The notes under the pieces are model-generated. The model did not search any database and had not been told where the DNA came from. It saw only the letters and a program-made list of their open reading frames with translations. From assembly GCF_008087625.1 (NCBI RefSeq), contig NZ_CP042997.1, forward strand, positions 4,216,001 to 4,280,000: a stretch of 64,000 nt of DNA, read 5' to 3'. Origin of the DNA: Aquisphaera giovannonii. GTDB lineage: Bacteria; Planctomycetota; Planctomycetia; Isosphaerales; Isosphaeraceae. Of the stretch, positions 1-64,000 are shown in pieces. Every line of letters starts with the position of its first letter. The stretch's first letter is position 1. The position numbers were made by a program, and so were the translations under genes.

Positions 1-908
1 CGGTGCATCACGTGCACCTGAGCCGGGCCGCCGGACGGCTCGCGCCCCAATCGCTCGGCGAGCCCGGGATCCAGCGGCGTGTCCGTGCCCTCGTCCCCCG
101 CCGGGGGCGGGCCGTCGTCGGCCAGGGCCAGGTCGAGGCCGCGGGCCAGCAGCTCCGAGGCGATCGCCCGGTTGACCAGGCCCAGCGAGTGCAGCCCACG
201 GACGTCCCCGTCCCAGGCCACCCGCACCGGGCCGTCATGGACGGCGGCCGAGCCGGTCGCGCCCGCGGGGGCTTGCTTCTGGAGGAAGGCGACCTCGGTG
301 CCCTCGATGTGGATCACCGGCTCGGCGAAGCCGATCGCCTCCACCGCCTGACGGACCTCGACCCAGGGGACGGGGCTGCCGAAGTCGTGCCAGACGAGCC
401 AGCCGCAGGGGGCCAGGGCGTCGTAGGACTTGCGGCTGTCGGCCAGCGCGTGGGCGAAGTCGTGGCCGCCGTCGACGAACGCGAAGTCCAGCGGCGCCAG
501 CCGGCCGAAGTCGTAGCCGAGCGAGTCGGCCGTGATGAAGAACGCCTTCTGCACGGTGCCGAAGTGGTCGGCGAACCGCCCCCGCTCGGCGAGCGTCGGC
601 ACCTCGTCGAGCTGCTCCGCCGCCCCCGCGGCGGCCCGCGGCATCCCGCGGACCAGGTCGATGGTGAAGACCTTCGCGTCCTCGGAAGACCACCGAGTGA
701 GGTTGGCCGTCATGTGCCCCAAAGCCGTGCCGACCTCGAGGATCCGCGCCGGACGGGCGTGGCACAGCAGCGTCAGCACCGCAGCCGTGTCGGCCTCGCG
801 GGTGTAGCCGCAGAGCGCCCCGCCTAGATCAGGGGCGCCGAACCGGCCGTGGAACTCTTCGCGTGTGATGGGCACGACGCGGGTGGAGGACCGAATCTGT
901 GAAGTCAT
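1..908 (-). CDS. Methyltransferase-glycosyltransferase fusion protein, 3' end beyond window
   Basis: The minus-strand frame starting at ATG 908 stays open to position 1, so the C-terminus is missing. Residues about 40-200 form a class I SAM-dependent methyltransferase: ILEVGTALGHMT is the SAM-binding glycine loop and DFAFVDGGHDF is the acidic motif of the Methyltransf_24 type. After about residue 220 a second module begins with VRVAWDGDVRGLHSLGLVN, which resembles the start of planctomycete glycosyltransferases; the part up to the edge ends in AQVHVMH. A GTG at 875 (VPITREEF) is an alternative start, but the ATG adds a plausible MTSQIRSST leader. Expected role: modification and transfer of sugars in surface polysaccharide or a glycoconjugate; the substrate cannot be told. 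About 2 kb upstream on the same strand lies a broken second glycosyltransferase, so this was probably part of a glycan cluster now split by an insertion sequence. The family assignment of the second module is inference from a short stretch. Confidence 0.8.
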   Translation of the reverse strand, partial: MTSQIRSSTRVVPITREEFHGRFGAPDLGGALCGYTREADTAAVLTLLCHARPARILEVGTALGHMTANLTRWSSEDAKVFTIDLVRGMPRAAAGAAEQLDEVPTLAERGRFADHFGTVQKAFFITADSLGYDFGRLAPLDFAFVDGGHDFAHALADSRKSYDALAPCGWLVWHDFGSPVPWVEVRQAVEAIGFAEPVIHIEGTEVAFLQKQAPAGATGSAAVHDGPVRVAWDGDVRGLHSLGLVNRAIASELLARGLDLALADDGPPPAGDEGTDTPLDPGLAERLGREPSGGPAQVHVMH

Positions 909-1065
909 CGAGGATCCACCCGCGTTGCCTGTTGAGTACACCGTGGGGTCGAAGGACTTGACCCACCCACGCGCGTCCCGACTCCGGTTCCTCTATGTCA
1001 GGTGTACACGCCGGCCCGGCGACGAATCGAAATTGCCCAGTCTGTGCAGAATTCGGGCAGATATA

Positions 1066-1075
1066 AGAATGTCCC
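1066..1075. repeat. Left target-site duplication of the IS4 element
   Basis: AGAATGTCCC is repeated at 2571-2580 directly beyond the right end of the IS. It may be 9 bp if the last C belongs to the element. Confidence 0.8.
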
Positions 1076-1203
1076 GAATGCCACGAACTTAGTGCACAAA
1101 GCCTTCGGCGTGAACGACTTGTAGCTTCTTGATGGCCGAGGGGGCCCGCGGGCATCCTGGCGGTTTGTCTAGGACGCACCGAGAGGCCGCACGGAGCCCC
1201 CCC

Positions 1204-2556
1204 ATGCCGAACCGCATGATCTCCATCCTCGGCCGCCTGCGCCAAGACGTGGCCGCCGCGATCTCCGCGGAGACGATCGAGGCCGCCTGCAAGGAGGTCG
1301 GCTACCGCTGGCGCCGGCGCAAGCTCGGGCCGGTGGAGACCATCTATCTGTTCCTCGTGCAGGTCCTCCTGGAGGACACATCCTGCCGGCACGTCGTCCG
1401 GATCGGCGGCCGCGAGTTCACCGACACGGCCTATTGCAAGGCCCGCTCGCGGCTGCCCCTGGCCGTCTTCCTCGAGCTCGTCCGGCGGGTCGCCGCGGCG
1501 GTCCGCGGCGCCTCGGAGGACTCCCGCTGGCATGGCCACCGCGTCTGGGTCGTCGACGGCTCCAGCGTCTCGATGCCCGACGCCCCGGAGCTGCAGGGGC
1601 ACTTCGGCCAGCCCGGCGGTCAGCGCCCCGGATGCGGCTTCCCGGTGGCCAAGCTGCTGATGCTCTTCCACGTCGGCACCGGCATGCTGCTGCGGGTCAC
1701 GGCGGCGCCGCTGCGGTCCCACGACATGTCCGGGGCGGGCGCGATCTCGGGGGGCCTGGAGCCGGGCGACGTACTCCTCGGAGATCGCGGCTTCCGCTCT
1801 TATGCTCACATGGCGATGTTGCTCGGACGCGGTATTTCGGCGGTGTTCCGCATGCACCAGCAGGTGAACGTCGACTTCGCGCCGGGGCGGCCGACGGCCC
1901 GAAGGAAGGGCCCGTACCCTCGGCCGCAGGGCCTGCCGAGCTCCCGCTGGGTGCTGGCCCACGGGCCGCAGGACCAGGTGGTCGCCTGGCCCAAGCCCAA
2001 GGGCCGGCCCGGGTGGATGACGGAGGAGGAGTACGCGGCGCTGCCGGAGGAGATCCTGGTCCGCGAGCTGCGGTACGAGGTGGCGACGCCGGGCTACCGC
2101 GTGCGCCGGGTGACGCTGGCGACGACGCTGCTGGACGCGGCGGCGTACCCGGCCGTCGAGCTGGCGGAGCTGTACTACCGGAGGTGGCGGGTGGAGCACA
2201 ACCTCCGACATATGAAAATCACGATGAAAATGGATGTTCTCAAGTGCACGACCGTCGAAGGGGTGTTGAAGGAGCTGGCGATGTACGCGATCGCCTACAA
2301 CCTGGTGCGCTCGGCGATGCTGGAGTCGGCGCGGCTGCAGCGGGTGGACCCGGACCGGATCAGCCTGATCGACGGCCTCCGCTGGCTGACCGCCCCGGCG
2401 GGCGAGTGCGAGTCGCCGGTGCTGGTCGTCAACCCGTCGCGCCGCGGCCGCTACGAGCCGCGCGTGAAGAAGCGCCGGCCCAAGCAGTACCTGCGGATGA
2501 CCAAGCCCCGGCGGGAATACCACAAAGATCTTCTACAGCAATGGGTTGCGGCTTAA
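1204..2556 (+). CDS. IS4-family DDE transposase
   Basis: The 450-residue protein catalyses cut-and-paste movement of the surrounding element. The DDE catalytic triad is visible: D118 in VVDGSS, D194 in LLGDRGF, and E331 in the IS4 signature Y324-x2-R327-x3-E331-x6-K338 (YYRRWRVEHNLRHMK). The length is normal for the family and no frameshift or stop interrupts it. The start at 1204 (MPNRMISILGRL) is chosen because the open frame upstream, from 1129, contains non-protein-like sequence; 1204 also lies 128 bp inside the left inverted repeat, leaving room for a promoter. The gene ends just inside the right inverted repeat, as usual for IS4 elements. The codons around 2205-2250 (MKITMKMDV) are AT-richer than the rest, and the gene as a whole is a mobile-element gene rather than part of the flanking glycan cluster. 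Confidence 0.93.
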   Translation: MPNRMISILGRLRQDVAAAISAETIEAACKEVGYRWRRRKLGPVETIYLFLVQVLLEDTSCRHVVRIGGREFTDTAYCKARSRLPLAVFLELVRRVAAAVRGASEDSRWHGHRVWVVDGSSVSMPDAPELQGHFGQPGGQRPGCGFPVAKLLMLFHVGTGMLLRVTAAPLRSHDMSGAGAISGGLEPGDVLLGDRGFRSYAHMAMLLGRGISAVFRMHQQVNVDFAPGRPTARRKGPYPRPQGLPSSRWVLAHGPQDQVVAWPKPKGRPGWMTEEEYAALPEEILVRELRYEVATPGYRVRRVTLATTLLDAAAYPAVELAELYYRRWRVEHNLRHMKITMKMDVLKCTTVEGVLKELAMYAIAYNLVRSAMLESARLQRVDPDRISLIDGLRWLTAPAGECESPVLVVNPSRRGRYEPRVKKRRPKQYLRMTKPRREYHKDLLQQWVAA

Positions 2557-2570
2557 GTTTGTGGCACTCC
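2553..2570 (-). repeat. Right terminal inverted repeat of the IS4 element
   Basis: Read as reverse complement from 2569 it gives GAGTGCCACAAACTTAA, matching the left end at 1076-1092 (GAATGCCACGAACTTAG) in 14 of 17 bases. It overlaps the transposase stop codon. Confidence 0.85.
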
Positions 2571-2735
2571 AGAATGTCCCCTTTGGCCTCCTGTCCCCTT
2601 TGGCCTCCCCCCCTTTGGCCTCCCCCAGAATGTCCCCTTTGGCCTCCCCTGTCCCCTTTGGCCTCCCCCTTTGGCCTCCCCAGAATGTCCCCTTTGGCCT
2701 CCCCCCTTTGGCCTCCCCCCCTTTGGCCTCCCCCG
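2571..2735. repeat. Pyrimidine-rich CTTTGGCCTCC repeat array
   Basis: About 165 bp contain nine copies of CTTTGGCCTCC, separated by runs of C or by TGTCCC. Three copies are preceded by AGAATGTCCC (at 2571, around 2628 and around 2682), giving a rough higher-order unit. One strand is almost free of A and holds G only in GG pairs or TG steps, so the array is strongly strand-asymmetric. It abuts the IS on the left and the truncated glycosyltransferase on the right at 2735. The units vary in spacing, so this is a degenerate tandem array, not a CRISPR. All minus-strand frames read through it as low-complexity peptides rich in G, Q, R and K. Confidence 0.85.
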
Positions 2736-2911
2736 AGCGTGGCGAGGGCGTCGTCCACGGTCGTCTCCTTCTCGTAGTCGAGTACCCCGGCCGTGAGCGC
2801 CCGGCACTCCGCCCCGCGGGAGGCGAGCAATTCGAGCAGCTCCCGCGTCGCGATCGCGGCACCGCTGGAGGGGTCGAGGAGGCAGTGGATCGATGAGAAG
2901 AGCAGACGCAT
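2735..2911 (-). pseudogene. N-terminal fragment of a glycosyltransferase, truncated by the repeat array
   Basis: From ATG 2911 the minus strand encodes 59 residues that look like the start of a planctomycete group 4 glycosyltransferase: MRLLFSSIHCLLDPSSG, followed by AAIATRELLELLASRG, matches the Rossmann-like N-terminal strand, DPSSGAA loop and helix. The protein-like sequence stops at DALATLG (2735), exactly where the CTTTGGCCTCC array begins. Beyond that the frame gives only low-complexity repeats and then the antisense of the transposase. A full enzyme would need about 350-400 residues, so this is a remnant. It has the same orientation as the methyltransferase-glycosyltransferase gene at 1-908. 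No remaining part of its C-terminus is seen between 909 and 1065. The family call rests on the N-terminus only. Confidence 0.75.
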
Positions 2912-3917
2912 GCGCCACCGCCCCGGGCCGTGCCCGCCGATGAGGTTGCCCGAGAAGGACGGATCCGAGGCCGGCGATCTCAACCCATGAGCCGCGCCGG
3001 TGCAAGCGGCAAGGATGAAGGAACGGTCGGATTGCGACGCCTGCGGCGGTTCGACTCACAAGAGAACCGAGAAATCGGCGGGGCGGGCCGCGAAATCGAG
3101 CAACCATGGCGCTAGTTACCCATAGAGGGAACGCGATTCGCCATGCTCGTCGGATCGAGGCTCGCGGATGGCCTGGGCCGGAGGACCTCGCCCCTCGCGG
3201 TTTCCGTTCGCCCCGCCGAAATCGGGGACCGCCTTGCGCGGAGCGTATCCCGGGGGTGTTGCGTGGCCGGCGTGGGACTCTCGTCCTCGCGGGATTGGAA
3301 CTCGAATTCCATGCGGCCGCGAAGCACCGGGCAACCTTGGCAATTCGGCATTCGGTGCGGCGAGGGGATCGTCGTCGGCCCGCCAGGGGCATGTCGGGGG
3401 GCGGATTTCCTCCCCGAGGGGGGTGGCGAAGCCGATTTTTTCTCGCCCCAAGTCTCAGCCACATTAGAAGAAGCGTCAAGAACGCCGCGACAACCAGGCG
3501 CGACGAGTGAACCCACGCGGAGAGGTTGCCTCGACCGCCGGGCAGGGCCTCGACTGCTGCGACCGCCCGTCCACCGCGGTGCCGCTCCCCCGCCCGCCGC
3601 GGCCACCACGGGCGTTCCCGCCTCAGCCGGAAGGACGCGGCAGGAATTGACGGGACGCGGGGGTGGCGAAGCCGACGAATTCCGATCGTAAACCCATATG
3701 AATCATGTACTAACACCAATTTCACCGCGACAAACCTCGCGACAACCGGAGCCACCGACATGCCCCGATCGCTGGGGGAGGGCATAGGAGGGACGGGACG
3801 AGGGGGATGGCCGATGGACGGTCGGGGGACCTGGAAACGGATGGGGCCGGGCTTCCGGACGGCCGGCGGCCTGGGATCAGGCGGGGTCGTCGAGCGTGGG
3901 GCTCTCGCCCGGCCGGC
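2912..3917. other. Intergenic region of about 1 kb with a short duplicated motif
   Basis: No convincing gene is seen; the open frames on both strands have biased, non-protein-like composition. GGGTGGCGAAGCCGA occurs twice in the same orientation, at 3421-3435 and 3661-3675, exactly 240 bp apart and each preceded by a G run. A short AT-richer stretch (about 3690-3760) holds two CGCGACAA repeats close together. The region may carry a dispersed non-coding repeat. Confidence 0.5.
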
Positions 3918-6900
3918 TCACGAGGGCGACGGGGCAGGGCGGGCGACGGGCTTGCGGGCGACGGGGAGGATGATGCGGAAGGCGGTGCCCTCGCCGGGGG
4001 TGCTCTGGACCTCGATCCGGCCGCCGTGGTCCTGGACGATGCCGTGGGTGATGCTCAGGCCCAGGCCGGTGCCCTCGCCGACCTTCTTGGTGGTGAAGAA
4101 GGGGTCGAAGATGTGGGGGAGCGACTCGGGCGGGATGCCGCAGCCGTTGTCCGCGATCTCGATCACGACCTCGTCGCCGCCGTCGAGGGCCGCGGTCCGC
4201 AGGACGATCCGGCCGCCCTCGGCGCGGGCCGATTCGACGGCCTGCATCGCGTTGACCAGGAGGTTGAGGAACACCTGGTTGATCTGCACGGGCGAGGCGG
4301 CGATGTGCGGGAGGTCGCCCAGGTGCTCCTCGACTTCGATCCGCCGCCGCTCGAGGCGGCCGCGGATCATCTCCAGGGCGGCGGCAAGGGCGTCGTGGAC
4401 GTCGAGTTGGTCCACCGCGGCGCGGTCCAGGCGGGTGAAGCCGCGGAGGTTGTTGACGATCTCGGCCACCCGCTTCACGCCCTGCCGGGTGCTGACCAGG
4501 ATCTTCTCCAGGTGTGCCCGGATGTAGGCGAAGTCGCACTCCTCGTCGAGCCGGCGCACCCCTTCCAGGACCGCCGGCGCATGGGCCGCGAGGGCCTCGC
4601 CGGCGTCGTCGTAGAGCGCCAGGAGCTTCAGCACCGAGCCCATGTCCCGCTCCAGGACGGCGAGGTTGTTGGCGACGTAGGCCAGGGGGTTGTTGATCTC
4701 GTGGGCGACCCCCGCGCTGAGCATGCCCAGGGACGCGAGCTTCTCCGACTGGACCATCCGGGAATGGATCTGCTGCCGCTCGATGAACTGGCCGATCTGC
4801 CGCCCCAGGTTGGTCGCCATCTCCATCAGGTCGTCGTCGCGGGCGCGGGGCGTCCGGCTGAAGAACTCCAGGACGCCCAGGCAGTCGCCCCGCCCGGAGA
4901 CCGGGACGGCGAAGGCCGAGCGGAGCCCGACCGCGGCGGCGACGCTCGCCCGCGGGAACGCCGGCTCGGCGGCGATGTCCTCGATCCAGGCGGCCCGCTG
5001 GCTCTCCCAGACCCGGCCGGGGAGGCCCTCGCCGCGGGCGAAGGCCGCGGCCCTGGTGGGGCCGTCGAAGGCGGAGAGGTCGGCCCCGGGGGCCCGCCAG
5101 GTGCTGGAGCAGCGGATCCGGTCGGCGCCGGCGTCCACCCGCCAGAAGCCGCCGAAGTCCCAGTCCAGGTCGCGGCCCAGGATCTCGAGGATCGCCGGGC
5201 TCACCTCGTTGAGCGATTCGCTCTCGGCGAGGACGCGCGTCGCGGCGTACTGCACGGCGAGCCGCCGCTCCCCGGTCTTCCGCCGGGTGATGTCGTTGAA
5301 GACCACGAGGCCGCCCCGGATCTCCCCGCCCTCACCCCGCAGCGGGCGGGCGTTGATGAGCATCCAGGAGCCGTCGCGGCGGCTCGGGTGGGCGATGTAG
5401 AGCTCCGCCAGGTCGATGACCTCCCCGCGGATGGCGCGATAGAGCGGCAGGTCCTCGGTGGCGAAGGGGGTGGCCCGGTCCGGGTGGTACACGTCGTAGA
5501 GCGGCCTCCATCGGCCCCCCTCGCCGACGTGATCGCCGCGGCCCAGCCTCCGCTCGGCGGCCGGGTTGATGACGAGCGGGCGCCCCTGGCGGTCGGCGAC
5601 GACGACCCCCTCGCGCATGCAGTCGAGGACCGAGCGGAGGATCTCCGTCTGCTCCCGGAGCGCGGCCTCGGACTTCTTCAGCTCGGCCGCCTGGCCCTCC
5701 AGGTCGCGGTTCAGCCGGCCGATCTCCTCGACGTGCCGCAGGGCGTCCAGCGTCCTCGCGGCGTGGCTCGCCAGCGACTCCAGCGGACGGAGGTCGACGC
5801 GGCCGGGGTCGAGGACCTCCGGCGTGGCCACCTGGAGCGTGCCCATGACCTCGTCGCCCGCCAGCGGGAGGACGATCTGGCCGTGGAACCGCGCCAGGGC
5901 GATCGCCGCCTGGTCGCAGCGGGGGTCCGCGCACGAGTCGGGGATGACGACGGTCCGGCCCGAGCGGACGACCTCCGCGAGGATGTCCGAGCCGCCCAGC
6001 GGGCGGACCGTCAGGTCCACGAGGCCGGTCATCGTGCCCTCGCCGCGGACGCCCCGCACCACGCCCGCCTCGCGGTCCACCAGCGAGATCATCGCCAGGT
6101 CGTAGCCGAGCTGGCGGCACGAGCGGAGCACCGAGTCGAACGTCTTGTCGATGTTCCGCGGGTCGAGCCGGGACGTCGAGATCTCGAAGAGGGCGCCCAG
6201 GAGGTCGCGGGCGGCCTCCAGGTCCCGCGTCCTGGCGGCGATCCGCCGCTCGAGGTCGGCGTGGGACCGCGAGATCTGCTGGCTCATCCGGCGGAAGGCC
6301 TGGGCGAGGGTGCCGACCTCGTCGCCGGGCGGCACGTCGATCGCGGAGGCGGCCTGCATGTCGCCGCCGGCGATGGCGTCGGCGGTGGCCGCGAGCTTGC
6401 GGATCGGCCGGGTGTGCTGCCGGGCGATGGCGTACGACGCCGCCAGCCCGAGCGCCAGGATCAGGCCGCCCACGCCCAGGAGCAGGCGGCGGAGCCGGCG
6501 GACCGGCGCGTAGGCCTCGTCGGCGTTGACCTTGGCGACGACGCCCCACCCGCGGTAGCCGACGGGCTCGAAGGAGGCCAGGACGTCGCGGCCCCCGTGG
6601 TCGCTGGTCTGCATGAACCCGCTCTCGCCGGCCACGGCGCGGCTCATCGCCGGGACGCGATCCCTCGGGAACTCGACCTCGCGCGGCTCCAGCCTCGGGG
6701 GGAAGAGGTACCGGATGTCGTCGCCGCCCCCGGCGTTCGCCCCAATGAGGACCTCGCCCGTCTCGCCGAGGTGCCGCGGGGCGGCGATGTGGGCGACGAC
6801 CGGCGCGAGGTCCATCACGAGCATGTACGAGCCGACGACCTCCCCGGACCTGGTCGTCGCGGCCATCCGGAAGAGCGCGGCCGACTTCCCCGCGACGAGC

Positions 6901-7436
6901 GCCGGCAGGCCGACGAGCGTCGGGCCGTCGGCTGCGTCCGGCGCGTCGCCCCGGGGGGCACGGCGGCCCGTGAACGGGCCGATCAACTCGCCGGGCCCGC
7001 TGGAGGCGAGCCGGCGGCCGTCCGGGTCCTCGATCCAGAAGGCGAGCAGGCCCTCGGTGTCGTCGAGGACCTCGTCGAGCGACCACGGGCTGCCCCGCGA
7101 GGCGCCGCCCGCCGGCGGACCGTGCCCGGGCAGGTAGTGCTCCAGCGCCTCCCGCAGACGGTAGCGGCTGGCGAGGGTGCGGATCCGCTCCTCCAGGTGG
7201 GCGATCTCGGTCAGCAGCAGCGCCCGCCGATCATCGGCAACCGCCGAGAGTCGGCTGCGGAGCTGCTCGCGGAAGATCCGGCCGGTGTAGACGTAGCCGA
7301 TCGAGATCAGGGCCCCGGCCGTCAGGGCCACCAGCAGCCCGACGAAGAGGGTCAGCTTGAGCACGATCGACTGGCGGCGGAGCGCCTCAGGCGCCGCGTC
7401 GATCGGGGTCGCGATCAGGTTGCGGAGCGTGCCCAT
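3918..7436 (-). CDS. Multidomain membrane sensor histidine kinase
   Basis: This 1172-residue protein should sense an outside signal and autophosphorylate on histidine. Order of parts: membrane segment about 27-50; an extracytoplasmic Cache-like region about 51-310; second membrane segment about 317-337; HAMP linker about 340-395; a GAF-like domain about 410-565; a PAS domain about 595-720; a second GAF-like domain about 735-885; dimerisation/phosphoacceptor domain with H912 in [14 protein letters not shown]; and a C-terminal HATPase with N box ([14 protein letters not shown]), G1 (DNGCGIP) and G2 (GTGLGLSI). No receiver domain and no neighbouring response regulator are present, so the partner is encoded elsewhere. 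The gene lies 45 bp behind the GH127 glycosidase gene on the same strand and may be co-transcribed with it. The kinase class is very sure; the ligand is unknown. Confidence 0.95.
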
Positions 7437-7481
7437 GAAGGATGCGCGTCCCCTCGCTCTGCGGGCCTCTCGGACGGACGA

Positions 7482-9500
7482 TCAGCGGGCCGGCCCGCCG
7501 AGCGTCGGGAACTCGGTGACCCTCAGGTCGGTGCAGCCGTAGGGGACGAGGGTCAGCTCCTCCTCGGGGGCCTCGGACCTCGCCGGGCTCGCCGGCGGCC
7601 GCGCGGCCGCCCCCTTCTCGATCGTCCAGCCGGGCAGCCGACGGCCCTTCACGCGGGCGACGACCGCGGGCGCCTCGGTCGCGAACGGCGAGGCCTGGAT
7701 CGGCCGCTCCTCGAAGGTGATCGACCTCCCCGGGTGCTCCCGGTCGATTTCCAGCGCGTAGTTCCAGGCCGACGTGGGCCGGACCTCCCAGTCGGCGAAC
7801 TGAGGGTTGTCCTTCACCTTCCTCCACTCGGCCCCGACCGAGAGCGAATAGACGAGGGGCCCGCGCTCGACGGCGACCGAATCGTTGTCACCCTCATAGA
7901 GCCGAGGCCCGGCGGGCAGCCTGAGCGAGACCTTCATGGTCTTCGCCCACGTCCGGTTCAGCTCGAGATACCGCCCGGGCTCGGCCGCGATCTCGCGACG
8001 GTCGGGCGAGACCTCGGCGGAGCCCGGCCCGACCGCCAGGACATCCGATGTGACTTTCGCCCCCTTCGCCCATCCGGGAATCCTCAGGCGGAGGGGGAAG
8101 TTGACCGCCCCCGTGGTCGTCACCCGGATCTCCACGTCGTCGCGGAAGGGGTAGTCGGTCCGGACCTCGACGCGGACCGGCGTCCCCTTGACCTCCGTCT
8201 CGATGACGCACGGGGCGTAGGCGATCGCCGCGAGTCCGCCATCCGCACTCCTCATCCACAGCGACGAAGCGAGCTTCGGCCACCCCTGGTGGAAGTTCGC
8301 CGCGCAGCATCCGAAGTGCGGCTCGAGGCCGTACAGGTTGGAGTCCGGGCCGTTTGTGGTGTAGATGTGATCGCCGTCCCGGGTGCAGAGCACCTGGTTG
8401 GCCTGCTGGTCGTACTGGTGGGCCGTCATGTCCTTCTTGAACGTGGCGGGCAGGGCGTTGAAGGCGATCTTCTCCAGGCGGTCGCCGAGCCTCGCGTCGC
8501 CGGTGATGGCCGCCAGCAGCTCCAGCGAGTACAACGCCTCGACCACGGTGCAGAGCTCGGTGCCGTGCGAGGGGTTCCGCCCCGCCAGGTGCTCGTCGCA
8601 GGTGAACATGCCGGTCGGCTGGCCGTGGTATCGATCGAGCTTCTCGAGCATCGTGCCGATCGCGGACCGGTCCCCGGGGTCGCCGGTCAGCAGATACCGG
8701 ACCCCCGCGTACTTCAGCCCCATCCCGTTGTTGACGCCGTGATTATCCAGGTCGTACTTGACCCCGGCCTGGCCGGTGAACCTGAAGTCCTCGAAGTGGG
8801 CCCTCCAGTCGTAGCCCTGCGCGTACGCCTTGCGGGCGACGTCGAGCGGCCAGGCCTCGCCCGACCTCGCCGAGAGCCAGATCATCGGCACGGCGAGATC
8901 CGCCACCCGCATCTTGGCCCAGCTCTCGAGGGGCCGGTCGTCCATCGCCTTCTCGATCCGCCGGGCGCACTTCCGCATCGCCGGGACGACGCGGGGGTCG
9001 CCCGTGGCCTCCTGGTACTGCGCCAGGGCCTTCAGCAGGGGGAACAGCGGCCAGGCGTCGTACGGCTGGTGGCCGGCGGTGTCGCCGATCGGGCCGAGCC
9101 AGCCGTCGGGATGTTGATGTTCCAGGATGTAATCGACGAACCGCTTCGCCTTGGCCCGGAGCGCGGGGTCGTCCAGCAGGTACGCCAGCGGCACGATGCC
9201 GTCGAGCCAGTACGGCACGCGCTCCCAGCCCTCGCTCTTGCCGCCGATCCACGCGCTGTCCTTGATGTCCGGCCAGAACTCGTCGAGGTGCCCGCCCAGC
9301 CCGGCGGCCTGGATCTTCAACTGCTCGCGGAGCCACCCGGCCGGCCTGACGGCCCCCAGGGGCAGGGGCCGGAAGGCGGTCTCGGGCAGCGTGCCGGTGC
9401 GTCCCTCCGCCCCGGCCGCCTTCGGCGTCTGCGCGGGGGCGGGGGCGGCCAGGCTGGGAAGGAGGATCGCGATGGAGAGCAGGGCGGGCGTTCGTCTCAT
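7482..9500 (-). CDS. Secreted GH127-type glycosidase (beta-L-arabinofuranosidase family, DUF1680)
   Basis: The 672-residue protein begins with a signal peptide (about residues 1-23, ending APAPAQ) and continues with the alpha/alpha-barrel sequence of GH127. The zinc-site residues of the family can be placed: E315 and C317 in GTELCTVVE, and C398-C399 in FGCCAANFHQGWPK. E303 in CDEHLAG is a candidate acid/base. Family knowledge: GH127 enzymes remove beta-L-arabinofuranose with a zinc-bound cysteine as nucleophile; other DUF1680 members have other specificities, so the substrate is open. The protein should act in the periplasm on plant or algal polysaccharide. It precedes the sensor kinase at 3918-7436 by 45 bp, which could link carbohydrate sensing and breakdown. 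The start at 9500 is supported by the signal peptide immediately after it. Confidence 0.9.
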   Translation of the reverse strand: MRRTPALLSIAILLPSLAAPAPAQTPKAAGAEGRTGTLPETAFRPLPLGAVRPAGWLREQLKIQAAGLGGHLDEFWPDIKDSAWIGGKSEGWERVPYWLDGIVPLAYLLDDPALRAKAKRFVDYILEHQHPDGWLGPIGDTAGHQPYDAWPLFPLLKALAQYQEATGDPRVVPAMRKCARRIEKAMDDRPLESWAKMRVADLAVPMIWLSARSGEAWPLDVARKAYAQGYDWRAHFEDFRFTGQAGVKYDLDNHGVNNGMGLKYAGVRYLLTGDPGDRSAIGTMLEKLDRYHGQPTGMFTCDEHLAGRNPSHGTELCTVVEALYSLELLAAITGDARLGDRLEKIAFNALPATFKKDMTAHQYDQQANQVLCTRDGDHIYTTNGPDSNLYGLEPHFGCCAANFHQGWPKLASSLWMRSADGGLAAIAYAPCVIETEVKGTPVRVEVRTDYPFRDDVEIRVTTTGAVNFPLRLRIPGWAKGAKVTSDVLAVGPGSAEVSPDRREIAAEPGRYLELNRTWAKTMKVSLRLPAGPRLYEGDNDSVAVERGPLVYSLSVGAEWRKVKDNPQFADWEVRPTSAWNYALEIDREHPGRSITFEERPIQASPFATEAPAVVARVKGRRLPGWTIEKGAAARPPASPARSEAPEEELTLVPYGCTDLRVTEFPTLGGPAR

Positions 9501-9644
9501 GGCGTGGATCCCGGGGCGTCGAGGAGGGCCGGCGGCGTTCTCGCCGCGGCACTTCCCGATCGCCTTATTATTAACCGCCGCCCGCCGTGCCCGCCAGCGA
9601 GGCCCCCCGCATACGGGCCTTCTGCGAGCGGCCGCGACGGGCGT

Positions 9645-9673
9645 AGAACATTTTCATAGGAAAACTGCGTCAA
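9645..9673 (-). promoter_or_regulatory. Possible sigma-70 type promoter for the GH127 gene
   Basis: On the minus strand TTGACG (9673-9668) is followed after exactly 17 bases by TGTTCT (9650-9645). The -35 matches at five of six positions, the -10 only at three. It stands 145 bp upstream of the GH127 start in a locally AT-rich patch and near the end of the preceding gene. Weak evidence. Confidence 0.25.
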
Positions 9674-9676
9674 TCG

Positions 9677-10342
9677 TCAGTAGATACCCGGTATCAGCCG
9701 CCACGTGCGGGCCCGGTAGACGTCGTACTCGTCGCCGAACTGGGACCGGAGCAGGGTCTCCTCGGCGCGGATGCGCGCGACCAGGGGGACGACCAGGAGC
9801 GCCGCGAGGCCCACGCCGACGGACGAGCGGAAGGCCAACGCCCAGCCGAGGGTGCCGATCAGCAGGCCGAGGTAGCTCGGGTGGCGGATGACCCGGTAGA
9901 TCCCGGTCGTGACGAGCTGATGTCCGGGCTGGATGGCGACGAGCCCGCTGAACCGCCTCCCCAGCACGTAGACCGGCCAGAGTCGGAGGAGGCCTCCGGC
10001 GCCGTACAGAACCGCGCCCGACCATCGGGCGGCATCGCCGTCGATCGTCCAGAGATCCCGGCGATCGCAGTAGGCCGGCAGGTAGGCGAGCATCAGGCCG
10101 ATCACGCCGATGGCCGCGAGGACCCAGCGGTTCCCGCGGTCCTCTCGCTGCCCCGGGCTCAGGTTCCCGCCGGTGAAGAGGGCCAGCACCGTGAGGAGGA
10201 CCGTCATGGCCGCAACCGCCGCCCTGGCCGGGTGGCCCAGGAAGGCGGGGACCCCGCCCCAGCCCGCCGCCGCAAGGCCGAGGTAGGCGAGGATCGAAAG
10301 CATGGCGGCGATGGCCATCGCGGGTGAGACGGTCACGAGCAT
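9677..10342 (-). CDS. Membrane methyltransferase of the isoprenylcysteine O-methyltransferase (ICMT/PEMT-like) family
   Basis: The 221-residue protein has about five membrane helices. The C-terminal half carries the ICMT-type signature: VTTGIYRVIRHPSYLG, then RIRAEETLLRSQFGDEYDVY and a final aromatic tail. In this family these segments bind S-adenosylmethionine and the H-P motif is nearly invariant. Bacterial members methylate small lipophilic substrates that are mostly unknown. The start at 10342 (MLVTVSPAM) is chosen over an upstream ATG at 10486 because AGGGGG lies about seven bases before it and the upstream 48 codons look like leader sequence. The gene ends 176 bp before the GH127 gene on the same strand. 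Confidence 0.85.
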   Translation of the reverse strand: MLVTVSPAMAIAAMLSILAYLGLAAAGWGGVPAFLGHPARAAVAAMTVLLTVLALFTGGNLSPGQREDRGNRWVLAAIGVIGLMLAYLPAYCDRRDLWTIDGDAARWSGAVLYGAGGLLRLWPVYVLGRRFSGLVAIQPGHQLVTTGIYRVIRHPSYLGLLIGTLGWALAFRSSVGVGLAALLVVPLVARIRAEETLLRSQFGDEYDVYRARTWRLIPGIY

Positions 10343-11164
10343 CGAACCCCCTCGTCGAAACGGCTCCGCGGCCGACGCCCCGCCGGGACCGCCCTCGGCG
10401 TATCCCGCGGCCCGCCTCGGACGACCGGGCGGGCTCTCCCCGGCGCCGGCCCCCGGCATCGTTACCGCGGCAGATGACCGGGTCAACCTCGTGACCCGAA
10501 TCCGGTCGCGGGAAGGGCCGTCGGGACGCGATAGGGCGACGGCGCCCGGCCCCGCACCGCTCGTGATTCGGAGGATGCTATTGCAAGATATTGCTCAATT
10601 GATGGCATGTAAGGATGAATAGGAAAGTTCTTGCTGACGTACGCCTTGGCAGTCGATAGGTATCATGCTAGAGTTGGCCACCCGAGTCGACCGCCGAATT
10701 AAGGAGCGCGGCCTATAGCGGCCCGCAGGAATCTCCCTCCCGGGCTTCACCTCGATCGGGGACGGCGAATCGTCGTCCGCGGCGGAGGCGGGCTGCTGCC
10801 GGGTCGGTTGCGTCCGACTTGCCCCCAGGCCCATCTCTCCCGGGCCGTTACCGCCGCATCAGAGACCCGCCGGCATCACGCCATTTGGAGGTCCTCGCCT
10901 ATGGCAAGGACGTGCCGACCGCGGGCGGCCCGGTCCTCCTCCTGAACCGGTCGATCCGGACCATGACGCGGGAGGAGTTCAAGGCCGCCCCTCGTCCCGC
11001 CGGCGCCCGCGAGGCCGGCCCGGAGCGCGCCGGGAAGAAGTGAGCCGTCCGGCCGCCTCGCCCGGGGCGGCGCCGCGGGCGGCGAATCGGGGCTCCACCG
11101 TGATTCCGCCCGTCCGATCGGTTATCGTTCGGTCGGACGCCCTGATCACATGGAGCCCAATCCC
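10343..11164. other. Intergenic region of about 820 bp
   Basis: It separates a minus-strand gene from the plus-strand sulfatase, so both promoters should lie here. A patch at about 10575-10700 is clearly AT-richer than the surroundings. The only coding-like stretch is a short plus-strand frame ending at 11043, listed separately. No RNA gene is recognised. Confidence 0.5.
10885..11043 (+). CDS. Possible small protein or gene fragment, unknown function
   Basis: From a TTG at 10885 the frame codes for about 52 residues, [16 protein letters not shown] followed by [16 protein letters not shown], and a lysine-rich end. Nearly all codons end in G or C, as in real genes of this window. No good ribosome-binding site or ATG is seen, and the frame upstream to 10819 is not protein-like. 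It could be the tail of a decayed gene or a small gene with a non-ATG start. No family is recognised. Confidence 0.25.
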
Positions 11165-12751
11165 ATGCCTCCCCTCCCGGTGCCCGTCCCCAGCCCGGCG
11201 CGGCGACGCGTCGCGACGTCCCTGCTCATCCCGGCGCTCGTCCTGCTGTCCGCCGCGGCGAGCCCGGCGGCAGCCCCGGCGGGCGGGCCGGCGCGTCGGC
11301 CGAACATCGTCTTCCTCTTCTCCGACGACCACGCCTACCAGGCCATCGGCGCCTATGGCGACCCCCGTCGGCTGGTGGAGACGCCCCAGATCGACCGGCT
11401 GGCGAAGAAGGGGATGCGGTTCGACCGCTGCCTCGTCACCAACTCGATCTGCGGCCCGAGCCGGGCGTGCGTGCTGACGGGCAAGTACAGCCACGCGAAC
11501 GGCTTCTACAACAACACCAACAGCCGGTTCGACGGCTCGCAGGTGACGTTCCCCAAGCTCCTCCAGAGGGCGGGCTACCAGACCGCGATCTTCGGCAAGT
11601 GGCACCTCGTCAGCGAACCGACCGGCTTCGACGCCTGGGAAGTCCTGCCGGGGCAGGGGGTCTATTACAACCCTCCGATGATCAAGGACGGCCGCCGCGT
11701 CAAGCATCAGGGGTACGTCACGGACATCATCACGGACCTCTCGCTCGACTGGCTCGCCCGCCGCGATCGCTCTCGACCGTTCCTGCTGATGTGCCAGCAC
11801 AAGGCGCCGCACCGCGAATGGGAGCCCGCGCCGCGGCACCTCGGCCACGACGGCGACCGCGCCTACCCGCCGCCGCAAACCCTCTTCGACGACTATGCCG
11901 GCCGCGGCCCGGCCGAGCACCGGCAGGACATGACGATCGCCCGCACGATGACCGCGCGGGACCTCAAGCTCACGCCGCCACCCGAGCTCGACGCCGACCA
12001 GCGCAAGGCCTGGGATGCCTACTACGAGCCGCGGAATGAGGCCTTCCGCCGCGCGGCCCCGCAGGGCGAGGACCTCGTCCGATGGAAGTACAATCGCTAC
12101 CTCCACGACTACCTCGGCTGCATCAAGGGCGTGGACGAAGGCGTGGGCCGGCTGCTCGACTACCTGGACCGCGAAGGCCTGGCGGACAACACGATCGTCG
12201 TCTACGCGTCCGACCAGGGCTTCTACCTGGGCGAGCACGGCTGGTTCGACAAGCGCTGGATCTTCGAGGAGTCGCTCCGCACGCCGCTCCTGGTGCGCTG
12301 GCCGGGCGTGACGAGGCCCGGGGCCGTGAACGCCGACATCGTCTCGAACATCGACTTCGCCCCCACGCTGCTGGAGGCGGCCGGGGTGCCGGTGCCCGGA
12401 GAGATCCAGGGCCGCAGCCTCGCCCCGCTGCTGCGCGGGGATACGCCCGCCGACTGGCGGAAGAGCTTCTACTACCACTACTACGAATTCCCCGCCGTGC
12501 ACGACGTGAGGCGCCATTACGGCGTCGTCACCGACCGCTACAAGCTCGTCCACTTCTACGGGTCCGACGTGGACTCCTGGGAGCTTTTCGACCGCCGGGA
12601 GGACCCTCTCGAGCTCCGGGACGTGTTCAAGGACGCGCGGTATGCCCAGGCCCGCAAGGAACTGGAGGCCGAGCTCACGCGGCTGAGGTCGGAGCTCCAC
12701 GTCACGCCCGAGGACCCGCCGGAGACGATGCTGCCGGCGGCTGGTCGGTGA
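11165..12751 (+). CDS. Secreted sulfatase, cysteine type
   Basis: The 528-residue protein starts with a signal sequence ([20 protein letters not shown]) and belongs to the alkaline-phosphatase-like sulfatases. C96-G-P-S-R100 in [18 protein letters not shown] is the site where a formylglycine-generating enzyme turns cysteine into the catalytic formylglycine. The metal-site motif DDH is at 54-56, and [16 protein letters not shown] supplies the later D-Q metal ligands. Family knowledge: it hydrolyses sulfate esters, in planctomycetes usually of algal or animal polysaccharides; the substrate is not evident. The start at 11165 has GGAG nine bases upstream (11152-11155), better than the ATG at 11150. 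The C-terminal domain ([18 protein letters not shown]) is complete. No maturase is seen nearby; the SUMF1-like domain at 28.7 kb belongs to an EgtB-like enzyme. Confidence 0.95.
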
Positions 12752-12862
12752 GCATGGCCGGCGGGCTGATGTCGGGGTAGGCCGAAGTCCACCCGACCGC
12801 AAAACTCCGGCGCCTTCGGGTGCGGCACCCGCTCGACCCCGCGGGCATGACCGCACCGACGA

Positions 12863-13273
12863 TCACCACTGGTCGGGCAGGCAATGCAGGAGCGTGTTGA
12901 GCCGCTTCCGGGCTTCCTCGATCGTCACCGCGGCGGGGGTCGCCTGGTCATCGCGTTCATGCACCAGGAAGTTTCGGTACTCACGGACCTCGTGCACGTC
13001 GTCGCGGACGTCGGTCGAGATGGCCCGGCCCCGCCTGACCCCGGCCGTCCAGTCGATCAAGTTCCTCGTCCGAATCTGGCTTCCAAGATCACCGGTCGTG
13101 CGACGATGATACGAGCGGAGTGTCGTTTCGAACTCGGCCCACATCCGAATCAGGTACGTCGATTCGACGCGTCCGGACGCCGCGACGAGGTCGCGAGGCG
13201 ACGTGTCACGCGGCATCCCGACCCCGTCTCCCTGGATGGAACCGGCGAGATGGGCGACGGCCCTGGGTATCAC
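12863..13273 (-). CDS. HEPN-like domain protein, second gene of a two-gene cassette
   Basis: The 136-residue protein is mostly helical. Its core runs from YLIRMWAEFETTLRSYHRR to REYRNFLVHERDD. R100-NFLV-H105 is the R-x4-6-H motif that forms the RNase site in HEPN proteins, and the preceding DDVHEVREYR and following VTIEEARKRLNTLLH helices fit that fold. Many HEPN proteins are toxins or RNases paired with an antitoxin, others are only structural. The gene sits 50 bp downstream of an uncharacterised 148-residue protein on the same strand, which suggests joint function. The start is uncertain: GTG 13273 (GGGA seven bases upstream) or ATG 13216 (GGAG eleven bases upstream) are both possible, and the first 20 residues look less conserved. 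HEPN assignment is by motif and helix pattern only. Confidence 0.7.
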   Translation of the reverse strand: MIPRAVAHLAGSIQGDGVGMPRDTSPRDLVAASGRVESTYLIRMWAEFETTLRSYHRRTTGDLGSQIRTRNLIDWTAGVRRGRAISTDVRDDVHEVREYRNFLVHERDDQATPAAVTIEEARKRLNTLLHCLPDQW

Positions 13274-13323
13274 CTTGCATTCCCGCTCCGTCCCCCTTGA
13301 CCCGGTCGATGAACGCCTGACGC

Positions 13324-13770
13324 TCAGCCACCGGTCGACATCCCTTCGAGGATCTCGGCCATGGCCCGTTCGTCATAAGGTCGAGGCTCGATCTCCAGGG
13401 CGCCGTGTGTCTCGCCAGGGCCCGGGTGCTTACCGCGGTAGACGACCCAGCGGTCGCCCTCGAAATACAGGCTGGCGATGTCGTCGTAGGCCGGTGCCAG
13501 ATAGAGATCGACCGCACCATCGGCGCCGGGCACGCGGCGGGCCACCGGATTCAGGACGACCTCGATGGCGTCCTTTTCCATCAGTAGTACGGGGGCCTTG
13601 TATTCCCCCAGTTGACGCTCGTTGATGGTCTTCTGGATCCGTCGGGTCCGCCATCCCGACGCCCGCGCCCAGCCTTCGACCTCGCCAACGAGTTTGTCCA
13701 GGCGACTCAGCCATTCCACCTTGACGGCCTCGGGATCATCGAAGACCACTTGAGTGATCCCGGTTGCCAT
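13324..13770 (-). CDS. Uncharacterised 148-residue protein upstream of the HEPN-like gene
   Basis: The product starts MATGITQVVFDDPEAV and continues with an amphipathic helix (WLSRLDKLVGEVEGWARASG), a basic segment (WRTRRIQKTI), and a beta-rich part with VDLYLAPAYDDIASLYF, DRWVVYRG and a short acidic tail. No membrane segment or signal peptide is present, so it should be cytoplasmic. ATG 13770 is preferred to 13824, whose first 18 residues look like untranslated leader. No family is recognised. The tight linkage to the HEPN-like gene suggests an antitoxin, regulator or substrate-binding partner, but the sequence does not show which. The composition is normal for the genome. Confidence 0.75.
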   Translation of the reverse strand: MATGITQVVFDDPEAVKVEWLSRLDKLVGEVEGWARASGWRTRRIQKTINERQLGEYKAPVLLMEKDAIEVVLNPVARRVPGADGAVDLYLAPAYDDIASLYFEGDRWVVYRGKHPGPGETHGALEIEPRPYDERAMAEILEGMSTGG

Positions 13771-13933
13771 CGAAATTCCCCCATCCCCTGGGGCCCAACG
13801 AAACCGATCGTCTTGCCGACCCACAATCTCAGTTTAGCAGGGTGAGGTCGGCTCGTCACCGCGGGCGGCCCTGGGCTCACCGGCATGTAACGGCGAACTC
13901 AGCGATGACGCAGTGGAGGCCGGCGAGGGCCCG

Positions 13934-14965
13934 TCAATCTTCCTCGGCCTTCAACGGCGGGAGGCCGAGTAGCCGCTCGACCTCCTCGGCCGAGACGGCG
14001 AGCCGGCCGAGGACGTGGCGATACATGGTGAAGATCCGGTCGGTGACCTGATCGGCGGCCTCCATGAGGTTGATGACGTCCTCCGCGGCGGGCATCTCCG
14101 GGATGAAGAGGCGGGCGAGAGGGACAGGGCCGTCCTCGTCCTGGATGAAGCTCGCCGTGGTCCGGCCGAGGCTCCGGCGCAGGTCGTCGATCCGGCCCAG
14201 GAGTCGCTGGGCGACGGCGTAGGCGGCCTCGAGGAGGGCTTCTTTCGGCTTCTTCTCGTCCCTGATGCGGAGGACGAGATGGGCGAGGACCCTAATCGAG
14301 CTCATCACGCCCGGGGTCTGGCCCGCGACCTGGGTGGCGAGGAACGCGGCGGTCGGGTAGATCGCGCGCGCTTCGACGCGGCGGGCCGGGCCGCCGGCCC
14401 CGCGTTCGGCCACGTCGTCACGCTCGAGCAGGCCGACCGTCGCCGCCAGCCGTCGCGCCAGGGCCTCTGCGAAGGGCTCCAGCGACGAGATGACGCGACG
14501 CTCGGACTCCCTCCAGCGTGCCACCGCCGCCTCGGCCGCGGCGAGAGTCGGGGTGTCGAGCTCGAACTCCTCGGCCTTGATCTTGAGGCCGGCTCGCAGC
14601 AGGAGCGCGGCCGCCTCGGCCTTCTCCGCACGCGGGTGGACGGTGTTCCATCGGAGCAGCGCCGAGAGGTTCTCCCCGCGCAGGACTTGCATGTCCCGAC
14701 GGGCGTCGATCACCTCCGCCTTGGCCTCGGCGAGATCCTTCGGGGCGGGCGGGTATTCGGCGGGGAGGGGGAGCGGCTGGGTCAACGCCATGGCGTCGAG
14801 GGTGAACTTTTCGAAGGCGATCCCCGCCTGGATGCTGTCCGCTTCGGGCGTCGAAGGCACTGGGATGGACCCGCGGCATTTCGGGCACTTCACCCGGCGG
14901 CCGGCATGCTCCTCGCCCAGATTGAACTTCGAGGTGCACGCGGGGCATTCGACGTCGATCGGCAT
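13934..14965 (-). CDS. Zinc-ribbon protein of unknown function (MJ0042-like N-terminus)
   Basis: The 343-residue protein begins with a CxxC...CxxC zinc ribbon: C7, C10, C27 and C30 in VECPACTSKF and RRVKCPKCRG. Planctomycetes use such N-terminal ribbons widely. Behind a linker rich in proline and charged residues (about 45-75) the rest is alpha-helical (AEAAALLLRAGLKIKAEEF; ERRVISSLEPFAEALARRL) without membrane segments. The role is unknown; a scaffolding or nucleic-acid-binding role would be a guess. ATG 14965 is chosen because GGGAGG lies six bases before it; an ATG at 14986 lacks such a site. The gene is single, facing the plus-strand peptidase gene across about 230 bp. Confidence 0.8.
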   Translation of the reverse strand: MPIDVECPACTSKFNLGEEHAGRRVKCPKCRGSIPVPSTPEADSIQAGIAFEKFTLDAMALTQPLPLPAEYPPAPKDLAEAKAEVIDARRDMQVLRGENLSALLRWNTVHPRAEKAEAAALLLRAGLKIKAEEFELDTPTLAAAEAAVARWRESERRVISSLEPFAEALARRLAATVGLLERDDVAERGAGGPARRVEARAIYPTAAFLATQVAGQTPGVMSSIRVLAHLVLRIRDEKKPKEALLEAAYAVAQRLLGRIDDLRRSLGRTTASFIQDEDGPVPLARLFIPEMPAAEDVINLMEAADQVTDRIFTMYRHVLGRLAVSAEEVERLLGLPPLKAEED

Positions 14966-15196
14966 CGCGAGCCTCCCGGCTTCCATGGATGGGCGTATGA
15001 CCGGGAGGAATATACCACGACGGGTATTGCCGTGCTCATCCGTCCTTCGGCGTGATATGCCGTGCCGAACGGGGGTCTCGCCGCGGGCCCGTCGCGGGCT
15101 TCTCTCTTGCGAGATTCCGCCGCGTCACGCATCGTCTATCTTGCCTGATCGCGATTTCCCGCCTGCATCAACCCGCTATTGAGGCCTACCCCGACG

Positions 15197-16795
15197 ATGA
15201 CCCGCATCCTGAGCGTGCTCGCGACGATGACCATGGTCCTGATCCTGGCGGCGAGGCCGATGAGCCCGGCGTGGGCGCAGGAGCCCCCGGCGAAGCCCCC
15301 GCAGAAGGCGGAGGAGAAGCCGAAGGAGAAGGACGCCGCCAAGGAGAAGGAGGCGCCGAAGAAGGACGCCGGCAAGGGCTCGACCGACGAGGAGCCGGTG
15401 GTGACGCACCACTCGGTCAGGGTCGACGGCAAGGAGCTCAAGTACACGGCGACGGCCGGCCTGATTCCGATCCGGGACGCGAAGGGGGAGACCGAGGCCC
15501 GCATCTTCTTCATGGCGTACCACCTGGACGAGCCTAAAGCGACCTCGCCCCGGCCGGTGCTCTTCAGCTTCAACGGCGGGCCCGGGTCGGCCTCGGTCTG
15601 GCTGCACATCGGCGCGCTCGGCCCGAAGATCGTGCCGGCGCCGGAGGGCCCGACGATCCCCGCGCCGCCGTTCCGCGTCGTGGACAACCCGGCCACCTGG
15701 CTCGACCGGTCGGACCTCGTCTTCATCGACCCGGTCGGCACGGGCTACTCGCGGGCGGCCAAGCCGGAGTTGAACGCGAAGTTCCACTCGCTCAAGGGGG
15801 ACATCGAGTCGGTCGGCGAGTTCGTCCGCATGTACCTCAGCCGGTTCGACCGCTGGGACTCGCCCCTCTACGTCATCGGGGAGAGCTACGGGACCACCCG
15901 CGCGGCCGGGCTGGCGGGGCACCTGATCGAGAAGGGCATCGCCTTCAACGGCGTCATCCTGGTCTCCTGCGCGCTCGACTATCAGGGGTTCGTCTTCACC
16001 GCGGGGAATGACCTGCCGTTCCTGAACTATCTCCCTTCGTATGCGGCCACCGCCTGGTATCACAAGAAGCTGCCGGCGGAGCTCCAGGCCGCGGGGCTGC
16101 CCGCCGTGCTCAGGGAGGCGGAGGCGTTCGTGGACAAGGAATACGCGGGGATCCTCGCCCGCGGAGACCGCCTGAGCGACGCCGAGAAGCATGACGTCGC
16201 CGCGAAGCTGGCGAGGCTCACCGGGCTGGACGCGGCCACCATCGCCGACCACCAGTTGAGGGTCGAGCTCGACGTCTTCCGGAAGGAGCTGCTGAAGGCG
16301 AAGCACCGTTCCATCGGCCGGTTCGACTCGCGCTACGAGGGGATCGAGAACCTCTCGCCGTCCCCGTCCGCGGAGCCGACCACGGACCCGAGCTACTCGG
16401 CGGTCCGCGCCCCGTACACGTCGGCCTTCAACCGGTACATCCGCACCGAGCTCGGCTACAAGACCGACGTGCCCTACTACATCCTGGGCGAGGGCGTGGG
16501 GCGGTGGGAGTTCGACGTGCGGATGGGCTATCCCTCCACGACCGCGGCCCTGAGCGAGGCGCTCACCAAGAACCCGCACATGAAGGTGCTCGTCGCCTCA
16601 GGCTACTACGACCTGGCCACGCCCTATCGCGCCGTGGACCACGCGCTGGCGAGGCTCGGCCTCGACCCGGCGATCCGCGGGAACATCGCCACGGTCACCT
16701 ATGAGGCGGGGCACATGATGTACCTGCACGGCCCCTCGCTGCACAAGATGAAGGCCGACGGCGCGGCGTTCATCGAGGGCTCGCACGCCCCCTGA
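15197..16795 (+). CDS. Secreted S10 family serine carboxypeptidase
   Basis: The 532-residue protein has a signal peptide (about 1-27, ending SPAWAQ) and then a low-complexity Lys/Glu/Pro linker (about 30-66, including KPKEKDAAKEKEAPKKD) before the catalytic domain. The S10 triad is visible: S230 in VIGESYGTTRAAG, an aspartate in VASGYYDLATP near 470, and a histidine in EAGHMMYLHGP near 505. LFSFNGGPGSASVWLH is the family's oxyanion-hole motif. It should remove C-terminal residues from peptides in the periplasm. The start ATG 15197 is preferred to TTG 15179 because the signal peptide begins there. A following lipoprotein gene on the same strand starts 89 bp later. Confidence 0.93.
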   Translation: MTRILSVLATMTMVLILAARPMSPAWAQEPPAKPPQKAEEKPKEKDAAKEKEAPKKDAGKGSTDEEPVVTHHSVRVDGKELKYTATAGLIPIRDAKGETEARIFFMAYHLDEPKATSPRPVLFSFNGGPGSASVWLHIGALGPKIVPAPEGPTIPAPPFRVVDNPATWLDRSDLVFIDPVGTGYSRAAKPELNAKFHSLKGDIESVGEFVRMYLSRFDRWDSPLYVIGESYGTTRAAGLAGHLIEKGIAFNGVILVSCALDYQGFVFTAGNDLPFLNYLPSYAATAWYHKKLPAELQAAGLPAVLREAEAFVDKEYAGILARGDRLSDAEKHDVAAKLARLTGLDAATIADHQLRVELDVFRKELLKAKHRSIGRFDSRYEGIENLSPSPSAEPTTDPSYSAVRAPYTSAFNRYIRTELGYKTDVPYYILGEGVGRWEFDVRMGYPSTTAALSEALTKNPHMKVLVASGYYDLATPYRAVDHALARLGLDPAIRGNIATVTYEAGHMMYLHGPSLHKMKADGAAFIEGSHAP

Positions 16796-16884
16796 GCCGC
16801 GGCATCGGGCTCAAGCCGCCGCGCCGCCGCTGCCGATGATAGGGATTGCATCGGATCGATCGGGATCGGCAGGAGGGCGCGGCG

Positions 16885-17523
16885 ATGTCGCGACGACGGC
16901 GGGGGCTGCGGCTCGTCCTGGCCCTCGCGGTGGGCGGGGGCGGCGGGATGTCGGGCTGCGTGAGCGTGACCACCAAGATCACGGGCTCGGCACGGGCCGG
17001 GGCGGAGCAGCTCCTGCTCACGGGGACGTCGCAGAGGGCGGTGGACTCGATCGACTTCCGCCCGCTCGCCGGGCGCAAGGCCTTCCTCGCCGTGGCCCAG
17101 GAGGAGAAGACCGACGCCTCCTGGCTGGTCTTCAGCCTCCGCCGCGAGATGGCGCGCCAGGGCGTCATCCTGGTCGACGACAAGAAGGAGGCGGAGGTCC
17201 TGGTGGAGGGGGCCGTCGCGGCGTACGGGACGGACGAGGTGGACAGCCGGATCTCGCTCCCCTCGATCACCGCGCTCGGCACGCTGCCGCTGCCGGCCTC
17301 CAGCGGGTCCTCAACCGGCGGGCTCATCCAGAAGAACCGCCAGGACGCGGTAGTGAAGCTCGCCCTCGTCGCGCTGGATGCGAAGAGCAGGCAGCTCGTC
17401 TGGGAGACCGACGACGTCCTCCAGACCGGATACCTCTACCGCCGCTTCATGGGCTCGACCAACATCACGCGGAGCACGTCGGTCCCGGAGCTGGAGTGCT
17501 ACCCGCCGCGGAAGGCCCACTGA
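16885..17523 (+). CDS. Lipoprotein of unknown function (possibly DUF6655)
   Basis: The 212-residue product has an N-terminal stretch RRRRGLRLVLALAVGG ending in a lipobox MSGC, so it is probably lipid-anchored. The mature part includes QLLLTGTSQRAVDSIDF, a central LVFSLRREMARQGVILVDD, and LALVALDAKSRQLVWETD, suggesting an alpha/beta domain that may resemble small planctomycete lipoproteins labelled DUF6655; that label is from memory. AGGAGG lies nine bases before ATG 16885, which decides the start over 16846. The gene is convergent with the LEPR-type gene, with only 12 bp between the stops, so terminators must overlap coding sequence. Confidence 0.8.
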   Translation: MSRRRRGLRLVLALAVGGGGGMSGCVSVTTKITGSARAGAEQLLLTGTSQRAVDSIDFRPLAGRKAFLAVAQEEKTDASWLVFSLRREMARQGVILVDDKKEAEVLVEGAVAAYGTDEVDSRISLPSITALGTLPLPASSGSSTGGLIQKNRQDAVVKLALVALDAKSRQLVWETDDVLQTGYLYRRFMGSTNITRSTSVPELECYPPRKAH

Positions 17524-17535
17524 TCGCCCTCGCGG

Positions 17536-18375
17536 TCAGGGATTGATCGAGGCGTTCCGGAGGATGAAGCCGACCAGGGCGGAGTAGATCTGCGCCTGGA
17601 TCCGTACCACCGCCGTGCCCTGCTCGATGATGCCGGGCCCCCTCTTGCGGCTCGGGTAGTAGGTGACGTCGACGACGCCCTGGGAGAAGCCCTCGTCATA
17701 GGTCCCCGCGCTGGCGTTCACGTCCAGGGTCACCGTGGTGAACTGGTTCGGGCGGCCGCGGGAGTCGACGCTGGTGCGAGGGCCGGCCAGGTTCAGGCCC
17801 AGCACGGTATTGGAGTTCAGGTTGCGGTCGAAGATCCCGGCGGCGCCGGTGGTCTGCAGGGTGGGGTCGGCGGCGACCGCGATCCGCATCTGGATGTCGG
17901 TGTGGAGCATCGAAGTCGAGGTCCCCGCCCCGCGGATGAAGACCTGGGACTGCTGGCTGCTGTACGAGCCCGGCGTGATCACGTAGGTGCCGCGGAATGC
18001 GGCCTTGAAGATCTGCCGCTTGACCTCGGCCGGGGTCGCGGTCCCCGTCGGCTGGAGCACCAGGTTGTAGCCGGGGTTGAGCTGATAGCCCTGGTTCTCC
18101 GGGACGGCGATCGACGTCGACGACGGGGCGAATCGGCCGCGGCCCCCGGCGCCGCTCGACGCGGCCATCGCCGGCGAGGCGTTGGAAGCGGTGGACGTGG
18201 AGGATGCTCGGGAAGCTGCGGTGGTGCCCGCGTCGGCGAGCATCGCGCGGACCCTCGGCGAGTTGACCATGCCGTTGTAGTGGGCGGCCATCATGACCGT
18301 GGGGAGGGATAACAGGTCGCGTCGCTCGACCGGCTCGAGTCCCGGCCTCCGTGCGCGGGGGCTTCTGCGTCCCAT
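17536..18375 (-). CDS. Exported planctomycete protein with LEPR-type N-terminal motif
   Basis: Residues about 10-25 (RPGLEPVERRDLLSLP) match the LEPxxRxLLS motif that marks many exported planctomycete and verrucomicrobial proteins. A Ser/Ala/Thr-rich low-complexity linker follows (about 45-80). The remainder is beta-rich: GYNLVLQPTG, GTYVITPGSYS, NQFTTVTLDVNAS and a final AQIYSALVGFILRNASINP. It has no known catalytic motif. It may be a surface or periplasmic structural protein. ATG 18375 has GGAGGA four to five bases upstream, better than ATG 18387. It stands about 130 bp downstream of the RND efflux operon and might be transcribed with it by readthrough. Confidence 0.8.
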   Translation of the reverse strand: MGRRSPRARRPGLEPVERRDLLSLPTVMMAAHYNGMVNSPRVRAMLADAGTTAASRASSTSTASNASPAMAASSGAGGRGRFAPSSTSIAVPENQGYQLNPGYNLVLQPTGTATPAEVKRQIFKAAFRGTYVITPGSYSSQQSQVFIRGAGTSTSMLHTDIQMRIAVAADPTLQTTGAAGIFDRNLNSNTVLGLNLAGPRTSVDSRGRPNQFTTVTLDVNASAGTYDEGFSQGVVDVTYYPSRKRGPGIIEQGTAVVRIQAQIYSALVGFILRNASINP

Positions 18376-18502
18376 CGGCTCCTCCATGATCTCGCCCGGT
18401 GCCTCTCGGCGGGCGACTCCGGAACGGTTGCCCGGCTACGACGGCCGTCAAGAGGATCGTCCGCGATCCCCCGGGATCATCGGCAACCGGCGGCCGGGGC
18501 GC

Positions 18503-20119
18503 TCAGGGCATGATGCGGCTGCCGGTGACGGTGTTCAGGTTGAGCATGCTGCGCCGGTGGCGGATGGCGGTGTCGAGATACTGCTTGGCGACCTGGTTGA
18601 ATTCGAGCTGGGCGCCGATGAAGTCTCCCGCGCTCTTCTCGCCCGAGGTGTAGAGCCGGAACATCTCGTCGCGGATCTGGGTCGCCTCGGGGATGACCTC
18701 GGCCCGGAGCTCCTGGACCTCGCGACGGGTGACCTCGTACTCGGCGACGGCCTTCTCGACGTCGATGCCCACCTGGCGCTCCAGGTCGCTGAGCTCGATC
18801 CGGGTCTGGTCCACGTTCAGCTCCGCCCGCCGGATGGCACCCTGGTTGCGGTTGTAGACGGGCAGGGGGGCGGTGACGCCCAGGGCCCACGAGGTCGCGC
18901 TCTTGAGGCCGAAGGGCGTGTTGTTCTGGTAGGTATACGGCTGGTACAGGACGAAGATGTCGCTGAGGCGATTCGCCCGGGCGAGCGCCACGTCGGCCTC
19001 GGCCCGGCGGACGCCCAGGCGATAGGAGACGACGTCGGGCCGGGCCTCGAGGGCGATCCGCTTGAGCTCCTCGGCGGGAGGCGGCGGGGGCGAGGTGTCC
19101 TCGATCGAGCCCTTGATCTCGAGCGCGGCGATCTCCTCGGGGGAGAGGTTCATGAGCGAGCCGAGCTCGAGCTTGGCCTTGCGATAGGCCGCCTCGGCGT
19201 CGACCAGGCCGAGCCTCGCGGTGCGGAGCTGGATCTTGACGCGGTTGAAGTCCCCGAGGGAGACGCTGCCGCCGCGGTAGAGCTCCTCCGTCTTGGTCGC
19301 CAGCCGGGCGAGGCCCTGGGTGCTCTGGCGGGCGTAGCGGACGGTCTGGCGGCTCGCGAGGGTGCCCAGGACGAAGGCGTCGTAGACGTCGTCGATCCGC
19401 TGCCGCAGGGCCTCCTGATACTGCGCCTCGAGCACCCGCTCGGCGCGGGTGGCCACCTCGACGCGGGCCCGCCGCTTCCGCGAGACGTCCACGGGGTGCG
19501 TGACGTTGATGTCATATTGCGTCGGGCCGCCGGGGACGGACCGGTTGAACTGGCCGTAGGGGACGAGCTGCGCGTCCGCGTAGAAGACCGGGTTGGCCCG
19601 CAGGCCGGCCTGGAGCACGTCGGCGCGGGCCTGGGGGATCTCGTAGAACTTGGATCGGAGGTCGAGGCTCCGCTGGAGCGTCACGCCGATCGCCTGCTCC
19701 AGGGTCACGCCGTCCGGGGGGCCGTCGTCGTCGGCGCCTCGGCCGGGGATCTCCAGGGTCCCGTAGAGCGGGGCCGAGGAGGGCGAGATCGGCTGCAGGT
19801 CGGGCGCGGAGATCGGCCGCTGGAGGATGGTCGGCCCCAGCGTGGCGGGGCTGGAGATCGAGGTCGGTATCCCCTTGGGCGTCGAGACCCCGGGCCGGGT
19901 GCCGAGAATCTGGCCGCTCTGGGGCGAGTTTCCGGACGCCCCGGAGAGCGCCCCGCCGCCGGCCCCCGGCGAGTTCCCCAGCAGGGAACCGCCGCCGCCG
20001 ACCTTCGGAAAATCGGACGCGTCGCTGCCGAGGCCCTGCGCCCGCGCGGGGCGGCCGGCGCACAGCAGCGCGACCGTCAGGGCGACCGCCAGGGCGTTCC
20101 GGGGGCTGTGATCCGCCAT
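18503..20119 (-). CDS. Outer-membrane efflux channel of the TolC/CzcC type
   Basis: The 538-residue protein carries a signal peptide (NALAVALTVALLCAGRPARA) and two repeated outer-membrane efflux regions with long coiled-coil helices: TLEQAIGVTLQRSLDLRSKF opens the first, and RRAEADVALARANRLSDIF and VEKAVAEYEVTRREVQELR lie in the second. About 90 residues between signal peptide and channel are Gly/Ser/Pro-rich. It should form the exit duct of the metal efflux pump encoded upstream. Gene order on the minus strand is pump, adaptor, then this channel after a gap of 193 bp. ATG 20119 is preferred to the upstream frame, which adds Arg-rich, non-protein-like sequence. Confidence 0.93.
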   Translation of the reverse strand: MADHSPRNALAVALTVALLCAGRPARAQGLGSDASDFPKVGGGGSLLGNSPGAGGGALSGASGNSPQSGQILGTRPGVSTPKGIPTSISSPATLGPTILQRPISAPDLQPISPSSAPLYGTLEIPGRGADDDGPPDGVTLEQAIGVTLQRSLDLRSKFYEIPQARADVLQAGLRANPVFYADAQLVPYGQFNRSVPGGPTQYDINVTHPVDVSRKRRARVEVATRAERVLEAQYQEALRQRIDDVYDAFVLGTLASRQTVRYARQSTQGLARLATKTEELYRGGSVSLGDFNRVKIQLRTARLGLVDAEAAYRKAKLELGSLMNLSPEEIAALEIKGSIEDTSPPPPPAEELKRIALEARPDVVSYRLGVRRAEADVALARANRLSDIFVLYQPYTYQNNTPFGLKSATSWALGVTAPLPVYNRNQGAIRRAELNVDQTRIELSDLERQVGIDVEKAVAEYEVTRREVQELRAEVIPEATQIRDEMFRLYTSGEKSAGDFIGAQLEFNQVAKQYLDTAIRHRRSMLNLNTVTGSRIMP

Positions 20120-20312
20120 GTATGGACCGTGGGCCTCGTGCCCGTCAGGGGCCTTCGCGGCGGGAGGGACGCCCGTGAGGCGCCCCCGTCCCCGTCGCCG
20201 TCCTCGTCCCCGCGGGCACCAGCCGCATTTCCGGCACGATCCGCGGGGCCGCTCGTCCTGCTTTTCGACCATCGGCGGCGGGCGGCTGGAGGAAAACCGG
20301 GCCGGGGCCGGG

Positions 20313-21692
20313 TCAGCGGGAGCGGGCGACCGAGGGCTGGGCGCTGATGACGACGGGCTTCTCCGGCTTGCCGAAGGTCTCGTCGTCGATCGGGCGCTCG
20401 CGGGGGGTCTCCCCCTCGGTCGTGAGCCGGTCCTCGTAGAGCTGTTCGAGGATCAGGCTGCCGTTGGTGACGACCTCCTCGCCGGGCTTCAGCCCGAGGT
20501 GATCCCGGGAGGGCGGCGGCACGACCACCCAGTCGCTGGACTCGCTGGCGACGAGGATGTGCCGGCGCTCGAACCGGGCCTTGCCCGGGGGCGCCTCCTT
20601 CCTAATGAAGACGAAGTCCAGCCGGTCCACCGAGACCATCGAGCCGCGGGGGATCACCGTCTGGTCCGGCTTGGGCGGGATCTCCAGCCGGACCTTGACG
20701 AACATCCCCGCCTTGAACCGCTTCTCCGGGTTGGTGATCGAGGCGCGGAAGCGGGCCGAGCGGGTCTCCGGGTCGATCGCCTTGTCGATGTACTCGACGT
20801 GGTCCTCGATGAACTTGTCGGAGTACGGGAAGATGACGCGGATCTTCTGGCCGATCTCCACCTTGTCCGCGTCCAGCTCGCTGACGCTGCCGCGGACCCA
20901 CAGGTGGTCCAGCGGGGCGACCTGCATCAGCTCGTCCTTGGAGTCGTAGTAGTTGCCCTGCACGACCGACCGCTTGACGACGATCCCGTCGGCGCGGGAG
21001 CGCATCGTCATCCTCGCCTTCTGGACGCCGTCCTCCTTCTGGGCGTCCTCGACCTCCTTCTCGGTGAGGCCGTAGACCAGGAGCTTGTCCTTGGCGAGCT
21101 TCATCTGGAGGCGGCTCTTGGCCTCGTCGTTCTCGATCTCGATCAGCTCCTTCCGGGGCAGGGTCTCATTCTGGGCCAGCGGCGTCTTGTAGTCGAGCAC
21201 GCGCTTGTCGCGGATCCACTGGCTGCGGGCGAGCTCGTAGTTGCTCTTGGCCTCGGCGAGCTCCGTGCTGAAGATCTCGAGCAGGGGGTCGCCCTGCTTG
21301 ACCACCGTGCCCAGGTCCACGAGGACGCGGTCCACCCGCGAGTCGAACTGGGGCCGGACGATGGTCAGCGTGGCGGGGTCGTAGTCGGTCACGCCCGGCA
21401 GCCGCAGGATGACGGGCTCGGTCTGGGCCTTGACGGGCACGGTCTTCAGGTCGATGCCCTTCACCTGCTCGTCGGTGAGGGTGAGGATGCCGCGTGCGGT
21501 CTCCTCGGGGCGGGACGGGGGGGCCTCGGTCCAGGCCTTGTCGGGCCGGTCCTCGCCGGCGTGCGCCGGCCTCCCGGCGAGCTCGCCCAGGAGCTCGGCC
21601 GCGCGCCCGCGGGCGCGGTGATCGACCGCCAGCCAGGCGGAGACGCCGGCGACCAGGGCCACGCCCAGGAGGGGCTTCCATCGGATCTTCAC
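20313..21692 (-). CDS. Periplasmic adaptor (HlyD/CusB-like) of a heavy-metal RND efflux system
   Basis: The 459-residue membrane fusion protein has an N-terminal anchor (WKPLLGVALVAGVSAWLAV), a barrel-sandwich segment (SRVDRVLVDLGTVVKQGD), a helical hairpin (TELAEAKSNYELARSQWIR) and beta-barrel parts (ARFRASITNPEKRFKAGM). It should connect the inner-membrane pump to the outer channel. The start is GTG 21692: GGAGG stands seven bases upstream, and the codon overlaps the stop of the pump gene as GTGA, which implies translational coupling. The long open frame that continues upstream is the antisense frame of the pump gene and is not coding. Confidence 0.93.
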   Translation of the reverse strand: MKIRWKPLLGVALVAGVSAWLAVDHRARGRAAELLGELAGRPAHAGEDRPDKAWTEAPPSRPEETARGILTLTDEQVKGIDLKTVPVKAQTEPVILRLPGVTDYDPATLTIVRPQFDSRVDRVLVDLGTVVKQGDPLLEIFSTELAEAKSNYELARSQWIRDKRVLDYKTPLAQNETLPRKELIEIENDEAKSRLQMKLAKDKLLVYGLTEKEVEDAQKEDGVQKARMTMRSRADGIVVKRSVVQGNYYDSKDELMQVAPLDHLWVRGSVSELDADKVEIGQKIRVIFPYSDKFIEDHVEYIDKAIDPETRSARFRASITNPEKRFKAGMFVKVRLEIPPKPDQTVIPRGSMVSVDRLDFVFIRKEAPPGKARFERRHILVASESSDWVVVPPPSRDHLGLKPGEEVVTNGSLILEQLYEDRLTTEGETPRERPIDDETFGKPEKPVVISAQPSVARSR

Positions 21693-24600
21693 GGCCGGGC
21701 CTCCTCGGATCCGCCGGCGTTCCCCCCGCCGGCCTCCGTCGCGTGGTGGGTGCGGGGCTCGAAGTATCGGTCGGTGTAATGCGAGCCCTCGAGCAGGTCC
21801 TCGCCGCAGGTGCCGTGCCCCTCGGGGGCCGGGAAGAAGCTGTAGAGGACGGGCATCAGGTATCGGGTCAGGAAGAGGGTCACCAGCATGCCGCCGACGA
21901 CCACGATCGCCAGCGGCTTCTGCGCCTGCGAGCCGATCGAGTTGGCCAGCGCCGCCGGCAGCAGCCCCAGCGCGGCGGTCAGGGACGTCATGACGACGGG
22001 CCGGACGCGCAGCTCGGCGCCCCGCATCACCGACTCCCGGACCGAGAGCCCGGCGCCCCGCATCTGGTTGAAATACGAGATCAGGAGCACGCCGTCCTGG
22101 ACCGCCACGCCGAAGATCGAGATGAACCCGACCGCCGCGGAGATCGAGAACGCCGTGTCCGTCAGCTTCAACGCCCAGACGCCCCCCATCGTCGCGGCGA
22201 CCACGTTGGCCATGACCAGCAGCGCGTCCTTGAGAGAGCTGAAGGCGACGTAGAGGAGGACCATGATCAGGCCGATGGACAGCGGCACGATCCACATCAG
22301 CCGGGCGTTCGCCTGCTGCATCTGGTCGAACTCGCCGGCCCAGACGACCTCGTACCCCTTGGGCAGCTTCGCCCCGTATCGCGGGTCGTCCACCTTCCGC
22401 CTCGCGTCGGCGATCGTGGAGGCGAGGTCGCGGCCCTCGACGCTGAACTTGATGGGGATGTAGCGGCGGTTGTTCTCGCGGTAGATGTACGCCGCCCCGG
22501 GCTTGTGGGGGTCGATCTTCACGAGCTGGCGGAGCGGGATCCTCGCCCCGGGCTTGCCGTCCTGGCCGGGGGTGTCCACCGGGATCCGGCCGATCACCTC
22601 CGGGTCGTCGCGCTGGTCCCTGGGGAGGCGGAGCACGATGTCGAACCGCTTCTCCCCCTCCACCATCTGCGTGAACGCCCGCCCGCCGATGGCCACCTGG
22701 ACGACGGCCTCCACGTCCGAGACGTTCAGCCCGTAGCGGGCGCACTCGTCGCGGTCGATCCGGATCTCCAGGTTGGGCTGGCCGATGATGTGGAAGAGCC
22801 CCGCGTTCTCGATCCCGGGGATCGTGCCCAGCACGTTCACGACGCGCTGGCCGGCCTCCTCCAGCACGTGCAGGTCGTTGCCGAACAGCTTGATCGAGTT
22901 CGCGCCCTTGACGCCGGAGAGGGCCTCCTCCACGTTGTCCCTGATGAGCTGCGAGAAGTTGAAGTTCACCGCAGGGAAGGCCTCGAACTTCCGCGACAGC
23001 TCCCTCTGGATCTCCTCCCGGGTGATCGCCCGGTCCCAGACCTTGCGGCCCAGGACGGTCACCGGCACGCGGCGCCAGCGCTCCATGGGGATCAGCGGGG
23101 CGTTGAACTCCAGGTTGTAGTAGCTCGTCACGTCGGTGCCGTCGTCGGGCCGGCCCACGTGCGACATCACCGCCCGGATCTCCGGCACCGAGGCGATCAC
23201 GGAGCGGAGCCTCGGCGCCATCCGCGCCGCCTCCTGGAGGGTCACGGTCCGCGGCAGCAGGGCGCGGATCCAGAGGTTGCCCTCCTCGAGCGGCGGCATG
23301 AACTCGCCGCCGAGCGTCGGCACCAGGTAGATCGTGAAGCCGAGCAGCCCGCCCATCATCAGGAGCACGACGTAGCGGTAGCGGAGGACGCGGTCGAGCA
23401 TCCGCAGGTAGCGGACCTTCATCATCCGGTCCACGAACGTGTCGTGCTCCTCCATGTTGTTGTGGAAGAGGAACGAGCAGAGGACCGGCGTGAGCGTCAC
23501 CGCGAGGGCCAGGGCGCCGAAGATCGCGAACGCGTAGGTGTTCGCCATCGGGCCGAAGAGGGCCCCCTCCGGCCCCGTCATCGAGAAGAGCGGGATGAAC
23601 GCGCAGACGATGATCAGCGTGGAGAAGAAGAGGGCCCGCTCGATCTCCGCGGAGGCGTCGGCGATGCGGTCGATCAGCGGCCGGCTGCGGTCGGCGTCGC
23701 GCGAGGAGAGGTGGCGGTAGATGTTCTCCACGATGATCACCGAGCTGTCCACGATGATCCCGAAGTCCACCGCGCCGATCGACAGCAGGTTGGCCGACTT
23801 GCCCTGGACGTAGAGCACCGAGACCGAGAACAGGATCGCCAGCGGGATGATCAGCGCGACGATCCCCGCGCTCTTCAGGTCGCCCAGGAAGACGAACAGG
23901 ATGACGATCACCAGCAGCATGCCCACGACCATGTTGTGGAGCACGTTGTGCGTCGTCACGTTGACCAGGTCGGTCCGCCGGTTGAACGGGACGATCCGCA
24001 TCCCCTTGGGGAGCTGGGAGCCGGAGTTGAGCTCGTCGATCTTCTCCTGGACCTTCTTGGAGGTGGGGATCGACTTCTCGTACTTGCGCATCAGGACGAT
24101 GCCCTCGACGACGTCGTTCTCCCCCTCGCGGCCCACGACGCCCAGCCGGGGCTGGTAGCCGATGACGACCCTGGCGATCTGCCGGATGAAGACCGGCATG
24201 TTGGCGTGCGTCGTCACGATGACGTTCTGCAGGTCCTCCAGCTTCTCGATCTCGACCGGGTAGGCGTTCTCGGCGTTGGCCGGGTCGAGCGGGTCCACGC
24301 CCTCGCCCAGGTAGCCGATGGCGCGGACGTTGTGCGACTGCTGGCCCAGCGGCAGGATGTCGCCGCCGACGTTCGCGTTCGACTGGGTGATGGCGTCGGT
24401 GACCTGCTGGAGGGTCACGTCGTACCGCCGCATGAGCTGCGTGTCGAGCAGCACCTGGTACTGCTTGACGGTCCCGCCGAATCCGGTGACGTCGATGACG
24501 CCCGGGACCTCGCGGAGCCGCCGCTCGAGGACCCAGTCCTGGACCGCCTTGAGCTGGCTGACGGTGTACCCGGGCCCCTCCAGGACGTAGCGGACGATCT

Positions 24601-25006
24601 CCCCGGTCGGGCTCCACGGCGAGAGCTGGGGCGTCACGCCCGCCGGCAGGTTGCCGATCGTGCCCAGGCGGTTGATGACCTCCTGCCGCGCAGACCAGTA
24701 GTCGGTCCCGTACTCGAACTGGCACTTGACGTCGGTCAATCCCGCCAGCGAGATGCTCCGCAGGTACTTCAGCCCCGGCATCCCGTTCAGCGCGGTCTCG
24801 ATCGGGATGCCGACGAGCCGCTCCATCTCCTCCGGGCTGGCCCCCGGATTCTGCGTGATCACCTCGACGAGCGGGGGCGTCGGGTCGGGATAGGCCTCGA
24901 CGTTGAGGTTCCGCGCGGCGTGGACGCCGAAGCCGATCAGCCCGATCGTCCCGAGGATGACGATCAGCCGATTGTGCAGGCTCCAGGTGATCAGCGCACG
25001 GACCAT
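21689..25006 (-). CDS. Heavy-metal RND efflux pump (CzcA/CusA family)
   Basis: The 1105-residue protein is a proton-driven inner-membrane transporter exporting metal ions. It has the RND design: one N-terminal membrane helix (HNRLIVILGTIGLIGFGVH), a large periplasmic loop, a helix bundle, a second loop and a second bundle. The metal-RND signature in the fourth helix is present as GAVDFGIIVDSSVIIVEN, with both aspartates of the proton relay. The later segment SAAVGFISIFGVAVQDGVLL also matches CzcA-type pumps. Which metal is exported cannot be told. ATG 25006 (MVRALITW) is preferred to TTG 25039. It leads a three-gene unit with adaptor and channel. No metal-responsive regulator is recognised next to it. 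Confidence 0.95.
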   Translation of the reverse strand: MVRALITWSLHNRLIVILGTIGLIGFGVHAARNLNVEAYPDPTPPLVEVITQNPGASPEEMERLVGIPIETALNGMPGLKYLRSISLAGLTDVKCQFEYGTDYWSARQEVINRLGTIGNLPAGVTPQLSPWSPTGEIVRYVLEGPGYTVSQLKAVQDWVLERRLREVPGVIDVTGFGGTVKQYQVLLDTQLMRRYDVTLQQVTDAITQSNANVGGDILPLGQQSHNVRAIGYLGEGVDPLDPANAENAYPVEIEKLEDLQNVIVTTHANMPVFIRQIARVVIGYQPRLGVVGREGENDVVEGIVLMRKYEKSIPTSKKVQEKIDELNSGSQLPKGMRIVPFNRRTDLVNVTTHNVLHNMVVGMLLVIVILFVFLGDLKSAGIVALIIPLAILFSVSVLYVQGKSANLLSIGAVDFGIIVDSSVIIVENIYRHLSSRDADRSRPLIDRIADASAEIERALFFSTLIIVCAFIPLFSMTGPEGALFGPMANTYAFAIFGALALAVTLTPVLCSFLFHNNMEEHDTFVDRMMKVRYLRMLDRVLRYRYVVLLMMGGLLGFTIYLVPTLGGEFMPPLEEGNLWIRALLPRTVTLQEAARMAPRLRSVIASVPEIRAVMSHVGRPDDGTDVTSYYNLEFNAPLIPMERWRRVPVTVLGRKVWDRAITREEIQRELSRKFEAFPAVNFNFSQLIRDNVEEALSGVKGANSIKLFGNDLHVLEEAGQRVVNVLGTIPGIENAGLFHIIGQPNLEIRIDRDECARYGLNVSDVEAVVQVAIGGRAFTQMVEGEKRFDIVLRLPRDQRDDPEVIGRIPVDTPGQDGKPGARIPLRQLVKIDPHKPGAAYIYRENNRRYIPIKFSVEGRDLASTIADARRKVDDPRYGAKLPKGYEVVWAGEFDQMQQANARLMWIVPLSIGLIMVLLYVAFSSLKDALLVMANVVAATMGGVWALKLTDTAFSISAAVGFISIFGVAVQDGVLLISYFNQMRGAGLSVRESVMRGAELRVRPVVMTSLTAALGLLPAALANSIGSQAQKPLAIVVVGGMLVTLFLTRYLMPVLYSFFPAPEGHGTCGEDLLEGSHYTDRYFEPRTHHATEAGGGNAGGSEEARP

Positions 25007-25186
25007 GACGCCCCGCCCGTCGAGGAGGTCTCGCGGCAACCCGCCCCGAGGCGCCGCCAGATCAATCTACCACGCGAGCCGGGCGTCGGGCCAAGTCGCA
25101 TGGGGGACGATGTCGTTTGAAGGATTCGAGGAGGAGGGGATGCAGGCCGACACCTCCATTCTCGCCCGCCCCGCGCCGACCGTCTT

Positions 25187-25942
25187 TCACGATCCGGGCG
25201 GGGCCGGGCCGTCCGCCCGCCCCAGCCGCGCCGCCAGCGTCGCGAGGGGCCCGAAATCCAGGACCTCGGCCCCGGTGCTGACCAGGCAGCGCAGCGAATC
25301 GCCGCGGCAGGCCTCGGGCAATCGGGCGGCCAGGACGTCCAGGCCCGCGGCGTTGGGCGAGAAGGCCGGCAGGATGATCCGATCGGGGCCGGCCAGGAAG
25401 CACGACGCCGACTGCCCGGCGGCCCGCAGCACCGGGTGGTGGTGGCCCGAGATGACCGGCCCGGCCGTCGCGGCGCGGTGGCCGTGCTCGATCGTCCACC
25501 CGTCCACGACGAGCGACGCCTCGAGTCGGACGCCCCGGGCCGGGAAGCCCTCCCGCGCGGCCATCGCCGGCAGGCTCCGGTCGTGGTTCCCCTGCACCAG
25601 GACGAGCTCGACCTCGCGATCGAGGAGCCAGCCGCAGAGCCGGCTCAGGTCCGCCGCCGTCCGGGCGCACGGCCGGGGCGACTCCACGACGTCGCCCGCG
25701 ATCACCAGGCGGCGGAACCGCAACCGCTTCCGCATCGCCGCGAGCTTCGCGACGGTCTCCGCCAGAGAATGCGCCGGGACGCAGTCGCCGGCCGACCCGC
25801 GGGCCCACTCGTAGCCCAGGTGCACGTCCGCGATCACGGCGACCTCCTCCGCCCGATGGACGACGCCCCCCTCCGGCAGCAGCTCCCAGCCGCCCACCCG
25901 GGGGAACCGCGCGGCCCTGCCTCGCGAGGCCCTCGGGCTCAC
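25187..25942 (-). CDS. pdeM: Ligase-associated DNA damage response metallophosphoesterase (PdeM-like)
   Basis: The 251-residue protein is a calcineurin-like phosphoesterase with metal-binding motifs in order: VIADVHLGYE, VIAGDVVESPR, VQGNHDRSL and ISGHHHPVL. Family knowledge: PdeM-type enzymes stand next to Lhr-like helicases and ATP-dependent ligases and act as nuclease or phosphodiesterase in DNA repair. The start is GTG 25942, which overlaps the helicase stop as GTGA. The reading frame continues open upstream through the helicase gene, but that part is antisense-frame noise. The ligase and exonuclease genes that often complete the set are not in the window. Confidence 0.9.
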   Translation of the reverse strand: MSPRASRGRAARFPRVGGWELLPEGGVVHRAEEVAVIADVHLGYEWARGSAGDCVPAHSLAETVAKLAAMRKRLRFRRLVIAGDVVESPRPCARTAADLSRLCGWLLDREVELVLVQGNHDRSLPAMAAREGFPARGVRLEASLVVDGWTIEHGHRAATAGPVISGHHHPVLRAAGQSASCFLAGPDRIILPAFSPNAAGLDVLAARLPEACRGDSLRCLVSTGAEVLDFGPLATLAARLGRADGPAPPGS

Positions 25943-28590
25943 GGCGGGCCCCCCGGCTCCCTCGCCATGGTCAGCCGGGCATGCAGGCGATGGAGCGCCT
26001 CGGAGGGGGACTCGAACTGCATCGCCTCCGCCGCGGCGGGGCAGATCCAGGCCCCCGCGAAGGGGGACAGGACGGGGAGGCGGCGGAACCGGATCGCCGG
26101 CCCGGTCTCCAGCCAGCGGGCGACGGCCGGCACGTCCAGGATGTCCCGGAGGATCTCCCGGCGGGTCTCGCGGAGCAGCGGATGGTCCGGGCTGGCGGCC
26201 TTGACGAGGGGATAGAGGCGGGTGCTCACCCAGCCCATCCCGCCGACCTTCACCCGACGGCCGGGCTCGGGATTTCCCAGGACCATCAGGCCCGTCTCCG
26301 CGACGTGGCGGAACCGCTTCGCGGGGAGCTCGCCGCGGTCCAGGCCCTCCAGCACGTCCTCCTCCAGCCGGTCGAGGCCCAGGATCGCGGGCACATCCGC
26401 CGCCTCCAGCCTCGCACCCTCGGGCAGGCGGATCGCCCAGCCGAGGTCGGCGACCTGGAGCGTCATGTCGCGGCCGAACCGGCGGCCGAGGCGGGCCGCG
26501 GACGCCCGCCCGAGGGCCTCGCAGGCGGAGCGATTCAGGGGGACGTGGAAGGCATAAGAGAGGCCGGGGTGCTCCGGATCCGGGGACTCCTCCACGAGCA
26601 CCTCGTCCGCGGCCGGGACCTCGCTGTGCCTCTCCTGCGCCTCGAGCAGGCAGGCGAGCACGCCGGCCTCCTTCGGGGGGATGTCGAGGGATTCCATCAG
26701 CCAGGCCCGCAGCGCCATCGGGCCCTCGGCGGCCAGCCGGCGCCCCCCCTCGACGCGGAAGGCCGCGAGCTCTCCGGCGAGCTCGGACGACAGCGACTGG
26801 CGGTCGCTCTGCCAGACCGGCACGCCGCCCTCGCCGCCGCTGCCGCGGGCGTGGACGAGGTTCCCCTCGCGGCGGACCAGCTCCAGGGACCGGCCGTCGA
26901 GCACGAATCGGTCGCCGAGGGCGAGGCGCTCCGCGTAGGCCCCGTCGAGCGTGCCGACCGCGACGCCGTCCACCATCACCCGCGCCGATTCCTCGGAGAC
27001 GATCGTCCCGACGTTGCTCCAGAACCAGCGGAGGACCCGCCGGCTGCGGATCCCGAACCAGCCGTTGCGACGCCAGAGCCGCGGCGACGACCACTTCGGC
27101 GCGGCCCCGGGCTCGGCCTCGTACGCCCCGGCCGGCGCCGCGAGGTCGCCGGCCAGGTAGGCGAGGCAGGCGTCGAAGTCCTCCCGGCGGAGCGATTCCA
27201 TCGGCCCGGCCTTGCGGAGCATCGCGAAGGCGTCCTCGGCGGCGGTCTCCCCGGCGCAGGCGATGGCGACGAGCTGCTGGCAGACGACGTCGAGCGGGGC
27301 CTCGATCATCCGGAGCGGCTCGATCCTCCCCTCGCGGGCCGCGCGGGCCGTGACCACCCCGCCGGCGACCTCGGCGGGCGTGGCGGCCAGGATCAGGCCG
27401 CGGGACGCCTCGCCCAGCCGGTGCCCGGACCGCCCCACCCGCTGCACGCAACGCGCGACGCCCCCCGGCAGGCCGACCTGCACCGAGAGGTCGGCCGTGC
27501 CGATGTCCACGCCCAGCTCCAGGCTGGTGCTCGTGACCACGGCCCGCAGCCGGCCGTTCTTCAGGAGGTCCTCCACCTCGCGGCGCCGCCGGGCGTCGAG
27601 CGCGGAGTGGTGCGCCGCGACCGTCTCGTCCGGCTCGCCGGCCGGGACGACGCGGTCGCCGTTCGCGTCGGTCTGGCGGCGGGCCGGCTGGCGGAGGTCG
27701 TGGGTGAGCCGTTCCGTGAGGGGCCGGGTGTTGGCGAAGACGACGGTCGTGCGGGCGGCATCCATCACCTGCCGGAGCCGGCGGACCAGGCGCATGTAGG
27801 TCAGGCCGCGATGGGCGCACTCCCCGGGGTCGAGGAGCGCCTCCACCTCGATCTCCATGGGCGGCGAGCCGGGGGGCAGGGGGGCCTCCAGCACGCGGCA
27901 AGCCCTCGACGGCCCGACCAGGAACCGCGCGACGGGATCGGGCGGCCGGCAGGTGGCCGATAGGCCGATGCGCTGCGGGTCGCGCCGGGCCTTCGCCGCG
28001 AGCCGCTCCACAGTCGCGGCGAGGTCCGCCCCGCGCTTGGTCGGGACGAGGGCGTGGGCCTCGTCCACGACGAGGTGATCGACGCCGGCCCAATGATCGG
28101 CCCAGGCCGACTGGCTGAGCATCAGCGAGAGGCTCTCGGGCGTCGTGATGAGGAGATGCGGCGGCCGTTCGCGGAGCTTCCGCCGCTCGTGCGGCGAGGT
28201 GTCCCCCGTGCGGACGCCGACGCGGATGGGGCATTCCTCCAGCCCGAGGGCCTGCCGGATCCCCGCCAGCGGGATCGCCAGGTTCCGCTCGATGTCGTAG
28301 CCGAGGCTCCGCAGCGGCGAGACGTAGACGCACCGGATCCCCGGCGTCAGCGTTCCGGCGGCGTGCTCGCGGAAGAGCCCGTCGAGGATGGCGAGGAACC
28401 CGGCCAGCGTCTTGCCGGTCCCGGTCGGCGAGACGAGCAGCACGTTCTCCCCCGCCGCGATGGGCGGCCAGGCCAGCCGCTGCGCGGGCGAGGGCCCGCC
28501 GGGGAACACCCCGCGGAACCACGCGCGGACGGGCTCCGAGAGGAGCCCCGGCGCGTCGCCGGCCTCGTCCTCAAGCTCGATCGTCTGCAT
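25939..28590 (-). CDS. Ligase-associated DEXH-box helicase (Lhr-like)
   Basis: The 883-residue superfamily 2 helicase has Walker A SPTGTGKT (54-61), the DEXH box VDEAHALVP near 175, motif III LSAT, and the C-terminal helicase motifs with TSTSLELGVDIG and QRVGRSGHR. The second half (about 400-850) corresponds to the winged-helix and Lhr-associated domain. It should unwind DNA or RNA-DNA hybrids during repair. It is tightly linked with the PdeM-like gene by a 4-base GTGA overlap, the known arrangement for this family. ATG 28590 begins directly with acidic leader MQTIELEDEAGD and no better start is visible. EgtB starts about 150 bp upstream on the same strand but is functionally unrelated. Confidence 0.93.
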   Translation of the reverse strand: MQTIELEDEAGDAPGLLSEPVRAWFRGVFPGGPSPAQRLAWPPIAAGENVLLVSPTGTGKTLAGFLAILDGLFREHAAGTLTPGIRCVYVSPLRSLGYDIERNLAIPLAGIRQALGLEECPIRVGVRTGDTSPHERRKLRERPPHLLITTPESLSLMLSQSAWADHWAGVDHLVVDEAHALVPTKRGADLAATVERLAAKARRDPQRIGLSATCRPPDPVARFLVGPSRACRVLEAPLPPGSPPMEIEVEALLDPGECAHRGLTYMRLVRRLRQVMDAARTTVVFANTRPLTERLTHDLRQPARRQTDANGDRVVPAGEPDETVAAHHSALDARRRREVEDLLKNGRLRAVVTSTSLELGVDIGTADLSVQVGLPGGVARCVQRVGRSGHRLGEASRGLILAATPAEVAGGVVTARAAREGRIEPLRMIEAPLDVVCQQLVAIACAGETAAEDAFAMLRKAGPMESLRREDFDACLAYLAGDLAAPAGAYEAEPGAAPKWSSPRLWRRNGWFGIRSRRVLRWFWSNVGTIVSEESARVMVDGVAVGTLDGAYAERLALGDRFVLDGRSLELVRREGNLVHARGSGGEGGVPVWQSDRQSLSSELAGELAAFRVEGGRRLAAEGPMALRAWLMESLDIPPKEAGVLACLLEAQERHSEVPAADEVLVEESPDPEHPGLSYAFHVPLNRSACEALGRASAARLGRRFGRDMTLQVADLGWAIRLPEGARLEAADVPAILGLDRLEEDVLEGLDRGELPAKRFRHVAETGLMVLGNPEPGRRVKVGGMGWVSTRLYPLVKAASPDHPLLRETRREILRDILDVPAVARWLETGPAIRFRRLPVLSPFAGAWICPAAAEAMQFESPSEALHRLHARLTMAREPGGPP

Positions 28591-28741
28591 CCCGGCGAAG
28601 GCGGGGCGTCCTGACCCCGCCGGCTCCTCTCCAGTCCTGTCGATCGGCGGCCGGCAAGGGTGCAGGCCCCGGGGCGGTATGATGCCATGTTAGCCGACGG
28701 CACGGTTCATGGGAACAGGTACGGGCGGCACTTCGCCCGGC

Positions 28742-30133
<1,392 letters not shown>

Positions 30134-30382
30134 CCCGACCGCGCGGGGACGCGGGAAGGGCCGGCGGGTTTTATGTTAGTGCGTCCCGGCCGGATCGGAC
30201 ACCCCCGGGCACGTCCTCGGCCCGATCGCCGCGGCCCGCGGAGTGCCGAGGGACGGCCCGCCCGCCGCGAGACCGTGTGACCGGCCCGGCCGCGCGGCGG
30301 GACTAACCGGTGGGGAGTTCGAAGCATCCGCCCCGGCCACGAGCGACGACGCCGGGGCGTCCTCCATCGGGGAGATCGGATC

Positions 30383-31099
30383 ATGTCGCCTCGCAACATG
30401 GCATTCGCAACGCTCATCGCGACCGCCGCTTCGTTCCCATCCGCCGTCAGGGCGGACGGAGGCGCGACCATCGCGGTGGCCGCGGCCACCTACCTGAAGG
30501 CCGAGGCGGCCAATTTCGCCGCCCAGGCCGCGAACGGCTGGTTCGTCAGCTACGGGCCCGTCGTGAAGGACAACGGCGACTTCGAGATGACCTTCAAGAA
30601 CGAGATCCGCTACGGCCCCGGCGGCATCGGCAAGGAGACCTGGTGGATCGACATCAAGGGAAACATGGCGGCCGGCGACTACTCCGTGAAGGGCCGGGGT
30701 AGCAACATCGTCTCGTGGCTCGACTGGTACAGGAAGGGGATGGAACGGCGGGCCGACAACTGGCAGTCGGAGTACAAGAAGCTGAGCCGGAAGCAGCCGT
30801 CGCAGCCCAAGCGCTGGGTCGCGGAGAAGGCGAAGACCGTCGTCGTGTCGTTCAAGAACGACGCGCCCTACGGGGTCGATTTCCGGCTGAACGGCAGCGG
30901 CCCGCTGAGCACCGTCATCCACGTCGACCCCAGGGGCAGCAAGCGGTTCAACTTCGACCTCGCGGCGGGCTTCAAGCCCTATGTCCGCCTCCGGCAGCCC
31001 GACGGGAGCTGGTTCGACTACCGGCTCCTGGCGGAGTCAGGGGACTACCGGTTCTTCATCGACGCGAAGAACGACCTCGGATTCGTGCGAGTCAATTGA
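30383..31099 (+). CDS. Secreted protein of unknown function
   Basis: The 238-residue product begins with a signal peptide (about 1-25, AFATLIATAASFPSAVRAD). The mature part contains WWIDIKGNMAAGDYSVKGRG, a Lys/Trp-rich segment around 120-155 (WYRKGMERRADNW), and a beta-rich end, FKNDAPYGVDFRLNGSGPL and FDYRLLAESGDYRFFI. No family is recognised. GGGGAG lies eight bases before ATG 30383. The gene stands alone: the upstream EgtB gene is divergent with about 250 bp between, and the downstream gene is convergent. It is probably periplasmic. Confidence 0.75.
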   Translation: MSPRNMAFATLIATAASFPSAVRADGGATIAVAAATYLKAEAANFAAQAANGWFVSYGPVVKDNGDFEMTFKNEIRYGPGGIGKETWWIDIKGNMAAGDYSVKGRGSNIVSWLDWYRKGMERRADNWQSEYKKLSRKQPSQPKRWVAEKAKTVVVSFKNDAPYGVDFRLNGSGPLSTVIHVDPRGSKRFNFDLAAGFKPYVRLRQPDGSWFDYRLLAESGDYRFFIDAKNDLGFVRVN

Positions 31100-31177
31100 C
31101 GGCACAGCCCGATGGGGGGCGGTCGGCGTGCTGGCCCCTGCCGGCATGGCGGCCGCGCTCCCTCGGCGGTCCCGACC

Positions 31178-31717
31178 TCACCCGCGGGCTTGCAATTCGC
31201 GTCCATCATCCGCGTCGCAAGACGCGAGCCTCGCCATGGACCTACCCGGACCCGGCTTGCATTGAGCACGGATCGGATGGTCAGCCGTACCACGGGTCGT
31301 CGCAACGGCCCCCGCCGAAAAGTCGCCGCGCCGCACGAACCGGCTGTCCGAGCGCCGACTCGTCTCGACCCAGATCCTCATGACCGGCTTCAGGTCCTCC
31401 ACGTCCTCCGGGAGCGTCTCTCCCTCATCCGTGACCGTCTGCGTGGCGAAGCAGTAGATGCCGTCTCCGGCGCTCCGGAAGACGAAATACGAGCTCGAGG
31501 GTCCGGTCTCGCTGCTGAAGGTCCAGGTCGTGCCTCCATCCGTCGAAACGTACAACCGGATGGTGGCGATCCGATCCTGTTGCTCTCGGTCGATGACAAA
31601 GGGGATCCGGAATGCCCGATGGTGGAACTTCAACAAGGGTATCTTGGTTGTCCCCGGGGCCGGTGCGGAGGGAGCTTGCAGCGAGAGAAATCCGAGGACG
31701 ACAATGGTGGACAACAT
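31178..31717 (-). CDS. Secreted planctomycete protein, C-terminus possibly truncated or frameshifted
   Basis: From ATG 31717 the frame gives a signal-like start (MLSTIVVLGFLSLQAPSAPA) and a beta-sandwich-like domain: FHHRAFRIPFVIDREQ, IRLYVSTDGGTTWTFSS and GIYCFATQTVTDEG, ending LKPVMRIWVETS. This resembles the N-terminal part of larger planctomycete secreted proteins that continue with further beta domains. After residue about 130 the sequence turns basic and low-complexity (RRSDSRFVRRGDF and onward), unlike the first part. That suggests a frameshift or truncation near 31330. No good ribosome-binding site precedes the ATG; the frame is open further up to 31786. It is 78 bp convergent with the gene before it. 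Confidence 0.55.
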   Translation of the reverse strand: MLSTIVVLGFLSLQAPSAPAPGTTKIPLLKFHHRAFRIPFVIDREQQDRIATIRLYVSTDGGTTWTFSSETGPSSSYFVFRSAGDGIYCFATQTVTDEGETLPEDVEDLKPVMRIWVETSRRSDSRFVRRGDFSAGAVATTRGTADHPIRAQCKPGPGRSMARLASCDADDGRELQARG

Positions 31718-31912
31718 CGTCTGGTCCAGCGCGAATGTTTGAAGGAGAGGACTACCTCCCTGATCGGCGGACCTCTCCCCCTTCATTGAGTGCAGGCCGC
31801 GTCATCATCTCGAGCCCCACGTGCGAGGCGGCAAAACGCCCCGGATGCGCAGATCCGGAGCGGGCCGCATGCCCGGCAGGTCGTGGACCTCGCGAGTGGC
31901 CACAGACGGCGC

Positions 31913-33736
31913 TCACGACCGGCCGCGATGCTCGGCCCTGGGCCGTTGGACTCCGCCCTGGCGTTGATAGGGGCTGGGCGAGGGCGGCGGCATGCGCGGG
32001 GCGGGGGAGCCCGGGTTGTGGAGGCGAGGGGCTTCGGATCGAGGAGCACCCGCGTGGCCAGGTCCCCCGAAGCCCGGCGTCGCCGCGGGGCGACCGGCCG
32101 CGGGACTTCGGTCCAGGTCCCGATGGGCCGCCGGCCGCCCGGGCTGGTCGGCGTGCGGGGCCATGCCGGCGCCCCCACCGCCCTGGGGCTCGTGGCGGAT
32201 CCGGGAGCCGGGGCCCTGGGCGAGGCTCGGGGAGTCCGCATGCCGGCGGGCCCCAGCCATCGGCCCGCCGGCCGCGGCCGCGGCCGCGGCCGGGCGGTGT
32301 GCCGGGGCCGCGACCGGGGACGGGCGGAGTGCCATGGCCCGGGGCCCGGCCTCGGCGCCGCCGCGTCCCTGCCCGCGCATGGCCACCGCCTGCCGCTCCT
32401 CGCGGCTCCGCTCGGCGCGGAACTGGCGGAGCTCCGCCGCCCGATTCGCATACTGCTGGCGGGCCTCGGCGCCGACCCGCTCCATCCGCATCCCGCCGCC
32501 GGGGTGGGCGGCCACCTCGCGGATCGGCCGGCCGATGACGGTGACGTTGCGGTTGATCGTCACGTTCCGCTGCACGATCCGCGTCTGCTCGACGAACGTG
32601 CGGGGGGGCCGCATGTCGATGTGGTCCCGGCGGACGATGTACTCGCGCCGGACCTGCGCGGCCCAGCCGGGGTTGCGGACGACGTTGACCGACGCGTAGA
32701 AGGTGAAGACCGGGTCGTAGAAGACGGGGCGGACCGGCGGGCCCCCCGTGGCGAAGCCGAACTGGAACCACGGGAAGATGCCGACGTTCAGGTAGCTCTG
32801 GGCGTAGAAGTCGCCGAAGCAGTACTGCCCGTAGCTCGGCTGGACGAACAGGTTCGCCACCAGGCCGGGCGTGGCGATGGTGATCGACGGCGTGAACACG
32901 AAGCCCGGCTGGACGTAGACCGGCTGGGGATAGTAGACCGGCGCGAAGAGGACGCCCCGCTCGACGAGCGGCAGGTCCCAGAAGCCCTCCACGAAGAGGA
33001 ACCCGCCGGGCGTCCAGACGTAGTGCGCGGGGACCCAGACCCACTGGGGCTGGACCGCCGCCCAGAAGCCGGGCCGCCAGACGTAGCGATTGCCCTGCCA
33101 GAACCAGCTCCCCGGCGACCAGAAGACGTTGGCCCCCGGGGAAGGGCTGCTCGGGCCGTTCTCCAGGCTGGCCGGGGGCGCGGGGAGGTACGCCACGCCG
33201 CCCGCGGCCGGCGCCGCCCCGGCGGCGGGGGCGCCTCCGGAGACCGGCACCCACGCGCCTCGCACCCACTGGTACCCGCCCGAGACCTGGTGCCAGTAGC
33301 CGGGCACCCACTGCCGGCCCGGCGGCGGCTCTCGCCAGACGCCGCTGATCCAGAGGTAGTCGTCGCGCTCCTGGTCCCAGCTCCAGTAGCCGGGGATCCA
33401 CTGGACGTTCTGCCCGGCCGGCTTCTCGGCCGGCGGCATCTCCTCGATCGCCTGCGGCGGCTGCTTGGGGACAATCGGCCCCGGGGCCGGGTCGTGGACC
33501 ACCGGCGCGGCGAAGGCCTCGTGGACCGGCCCCCGGGTCAGCACCTGCCCCCCGGTCGCGTCGGGCTGGCCCTGGGCCGCCCCGTCGGGGTCCGGCGAGG
33601 GCGGGGCCGGCGTCTGGGCGGCCACCCCGGCGACGAGCGCGAAGGCCAGGGCCAGGGCCGCGACCCGACCCGACGGATCCCCGAGGCACCGACCCGCGCG
33701 ATATCGATGACCCCGACCCGGGTGCTGTCCGCCCAT
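31913..33736 (-). CDS. Exported WxPGYW-repeat protein
   Basis: The 607-residue protein has a signal peptide (RVAALALAFALVAGVAAQ) and four or more aromatic repeats in its first half: VQWIPGYWSWDQERDDY, RQWVPGYWHQVSGG, VFWSPGSWFWQGNRY and VWRPGFWAAVQPQW. These fit the YXWGXW-repeat family. The middle is rich in Tyr, Phe and Pro, and the last 170 residues are low-complexity Ala/Pro/Arg/His with RPAAAAAAAGGP. Such proteins are thought to be surface or cell-envelope components; the function is unknown. ATG 33736 has AAGGAG eight bases upstream, which decides against 33799. The overlapping frame from 33689 is its shadow. Confidence 0.85.
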   Translation of the reverse strand: MGGQHPGRGHRYRAGRCLGDPSGRVAALALAFALVAGVAAQTPAPPSPDPDGAAQGQPDATGGQVLTRGPVHEAFAAPVVHDPAPGPIVPKQPPQAIEEMPPAEKPAGQNVQWIPGYWSWDQERDDYLWISGVWREPPPGRQWVPGYWHQVSGGYQWVRGAWVPVSGGAPAAGAAPAAGGVAYLPAPPASLENGPSSPSPGANVFWSPGSWFWQGNRYVWRPGFWAAVQPQWVWVPAHYVWTPGGFLFVEGFWDLPLVERGVLFAPVYYPQPVYVQPGFVFTPSITIATPGLVANLFVQPSYGQYCFGDFYAQSYLNVGIFPWFQFGFATGGPPVRPVFYDPVFTFYASVNVVRNPGWAAQVRREYIVRRDHIDMRPPRTFVEQTRIVQRNVTINRNVTVIGRPIREVAAHPGGGMRMERVGAEARQQYANRAAELRQFRAERSREERQAVAMRGQGRGGAEAGPRAMALRPSPVAAPAHRPAAAAAAAGGPMAGARRHADSPSLAQGPGSRIRHEPQGGGGAGMAPHADQPGRPAAHRDLDRSPAAGRPAATPGFGGPGHAGAPRSEAPRLHNPGSPAPRMPPPSPSPYQRQGGVQRPRAEHRGRS

Positions 33737-33862
33737 TTGCGCACTCCTTGCTGCGAGCATGACCATCGAGCGAGCGACGATCCGATCCTGTCGCGTCATG
33801 CTACCAGAAGGGCCCGAGGCCGTCCCCTCGAATCCCGGCCGGCGGGCGTCCCGGAGGACGGC

Positions 33863-35551
33863 TCAGGGCCTGGGCGCGGGCTGGCGGGGGGCGGCGGGCA
33901 GGGCGTTGCCGGGGGGGCCGAGCTCGAAGTTCCGGATCATGTCCTCGACGTCCTGGCGGAACTTCGTGTGCGGCTGCCGCGTCGTCATGGCGTCGAGCTG
34001 GAGCGTCTCGTTGCGGGGAAACTGGACGATGTAGTCGTCGAGGTAGATGCGGTCGGCCTGGGGGCCGCCGGCCTGGTCGTCGGGGATGAGGGCCGCCTCG
34101 TATCGCCACACCTTCCGCTTGAACGTCGCCCAGTCGGCTTCCGGGAGCCAGCCCGCGCTGCCGGGCAGGATCTTCTCCCCGCGCTGGCTCCACTGCGCCT
34201 CCAGCCTCTGCTTCTCCCGCATCGGGTCGGCGGCGAGCCGGTCGCGGGTCGGGTCGCCCGACTTCTCGATGAGCCGGAGCCGCACCATGTCCTGTCGGTC
34301 CATCTGCCGGCTCGCGAAGTCCACGCCCTGGGCATTCACGTGCAGGATGTCCAGCTCCTGCGGGAAGAGCAGGTGGTAGCGCCCGCCGGGATCATCGAAG
34401 ACGAGCCAGGAATTGTCCACGTCGGCCTCCGGGGAGGGGACCTGGGGCTCGAGCTGCTGGCCGTCCTTCCTCCGCTCCAGGACGACCTCGCGGTGGGTGT
34501 GGCTCATGAGGCGGCCTTCGGACTCGGGGACCTCGAACGTGAGGTTCTGCGCCAGGCTGATCCGGCTGATGTAACCCCTCGCCTCGAAGACCCCCTCCCG
34601 GGCCGATGCGCCGCCCGCCACGGGCAGGGGGGCCGTCGCCGGATTGCCCGCGGGCTTGCTCGGCTCGAAGGTGAACTCGACGCGGGCGTTGATGGCGCTG
34701 GGGCCCTGGGTGACCGTGCAGGTACCCCTGACCGCGAAGACGGCCACCATGGAGGAGCCCTGGCCCTTCTTCACCTCCGCGAGCTCGACGTTTAGGTCAT
34801 ACTCTTGGTCGTTGGGGATGCTCCCCAGAAGGGCCCATGCGGCCTTGATGGACATCGGCCAGGTGTCGCCGGCGCGGGCCGGCTGGCGGGGCAGCATCAG
34901 GGTGAGCGTGGGCAGGTAGATCTGGTCGGAGATCTGCCGAAACTCCATGTGCGTCATGCGGCGCCTCGAGGTCAGGCAGAGGATCACGGGCAGGTCCGGG
35001 CCGCGCAGGCGGTAGACGATCCTCATCCCGGCCAGGGGGGGGACCTTGGGGGACAGCGTCGCGTCGGTCGTCTTGAAGGTCGCCGAGTCGTAGTTGCGGA
35101 GCACCTCGTCGGCCACCTTGTCCTTGGTGGTCCTCGTCACCCGCTCGGTGTAGATCGACCTCAGCGAGGTCTCGCCCACCGTCGGCGCCCCCTCCGGGTT
35201 GTCCCGCTTGACCTGGATCGTCTCCCGGACCGCGACGCGATACAGGTTGAGGAGCACCCCGGCCTTGGTCGGATCCTCGGTGTATTTCTCCTGGAACAGG
35301 TAGCGGACGCTGAGGGCCTCGGCATCCCCGGCGGGCGGCCCGGCCTGGATCGGCTGCGAGGGGGCGAGGGTCTGGGCGGGGGCCGGGGAAGCCAGGCTCC
35401 AGGCGGCGGAGAGGGCTGCGGCCAGGATCGCCCCGCGGGCCCTCCGGCCCGGGTGCGGGCGTGCGCCCATCGCCCCGGTCGCCCGCTGCCCGTGTTGTCC
35501 ATCCGTCCGCCCGGACGGCCCCCCGGCGATGCGACCTCGCCCGTCGATCAT
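33863..35551 (-). CDS. Large secreted planctomycete protein of unknown function (first of a pair)
   Basis: The 562-residue product has a signal-like segment around residues 35-60 (AILAAALSAAWSLASPAPAQ). Recognisable pieces are LSVRYLFQEKYTEDPTKAG, MRIVYRLRGPDLPVIL, a predicted beta-rich domain with LNVELAEVKKGQ, and a C-terminal half with WLVFDDPGGRYHLLFPQELD and AALIPDDQ. No catalytic motif is seen. Its overall plan resembles the next gene upstream (35683-37077), suggesting ancient duplication. ATG 35551 has GGAGG about nine bases before it. The long frame that continues upstream is the antisense reading of the neighbour. Both genes run in the same direction, 131 bp apart. Confidence 0.8.
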   Translation of the reverse strand: MIDGRGRIAGGPSGRTDGQHGQRATGAMGARPHPGRRARGAILAAALSAAWSLASPAPAQTLAPSQPIQAGPPAGDAEALSVRYLFQEKYTEDPTKAGVLLNLYRVAVRETIQVKRDNPEGAPTVGETSLRSIYTERVTRTTKDKVADEVLRNYDSATFKTTDATLSPKVPPLAGMRIVYRLRGPDLPVILCLTSRRRMTHMEFRQISDQIYLPTLTLMLPRQPARAGDTWPMSIKAAWALLGSIPNDQEYDLNVELAEVKKGQGSSMVAVFAVRGTCTVTQGPSAINARVEFTFEPSKPAGNPATAPLPVAGGASAREGVFEARGYISRISLAQNLTFEVPESEGRLMSHTHREVVLERRKDGQQLEPQVPSPEADVDNSWLVFDDPGGRYHLLFPQELDILHVNAQGVDFASRQMDRQDMVRLRLIEKSGDPTRDRLAADPMREKQRLEAQWSQRGEKILPGSAGWLPEADWATFKRKVWRYEAALIPDDQAGGPQADRIYLDDYIVQFPRNETLQLDAMTTRQPHTKFRQDVEDMIRNFELGPPGNALPAAPRQPAPRP

Positions 35552-35682
35552 GACGTCCCACCTCCCCGATGCGCGACTCGAGATCCTCAGCACGCTATTG
35601 AACCACAACGCCGGCTCGCGGAGGTATCGCGAGCGACGCGCCGGGGCGGAATTTCGGGGGCATCTCGGGTGGGCGGGGCGGT

Positions 35683-37077
35683 TCAGGGCGTCCTTGCGGC
35701 CGCCGGCGGCGGATACCACTGCAACGACCCGACGAGCTGGAGGTCCTGGTCGCCGAACTCGGCGGCATCCTTCTCCGCAAGCGTGAACGTGGCCAGGAGC
35801 TGGTCCCCGTCGGGGCCGGCGATCAGGTAATAGTCCCAGAGCACGCCCAGGTCTCCCTGCCTGCCCTTGACCCCGACCTTGTAGCGGAAGCCCCCCTCGG
35901 GGTCGCCGTCCACCTCGCCCATGCCCAGGAACTGCACGAACCGGTCGCCCAGCGACCGCTTGAGGTCGTCCCGGAACTGGGAGAGGTCCTGGTGCTTCCC
36001 CTTCCCCGCGTCGGGCCCCTTCGCGAGGTTGCACTGGGCGATCACCCGCCCCTTCTCCAGCCGCTTCAGCACCACGAGCCTCGGGTCGTCCCAGAAGGTA
36101 TGCCAGCGGCGGTCGTGGAGCAGGTTGTAGCGGGTCTCGGGCGAGATGAGCTGCAACAGCTGGCGCTCCGGCGAGGTGTCCAGCGGCAGCCCCTCGAGCG
36201 CCTTGTCCGCGAGCTCCGGCGCCATCGAGGAGGGGCGGCGGACCACCGTCAGCACGCTCTTGACGTCCAGTCCGGCCTCCACCGGGCCGGGCTCGCGCTT
36301 CTCCGACCGGTTCAACTTCAGCGACGTCACCAGCCCCGCCCGGCGGTCGAACGTGGCCACGCCCTCGCAGGTGATCGCCCCGGCCGCCCCCCGCGCGGTG
36401 CCCTCCACCTTGCCCGCGATCCGGATCCGCGCTGAGCCCTCGTCCGCAGCCTCCAGCGTCCCCGCCAGGCTGCTCTCCTTGATCTGGTCGTAATCGGACA
36501 GCGAGAGGGCGGCCGCCCTCCCCAGCTTCCATGACGCCCCCCGCGAGACGGCCTTCCCCGGCAGCATATCGGCCAGGATAAGCGGATCGGCCAGCCCCTG
36601 GACCAGTTCCAGCTCGTGGCGGGTCACGGGGCCGGCCGGGCTGACTACCGTCACCGAGTCCGCTCCGGCGGGGCGCTCCGCCACCAGGAGCGAGAGCTCC
36701 TTCCGCAGCGAGCCGGCCGTCGGCCGGATGTCACCATTGATGGCCGAGGCCGCCTGGCGGACCCACCGCACCGACTTCCTCCCCCCGTCCCGGCCATCGA
36801 GAATGCGTTCATGGAAGATCAGCCGGGATTTGACATCCAATGACAGCGGCCTGGGTAACTTTGCCTCAGCCCCTGTCGAATCCGGTGGCAGGCCGGGCTG
36901 GAATAGCCCCTCGGCCTTCAACTCGATCCGCACGTGGGTGCATGTCCCGGCGGAGAGCTGCTCGCGAACATCGATCGCCCCCTCGTCCGCGGCGCCCCGG
37001 GCGGCCGATGCCAATTCCAGCATGAGCGCGAACGCCCCCATCCCCGCAAATCGGCGTCCGATCGTCCCCATCCACAT
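35683..37077 (-). CDS. Large secreted planctomycete protein of unknown function (second of a pair)
   Basis: The 464-residue protein starts with a signal peptide (FAGMGAFALMLELASAARGA). It shows SAGTCTHVRIELKAEGLF, a segment LVQGLADPLILADMLPGK, a beta-rich part (GKVEGTARGAAGAITCEG) and a C-terminal domain with LLHDRRWHTFWDDPRLVVL and LGVLWDYYLIAGPDGDQL. The second half resembles in layout the last part of the neighbour at 33863-35551. Function unknown. ATG 37077 has GGGAGG eight bases upstream. Its upstream region is the long lower-GC leader shared with the divergent sigma-factor gene, so the promoters of both may lie there. Confidence 0.78.
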   Translation of the reverse strand: MWMGTIGRRFAGMGAFALMLELASAARGAADEGAIDVREQLSAGTCTHVRIELKAEGLFQPGLPPDSTGAEAKLPRPLSLDVKSRLIFHERILDGRDGGRKSVRWVRQAASAINGDIRPTAGSLRKELSLLVAERPAGADSVTVVSPAGPVTRHELELVQGLADPLILADMLPGKAVSRGASWKLGRAAALSLSDYDQIKESSLAGTLEAADEGSARIRIAGKVEGTARGAAGAITCEGVATFDRRAGLVTSLKLNRSEKREPGPVEAGLDVKSVLTVVRRPSSMAPELADKALEGLPLDTSPERQLLQLISPETRYNLLHDRRWHTFWDDPRLVVLKRLEKGRVIAQCNLAKGPDAGKGKHQDLSQFRDDLKRSLGDRFVQFLGMGEVDGDPEGGFRYKVGVKGRQGDLGVLWDYYLIAGPDGDQLLATFTLAEKDAAEFGDQDLQLVGSLQWYPPPAAARTP

Positions 37078-37818
37078 TGCGCGACCCTCCCGGTCCAGGA
37101 CTCCTTCCGCCGGAAAGGCGGCATTATCAATACGCGCCTCCGGCTGTCAATTTGGCAATCCGTCGATGGATCCGGCCCGACGAGCGAATAACCGTGTCCC
37201 TCATGGCCGACCGCGATGACGGGTCGCGTCGAATTTGCCGATCGATTGAAGAATCCGCCCCAATCGGCGAACAAATCTTCGAACTCAAACGTCTGTTTGA
37301 AACAGGCGTATGAAGACGACGAGTTCGTATTTCTCACCGCGGCTCATCCGGGGAGGCGGTTCGGGTGTAGGGTTGATAGCGAGCGGCCCGTGTTGAAAGG
37401 GATTTCCCGGAAGTTGGCATGGAAAATGGACATCTCACGTCGCATTTCGTGAAGTCATCGGACAAAAGCATCTGCGATGACATGCATTGTGAGCTTTAAT
37501 TGAAACCGAGGAGGAAAAATCTGGCAAACTCTCCTCATGGGACGTTCGCGTCGAATTTCGAGGGAGCCAGGCGACCGGACGTTGTATCCATTTTTTAGGA
37601 AAATCGTTCGTCTGCGTGGGCCGGCGGGGGCGGCCGGGCGTATCAAGAAGGTGGCCAACCGAGTTTCCGATCCGATTTTGCGTCCGCTTCCGAACCTGGA
37701 CTTCGATAGAAATCACGTACAACAACAGGGTTGGAAGGACGAAGAAATTCTGAGCAGCAAAGATCGCGGGCGTGGATGATTGTGCTCGGGGCCTGGAGGC
37801 CTGTTTGGGGGCTCGAGG
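37078..37818. promoter_or_regulatory. Lower-GC divergent intergenic region of 740 bp before a sigma-factor gene
   Basis: It is clearly AT-richer than the coding regions. It contains a perfect 13-base palindrome CTGTTTGAAACAG at 37293-37305 and a possible stem GAGGAG (37508-37513) with CTCCTC (37531-37536), just before an ATG at 37537. An open frame 37537-37779 has basic, biased sequence and is not convincing. The region should hold the promoters of both the secreted-protein gene and the sigma-factor gene. Confidence 0.45.
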
Positions 37819-39498
37819 ATGTCCAGGGTGTACTGCCATCCCGCGGTGAAGCAACTCAAGGATCAGCAGGCCCGCTACGCCCCGAGGGAGCGGAGGCTGG
37901 AGCAGATCGAGCGGGCGGAGCAGTTGCTGGCGGAAATCGAGCCGGCGCGGAATTACCCATACGAATATCTCTGCTTCCGGATCACGGGCTATCGGCCGGA
38001 GGGGTGGTCGGCGCTGGTCCTGGAAGGCGGCGACGTCCGGCATGACCTCCGGCTGCTGATCGAGGACCTGTCCTCCACGATCCGTCAGGGGGTGGAGCAG
38101 GCGGCCGAGCCCGTCCTGACGGTGGAGGAGGTCGGCAAGAGGTTCAATGTCTCCACCCGCACGGTGACCCGCTGGCGGCGGCAGGGGCTGGTGGCGAGGC
38201 GGTTCGTGATGGAAGGGCGTACCAAGATCGGTTTCCTCGAGTCGAGCCTGGAGCGGTTCGTCGCCAGCCACCGGGACCAGGTCGATCGGGGATCGCGTTT
38301 TCGGCAACTGACCGACGAGGAGAGGGACGAGATCGTCCGTCGAGCTCGTCGGATGGCGCTATACCGCCCCGGCCAGGTAGGACTGGTCGAGGTGGCGCGG
38401 AGGATCGCAAGGAAAATGTCACGCTCAACCGAGACCGTCCGACTGACGCTCAAGGCTTACGACCGCGAGCACCCCGACCGCGCCATCTTCGCACCGTCGG
38501 CCGCCCCCCTGGACGACGAGGCCAAGGGCCAGATCTATCTCCGCCATCGCATGGGCGTCTCGGTGGACGTCCTCGCGTCGCAGTATGGCCGGACCCGGTC
38601 CAGCATCTATCGGCTCATCAACGAGGTCCGGGCGCACCGGCTCCTCGAGATGAAGCTCGAGTTCATCAACCACGAGAGCTTCGACGACCCGGCGTCCGAG
38701 GCCGCGATCATGGCGCCGCTCCCCGAGCCGGCCTCCGGCAAGGCCCCGCGGCGGCCCAAGGCCCCCAAGGGCCTGCCCCCGTACCTGGCCAGCCTTTATG
38801 AGGTCCCGCTCCTGGACCGCGAGCAGGAGATGCACCTGTTCCGCCAGATGAACTACCTCAAGAGCAAGGCCCACAAGCTCCGCGAGGTGCTCGACCCGGC
38901 CAAGGCGAAGACCGCCGAGCTGGATCGGATCGAGGAGCTCCAGGAGGAGGCCCTGGCCGTCAAGAACCAGATCATCCGGGCGAACCTCCGCCTGGTGGTC
39001 TCGATCGCCAAGCGGCACGTCGGCCCCTCGAACAACTTCTTCGAGCTGGTCTCCGACGGCAACATGAGCCTGATCCGCGCCGTCGAGAAGTTCGACTTCT
39101 CCCGGGGCAACAAGTTCAGCACGTATGCGTCGTGGGCGATCATGAAGAATTTCGCCCGGACGATCCCGGAGGAGAACTACCGCCGCGACCGGTTCGTCAC
39201 CGGCCACGAGGAGATGTTCGAGGCCGCGGCCGACAACCGGACCGACGAGCACGAGTACGAGAGCGCCCTGAAGCGGATGCAGGAGGCGATCAAGGGGATG
39301 CTCGACCGCCTCGACGACCGCGAGCGGCTGATCATCACCAGCCGGTTCGGCCTCGGCGGCTCCGCCGAGCGGACCCTGGAGCAGCTCGGCCGCGAGCTCG
39401 GCATCACCAAGGAGCGCGTCCGCCAGATCGAGTCCCGCGGCGTCGACAAGCTCCGCAAGATCGCCGGCGAGCAGAAGCTCGAGCTGCCCATGCTCTGA
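37819..39498 (+). CDS. RNA polymerase sigma-70 family factor with N-terminal helix-turn-helix extension
   Basis: The 559-residue protein combines an unusual N-terminal half with a sigma core. Residues about 85-155 hold a MerR/excisionase-like helix-turn-helix (VEEVGKRFNVSTRTVTRW), and 165-280 contain a second HTH-like part (VDVLASQYGRTRSSIYRLI). The C-terminal half carries sigma region 2 (LVVSIAKRHVGPSNN; LVSDGNMSLIRAVEKFDF; STYASWAIMKNFARTI) and region 4 (LGRELGITKERVRQIESRG). There is no region 1.1. It recognises promoters with RNA polymerase; the N-terminal HTHs may bind DNA or a regulator. ATG 37819 is chosen because the frame to the TTG at 37780 adds leader-like sequence. Two hairpins follow the stop. 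It is not the housekeeping sigma by length and composition, though the core is close to it. Confidence 0.9.
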   Translation: MSRVYCHPAVKQLKDQQARYAPRERRLEQIERAEQLLAEIEPARNYPYEYLCFRITGYRPEGWSALVLEGGDVRHDLRLLIEDLSSTIRQGVEQAAEPVLTVEEVGKRFNVSTRTVTRWRRQGLVARRFVMEGRTKIGFLESSLERFVASHRDQVDRGSRFRQLTDEERDEIVRRARRMALYRPGQVGLVEVARRIARKMSRSTETVRLTLKAYDREHPDRAIFAPSAAPLDDEAKGQIYLRHRMGVSVDVLASQYGRTRSSIYRLINEVRAHRLLEMKLEFINHESFDDPASEAAIMAPLPEPASGKAPRRPKAPKGLPPYLASLYEVPLLDREQEMHLFRQMNYLKSKAHKLREVLDPAKAKTAELDRIEELQEEALAVKNQIIRANLRLVVSIAKRHVGPSNNFFELVSDGNMSLIRAVEKFDFSRGNKFSTYASWAIMKNFARTIPEENYRRDRFVTGHEEMFEAAADNRTDEHEYESALKRMQEAIKGMLDRLDDRERLIITSRFGLGGSAERTLEQLGRELGITKERVRQIESRGVDKLRKIAGEQKLELPML

Positions 39499-39509
39499 TC
39501 CGAGATGAC

Positions 39510-39537
39510 CGGCCGCCGGGGTCCAGCCCCGCGGCCG
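39510..39537 (+). terminator. Hairpin behind the sigma-factor gene
   Basis: CGGCCGCCGGGG (39510-39521) pairs with CCCCGCGGCCG (39527-39537) around a TCCAG loop with one bulge, 11 bases behind the stop codon. No T-run follows, so it is a GC-rich hairpin rather than a classical terminator. Confidence 0.5.
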
Positions 39538-39554
39538 AACCTCGACGCCACAAA

Positions 39555-39596
39555 GACGGCCGGGTGATGCGGGCGGAAGCCTGCACCCCGGCCGTC
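39555..39596 (+). terminator. Second hairpin behind the sigma-factor gene
   Basis: GACGGCCGGGTG (39555-39566) pairs with CACCCCGGCCGTC (39584-39596) with one bulge and a 17-base loop. It follows the hairpin at 39510 by 17 bases and also lacks a T-run. Confidence 0.45.
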
Positions 39597-39713
39597 GCCA
39601 TTTCCCGGCCGGCTATGCAGAGGCGAGCGGGCCGGATGCCTTGCTCGGTCGATCGTCGCCCGGTCTACTGGGCTCACGGCGCCGTGGCCGTGGCTCGACC
39701 CCGGGAGGCCCAT

Positions 39714-40502
39714 ATGGAAGGCGAACGACAGGGCGAGGCGTTGACGGAGGGGAGTATCTCGAAGGTGGTAGGCCGAGATGCCGGCCAGTCCGGATGGAAT
39801 ATGCTCCTACGCTGGCCGGTTTTCGCGGCCTTCGCCGGCATCTACGCCCCGATTGTCTGCCTCGCCGTCCAGGCGGTCCTCATACCCGACGAAAGATTCT
39901 GGCTGCCGGGCCTCGGGTTCATCAACGCTTTCTGGATATTCTCCTACGGCCTGATGGGACTCGAGATGCTGCTCCTGCTCGCGTGGCTAGCTTTCGGCCA
40001 CCGTCTGGGCCTCTGGAACGGGCCGGCCTCGGGGGCCCTCTTCGCGGGCGCCCTGTTCTCCGGCGTGCTGGGACTCGTGCTGCTCCCGGTTACCGTGGTC
40101 GGGCTTCCGTTGCTAATCGGTGTCCTGGGGTTCATCCCCTTCATCACGGCGGGCGTCTACTTCGCCAACGCGGCCGCCGCCTATCATGAGGCAAAGGCGG
40201 TCATGCAAGGACCGCGGCTCATGGGCTCGGTCCTGCTGGGGGCATTACTGGTCTTCGGCGTGCCAGGGGCCGCACAGACAACCGTCTCGCTGACGGTGAG
40301 GGCCGCGATACGAGGTGTCGCCGAGGGAGACCCGGCGGCGATGGCGAAACTTCGCGACTGGTACGGCTTCGCGCACCGAGATCGCCTCGTCTGGGCCTAC
40401 ACGGCCGAGCAGGACATCACCCGGAAAAAGCGGCTGGCCGACGCCTACAGGTCGTTGACCGGTCATGACATCGAGTCCAGGCTCGCCCGCCTGAACGACT
40501 GA
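39714..40502 (+). CDS. Integral membrane protein of unknown function
   Basis: The 262-residue protein has about five hydrophobic helices, including WPVFAAFAGIYAPIVCLAV, FINAFWIFSYGLMGLEMLLL, LFSGVLGLVLLPVTVVGL and LIGVLGFIPFITAGVYFAN. A charged C-terminal tail follows (AAMAKLRDWYGFAHRDRLVW; DITRKKRLADAYRSLTGHD). No family is recognised. ATG 39714 has GGAGG five bases upstream, and the frame above it (from 39132) is antisense-frame noise from the sigma gene. It is about 200 bp before the DUF1559-type gene on the same strand. Confidence 0.8.
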   Translation: MEGERQGEALTEGSISKVVGRDAGQSGWNMLLRWPVFAAFAGIYAPIVCLAVQAVLIPDERFWLPGLGFINAFWIFSYGLMGLEMLLLLAWLAFGHRLGLWNGPASGALFAGALFSGVLGLVLLPVTVVGLPLLIGVLGFIPFITAGVYFANAAAAYHEAKAVMQGPRLMGSVLLGALLVFGVPGAAQTTVSLTVRAAIRGVAEGDPAAMAKLRDWYGFAHRDRLVWAYTAEQDITRKKRLADAYRSLTGHDIESRLARLND

Positions 40503-40697
40503 AAGACGGGACCGATGGTTCCGCAGACGGGACGTCTTGCCGCAATCCGTCATCTGGAGCGGCCGGCCCTCTCGACGGAGGAGCCTCGCCCATTATACTA
40601 CAACTGTCACAGAGAGGCTCGAGGTCAGAATTGTCGACGCCCGGGCACGCGACGCGCGGCGAGGGCGTGAAGGACGAACCCCTGGGAGGTCCCGGCG

Positions 40698-41519
40698 ATG
40701 GCGTTCCCCCGAGTGCGGTTCACGATCCGGCGGGTGATGGTCTTCGTGGCGCTGGCGGCCGTCGTGTCAGGCCTGGCCTCGCGTATCCAGCGCGTGTCGG
40801 AGGCGAATGTCCGGGAGGCGTGCTGCAACAACCTGCGGAACATCGCACTGGCCGTGACCGTGTTCTCGGAGGCGAAGGGATCGTACCCCGCGGGGACGGT
40901 CGCCAATGACCGATTTCCTACCGAGAGGCGATTGAGTTGGCTGGTTGCCATCGCGGCATATCTTGACCAATGGCGATGGCTGCTGGACCTGGATCGGCCC
41001 TGGGACGCGGATGAGAATCGAGTCACTCGCGGCCAGGGCACGGTAGGCCCTCCCACCGCCGTGGGCCGGTTACACATCATGACCTGCCCGGCGGCGTCCG
41101 GAGGACGCGAGGAGCACATGCCCGGCTGGACCTGGTACGTCGGGATCGCCGGCCTCGGCCCGGATGCGCCCGAGCTGCCCGTCGGCCACCCGCGGGCCGG
41201 GGTCTTCGGGTACGACCGTCGGACGAAGCCCGCCGACATCACCGACGGCCTGGCGACCACGCTGCTGATCGCGGAGACGGACGTGGACAACGGCCCCTGG
41301 ACGGCGGGAGGCCCAACGACCGTCCGCGGCCTGGACCCTTCCCGCAAGCCCTACATCGGCCCGGGCCGTCCGTTCGGAGGCTTCCACCCGGGCTCCGTGG
41401 TCGTCGCCTTCGCCGACGGCTCCGTCCGGCCGCTCCGCGATACGATCGATCCGAAGGTGTTCGAGGCGCTCTCGACGGCGGCGGGCGGCGAGGCCTTGCC
41501 TGCCGCTTGGGATCGGTGA
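40698..41519 (+). CDS. DUF1559-type protein with a TM N-terminus instead of a prepilin signal
   Basis: The 273-residue protein has a membrane segment (RVMVFVALAAVVSGLAS) after the RFTIRR start common in planctomycetes. It then shows the DUF1559 features NNLRNIALAVTVFSEAKGSYP, ITDGLATTLLIAETD and the C-terminal H-x9-DG motif in FHPGSVVVAFADGSVRPL. Unlike the gene at 55.2-56.1 kb it lacks a [11 protein letters not shown] prepilin N-terminus. These proteins are abundant in planctomycetes and thought to be cell-envelope or pilin-like components. GGGAGG lies eight bases before ATG 40698. Confidence 0.85.
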   Translation: MAFPRVRFTIRRVMVFVALAAVVSGLASRIQRVSEANVREACCNNLRNIALAVTVFSEAKGSYPAGTVANDRFPTERRLSWLVAIAAYLDQWRWLLDLDRPWDADENRVTRGQGTVGPPTAVGRLHIMTCPAASGGREEHMPGWTWYVGIAGLGPDAPELPVGHPRAGVFGYDRRTKPADITDGLATTLLIAETDVDNGPWTAGGPTTVRGLDPSRKPYIGPGRPFGGFHPGSVVVAFADGSVRPLRDTIDPKVFEALSTAAGGEALPAAWDR

Positions 41520-41557
41520 ACGCGGGGCGGTCCCGTCGCCGCCTGTCCGTGACGACC

Positions 41558-41788
41558 TCACGGCAGCAGGTTGTCGCTGTATCCCCGGGAGGCCAGGTCG
41601 CTCAGCACGGCGTAGAGCTCCTGGCGAGTCAGGGGGTGCTCCGGGATGTCCGGCTCCCCGGGCCCGATGATGCAGAGCGGATGGCCCAGGAGCATGTCCC
41701 TGAACCCCCTCCGGCGTCGCACGGAGAATCTGCCGTCCCTCATCCGATCCAGCCGGTAGTTCACCTGGCGGTACGACGAGTCTTGCAT
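41558..41788 (-). CDS. Small protein of 76 residues, unknown function
   Basis: The product MQDSSYRQVNYRLDRMRDG, then RFSVRRRRGFRDMLLGHPL, ends with LTRQELYAVLSDLASRGYSD. It is basic in the first half and helical at the end. A perfect ribosome-binding site GGAGGTGA (reverse complement of 41793-41800) lies four bases before ATG 41788, which strongly supports translation. No family is recognised. The larger frame above it to 43285 is antisense of the dinB gene. It is convergent with the DUF1559-type gene (38 bp between stops). Confidence 0.75.
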   Translation of the reverse strand: MQDSSYRQVNYRLDRMRDGRFSVRRRRGFRDMLLGHPLCIIGPGEPDIPEHPLTRQELYAVLSDLASRGYSDNLLP

Positions 41789-42052
41789 CGGCTCACCTCC
41801 ACTGTTCATCTTAACACGCACCGAAACGGCGGGAGAAGACGACCGGGTCCCCCCACGCTCGCCCCGCCCGAGACGCCCCGGGATCCGGCGTGATGAAGCC
41901 CATTCGTATACGCCTGGCCACGCGTGTGATAGAGTCTCCTGGACGGCGAGGCGGGGCGAGGGCCGGCCGCTCCGACGGTCCGGTGCGAACTGACAGTCGC
42001 TCGCCCTCGCCGATGTCGAGATCACGAGGGAGGCCGCGCGGCCTCGTTCCCG

Positions 42053-43189
42053 ATGGCGGCGCCGGAGGTCGAGGGAGGCAACGCGGAGGCCGCCCCCATC
42101 TTTGGGGGCCCGCCCGCGGCGCCGCGCCCTCGCAAGATCCTTCACATCGATATGGACGCGTTCTATGCGTCGATCGAGCAGCGGGACAATCCCGACCTCC
42201 GGGGCAAGCCGGTCGCCGTCGGCGGGGCTCGTGAGCGGGGCGTCGTGGCGGCGGCGAGCTACGAGGCCCGCAGGTTCGGCGTCCGGTCGGCCATGCCGTC
42301 GGTCTCGGCCCGGAGGAAGTGCCCGGAGCTCATCTTCGTGAAGCCGCGGTTCGACGTGTACCGGGCGGTGTCGCATCAGATCCGGTCGATCTTCACCGAG
42401 TACACGCCGGTCGTCGAGCCGCTCTCCCTCGACGAGGCCTACCTGGACGTCACCGAGAGCCTGCGGGCCATGGCGTCGGCGACGGCCATGGCCGAGGAGA
42501 TTCGCGCGCGGATCCGCGCCGAGACGGGGCTCACGGCGTCCGCCGGCGTCTCCTACAACAAGTTCCTCGCCAAGATGGCCTCCGACGAGCGCAAGCCCGA
42601 CGGCCAGTTCGTGATCACGCCGAGGACGGGCCCCGCCTTCGTCGCGGCCCTGCCCATCGGGAAGTTCCACGGCATCGGCCCGGCGACGTGCGCACGGATG
42701 GAAGAGCTCGGCATCCGCGACGGCGAGGGGCTGCGGGCACGGTCGCTCGCGTTCCTCCAGGAGCACTTCGGCAAGGCGGGAGTCCATTACTATTCCCTGG
42801 CCCGGGGCATCGACCATCGCCCGGTCCTCGCCGATCGAGTCCGCAAGTCGATCGGCGCCGAGACGACGTTCGCCGCCGACCTCTTCACCCCGGACGAGGC
42901 CCGCGAGGCCCTCAGGCCGCTCGTCGAGAAGGTCTGGAACTACCGCGAGGGCTCGACCATCCAGGCGCGGACGCTCACCCTCAAGGTCAAGTATTCCGAC
43001 TTCCGGACCGTCACCCGCAGCCGGACGGACCACGCGCCCTTCGCCTCGACGGCGGCGATCGAGGCCGCCTTGCACGAGCTGCTCGGGCCGCTCTTCCCCG
43101 TCGAGCGTGGCATCCGGCTCCTGGGCGTGACGCTCTCCTCGTTCGACACCGAGGGCGGCCGCGAGCGGCAGCTCAGGCTCCCGCTCTGA
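42053..43189 (+). CDS. dinB: DNA polymerase IV (Y-family)
   Basis: The 378-residue protein is a Y-family translesion polymerase. The N-terminal ILHIDMDAFYASIEQRDNP contains the first catalytic aspartates. VEPLSLDEAYLDVTE has the second catalytic S-L-D-E motif, and GVSYNKFLAKMAS is a family signature. A helix-hairpin-helix-like fingers/thumb portion follows (LPIGKFHGIGPATCARMEELG). The C-terminal little-finger domain ends QLRLPL; a beta-clamp motif at the very end is therefore likely. An N-terminal extension of about 28 residues, rich in Ala/Pro/Gly, is not part of the fold. No good ribosome-binding site precedes ATG 42053, so the true start may be slightly downstream. Confidence 0.95.
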   Translation: MAAPEVEGGNAEAAPIFGGPPAAPRPRKILHIDMDAFYASIEQRDNPDLRGKPVAVGGARERGVVAAASYEARRFGVRSAMPSVSARRKCPELIFVKPRFDVYRAVSHQIRSIFTEYTPVVEPLSLDEAYLDVTESLRAMASATAMAEEIRARIRAETGLTASAGVSYNKFLAKMASDERKPDGQFVITPRTGPAFVAALPIGKFHGIGPATCARMEELGIRDGEGLRARSLAFLQEHFGKAGVHYYSLARGIDHRPVLADRVRKSIGAETTFAADLFTPDEAREALRPLVEKVWNYREGSTIQARTLTLKVKYSDFRTVTRSRTDHAPFASTAAIEAALHELLGPLFPVERGIRLLGVTLSSFDTEGGRERQLRLPL

Positions 43190-43379
43190 CGCGACCGTCG
43201 GCATGGCCGTCGCCCCGCCCCCGGCGTCCTCCGGGTTCGCCCCGGTGCTCCCTGGGCCCTCCGCGGCCCCGCGGTTAGTCTGCATGGTGTCCGCCGGGCC
43301 GGGACGGCGGCGCCGTCATCCCGGCGCGGGACCGGGGCGCAATGGGACCAGTGCGAAAGCTCGATCAGGGGGAAGGCAC

Positions 43380-44273
43380 ATGACGCGGGACTTCAACGAC
43401 CATCGGACCACCAGGCGGACCTTCCTCGGCGGCGCGGCCGCCCTCGCGGGCGTCGCTGCCCTGCCGCGCCGGGGGCTCGGCGTCGAGGATGCCAGGCCCA
43501 ATTCCGTCTTCGGCGGCGTCCGCGTCGGCTGCATCACCTACAGCTACCGGGGCGAGGCCGAATCGGCCCAGGACACGCTCAAGGCGCTGATCGATGACGG
43601 GTTGAGCGAGACCGAGCTGATGGGCGGGCCGATCCAGTCGTTCGCCGGCCTCGGCCGCGGCCATTCGGACGCCGACCGCCAGGCGCAGCTCGCCAGGTGC
43701 GCCGAGCTCCGCAAGATGTTCAACGATGCTGGGGTGAACATCCACATCCACAAGCTCGCGTTCGGCCGGGACGACGCGGACATCGACTTCCACTTCGAGG
43801 TCGCCAAGGTGCTCGGCTGCAAGGCCATCACCACCGAGCGCAACGAACCGATGGTCAAGCGCCTGGCCCCCTTCGCCGAGAAGCACAAGGTCTGGGTCGC
43901 CTTCCACAACCACACGGACAACACGCCGACGATCGAGGACATCGACCCCCTGATGCAGGTCGGGGACTACGTCGGCTTCAACTTCGACATCGGCCACTAC
44001 GTCGCCGGCACCAAGGGCAAGTCGCCGGTCCCGGTCATCGAGAAGTATCACGAGAAGATCGTCAGCCTGCACCTGAAGGACCGCACCGTCGCCGGCGGCA
44101 ACGTACCCTGGGGCCAGGGCCAGACCCCCATCAAGGAAGTCCTCCAGCTCCTCAAGAAGGAGAAGTGGCCGATCTACGCCGACATCGAGGTGGAATACCC
44201 GATCCCGGAGGGCTCCAGCGCGGTGAAGGAAGTGGCGAAGTGCGTCGCGTACTGCAAGGAGGCCCTCGCCTGA
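43380..44273 (+). CDS. Tat-exported sugar phosphate isomerase/epimerase-like TIM-barrel protein
   Basis: The 297-residue protein has a Tat signal (RTTRRTFLGGAAALAGVAAL) and a xylose-isomerase-like barrel. Metal/active-site stretches are VNIHIHKLAFG, ITTERNEP, VWVAFHNHTDN, FNFDIGHYVAG, IVSLHLKDR and IYADIEVEYP. This AP-endonuclease-2-type fold occurs in many planctomycete exported proteins of unknown substrate. It probably acts on a carbohydrate in the periplasm. ATG 43380 is chosen because GGGGGAAGG precedes it closely; the frame upstream to 43203 is leader-like. It is a stand-alone gene, about 190 bp after dinB. Confidence 0.88.
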   Translation: MTRDFNDHRTTRRTFLGGAAALAGVAALPRRGLGVEDARPNSVFGGVRVGCITYSYRGEAESAQDTLKALIDDGLSETELMGGPIQSFAGLGRGHSDADRQAQLARCAELRKMFNDAGVNIHIHKLAFGRDDADIDFHFEVAKVLGCKAITTERNEPMVKRLAPFAEKHKVWVAFHNHTDNTPTIEDIDPLMQVGDYVGFNFDIGHYVAGTKGKSPVPVIEKYHEKIVSLHLKDRTVAGGNVPWGQGQTPIKEVLQLLKKEKWPIYADIEVEYPIPEGSSAVKEVAKCVAYCKEALA

Positions 44274-44726
44274 GGCCCGCCGCCGCGTCCGGGGCGGGCG
44301 AGCCGCAGGGCCGCCGCGCGCAGGGAAGCGCCCGACATTCGGATTGCACCAGCCCCGTACGTCCGCCCCGGGCGAGCACGGCTTGATCGGGAGATGGTGA
44401 AGACGTCGGCCACCGCGGCCTACGCGGTGGCCCATAGCGTCCTGGCCGCGGAGCCGGTGAAGCGGGCGACGGCCCGGCCCGTGTGATCCCCTCCCTCGCC
44501 GGAGTAAGAACCGGGTGGCTGTGGCGGAAGCGCAGCGACGGGATCGCCGAGGCCGGCGCGAAGGGCGCGGGCTCGCCCGCGAGCCGGGGCGATCCCGCGG
44601 CATCGCCTCCGGCCCTGCTGGAGCCACCCGGACGGCCGGCGATCCCGACTCCGATAGCCCCATTTGACACTCGGCACACTTCAGCCGATGAGCCCGAATC
44701 AGCAATTCATGAGGACCGAACGGCGA
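44274..44726. other. Intergenic region of 450 bp
   Basis: No gene is supported. A perfect 9-bp hairpin GCCACCGCG (44409-44417) with CGCGGTGGC (44423-44431) and a GCCTA loop may end transcription of the TIM-barrel gene about 140 bp upstream. It lies inside a 30-codon plus-strand frame beginning at about 44395 that is not convincing. Confidence 0.4.
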
Positions 44727-44936
44727 TCATGGTGTGCCATGCCCCGTGCCCTCCTCATCGCAGCGGCGGCAGTCCAGCTCCATGCCGAGGCGGCCGCGAC
44801 GGCCCTCGGGCGTGGTGACCCAGGGGCGCTCCATCCAGGGGGGGTCGTGCCGGACATGCTGGCCGTGGCCGCACTCGAGGTCGGCCACCCAGTGCCCCTC
44901 GTCGTCCAGGTGGTAGCCCACGATCTTCCGCCTCAT
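44727..44936 (-). CDS. DUF3565 protein
   Basis: The 69-residue protein MRRKIVGYHLDDEGHWVADL, ending ECGHGQHVRHDPPWMERPW and then LDCRRCDEEGTG, matches the DUF3565 pattern including the HVRHDPPW motif and CxxC end. It is likely a small metal-binding protein; function unknown. The length is close to the family's. No clear ribosome-binding site is seen before ATG 44936. It lies 52 bp downstream of the DUF362 gene on the same strand and may be transcribed with it. Confidence 0.85.
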   Translation of the reverse strand: MRRKIVGYHLDDEGHWVADLECGHGQHVRHDPPWMERPWVTTPEGRRGRLGMELDCRRCDEEGTGHGTP

Positions 44937-44988
44937 CGTCGCCGCCCCGCCGCCGCGACCTCGGCGGACCTCCGGCCCGGGCGAGACG

Positions 44989-46146
44989 TCATGTCCACCG
45001 CCGGCTCGGCTGCCAGCCGAAGGGGTGCCGGGCCTGGTCCAGGGGCAGGCCGACGACCTCGATCCGCTTCGGGTCGTTGCTGCCCAGGCCGAGCGACGCG
45101 GCCATCGCCAGGTGGTTGTCGCCCGGGAACGGGCCGGTCCCGCCGGCGGCCATCGGGTCGTAGCCCATCGCGGCGACGGCCACTGCGTCGGTGCAGACGG
45201 GATTGCGGCCCATCAGCAGGAGCCTCGGCTCCTGCACCTTGAGGCCGGGGACCCACGGGCCCTCCCCGCCGGAGACCGTCTCCACGCCGTCGATGATCAC
45301 CAGGTCGATCGGACGGATCCCGACCGCGTCCACGATGTGCCGGGGGACGCGGTACGTCGGCCTGCGCGGGGAGGCCGGGTCCAGCTCCTGGGGCAGGCCG
45401 TCGGCCGGGCGGTCCTGCCCGTCGTGGAACATCGCCCGGTTGTGGGTGCTGTCTTCCTTCGGCTCGTGCTGGCCGTACAGGGCGATCGGCGTGACGCCGA
45501 AGTTGTTCTTCATGCCCAGCGTCACCCCGGCGGTGGCGTGGTTCTTGAGCTTCGCCAGCGAGACGTACGCGTCGCAGTTGAGGTAGGCGTGGTTGATCTC
45601 GTACCCGGGGAAGAGGCTGCCGCCCCAGGGCACCTTCACCGCGTGATAGCGCTTGCCCAGGCCGAGGTTGCGGGTGTCCTCGAACTCCACCGGCGTCCTG
45701 AACGCCGTGAGGGCGTTGAGGTCCCAGCCGGCGTCTCGGAGGTATTCCCGGAACGGCGTCGTCTGGTGCGTGCTCTCCACGAACCGGATTCGACGCGCCC
45801 CGGCGCGGTCGAGCAGGGCCGCGGTGGCCAGGACGACGGACGGGTGGACCTGGTACGTGCGGTTGGCGGGCTTGCCCAGCGTGGCCTGATGAACGTCTCC
45901 GACGAGGTTGACCTTCACCGCGACCGTCTTCCCCCCGACCAGGTCGCGGACACCTCCGATGCGATCCGCCAGCAGCTCGAGCTCGCGGAGCACGGCCTTG
46001 ACGTCATACGGCCCACACCGGGCGATGCCCACCGGCGCGACGGGCTGCGGTTTCGGTTCCCGGGGCGGCCTCGCGGCCATCGGGGCGGCGAGCAGCGTCG
46101 CCCCGGTCCGTTGCAGGAATTCCCGGCGGGTGTGGTCCGGTGTCAT
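44989..46146 (-). CDS. Tat-exported DUF362 domain protein
   Basis: The 385-residue protein starts with a Tat signal (TRREFLQRTGATLLAAPMAA). The DUF362 domain follows with GKTVAVKVNLVGDVHQATLG, VHPSVVLATAALLDRAGAR, CDAYVSLAKLKNHATAG and GRNPVCTDAVAVAAMGYDP. Family knowledge: many such proteins contain Fe-S clusters, but this one shows no ferredoxin motif, only scattered cysteines. Function unknown. ATG 46146 has GAGGA nine bases upstream; ATG 46155 and 46269 are less likely. It is followed by DUF3565 at 52 bp. Confidence 0.88.
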   Translation of the reverse strand: MTPDHTRREFLQRTGATLLAAPMAARPPREPKPQPVAPVGIARCGPYDVKAVLRELELLADRIGGVRDLVGGKTVAVKVNLVGDVHQATLGKPANRTYQVHPSVVLATAALLDRAGARRIRFVESTHQTTPFREYLRDAGWDLNALTAFRTPVEFEDTRNLGLGKRYHAVKVPWGGSLFPGYEINHAYLNCDAYVSLAKLKNHATAGVTLGMKNNFGVTPIALYGQHEPKEDSTHNRAMFHDGQDRPADGLPQELDPASPRRPTYRVPRHIVDAVGIRPIDLVIIDGVETVSGGEGPWVPGLKVQEPRLLLMGRNPVCTDAVAVAAMGYDPMAAGGTGPFPGDNHLAMAASLGLGSNDPKRIEVVGLPLDQARHPFGWQPSRRWT

Positions 46147-46523
46147 GGCACTCATTCCTCGAAGGGCGCGACGCGGGGCTCCCTCTGGGCCTGTCGATGC
46201 GATCGCGAAGATTCCCGCAACTCCCGCGCCCGACCCGGCGAGCCCTTCCGGCACCCTCCCGAACGCCACAGGTCCGCCCCAAGCGGCGAGGGCTGCCCGG
46301 ATGCTCGACGGCTCGGGGAGAGGAAGACGCCATCCCCCGTCCGGCTGCGTCGGCGCGGCCCGGGTTCTTCCGGGACGGGGACCCGGCCAGGTTCTCTAAT
46401 CCACGTCGCAGGACGAGGCGAAATCCTCGCCGAGAGGAATCTGCTGTCAGGTCTCGCCTCGATCGCGTGATTACTCCGCATACCAGGACGTCACGGCATA
46501 ACGCGGCCCGAGGCGGCGAGATC

Positions 46524-46775
46524 ATGAAGCCCACCCATGCAGACCTGGCGGCCCGGCTCCGGCTGGTCCGCCGAGACCTCTACGGCGACGACGGGGCATC
46601 GGCCATGGCCGACGCGCTCTCCCTGCCCGCGAGGACCTGGCTGAATTACGAGGCCGGCGTCGTCCTCCCCGCCGGCGTCCTCCTGGTCTTCATCCGGTGC
46701 ACCGGAGCGGATGCCCGCTGGCTCCTCAGCGGCGAGGGCCACCCCTACGCGAAGGACCCGCGGGAAGGCTGCTGA
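46524..46775 (+). CDS. Small helix-turn-helix protein
   Basis: The 83-residue protein (MKPTHADLAARLRLVRRDLYG; MADALSLPARTWLNYEAGVV) has the layout of a Cro/XRE-like HTH: a helix pair around 8-40 and ADARWLLSGEGHPY at the end. It probably binds DNA as a regulator. ATG 46524 is preceded by GAGG at some distance and begins a coding-like stretch; the longer frame above it is antisense of the DUF362 gene. It may regulate the neighbouring cysteine-synthase-like gene, with which it is convergent, but nothing in the sequence shows this. Confidence 0.7.
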   Translation: MKPTHADLAARLRLVRRDLYGDDGASAMADALSLPARTWLNYEAGVVLPAGVLLVFIRCTGADARWLLSGEGHPYAKDPREGC

Positions 46776-46919
46776 TCGCGGGCACCCGCCCCGGCCCGGG
46801 CCGCCTCCCTCGTGGCCGCCGGCGGCCCGGGCTCACGACGTCGGCGGCCGCCGGTGCCGGCCAGGCATCCCGGCGAAGGGGCGAGGCCCGGCCTCACCGG
46901 GCCCGCGTCGTCGCGACGT

Positions 46920-47855
46920 CTACCGCAACCACGCGCGGGAGATGTACCGATCCCAGGAATCCGCAAGGATGGTGACGACCGGCCCATCACAGCCTCCCGC
47001 CGCCACCCGGAGCGCCGCCGCGACCGCGGTGCCCGAGGAGCCCCCGACGAGCAGCCCCTCTTCTCGGATCAGCCGGCGGGCCGTGGCGAACGACTCCTCG
47101 TCGCCCACCCGCTCCGCCGCGTCGATCACCGAAGGATCGCACACGGCGGGCATGACGCTGCCGCCGATCCCCTCGACCTGGTATCCCGCGTCGTGGTCCG
47201 GGTGCGAGGGGTCGATCATGTGCGCCAGACGCGAGCCGACGGGGTCGGCCAGGACGATGCGGGCGGCCGGGCAATGGGCCTTGAGGAACCGGCCGACGCC
47301 GGTGATCGTCCCGCCCGTGCCGACGCCGCAGACGAACGCGCCGACGCGGCCGCCGCACTGCCGGAGGATCTCCGGCCCGGTCGTCGCCTCGTGGATGGCG
47401 GGATTGGCGGGATTGGCGAACTGGTCGGTCAGGAACCAGCCACGCTCCGCCGCCATCCGCCGCGCGACGTTCTGGAAGTTGTCCGGCGAGGACGGCGGAG
47501 CGTTGGGGACGATGAGGACCTCGGCCCCGGCCGCCGCCATCGCAGCCCGCTTGTCGGCCGACATCTTCTCCGGCATCACGCAGACCAGGCAGTAGCCCCG
47601 CGCGGCGGCCACCAGCGCCAGGCCCATCCCGGTATTCCCGGCGGTCGCCTCGACGAGCGTCGCCCCCGGCGCGATCCGGCCACGCGCCTCGGCGTCGTCG
47701 AGGATGGCCCGGGCGATCCGGTCCTTGATGCTCCCGCCGGGATTCAGGAACTCGCACTTGCCGAGGACGGGCACCGGCAGGCCCTCGGACAGTCGGCGGA
47801 GCGGCACCATCGGCGTCCCGCCGATTCGGTCGAGGATGGGTCCGGGTGTGTCCAT
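46920..47855 (-). CDS. Cysteine synthase / cystathionine beta-synthase family PLP enzyme
   Basis: The 311-residue protein belongs to the fold-type II PLP enzymes. The PLP lysine is K44 in NPGGSIKDRIARA. EATAGNTGMGLALVAAARG is the phosphate-binding or substrate loop, and CGVGTGGTITGVGRFLK the second PLP-phosphate loop. A late GGSSGTAVAAAL motif is typical of cysteine synthase and cystathionine beta-synthase. It probably forms cysteine from O-acetylserine and sulfide or cystathionine from serine and homocysteine; the sequence alone does not decide. No CBS domains follow. The start MDTPGPILDRIGGTP at 47855 is the natural one for the family. No transsulfuration partner is next to it. Confidence 0.9.
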   Translation of the reverse strand: MDTPGPILDRIGGTPMVPLRRLSEGLPVPVLGKCEFLNPGGSIKDRIARAILDDAEARGRIAPGATLVEATAGNTGMGLALVAAARGYCLVCVMPEKMSADKRAAMAAAGAEVLIVPNAPPSSPDNFQNVARRMAAERGWFLTDQFANPANPAIHEATTGPEILRQCGGRVGAFVCGVGTGGTITGVGRFLKAHCPAARIVLADPVGSRLAHMIDPSHPDHDAGYQVEGIGGSVMPAVCDPSVIDAAERVGDEESFATARRLIREEGLLVGGSSGTAVAAALRVAAGGCDGPVVTILADSWDRYISRAWLR

Positions 47856-48085
47856 GGCGAGTATTCTCGCCGGGAACTCGGGCGGCGTCGAGATCCCGCC
47901 GGCCGGGCCTCTCGCGAGCCGAGGACGCTTGCCTGATGACGAGGGCCGAGCCGGTCTGGGAACCTTCCCTGCCCTCGGTTCGGCCGGGGCGGGGCGTCGA
48001 CTCAGTCACTGTCCCACAAGTCCTGTACCCCAAGCAGCGTCTCGTCGCGACCAGTCTCCGGCAGGAGTAAGGCCCGGATCCGCTT

Positions 48086-48175
48086 CCCCCCTTACGAAGG
48101 GGGATACAGGGGGGTGAGTCCGATCGCCTCGGCCTAGATCAATACACCCCCTCTGGCTCCCCCTTCGTAAGGGGG
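48086..48175. repeat. Inverted pair of CCCCCTTCGTAAGGGGG elements
   Basis: Two near-identical elements of about 30 bp stand in opposite orientation: 48086-48115 and about 48145-48175. Each contains a hairpin CCCCCTT(C/A)(G/C)(T/A)AAGGGGG-like core (48087-48103 and 48159-48175). The second reads ACCCCCTCTGGCT before its core, the first in reverse complement ACCCCCCTGTAT before its core. The two can also pair with each other into one long stem. It lies in the 538-bp divergent gap between the cysteine-synthase-like and DoxX-like genes. It looks like a small non-autonomous dispersed element; copies elsewhere are not visible in this window. Confidence 0.75.
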
Positions 48176-48393
48176 AGAACCGGGATCGGCTCGCCTTCTT
48201 GAGAGGGATTGCAGGAAGCGTTGCTTATGGGACAGACTCTTATCCTCCCCAAGGGCGGGAAACCCGCCCAATCCGGCCCAACCCCGGCGCACGTGGGTGT
48301 GCCCGCCCGACGTACGGAGGAGGGCGCCTCGTCGGGGTCCCGAGGCAACGGAACTCGTCCGGGAAAGCCGCGTCCCGAGGGAGGGTGCGACTC

Positions 48394-49731
48394 ATGCACG
48401 CCATGGTCCGCGAGGTTGGCCGCTGCGTCTCCCGCTTCATCCTCCTCTACTGGATCTGCTTCACGTTCCCCTTCCCGCTGGACCTCGTCGGGCTCCCGTT
48501 CGCGTTCGCGGGCGAGGAGGACCAGCCGGCGTGGATGAAGGCGGCGGGCGACGGGTTCACCGCCGCCTACTCGTGGATAGGCAAGCAGAAGGACGACGCC
48601 TGCGTGTGGGCCGGCCGCCGCGCGCTGGGTGTCGAGGTGATCATCCAGCCGACCGGCAGCGGCGACACGATGCGCGCGTACGTCGGCGTCGCCCTCGCCG
48701 CCGCGATCGCGGCCGTCGCCGCGCCGCTGTGGACGGTGGCGGTCCGGCTGGTCCGCGGGAAGTGGCCCGAGTCCGATCCGGACGCCCGGCTGCACGTCAT
48801 CGTCCGCGTGCTGGTCCGCTTCTTTCTCTGCGAGATGTTCCTGGGCTACGGCTTCGCGAAGGTGTTCCCCGTCCAGTTCGCCGGGCCGAGCCCCATGCGG
48901 CTCGCCCAGCCGCTGGGCCAGATGTCGCCGATGGGGCTGCTCTGGACCTTCATGGGCTTCTCGCCGCCCTACCAGATGTTCACCGGGGCCGTCGAGGTCG
49001 TGGCCGGCATCCTCCTCACCACGCGGCGGACGACGCTCCTCGGCTCGCTCGTCGGGCTGGCCGCGATGACCCAGATCTTCCTCCTGAACATGTGCTTCGA
49101 CGTGCCCGTGAAGCTGTACTCGTTCCACTATCTGATGATGACCGCGACCCTGCTCGCGCCCGACCTCCCCCGGCTGGCCCGCGTGTTCCTCTTCGGGGAG
49201 GCCGTCCCGGCGATGGCCTTGCCGCGCCTCTTCCGCCGCACGGGGCTCGACCGGGCGTCCCGGGCGTTCCGGACGCTCCTGGTGATCGCGATGATCCTCG
49301 GCCAGGCGCTCGGCAGCTACGAGCAATGGGGCCGGGTGAATGCGGGCGACGCGGCCCCCGTCGCCGGCCTCTGGGAGCCCGTCTCGATGGAGGTCGATGG
49401 TAAGGAGCCGGACGAAAGCGACCCCATGAGGTGGCGGTCCCTCGATTTCAGCAGCCGGAGGATCCTCCGGCTGGCCGGCCCGAAGCCGCCGAACCTCGGC
49501 TATTCGGTCACCTGGGAGCCGGCCGCGAGGACGTTCACCCTCACGAGGTTCAACCGGCCCGAATGGTCGGCCACTTTCCACTACAGCTCCCCCGAGGCCG
49601 ACCGGCTCGAGCTCGAAGGCTCCATGGACGGCAAGGCCATCCGCGCGACGCTCCGCCGCGCGGCCGAGAAGGAACACGAGCTGACGAGCCGAGGGTTCCA
49701 CTGGATCCAGGAGATGCCTTACAACCGCTGA
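48394..49731 (+). CDS. DoxX-like integral membrane protein with C-terminal soluble domain
   Basis: The 445-residue protein has about six hydrophobic helices in its first 330 residues, including FILLYWICFTFPFPLDLVGL, VRFFLCEMFLGYGFAKVF, FTGAVEVVAGILL and FHYLMMTATLLAPDLPRL. The stretch LLWTFMGFSPPYQMFTGAVE and the later helix pattern resemble the DoxX/SURF4-like family. Residues about 360-445 form a soluble tail (WEPVSMEVDGKEPDESDP; LEGSMDGKAIRATLRRA). Function unknown. ATG 48394 has GGGAGGG eight bases upstream, which decides against the longer frame from 48199 that would read through a repeat. Confidence 0.82.
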   Translation: MHAMVREVGRCVSRFILLYWICFTFPFPLDLVGLPFAFAGEEDQPAWMKAAGDGFTAAYSWIGKQKDDACVWAGRRALGVEVIIQPTGSGDTMRAYVGVALAAAIAAVAAPLWTVAVRLVRGKWPESDPDARLHVIVRVLVRFFLCEMFLGYGFAKVFPVQFAGPSPMRLAQPLGQMSPMGLLWTFMGFSPPYQMFTGAVEVVAGILLTTRRTTLLGSLVGLAAMTQIFLLNMCFDVPVKLYSFHYLMMTATLLAPDLPRLARVFLFGEAVPAMALPRLFRRTGLDRASRAFRTLLVIAMILGQALGSYEQWGRVNAGDAAPVAGLWEPVSMEVDGKEPDESDPMRWRSLDFSSRRILRLAGPKPPNLGYSVTWEPAARTFTLTRFNRPEWSATFHYSSPEADRLELEGSMDGKAIRATLRRAAEKEHELTSRGFHWIQEMPYNR

Positions 49732-49873
49732 CGCCAGCCGGGGCCGGCCCACCGCGGGCCTCGGATCGCGGTCCTTGACCACACCGATAGCTTCGTCGAT
49801 CCTGGTGGGGCATGCCCGGGGGCGCCAGGTCCCGGCCGAGATCCGCTCGCCCCGAACCCCCGCGGGACCGCCC

Positions 49874-50548
49874 ATGCCCCGATTCACCATCAAGCGGCTC
49901 ATGCTCGCCGTCGCCGGGATCGGCGTCGCCCTCGGCCTGGTCCAGGCCTACCCCTTCGTCGCGATCGCGGCCTTCTACGCCGTGCTGCTGGCCGGGGCGT
50001 CGTGGCTCCCAGCCCGCGCCCGCCCGCGGATCGCCCGGTGGGGCTTCCTCGCCGCGGCGACCTGGCTCAACGCGTCGATGCTGGTCTTCTTCGCGTACCA
50101 GCCGGTCCTCCACAACTCGATCTACCTGTTCGCCTCGTCCCTGATCTTCTTGCCGATCGTCCCGGGGCTCGGCATGGCCTGGGCGGCGGGCGGGCAGGGG
50201 CGGGTGCGATGGACGCGAGCGGCGATCGTGGCGTGCGCCTGCGGCCTCGCCTTCTCGATGATCGCGACGCACTGGCCCCTCCGCCTCGCCTTCGGCCTGT
50301 CCTCCCCGGCCCTGAACCGACTGGCCGACCGCGTCGAAGCCGGGGGCGCGATCGCCCCCGGCGAGCGCGCGGGCCTCTACCGGGTCTTCGGGACGACGGC
50401 CCTGACCGGGGATACGGCGATCATCATCGACCCCGACCCGGGCGGGATCTCCGCCTTCGTCCGGCGGCCGGGCCCCGCGCGGGGGTCGAGCCGGGACTGG
50501 CTCGACGACGGCCCGGGCGGGCGCTGGTGGTTCCTCGACCAGGATTGA
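49874..50548 (+). CDS. Membrane protein of unknown function
   Basis: The 224-residue protein begins MPRFTIKRLMLAVAGIG, an N-terminus common in planctomycete membrane proteins. It has about four helices in the first 140 residues (VALGLVQAYPFVAIAAFYAV; LIFLPIVPGLGMAWAAGG; VACACGLAFSMIAT) and a soluble tail (TTALTGDTAIIIDPDPGGI). No family is recognised. ATG 49874 is preferred to 49775 because protein-like sequence begins there. It stands 142 bp after the DoxX-like gene on the same strand. Confidence 0.72.
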   Translation: MPRFTIKRLMLAVAGIGVALGLVQAYPFVAIAAFYAVLLAGASWLPARARPRIARWGFLAAATWLNASMLVFFAYQPVLHNSIYLFASSLIFLPIVPGLGMAWAAGGQGRVRWTRAAIVACACGLAFSMIATHWPLRLAFGLSSPALNRLADRVEAGGAIAPGERAGLYRVFGTTALTGDTAIIIDPDPGGISAFVRRPGPARGSSRDWLDDGPGGRWWFLDQD

Positions 50549-50559
50549 CGCGTCCTCGG

Positions 50560-50685
50560 CTACCCATTCCCGTACATCGCGTCGAGGTGGCCGTGGGCGT
50601 AGGCCAGGCCCGGCGGCATGTCCATCCCGTCCGCGACCACCTCGATGTAGCTCACCGACTCGCCCGCGGCGGCCCTCGCCAGCAC
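50560..50685 (-). pseudogene. Short coding fragment, probably a gene remnant
   Basis: From GTG 50685 the minus strand encodes 41 residues, with VSYIEVVADGMDMPPGLAYA followed by HGHLDAMYGNG and a stop at 50560. Almost all codons end in G or C, as in real genes, but the frame above 50685 loses this bias and no start site is evident. It may be the tail of a decayed gene or a very small protein. No family is recognised. Confidence 0.35.
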
Positions 50686-50830
50686 GGATCGCCCGGGGCG
50701 TTCGCGGAATCCATCGGGGCGTTCGTCCGATCCGAGGGCCTGATGCCCGTGGGCTAGTCCGCGAGGCGACGGCCCCCGAAGGATTCCTCCTCCTCACGCG
50801 TCACGCGAGCCGGAGCGAATCCCGCTCCGG

Positions 50831-52606
50831 CTACCCTCCGTCGCCACGCTCCTCGCCCAGGATGGCGGGGGCGTCGATGCGCCCAAGGCAGCGGTTGAAG
50901 GTGGCGAGCGTCGCGAGCAGCAGGGCCAGGGCGATGCCGCCGTGGGCGACCGCCCAGAAGAGGGTCCAGATCGTCTGGCTCGCGAACTCGTAGGGCAGGC
51001 CCTTGCCGTCGAGCAGCCCGCTGTAGAAGAAGACGCCCACGAGGGGGCTGCCCGCCGCGACGCCGAGGCCGGCGTCCCCCGGGCCCTCCCCGAAGGCGGA
51101 CAGGGCGAACGCGATCCAGGCGATGCTCAGGAACACGTAGACGCCGACCGTCAGCGCCGAGGCCTGGCCGACCCTCGGGAGCCAGGTCGCCAGGGCCAGC
51201 CCCAGGCTCGTGATCGACGCGCCATAGGCCAGGATCAGGGCCGCCAGCGGAACGACGGCCCAGGACCTCCCCGTGCCGTAGGACGATGCCAAGCCGACCG
51301 CCGCGGGCAGGATCAGGAGCGGCGGCACGGACCGGAATGCGCCCCACCACTTGCCCCAGACGATCGCCCGGGTCGGCAGCGGCGAGGCCATGAGCACGTC
51401 CAGGCTCCCCCGAAAGCGTTCCTCGGCGAGGCTCGTCGCGGCCGAGATGCAGAGCAGCAGCAGGCCGGCCGCCACCTGGAGGCCGTTGACGACGGGGCCG
51501 AGGCGAAGAACCGGCGGCATCCCTCGCGCCATCTCCGCGATCGCGTACGCGCTGAAGCCGCCGCAGAGCAGGGCATAGATGCCCCGCACCGCGAGGTCCC
51601 ACCGCGACGGACGCCGCCGCCGGCATTCGCGCCAGAGCACCGGGTTGCGGTCGAGCGACGGCCCCGGCCACGCCCGCCGCGTCAGGCGTTCCAGCCGAGA
51701 CGCGCCGGGGATGGAGCCCCAGGATCGCCGCGACGCCCACGCCCGTCGACCGGCCGCCCGATCCCCCCGGCCGAGGTGCCGGATCGCGACGGGCCGGATC
51801 CGCCACGTCGCCAGCCCGATCAGGAGCGCCGAGGCCCCCAGGCCCAGCCCGAAGAACGCGGCCTGCGTGCCGATCGTCACCGGCGCCGTAGGCAGCGACG
51901 GACCGTCGACCGACGCCAGCACCAGGAAGATCGGGTTGTACCGCATCACCTCCCAGAACGACGGCAGCCAGGGCCCGAGCCACGACGCCGGGAGCGTCGC
52001 CCGGACGCACCACCAGATCGGCGCGGCCAGCAGGTAGACGATGCCGAAGGCGTAGGTCGCCATCAGCACCTCGTGAGCCTTGCCCCCCCAGACCGACAGC
52101 GTGAGCGCCAGCGAGCAGCCGAAGACCGCGCAGGCGAGCACCACGAGCAGCCCGCCGACGATCCCGATCGGGTCCACGCCGCCGAGCAGCGTCTCCATCA
52201 CCAGGACGGGGGCGGCGCACAGGATCACCCCGAGCACCGGGACGAGCCGGGCCGCGAGCTTCCCCAGGACGATCTCCGCGTCGCGCAGCTCGGTGGCCAT
52301 CAGCAGGGCGAGGTTCCCGCTCGCCTTGTCCTGGCAGACCGCCCCGGCCGTCGCCGCCGGCGCCGCCAGCCCGACCAGGCCCAGCAGCAGGATCGCCGTC
52401 CTCTGGTATGCCGCGTTCCCCGCCCGCGCCTGCTGGCGGATCGTCGGCTCCTGCCCGGGCCCCTCCGGCGCCTCCAGCCAGGCCGGCGCCATCGCCCCGA
52501 ACAGCAGCATGACCGTCACCGACCGCAACGCGTACCCCTGCCATCGCCTCGACGCCATCCGCCACTCCGTCGCGGCCATCGGCCCCGGCCCCACGCGCCC
52601 AGACAT
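50831..52606 (-). CDS. ABC-2 type transporter permease
   Basis: The 591-residue protein is an integral membrane permease with roughly twelve hydrophobic segments in two similar halves (TAILLLGLVGLAAPAATAG; VILCAAPVLVMETLLGGV; RYNPIFLVLASVDG; then WWGAFRSVPPLLILPAAVG and TLFWAVAHGGIALALLLATL). LSVWGGKAHEVLMATYAFG and ERFRGSLDVLMASPLPTRAIVWGKWWG are motifs seen in ABC-2 permeases of planctomycetes. No ATPase gene is in the window next to it, so the partner is elsewhere or lost. GGGAGG lies seven bases before ATG 52606. Confidence 0.85.
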   Translation of the reverse strand: MSGRVGPGPMAATEWRMASRRWQGYALRSVTVMLLFGAMAPAWLEAPEGPGQEPTIRQQARAGNAAYQRTAILLLGLVGLAAPAATAGAVCQDKASGNLALLMATELRDAEIVLGKLAARLVPVLGVILCAAPVLVMETLLGGVDPIGIVGGLLVVLACAVFGCSLALTLSVWGGKAHEVLMATYAFGIVYLLAAPIWWCVRATLPASWLGPWLPSFWEVMRYNPIFLVLASVDGPSLPTAPVTIGTQAAFFGLGLGASALLIGLATWRIRPVAIRHLGRGDRAAGRRAWASRRSWGSIPGASRLERLTRRAWPGPSLDRNPVLWRECRRRRPSRWDLAVRGIYALLCGGFSAYAIAEMARGMPPVLRLGPVVNGLQVAAGLLLLCISAATSLAEERFRGSLDVLMASPLPTRAIVWGKWWGAFRSVPPLLILPAAVGLASSYGTGRSWAVVPLAALILAYGASITSLGLALATWLPRVGQASALTVGVYVFLSIAWIAFALSAFGEGPGDAGLGVAAGSPLVGVFFYSGLLDGKGLPYEFASQTIWTLFWAVAHGGIALALLLATLATFNRCLGRIDAPAILGEERGDGG

Positions 52607-52926
52607 GCCCCGACCTCCCGCTCGATGGCCTCGACGGAAAGCTCCCCGATCCTCAGGCTTTCCCGCCCCAAGCCCCCCGGATCATGCAGTTGTCCGGGCA
52701 GATCGACCCTCGCCGGTCTCAAACTTTGCGTCACAAAGCATGGCGACCACATGGCCCGATGTCAAGCGTGATGACTCTCGCAACGCGAGCGGCCCCGAGA
52801 GGACAACGGGAGAAAGGCGCAGGTCGCCCGACGTGGCAGACGGCTCCGTCCGCCGATCGGGCGGGCCGCGGACGGCACGCGACCGGGATGCGCCTTGGTC
52901 CCGGCAGGTGCCCGAGGGTACGCGAC
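52607..52926. other. Intergenic region of 320 bp
   Basis: Between two minus-strand genes; no gene or clear regulatory element is seen. The plus-strand frames across it are biased and non-protein-like. Confidence 0.4.
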
Positions 52927-53469
52927 TCAGGCCCCCGTCAGGCCCTTCGTCACCTCGTCCAGGATCTCCGACGAGAGTTCCGGGTCGCTCACGACCCGGG
53001 ACATGGTGAGCGCGCCGATCATCGTCGAAGCCGCGACCAGGGCCCGACGCCTGGCGTCCTTGCCGGGGGACCTGGCCGCGAGGAGGTCGACCAGCCGCTC
53101 GAAGCCCGCCGTGGCCGCATCCCGCGTCTTCGCGTCCGTCCGGGAGAGCTCGCTGCCGATCGCCGACAACGGGCATCCCGAGGCCGGGTTGTCCCGGTGC
53201 GGCGCGGAGAGGTAGGCCGCCACGGCCGCGCCGGCCGTCGGCTGCGACTCCATCCGGCCGATCATCTCCTCCGACGCGTCGGCGAACGCCTCGGCGACGA
53301 GCTGGTCCTTGGAGTCGAAGTGCTTGTAGAAGCCCCCGTGCGTCATCCCCGCCGCCCTCATCAGGTCCGCCAGCCCCGTGGCCACGACACCCTTCTCGCG
53401 GAACTCGCGCGCCGCCGCCTTCACGATCCGCCCCCGAGACTCCGGCGCCGCCTCCCTCGATTTCCGCAT
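52927..53469 (-). CDS. TetR/AcrR family transcriptional regulator
   Basis: The 180-residue protein has the TetR DNA-binding domain at residues about 8-55 (SRGRIVKAAAREFREKG; MTHGGFYKHFDSKDQLVAEA) and a helical ligand domain after it (FERLVDLLAARSPGKDARR). It should repress promoters until a small molecule binds. GGAGG lies seven bases before ATG 53469. The gene is divergent from an NmrA-type remnant; the 107-bp gap holds nested inverted repeats, listed separately. The usual target, the neighbouring gene, is now broken. Confidence 0.93.
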   Translation of the reverse strand: MRKSREAAPESRGRIVKAAAREFREKGVVATGLADLMRAAGMTHGGFYKHFDSKDQLVAEAFADASEEMIGRMESQPTAGAAVAAYLSAPHRDNPASGCPLSAIGSELSRTDAKTRDAATAGFERLVDLLAARSPGKDARRRALVAASTMIGALTMSRVVSDPELSSEILDEVTKGLTGA

Positions 53470-53490
53470 CGGCCCGCCTCCGCCCCGGAT

Positions 53491-53552
53491 TTAGATTTCG
53501 TTTAACATCCAAAATCTTCACTTCCATGATTTGGATATCAAGCAACATCTAA
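53491..53552. promoter_or_regulatory. Probable TetR operator region with nested inverted repeats
   Basis: ATCCAAAATC (53507-53516) and GATTTGGAT (53528-53536) form an inverted repeat with one unpaired A, and TTAGAT (53491-53496) with ATCTAA (53547-53552) forms an outer one. The stretch is AT-rich and lies between the start codons of the TetR gene and the divergent NmrA remnant, the expected position for an autoregulatory operator. Binding is inferred, not shown. Confidence 0.55.
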
Positions 53553-53576
53553 TAGTCGCTCCAAGGAGACTTCCAG

Positions 53577-53780
53577 ATGAGCGCGGGCAAGGTGCTGCAA
53601 TGGAGCGGGAAGGGTGCGGGCCGCGCCAACACCTTCCTCTTCCAGAATCTCCGGGAGGTCGCGATCGACCACCAGGACGGCATCTTCGCCGGCACCAACG
53701 ACCTGGTTGAAAAGCTCGGCGGCAGCCCCCCGACGTCGCTCGAGGCCTTCATCCAGAAGCACCGCGCAGCCTTCGAGTGA
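53577..53780 (+). pseudogene. C-terminal remnant of an NmrA-type NAD(P)-binding protein with its own start
   Basis: The 67-codon frame ends FQNLREVAIDHQDGIFAGTND, then LVEKLGGSPPTSLEAF and IQKHRAAFE, which fits the C-terminus of NmrA-family oxidoreductase-like proteins. The Rossmann N-terminus of about 200 residues is missing; only MSAGKVLQWSGKG stands before. GGAG (53565-53568) lies eight bases before ATG 53577, so the fragment may still be translated. Planctomycetes and other bacteria often pair such proteins with TetR-type regulators, as here. It looks like an internal deletion that joined the start region to the tail. Confidence 0.65.
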
Positions 53781-53808
53781 TCATGCACCTCACCCCGGGA
53801 GATCGGCC

Positions 53809-54537
53809 ATGTCCGGATCGCTTTCGACATCCCTGCTGATCGGGACGACGGCCACCGTGGCGGCCCTCCTGCCCCTCGGCCTCGCGAGGGCGGCGCGAAA
53901 GGGCGGGCTGCCGCGCTCCCTGGCGCCGGCCGTCGCGGCGGGGATGATCCTGTGGCTGACGGTCGCGGCGCTGCTGGCGGAGAGCGGGGCCCTCTCCGCC
54001 TGGGCGGCCGTGCCGCCGCGGTGGCCGCTGCTCCCCCTGACCGCCCTGGCGACGCTCCTCACCCTCGGCCTTCGCCCGGCGTCGCGGCGGCTCATCGCCG
54101 GGGTACCGCCGTGGCAGCCCGTGGCGCTCCAGGCCTTCCGAGTCGGCGTCGAGCTCGCATTCTGGCGGCTCCACGCTGAGGGCGTCGCGCCCATCCAGGT
54201 CACCTTCGAGGGCCGCAACCTCGACGCACTCGTCGGCCTCACGGCCCCGGTGATGGCCGCCGGGATCGCCTCCGGTCGGATCGGCCCTAGGCTCACGATC
54301 GCCTGGAACCTGTTCGGCCTGGCGCTGCTCGCCAACGCCATCGCGACCGTCGCCACCTCCGCCCCCGGCCCGATCCGCCTGGACTGGCCGGGCAGCCCCT
54401 TCGTCGCCATCGCCACCTGGCCGGTCGTCTGGATCCCCGCCTTCCTGGCGCCGGTCGGCATCTTCCTCCACGTCCTCTCGATCCGCCAGTCGATCGCCCG
54501 CCCGGGACGCTCCAGGATCAGTCCGGAGACGATCTGA
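53809..54537 (+). CDS. Integral membrane protein, about seven helices
   Basis: The 242-residue protein is highly hydrophobic, with about seven helices: TSLLIGTTATVAALLPLGLA, AAGMILWLTVAALLAES, LPLTALATLLTLGLRP, LDALVGLTAPVMAAGIASG, IAWNLFGLALLANAIATVA and WPVVWIPAFLAPVGIFLHVL. No family is recognised. GGGAG lies seven bases before ATG 53809. The gene starts 28 bp behind the NmrA remnant and could share its promoter and TetR control. Confidence 0.78.
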   Translation: MSGSLSTSLLIGTTATVAALLPLGLARAARKGGLPRSLAPAVAAGMILWLTVAALLAESGALSAWAAVPPRWPLLPLTALATLLTLGLRPASRRLIAGVPPWQPVALQAFRVGVELAFWRLHAEGVAPIQVTFEGRNLDALVGLTAPVMAAGIASGRIGPRLTIAWNLFGLALLANAIATVATSAPGPIRLDWPGSPFVAIATWPVVWIPAFLAPVGIFLHVLSIRQSIARPGRSRISPETI

Positions 54538-54591
54538 CGCGAGCTTGCGGCGGGCCGGCGGCCGCGAGGTCGCATCCGGAGGGAGGCCCGC

Positions 54592-55149
54592 TCAGCCGGA
54601 GCCGGGCGGCTGGTACTTCCGGAAGGGCTTGAGCCAGCGTTCGAGGTCCTGGCCGGACTCGGCGCTCAGGTCGCAGTACAGCTCGGCACGAGGGCCGAAG
54701 AGCTTCACCTCGCCGCATTCCAGGCAGACGAGGATGTAGGTCGTGGCGCCGTCCGACCTCCATTCGATGCAATAGTCCGGATCGTAGCCGCCGCATTTCT
54801 TCGCCGCGCGACGGCGCTGGAACGACCGCTCGGCCGTGAGGACCGAGGCGAGGCGATCGGCGACCTCGCCCTTCAGCTCGAGTCGGTCGTCGTAGAAGAG
54901 GTAGCCCTGGAGCCGGACCGTCCTGTTCCGGCTCGCCTCGACCTCGCGCAGCTGCGGCTCCCAGAACTCGCTGGGTAGCCCCGGATAGACCGCGATCGCC
55001 TCCGGCTTCCGGAGGCCTTCCAGGACGGACTTCAGCCTCTTGAAGTCCGTGCTGACCTCCTTCGGGGGCTCGGCCTGCGGCACGGGGGCCGCGGGCCGCG
55101 AGCATCCCGCGAGCAGGACGACGGCCAGGAAGGACCAGCGCCGCCCCAT
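54592..55149 (-). CDS. Lipoprotein of unknown function behind a DUF1559 gene
   Basis: The 185-residue protein starts MGRRWSFLAVVLLAGC with a lipobox LAGC, so the mature protein should be lipid-anchored. The mature part contains FKRLKSVLEGLRKPEAIAVY, EFWEPQLREVEASRNRTV and a Cys pair (CIEWRSDGATTYILVCLECG). No family is recognised. It begins three bases behind the stop of the prepilin-like DUF1559 gene, so the two are co-transcribed and probably act together at the cell envelope. Confidence 0.82.
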   Translation of the reverse strand: MGRRWSFLAVVLLAGCSRPAAPVPQAEPPKEVSTDFKRLKSVLEGLRKPEAIAVYPGLPSEFWEPQLREVEASRNRTVRLQGYLFYDDRLELKGEVADRLASVLTAERSFQRRRAAKKCGGYDPDYCIEWRSDGATTYILVCLECGEVKLFGPRAELYCDLSAESGQDLERWLKPFRKYQPPGSG

Positions 55150-55152
55150 GGA

Positions 55153-56073
55153 TCAATATTCCCCTACGATCTGCCCGTCGTTCCGGACCGACAGCTTGTT
55201 CAGGACCTCCATGGGGGTGGAGCTCTTCAGCACCGCGACATGCCCATCCGAGAACGTGAACATGCAAATCCCCGGGTGGTCGCTGCCGAACCGGCAATGC
55301 CAGGGCCCGCTCAGGTCGTCGGGCCCCTGGCCCAGGCTGAACCTCGGGAAGCCGGCGAGCCGGTTGTAGTTCCGGGGGAAGTCGCCGTTGAAGATCGCCC
55401 CGTCGCCCCAGGAGAAGCCGCTCTGGCCGTACTTGCTGCGGGGCACGTGCTTCTCGCCGGCGAGGAACGTGTTGCTCGTCCCGTCGGTCATGTCGCGCAG
55501 CCGCGTACGGGACTTCGTCTCGGCGATCTGGCCGGTGTCCGCCTGCTTGGAATCCGCCTGGCAGATGGCGCCGCTGCAGAGGGGGTCGTCCACGATCGGC
55601 CCGGAGTACTGGCCCCCGTTGGCGGCGTAGTCGCCCAGGCTGCCGGGATGCTCCAGCGTGTCGGGGAGCCCGGTGCTGGAGACCTCATACTGGGTGCTCA
55701 GCATGGGGGACCGCCTCGACGGGCAGTAGAACGTCTCCAGCTGCGTGACCTGCGTCGTGGTCCCCTGGAGGTAGTACGTGTTGACCAGGTTCCAGGAGTT
55801 GTACAGGTTGTTCTGCTCGAGGTAGGGGAGGATCTGGACGACCCACGAGGCGTGCTGAGGGCCCAGGCGGCTGGACGGCAGGGTCTGATTGGCATTCTCG
55901 AAATTGTGGATGGCGAGGCCGATCTGCTTGAGGTGATTGGCGCACTGGGCGCGGCGGGCCGCCTCGCGTGCGGACTGGACCGCCGGCAGGAGCAGCGCGA
56001 CGAGCACGCCGATGACGGCGATCACGACCAGCAACTCGATGAGCGTGAAGCCTGGACGCCGACGCATGCTCAT
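55153..56073 (-). CDS. DUF1559 protein with prepilin-type N-terminus
   Basis: The 306-residue protein begins with a classical type IV prepilin-like signal: [20 protein letters not shown], followed by [21 protein letters not shown]. The DUF1559 body shows [37 protein letters not shown] and the end [16 protein letters not shown] (H-x-DG-like). Such proteins are hallmark planctomycete envelope proteins thought to be pseudopilins. A lipoprotein gene follows three bases after the stop. Confidence 0.95.
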
Positions 56074-56526
56074 GGCGATGAACTCCGGAACGGTGGATGG
56101 CCCGGGCGGGGAAGCCGGCCCGGACGAGTCGCGGCCGGCCTCCGGCGGGTTGTGTCGGAACCTGATCGGGTTTCTATGTCTATCACCCCGAAGCGAGTGG
56201 TTTCAAGCTTTTCCGCCGAAGAGTTTCGGATTCTTGGAGCGTCGCCGGGATGGATCGCGCCGCCCGTGAGCCGGCACGCGTCCCATTGCGACCACGCCGA
56301 CGCCGATGGCGTCGCTCCGGGGGGAGGGTTACCTCGCCGTGCGAAGGCCCGGTAGAAGCCAGAGGCTCCCGGCGATCGACCGTGGCGCAGCCTGCCCCCT
56401 CGGGGCTGGATGTGCGGCATTCATCCCGGCCCGCAGGGCGCATGGAGCACCGGCGGGGATCCCGTAGCAAGCGGGCGGGATCCCCGCCGACCGCGAGGCA
56501 GCCTGGCCCTTCCGCCGGGGCGAGTC
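56074..56526. other. Intergenic region of 450 bp with a strong hairpin near one end
   Basis: Promoter region of the DUF1559 gene on its left and terminator region of the amidohydrolase on its right. Apart from the hairpin listed at 56451-56489 no structure is recognised. Confidence 0.4.
56451..56489 (-). terminator. Strong hairpin behind the amidohydrolase gene
   Basis: CGGCGGGGATCCCG (56451-56464) and CGGGATCCCCGCCG (56476-56489) form a perfect 14-bp stem with an 11-base loop, 37 bases downstream of the amidohydrolase stop. No T-run follows on the minus strand, so a U-tract-independent terminator is assumed. Confidence 0.6.
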
Positions 56527-58080
56527 TCAGCCGTCCACGAGCTCCCTCGCGATGCGGTTCTGCTCCTCGATCACGGGCGGCAGGTCCAGCGTGGTGATCC
56601 GGCCGCGATCGACGACGACGCGGCCGTCGATCACCGTGTAGTCGGCGCGGACCGGCGAGCAGAAGACGGTGGCGGCCACCGGGTCGTGGAGGCCGCCGGC
56701 GTACTCGATGCGGTCGAGCTTGATCGCGAAGAAGTCGGCCCGCTTGCCCGGCTCGAGGGCCCCGATGTCGTCGCGCCCCAGGACGGCGGCGCCGCCCCGC
56801 GTCGCCATCTCGAGCACGTCCCGGGCCGACATCCAGCGCGACTTGTCGGCGGGGGGGCCGCCCGGCGTGAGGCTCAGCCTCGTCCGGGCCAGCAGCATCG
56901 CCATCCGCGCCTCGGCCAGCATGTGCGAGCCGTCGTTGCTCGCCGACCCGTCCACCCCCAGCCCCGTCCGGACGCCCGCCTTGCGGTACTTCCAGACCGG
57001 GGCCATCCCCGAGGCCAGCCGCATGTTCGACGACGGGCAGTGGGCCACGCCGCAGCCCGTCCGGGCGAAGGTGCTGATCTCGTCGTCGCTGATGTGGACG
57101 GCGTGGGCGAACCAGACGTCGTCGCCCACCCACCCGAAGCTCTCCATCAGCCCGACCGGCCGCACGCCGAAATTCTTGGTGGTGTATCGTTCCTCGTCCA
57201 GCGACTCGGCCAGGTGGGTGTGCAGGTGCACCTTGTAGGCCCGGGCCATCCTGGCCGACTCCTTCATCAGGGCGGGCGTCACCGAGAAGGGCGAGCAGGG
57301 GGCCAGGACGATCCGCGTCATCGCGCCGGGGGAGGAGTCGTGATAGGCCTCGAGGACGCGCCGGCAGTCCTTCAGGATGGCGGCCTCGTCCTCGACGCAG
57401 CTATCGGGGGGCAGCCCCCCCCTGGACTTGCCCAGCGACATGCTCCCGCGCGAGACGTGGAACCGCACGCCCATCTCCCGCGCGACGGGGATCTGATCGT
57501 CCACCCGGCAGCCGTTCGGGAAGACGTACGAATGGTCGAACACGGTGGTGCAGCCGGTGAGCACCAGCTCGGCCAGGCCGGCCTGGGTCGCCACCCTCAG
57601 CGCGCGGGGCGTCATCCGGGCCCACATCGTGTACAGGGTCGTGAGCCAGTTGAAGACGTTGCCGTCCTCGGCGGCGGGCACGACCCGGAAGAGCGTCTGA
57701 TACAGGTGGTGGTGCGTGTTCACGAGCCCGGGCAGGACGACGTGGCCGCCCAGGTCGAGCACCTCGTCGGCCGTCGCGGGGAGCTCGGCGGTCGGCCCCA
57801 CCTGCTCGATCCGGCCGTCGCGGATGAACATCCCGCCGCCGCGGATCTCCCTGCGGCCCGCGTCCATCGTGGCGAGGACCGTCGCGTTCTTCACCAGCAT
57901 GGTCCGGGACCGGCCCGCGACGGGCCGAGCGGGGACGTCCTCCGCCCCCCGTGCGACGCCGGCGCCTATCGCCGCGAGGGCCACGGAGCCGGCCTCGCCG
58001 AGGAACCGTCGTCGCGTCGGATCGGGGTGACGTCCTTCATCCCGGCGGTGGTCGCCCGACGTCGGTGCGCGGTCATTCAT
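56527..58080 (-). CDS. Tat-exported amidohydrolase (8-oxoguanine deaminase / triazine hydrolase-like)
   Basis: The 517-residue protein has a Tat signal (TRRRFLGEAGSVALAAIGAG) and an amidohydrolase barrel. Metal-binding and active-site motifs are VNTHHHLYQTLFR, VHLHTHLAES, VWFAHAVHISDDE and GLGVDGSASNDGSHML. The order and lengths fit the TRZ/ATZ/8-oxoguanine deaminase group, which hydrolyses amino groups from nucleobase-like rings. The Tat signal predicts a periplasmic place, unusual for a nucleobase deaminase. The C-terminal DVLEMATRGGAAVLGRDDIG is the family end domain. ATG 58080 begins with a short leader before the Tat motif. A strong hairpin follows the stop. Confidence 0.9.
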   Translation of the reverse strand: MNDRAPTSGDHRRDEGRHPDPTRRRFLGEAGSVALAAIGAGVARGAEDVPARPVAGRSRTMLVKNATVLATMDAGRREIRGGGMFIRDGRIEQVGPTAELPATADEVLDLGGHVVLPGLVNTHHHLYQTLFRVVPAAEDGNVFNWLTTLYTMWARMTPRALRVATQAGLAELVLTGCTTVFDHSYVFPNGCRVDDQIPVAREMGVRFHVSRGSMSLGKSRGGLPPDSCVEDEAAILKDCRRVLEAYHDSSPGAMTRIVLAPCSPFSVTPALMKESARMARAYKVHLHTHLAESLDEERYTTKNFGVRPVGLMESFGWVGDDVWFAHAVHISDDEISTFARTGCGVAHCPSSNMRLASGMAPVWKYRKAGVRTGLGVDGSASNDGSHMLAEARMAMLLARTRLSLTPGGPPADKSRWMSARDVLEMATRGGAAVLGRDDIGALEPGKRADFFAIKLDRIEYAGGLHDPVAATVFCSPVRADYTVIDGRVVVDRGRITTLDLPPVIEEQNRIARELVDG

Positions 58081-58208
58081 CGCCCTTGGCTCCTCGGGTG
58101 GACATCATGGTCGCGGGCACCTCGCCCGCCGTGGGTGGCGGGACGAGGGCTTCAAGTGGGAATTTAGGACGCCTTCCCCGGGGTGCAACCGGGTAAAGAC
58201 GGTTTCGG

Positions 58209-59894
58209 TCAGAAGAGCAGGATCATGCGGAGGGTCAGGGCGAAGGCCCCCGGGATGCCCTCGTGCCGCGCCGGGCTCGGGACGTACGTCAGGTTCGGCT
58301 GGAAGAGGAGGCCGTCGGCCATCTTCATCTGGTAGTACCACGTCAGGATCGTCTCATCCTTCCCGAGCGCGGTGGAGCGGAGGCTGACGCCCGGGGGCAG
58401 GGTGAAGAAGACGGAGCCCGCCTTCGGCTCGTCGTTCATGACGCCGTAGGCCAGGCCGAAGCCGACCGAGTCGTCGTCCCGCCCCGGGATCGGCCCGAAG
58501 TAGGTCAGGCCCATCCCGAAGTAGCGATGGGTGAACACGATGTCGGAGTTGGTCGCGCCGAATTGGAAGAACGAGGTCAGGCCGTTGTGATTCCGCCCGG
58601 GGGCCTCCCAGTAGAGCCGTTGCGAGGCGAAGAGGTAGACGCCGCCGGCGCCATCGACGACCTCGCCGCCGAGCCCTCGCAGCTTGCCGGTCTGCCCCCA
58701 GCCGCCGATCCCGAACTTGCCCGGCTTCTCGTCCGCGCCGATCCTCCAGTTGAAGCCGACCTCGCCGAGGTGCAGGGCATAGCCGTTGAAGTGGGGGCCC
58801 GTCAGGCCGGTCTGCACGCCACGGGCCAGGTTGCCGTCGAAGAGGCCGTACTGGGCGTAGACCTTGTTGTTCGGGACCAGCGAGGCCACGAGCCCGGTCG
58901 CCGAGTTGTAGTAGCCGGGCATCACGCCGAGCATCGTCGGGTTCACGAAGACCGGCGTGTACAGGACGCTGGAGATCGCCTGGATGGTCTCGGCGTTGTC
59001 CTGCAACGGCACGGCGCGCAGGACGTTGTTGAAGTCGAACGTCGGCACCGACTTGCCGATCCGGAAGACGAACTTCCTGTCGAACAGCTCCTGGCGGAAC
59101 CAGAGCTGGTACAGCTCGGCCCGGCTGAGGGGCTGGGTGGCGACCAGGGAGTTGAAGCCCATGACGGTGCCGGCGAGGGCGTTGGGGTCGTTCTTGCCCT
59201 GCTCGATGCCGGCGATGTCGTAGCCGGGGCCGCCGGAGGTGAAGTAGAGGAACTGGGTGCCGAACAGGCCGCCCTCCCAGCCACCGAACTCCTCGGTGTC
59301 GATGGAGAGGTCGGCGAGCGTGAGGCTGTCGCCGGTCCACTTCCCGGGCCCCAGCCCGCCGGACAGGATGCCGTTGACGTCGCTGATGTTGATGCCGCCG
59401 ACGCGGATGCCGTTGCGATTGACCCCGAGCACCTCGCCGAGCTTGCCGGTCCCCGTGACAAGGTTCACGGCGGCCGGATTGCCGCTGGTCGCATAGCCGC
59501 CCGTCAGGCCGGGCGGACCGGTCCCCCGCCTCCCGCTTCCCTCGTCAGGGGCGGACGCGGGGGCAACGGCCCCGGGAGCCCCCGCGACAGCCGGCCCGGT
59601 CCGGGCATCCGGCGGCCCGGGCAGCCCGGGCGAGCCGTCCCCGGGCTGGTCGGCGCTCGTCCGCACGACATCGGGGTCGAGGACCGCCGCGGCCCGCGGC
59701 CTCGCCACGGAGCGGCCCGACGCCGTCGACCTGGAAGCCGCGACGTCCTGGGCTGGGGAGTCAACCGAGTCCGAGGACCTCTCCGCGGCGCCGCGGGGCG
59801 TCGCGTGAGGCTCGGCGTACTTCCCGGCCGTCGAGCAGCCCGATACGGCAATCAGGATTGCGCCCCAAGCTCCAATCCTCGATCGCAACAGCAT
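58209..59894 (-). CDS. OprB-type carbohydrate porin with lipobox-like start
   Basis: The 561-residue protein begins with a lipobox-like signal (WGAILIAVSGCSTAG), then a Pro/Ala/Ser-rich linker (about 30-125), then a beta-barrel: INISDVNGILSGGLGPGKW, ELYQLWFRQELFDRKFVFRI, GYALHLGEVGFNWRIGADE and FTHRYFGMGLTYFG. The C-terminus ALTLRMILLF ends in phenylalanine as usual for outer-membrane barrels. It should let sugars or other small solutes through the outer membrane. A lipid anchor on an OprB porin is unusual. It stands 128 bp upstream of the amidohydrolase on the same strand, so a functional link in uptake is possible. Confidence 0.88.
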   Translation of the reverse strand: MLLRSRIGAWGAILIAVSGCSTAGKYAEPHATPRGAAERSSDSVDSPAQDVAASRSTASGRSVARPRAAAVLDPDVVRTSADQPGDGSPGLPGPPDARTGPAVAGAPGAVAPASAPDEGSGRRGTGPPGLTGGYATSGNPAAVNLVTGTGKLGEVLGVNRNGIRVGGINISDVNGILSGGLGPGKWTGDSLTLADLSIDTEEFGGWEGGLFGTQFLYFTSGGPGYDIAGIEQGKNDPNALAGTVMGFNSLVATQPLSRAELYQLWFRQELFDRKFVFRIGKSVPTFDFNNVLRAVPLQDNAETIQAISSVLYTPVFVNPTMLGVMPGYYNSATGLVASLVPNNKVYAQYGLFDGNLARGVQTGLTGPHFNGYALHLGEVGFNWRIGADEKPGKFGIGGWGQTGKLRGLGGEVVDGAGGVYLFASQRLYWEAPGRNHNGLTSFFQFGATNSDIVFTHRYFGMGLTYFGPIPGRDDDSVGFGLAYGVMNDEPKAGSVFFTLPPGVSLRSTALGKDETILTWYYQMKMADGLLFQPNLTYVPSPARHEGIPGAFALTLRMILLF

Positions 59895-60078
59895 CCCGGC
59901 CCCCGGCGGCCAACGGCGACATTGACGGATATGGCGGTTTATCGGATCGCAGGCGGCCCATCATGAGCGGAATGAGGCGACGACCGGGACGGTAGGATGG
60001 AGTCAAACGAGATCCGGGACTCGGCGCCCCCGGCCTCGAGGGGACCTCGCAAGCCACTCCGGCGCACCTCGCCGCGGC

Positions 60079-60115
60079 GGCCGGGCCGGAACGTCGAAAC
60101 GTCGACGGCCCGGCC
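60079..60115 (-). terminator. Hairpin between the ClC gene and the porin gene
   Basis: GGCCGGGCCG (60079-60088) and CGGCCCGGCC (60106-60115) form a perfect 10-bp stem around a 17-base loop holding two ACGTCGA copies. It stands 68 bases downstream of the ClC stop, with no T-run. Confidence 0.5.
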
Positions 60116-60182
60116 CGCGCCCGCTCGCGGGCCTCGCATCGCCGCCGGAGCGCGTTCGTCACCAGCTCAGGACCCTTCCCGC

Positions 60183-61994
60183 TCACCCCGACGTCCCCGG
60201 CACGCGGCGGCCGAGGGCGTAGAACTGCTCGCGGGTGGACTCCTCGTCGAGGAAGCGCTGGCGGGCGCGGAGGAGGTCGCCGAGGGAGACGATGCCGAGC
60301 ATGCGGCCGGGATCGTCCGGGGACACGACAGGCAGGCGCTTCACCGCGGAGCGGGCCATCCGCTCCGCGGCGACGCGGCACGAGTCGCCGGGGGAGATGG
60401 TGACGGCCGGGCGATCGATCAAGTCGTAGGCGATGACCGGGCCGACGCCGATCGCGTCGCCCTGGCCGCCGAGGTAGGCGCCGGTCCAGTGGTCGAGGAA
60501 GTTCGACCGGGTGATCACGCCGAGGAGCTTGCCGGCCGGGCCCACCACGGGATAGCCCGGGTGTCGGCCCGGTCCGCCGTCGAGGAAGTAGCGGGCCATC
60601 AGCTCGCGGACCGGGGTCGAGGCCGGCACGGCGACCACGTCGGCCGTCATGACCTCGCCGACGCTCAGGCGCTCGAGCGGGTCCACGGCGTACTCGCGGC
60701 TGATGTGGTAGCCCCGCCTCGCGACCTTCTCGGTGAGGATCGACCGCTTCATCACGAGCACCGTGAACCCGTGAGCGATCGTGGAGGCGATCAGCAGGGC
60801 GGGCAGCGTGTTGACGTCGTGGGTCAGCTCCAGGGCGAAGATCACGCTCGTCAGCGGCGACCGCATCGTCCCGCCGAGCGCCGCGGCCATGCTCACGAGC
60901 GGCCACAGGGCCCGGTCGGCCCCGGGCAGGAAGCCCGCCTCCAGCGCGCCCAGCGAGCCACCCATGATCAGCAACGGGGCGAGCACGCCCCCGGACGTCC
61001 CCGAGCCCAGCGCGACCGCCCAGATGACCGCCTTGACGACGATCAGGCCGGCGAGCAGGCGCGTGTCATAGCGCCCGGAGAGGAGATCCTCGATGATGTC
61101 GTAGCCGACGCCCAGCGCCCGGGGCTGGATCAGTCCGCCGATCCCCACGGCGAGCCCCCCGATCGACGGCCACCACATCCAGTGGAACGGCAGGCGGTGG
61201 AACGCGTCCTCGGCCGCGTAGACGGCCACCGTGAGCAGGAGCGCCAGCAGGCCGGCCAGCAGCCCGACCAGGACCGCACCGGCGAGGGCGGCCGTGGGCA
61301 AGGTCCCGTGCGCCGCCACCGGGAACATGGGCCCTGAGCCGAGCAGGTAGGGGCGAAGCAGCGCGGCGACCGCGCTGGCGAGGGCCACCGGGATGAGGCT
61401 CCGCGGCTTCCACTCGAAGAGCAGCAGCTCGACGGCCAGCAGCACGGCGGCCATGGGTGTGTTGAACGTCGCCGACATCCCGCCCGCCGCTCCGGCCACG
61501 AGCAGCGTCTTCCGCTCCGCCGCCGTGAGGTGGAATCCCTGGGCGATGAGCGACCCGATCGAGCCCCCGGTCATGATGATCGGCCCCTCGGCGCCGAACG
61601 GCCCGCCCGAGCCGATCGAGATCGCCGATGCCACGGGCTTGAGCACCGCCACCTTCGCCGACATCCGGCTCTTGCCGATCAGGATCGCCTCCATCGCCTC
61701 CGGGATCCCGTGCCCCCGGATCCGCTCCGAGCCGTAGCGTGCCATCAGGCCGATGATCAGCCCGCCGGCGACGGGCACGAGCACCGCCCACCATCCCAGG
61801 GTGTTCTCGGCCGGCGGGTGCGCGTGGAAGCCCAGGGATTGGTAGTAAAAGAGGTTCGTGAACACATCAATCATCCGGAGCAGGCCGAGCGCCACCAGGG
61901 CGCAGACGGCCCCGATCGCCACCGCGATCGCGGAGATCCCGACGAGCCGGAATTCGGCCGTGAAATCGCCGCCCTCCTTGACCACCTTCTCCAC
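60183..61994 (-). CDS. ClC-type chloride channel or transporter with C-terminal CBS domains
   Basis: The 603-residue membrane protein has about ten helices. The ClC filter motifs are GHGIPE (94-99), GSGGPFGAEGPII (128-140, with the gating glutamate E136) and GSGTSGGVLAP. NTPMAAVLLAVELLLFEW is the next signature. Two CBS domains follow in the last 150 residues (VGEVMTADVVAVPASTPVRE; VAAERMARSAVKRLPVVSPDD). It moves chloride, possibly as a H+/Cl- exchanger, under control of an adenine nucleotide at the CBS pair. The start is GTG 61994, with GGGGGAG about five bases upstream, rather than 62039. Confidence 0.93.
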   Translation of the reverse strand: MEKVVKEGGDFTAEFRLVGISAIAVAIGAVCALVALGLLRMIDVFTNLFYYQSLGFHAHPPAENTLGWWAVLVPVAGGLIIGLMARYGSERIRGHGIPEAMEAILIGKSRMSAKVAVLKPVASAISIGSGGPFGAEGPIIMTGGSIGSLIAQGFHLTAAERKTLLVAGAAGGMSATFNTPMAAVLLAVELLLFEWKPRSLIPVALASAVAALLRPYLLGSGPMFPVAAHGTLPTAALAGAVLVGLLAGLLALLLTVAVYAAEDAFHRLPFHWMWWPSIGGLAVGIGGLIQPRALGVGYDIIEDLLSGRYDTRLLAGLIVVKAVIWAVALGSGTSGGVLAPLLIMGGSLGALEAGFLPGADRALWPLVSMAAALGGTMRSPLTSVIFALELTHDVNTLPALLIASTIAHGFTVLVMKRSILTEKVARRGYHISREYAVDPLERLSVGEVMTADVVAVPASTPVRELMARYFLDGGPGRHPGYPVVGPAGKLLGVITRSNFLDHWTGAYLGGQGDAIGVGPVIAYDLIDRPAVTISPGDSCRVAAERMARSAVKRLPVVSPDDPGRMLGIVSLGDLLRARQRFLDEESTREQFYALGRRVPGTSG

Positions 61995-62401
61995 GCGTCT
62001 CCCCCTTCCGGCCTCGCAAGCCGGCTGGCTGCAACCCACGAGAATTGGGCCGTGATTGTACCACGCCGGAGCCTCCGAACGGGGAGGGCGAGGCTACGGG
62101 GCGGCATCGCGGCTTATCGGAAGGCGGGCTGGCGTGACCTGATCTCCATCCCCACCGGGAAAGGCACGGCCACTCACCGGGCGAGGAAGGGGGCCGGGCT
62201 CGACGCTCCCCGAGGACGCGTCCCCGGCCGGTACCGGGGGGCGAGCCCGGCTCTCCTCGTTCCCCGGGCGACCGGCAGGAGGGTCGGGGCGGGGAGAGAG
62301 CGGCCGGAAGCGGAGGGCTCGAGATGACACCCCCGGAGGGGATAGAATGAGGCCGGCGATCGGGTGGCGCAGCCCCTATCCTCCTGGCCGGGATCGATCC
62401 G
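61995..62401. other. Divergent intergenic region of about 400 bp
   Basis: Holds a 10-bp inverted repeat GCCGGGCTCG (62193-62202) with CGAGCCCGGC (62242-62251). No gene is supported; promoters of both neighbours should lie here. Confidence 0.4.
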
Positions 62402-63157
62402 ATGAACGACGTCGATGACCGCCTCGCCGGCGACCCCGTCTGGGAGCTCTTCCCGGCGCAATCCGCACGCCCCCGGGCGACCCGTCTCGTCCGCGGGTCC
62501 GTCGTCGCGGGCCTCGTCGTGCTGACCTACTTCCTGTCGCCGCCTCTCTCTGTCGGCATCGCGTGCCTCGCGGTCATGCACGAGGACCTGCGGGACGGCT
62601 GGCGACTGTCGAGGACCATGCCGGACAAGGCGGGGGGGGCGATCTGTGCGCTCTTCGCCTATTCCTGGGGTGCCTTCAAGCTCGGCGTCGCCGGGTTCGC
62701 GTCCATGATGGTCATCGCCATGATCGCAGGCCACCGTGCGGACGAATCGCGGCTGATGGCCGGCCTCGCAACGGCCGCGTTGCTCTGGTTGGGCGGGTTC
62801 ACGGCCTCGTCGGTCCTGGCCGCCGCGGGCCTGGTCAAGGCCTTGCGGTCCGGGATGCGGGTCTGGATCGGCGAGGGCGTGAACCAGGCTCGAAGCCTCC
62901 TGCTGGGGATGCTCCTCACGGGCTTCACTTACTTCGTGCTCGGTCCGCTGACCTTCCTCCTGGCGAGGATCCCCCCGGGTGAGGGGAACCAGGTGGTCTT
63001 CATACCACTCTTCATGCTCGGCTTCGTCGCGTGCGTGTTCGTGGCGCCGGTCGGCATCCTGCTGGTCCTCGACTGGGCCTGCCGCAAGGTACTGGCGGAA
63101 CGGCCGGCGAAGTTCGGACCCAAGGTGCCGGCGGTGGGGAAGTGGGACCGGACATAG
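62402..63157 (+). CDS. Integral membrane protein of unknown function
   Basis: The 251-residue protein has about five helices: GSVVAGLVVLTYFLSPPLSV, GAICALFAYSWGAFKLGVAG, LATAALLWLGGFTASSVLAA, LLLGMLLTGFTYFVLGPLTF and FIPLFMLGFVACVFVAPVGI. A short soluble N-terminus (MNDVDDRLAGDPVWELF) and a basic tail frame it. No family is recognised. It is convergent with the NIPSNAP gene, 72 bp apart. Confidence 0.75.
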   Translation: MNDVDDRLAGDPVWELFPAQSARPRATRLVRGSVVAGLVVLTYFLSPPLSVGIACLAVMHEDLRDGWRLSRTMPDKAGGAICALFAYSWGAFKLGVAGFASMMVIAMIAGHRADESRLMAGLATAALLWLGGFTASSVLAAAGLVKALRSGMRVWIGEGVNQARSLLLGMLLTGFTYFVLGPLTFLLARIPPGEGNQVVFIPLFMLGFVACVFVAPVGILLVLDWACRKVLAERPAKFGPKVPAVGKWDRT

Positions 63158-63229
63158 TCGGGCTCAGGGCGAGGACAGGGCATCGCGCGAGCCCCCCCGT
63201 CCGTAGCCGGAGCCATTCGCCCGCTCCTT

Positions 63230-64000
63230 CTAGATCTGCGACCCGGCGACCGGGCGAAGGAAGAGCGCCGTCACCCGGGAGACGTTTTCCGCGTAGCCCG
63301 GGTTGGAGCTCAACGCCTTCCATTCCGGGTCCTGGCGGAAGGAGTCCCAGTTCTTCGTCGCGTCCTCCCGCCTCGGGTGCATGATCATGTAGGTCAACTG
63401 CGGGAGTTGAGACCCGACGATCGCCCCGCCGAAGAAGACTCCGGGCATGCCGGCGCGGGCGAAGATGGGGAACTCGCCGGCGTTGAACATGTCGAGCTTG
63501 TTCTTCGCCCGCTCGTTGTTGGGGCTCTCGTACGTCCGCAGCTCGAAGACGCGGGACGGCCCCTTCTCCGGCACCCGGAGCCGCGGGAATCCCTCCATCG
63601 CGTGCAGCAGCGTGCTCTCATATCGCGAGAACGCCGGGTCCGACTTCGGGGCCCTCAGGATCGCCCGGCCAGAGCCCTGGAACGCCTCGTCGGCGGCGAG
63701 GCGGGCCTCCAGGGCCAGGACCGATTCCATCGACTCGTGCGTCAGGAGGACGTAGAGATCCGTGCTGTCCCCCTCGAGCTTCAGCCCCGGATTGTCGGCC
63801 GCGTTCAGTCTGAAGACGCCGACGGGATTGATGCCGGCGCGGTTGAAGGCCGGGACCGCGGATTCCGAAAGGAATGACTCATAGAGCGATTGTTTCGCCC
63901 GCGAAGGGAAGCGATAGACCCGCAACTCGTAGAACTGCCTCCCGCGCGGCTCGTCGGCGACGAGGTCCGTCCGCGTGCCCATCACGCCCACCGCCGCGGC
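63230..64000 (-). CDS. NIPSNAP family protein, 5' end beyond window
   Basis: The minus-strand frame is open to the right edge and reads GCC GCG GCG GTG at the end, so the real start and probably a Tat or Sec signal (AAAVGVMG) lie outside. Two NIPSNAP-like ferredoxin-fold domains are visible: YELRVYRFPSRAKQSLYE with FNRAGINPVGVF, and FELRTYESPNNERAKNKLDM with FPIFARAGMPGVFF and LTYMIMHP. These domains occur in many planctomycete secreted proteins; their role is unknown. The gene ends at 63230. Confidence 0.85.
   Translation of the reverse strand, partial: AAAVGVMGTRTDLVADEPRGRQFYELRVYRFPSRAKQSLYESFLSESAVPAFNRAGINPVGVFRLNAADNPGLKLEGDSTDLYVLLTHESMESVLALEARLAADEAFQGSGRAILRAPKSDPAFSRYESTLLHAMEGFPRLRVPEKGPSRVFELRTYESPNNERAKNKLDMFNAGEFPIFARAGMPGVFFGGAIVGSQLPQLTYMIMHPRREDATKNWDSFRQDPEWKALSSNPGYAENVSRVTALFLRPVAGSQI

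Follow-up and report, generated by a model that had tools for sequence, protein, structure and literature searches.

A putative toxin–antitoxin gene pair of planctomycetes with a predicted HEPN-fold protein behind a partner of no recognised family

Two small neighbouring genes of a planctomycete genome, here called A and B, are best explained jointly as a translationally coupled chromosomal toxin–antitoxin module that is found almost only in planctomycetes and is gained and lost as a small island in the chromosome, a reading that we hold to be reasonably probable. The module would resemble a type II toxin–antitoxin or an abortive-infection system, in which A is the probable antitoxin and B the predicted HEPN-fold toxin. 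HEPN toxins are widespread, and to our knowledge few kinds of protein are known to restrain them. A partner of an unrelated kind would reveal another way of restraining a HEPN RNase. A full-text search of open-licence papers returned no description of the A–B pair, and the A partner is not described in the excerpts considered of PMC3710099 and PMC8195603.

Gene layout and an apparent frame shift in gene B

The window is the 64,000-nucleotide stretch G000:C1:4216001-4280000 of a 10.5 Mb genome. The pair lies on its minus strand, with gene A first and gene B downstream. Gene A, the putative antitoxin or guard, is an open reading frame of 148 codons at 13324..13770 (coding 13327-13770, stop to 13324). 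A preliminary description of this DNA had reported two adjacent small reading frames on one strand, the upstream one encoding 148 residues of no recognised family, and both statements hold. Profile searches assigned neither A nor B of the window to any Pfam or NCBIfam family, and PADLOC left A unmatched and listed JetD (E 0.025) as its single, weak match to B. An Rfam search of 11000-16000 was empty and so lends no support to an RNA antitoxin, and a scan of 12700-14000 for sigma-70 promoters was likewise empty.

In the HEPN-like frame, a reading frame of 136 residues opens at GTG 13273 (12863..13273, minus strand). The preliminary description had overlooked an apparent frame shift that places the start of B in another frame. 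In the intact relative G025, B starts 8 nt inside A and is read in a single uninterrupted frame. The equivalent place in the window, and thus the expected start of B (13206..13331, minus strand), is marked by a GTG at 13331 in a frame that overlaps the A stop by 8 nt. The frame opened there is similar in its residues to the N-terminus of G025 B and stops after 41 codons. Homology to B resumes in a different frame from ~13294, close to a run of five G at 13292..13296 (minus strand). The main part of gene B, which is HEPN-like by homology and by the fold predicted for the G025 relative, occupies 12863..13294 on the minus strand and aligns to positions 14-151 of the 151 in the B profile (E 7.7e-44). 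Since the B proteins of 26 relatives carry additional N-terminal residues compared to the 136-residue frame, the latter is probably not the natural B protein, and the apparent intergenic gap arises from the shift.

Judged from the sequence, window B thus appears frame-shifted, leaving mainly the antitoxin. Compared to G025, dN/dS amounts to 0.23 for A and 0.19 for the main frame of B, with dS above 1; the shift is therefore either recent or an error. A programmed frame shift is disfavoured, as a single frame encodes B in 42 relatives. The same genome holds a second, intact pair at 5.24 Mb, about 1 Mb from the window copy. An assembly error, which would leave the local pair intact and active and concerns the window copy only, would fit both the proximity of the shift to the G run and the low dN/dS still recorded in the main frame of B. 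Yet the assembly comprises 3 contigs at 99.94% completeness, and seven further loci have a disrupted B beside an intact A, one of them (L076) by apparent deletion, which makes such an error rather unlikely in our estimate.

Pairing and distribution of A and B

The two genes are conserved together. Among 118 relatives, 27 genomes contain A and 19 contain B, and across 397 Planctomycetia genomes A occurs in 64 and B in 61, in a patchy distribution. A lies directly upstream of B on the same strand at 61 of the 64 strong B places in these 397 genomes (E < 1e-12), so that B is not found mostly alone. The three exceptions are G480, where a divergent A lies upstream, G728:C52, where B starts at base 28 of the contig, and the degraded locus G016:C160. 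We treat the latter as degraded because its remnants, a partial A and a partial B (L123, G016:C160:6000-19000), stand in reversed order and are separated by 6.2 kb, in which a frame of 1155 codons without a Pfam match lies. A further 15 weaker B matches are without a recognised A, and all five of these that were inspected (G005, G026, G044:C89, G070, and G633:C451) have an A of a second, diverged clade upstream.

A scan of 84,980 species, which reaches only sequences close to its patterns, yielded 28 loci, of which one is titled Nealsonbacteria and all others bear planctomycete titles; B or a fragment of B follows A in 27 of the 28. In a sample taken evenly over the phylum, B occurs in 4 of 392 genomes. 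The contig titled Candidatus Nealsonbacteria (L076, JABMRB010000029.1) carries A together with a B that is missing its N-terminal half, and represents either a transfer or a mis-binned planctomycete contig.

In all 26 pairs in which the B start is fixed, B begins before A ends, with an overlap of 4-20 nt. Moreover, distances among A proteins correlate with those among B proteins over 44 distinct pairs (r 0.56; none of 2000 permutations exceeded 0.38), and both genes are under purifying selection, with dS mostly near 1.

Gene B is predicted to adopt a HEPN fold

The preliminary description had read R-NFLV-H in the downstream protein as the R-x4-H motif of HEPN RNases. In the window, R100-N-F-L-V-H105 is encoded at 12959..12976 on the minus strand (R codon 12976-12974, H codon 12961-12959). 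By itself, a bare R....H arises in 52% of 20,000 shuffles of the window B protein, and R[NDH]xxxH in 8%. The motif is nevertheless meaningful, because R..RN...H is kept in all 44 distinct B proteins from the 44 distinct pairs and because the fold is predicted to be HEPN-like; R-x4-H does not vary among these 44 homologues. T58 is likewise kept in 44 of 44, a glutamate in helix 2 in 43, and E...[RK] is seen in that region in 36, window B having E-x3-R within EFETTLR. HEPN proteins are marked by R-x4-6-H with a polar residue following the arginine, often with an acidic E-x3-[KR] (excerpts of PMC3710099). B combines R-x4-6-H and the polar residue with a second acidic residue and, as predicted for the G025 relative, an all-helical fold.

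The AF2 model of G025 B is all-helical with a pLDDT of 92. Alignment of this model with VIA-align ranked HepT chains top (Z 10.8 over 127 residues, rmsd 3.9), and 13 of the top 17 rows are HepT or HEPN proteins by title or belong to the SO_3166 pair. The remaining four rows, without such titles, are HI0074, YutE, a Thermus protein, and Dfer_2879, of which we take HI0074 and YutE to be of the HEPN type. Metavinculin follows in row 18 with a Z of 7.2. Foldseek alone gave zero significant matches for the same model. Since helical bundles often attain middling Z scores, as VIA-align itself warns, and Foldseek was not significant, fold and invariant residues were weighed jointly. Profile matches point in a similar direction: DUF4145 is matched weakly by 12 of 27 B members (best 4.2e-4) and HepT-like families by 3 of 27, and the B paralogue in the window's own genome matches the NCBIfam HepT model at 6.3e-5, under its cut-off. 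From the predicted fold, the invariant R-N-x3-H, and the near-invariant glutamate, we infer that B is probably a HEPN-fold endoribonuclease.

Gene A has a predicted fold without a close known relative

The AF2 model of A (pLDDT 88.1) consists of a helix, seven strands, and a helix. Foldseek against the PDB and viral models gave no match at E 0.001, and a PDB sequence search returned nothing meaningful. The best VIA row is chain 7 of 2fug (Z 8.2 over 114 residues, rmsd 4.6), which we take to be the frataxin-like Nqo15; we do not claim this likeness, because the score is within the range that the tool calls common. A is thus without known antitoxin homology in profile searches of 29 members and without a significant fold match.

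Two kinds of N-terminal extension of ~70-90 residues, which look unrelated to each other, occur on A in different subfamilies, one in L002, L014, L018, L023, and L046, the other in L027, L056, and L061, with zero Pfam matches.

Comparison with known two-gene systems

HEPN genes that follow an MNT or a ParA-like partner have already been described, and the upstream position is the usual place of the antitoxin (excerpts of PMC3710099). The pair shares with HepT/MntA two small overlapping or adjacent genes, an upstream partner, and a HEPN fold with R-x4-H, and among known structures the predicted fold of B is nearest to HepT. In HepT, the tyrosine of RX4HXY receives AMP (excerpts of PMC7641770). 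In contrast, a tyrosine at H+2 is absent from all 44 distinct B proteins, and no more than 2 of 44 A proteins contain even a loosened nucleotidyltransferase motif (GSX10DXD). Profile searches of window A and 29 A members returned no nucleotidyltransferase family, and neither the predicted topology of A nor its fold matches indicate one. Membership in the HepT/MntA systems (type VII) is therefore rejected on both signature motifs. As H+2 lacks the tyrosine and GSX10DXD is this rare, modification of B in the manner of HepT/MntA also appears unlikely.

The pair likewise resembles the dyad of HEPN (MAE_18760) and a ParA/Soj-like ATPase in having the partner upstream of the HEPN gene (excerpts of PMC3710099), whereas window A is without an ATPase family and just one of 29 members gives a marginal ATPase match (E 0.089). 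Despite the weak DUF4145 matches, B differs from DUF4145 HEPN proteins by standing alone at ~150 residues, and L006 B scores 13.3 bits compared to a curated cut-off of 23.1. With type II toxin–antitoxin systems, the pair has in common the small two-gene operon, in which the putative antitoxin would come first, and its accessory character, being gained and lost among close relatives (an empty site in one sister species; presence in 61 of 397 genomes).

An empty site and changing neighbours

In one sister species (G002), the genes for a sulfatase (86% protein identity) and a zinc-ribbon protein (77%) adjoin with ~35 bp between their aligned ends, and the pair is absent. Compared to this site, the window holds ~1.19 kb extra (12725..13918, no strand), inside which only A and B are recognised. 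The locus is not core: in addition to the empty site, its neighbours differ among relatives, with the G025 pair beside a ThiF/rhodanese gene, the G044 pair between genes for a peptidase S15 and an isocitrate-type dehydrogenase, and the paralogue in the window's own genome beside a DacZ-like gene. Up to four B matches occur per genome.

The preliminary description had raised the prospect of mobile or defence-associated loci, for which the searches gave no counterpart. A has zero matches in plasmids, phages, and viral contigs, G025 B has zero in plasmids, and a B of the second clade has zero in plasmids or phages; phage or plasmid cargo is therefore rejected. No convincing terminal repeats of a transposon were found at the locus. 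Neither a recurrent neighbour nor a third gene emerged among the 105 nearest reading frames at 28 loci (L068-L095), where, among the matches listed, any PADLOC model occurs in at most one frame and any Pfam family in at most two, in a scan without background control in which some frames may be spurious in GC-rich DNA. Defence models (mads_3, mads_6, PD-T4-6, RtcR) are matched by isolated neighbours, and as no PADLOC model recurs among those listed, a defence island is not supported. One RtcR (CARF-AAA-HTH) and one RlaP of the RNA repair polymerase-beta family are present among these neighbours.

Decay affects B

The distinct loci comprise 42 intact pairs and nine in which an intact A accompanies a broken or partial B. 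Eight of the nine remain after dropping L095 at a contig end, and zero loci have a broken A beside an intact B (sign test for 8:0, 0.008), the limits being asymmetrical in that the laxer start limit of A, applied to B, drops the window locus and gives 7:0. L095, L021, and L028 (contig ends), L005, L030, and L009/L036 stand outside this count. L005 was rejected as a weak unrelated match (E 1.01), and L030 is not a broken A but an A of the second clade, followed by a B that terminates within the motif. Sequencing errors in metagenomes should hit A and B alike. A is kept and B was not found in L091, 1.3 kb from a contig end, and in G681, where the only long downstream frames carry no HEPN motif.

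Proposed mode of action and alternative explanations

The preliminary description had likened the genes to a toxin–antitoxin or defence cassette, which is supported by their pairing, order, overlap, and the predicted HEPN fold. In the mechanism that we propose, A would be translated first from a message common to both genes. B would then dimerise, by analogy to HepT, cut cellular RNA, and halt growth, unless A binds and blocks it, presumably without a recognisable enzyme motif. Stress or phage attack could conceivably free B. The module exists in several clades with the order of A before the HEPN gene held constant, and in the window copy the frame-shifted B would leave mainly the antitoxin.

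The same pair might instead serve abortive-infection defence, with B as the effector and A as a sensor that keeps B in check and lets it go on infection, not as a labile antitoxin. The two kinds of N-terminal extension on A would suit a sensing module, and HEPN effectors are common in defence (excerpts of PMC3710099); however, A matches zero PADLOC models and defence neighbours are not recurrent, each PADLOC model being matched by at most one of the 105 neighbouring frames, and we consider such a role distinctly unlikely. A domesticated complex for RNA processing or regulation, with A as an essential subunit of B or as its specificity factor, is very improbable in our view. Strict pairing, overlap, and correlated divergence would fit a two-subunit enzyme equally well, and every place found is chromosomal or in assembled contigs, yet such a complex is at odds with the patchy occurrence (61 of 397 genomes), the empty site, the multiple B copies in single genomes, and the loss of B where A is kept. 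The toxin–antitoxin module thus remains our preferred reading, and the pair offers a direct two-gene assay.

Diverged clades

In the second, diverged clade, the downstream gene starts at -4 in 15 of 16 loci and at +6 in the other, and R-N-x3-H is present in 15 of 16, the remaining one stopping within the motif. A third clade adjoins weak A matches; its pair at 9.23 Mb in the window's own genome has RHWVGH. We tentatively propose, as a possibility falling a little short of an even chance, that A founds a new alpha/beta antitoxin family with interchangeable N-terminal modules, which would neutralise at least three diverged HEPN clades non-enzymatically and form a largely planctomycete-specific toxin–antitoxin or immune superfamily. 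The relatives in three clades permit tests of specificity.

At L203 (G010:C5:2769000-2771800), a HEPN gene of the second clade has a TAG inside R-N-x3-H, and the adjacent A gene has no stop. The pair of the third clade in the window's own genome (L191, G000:C1:9231500-9234500, at ~9.232-9.233 Mb) is the third A–HEPN pair of that genome. It has relatives in G002, G020, and G024, the copy in G020 carrying an internal TAG.
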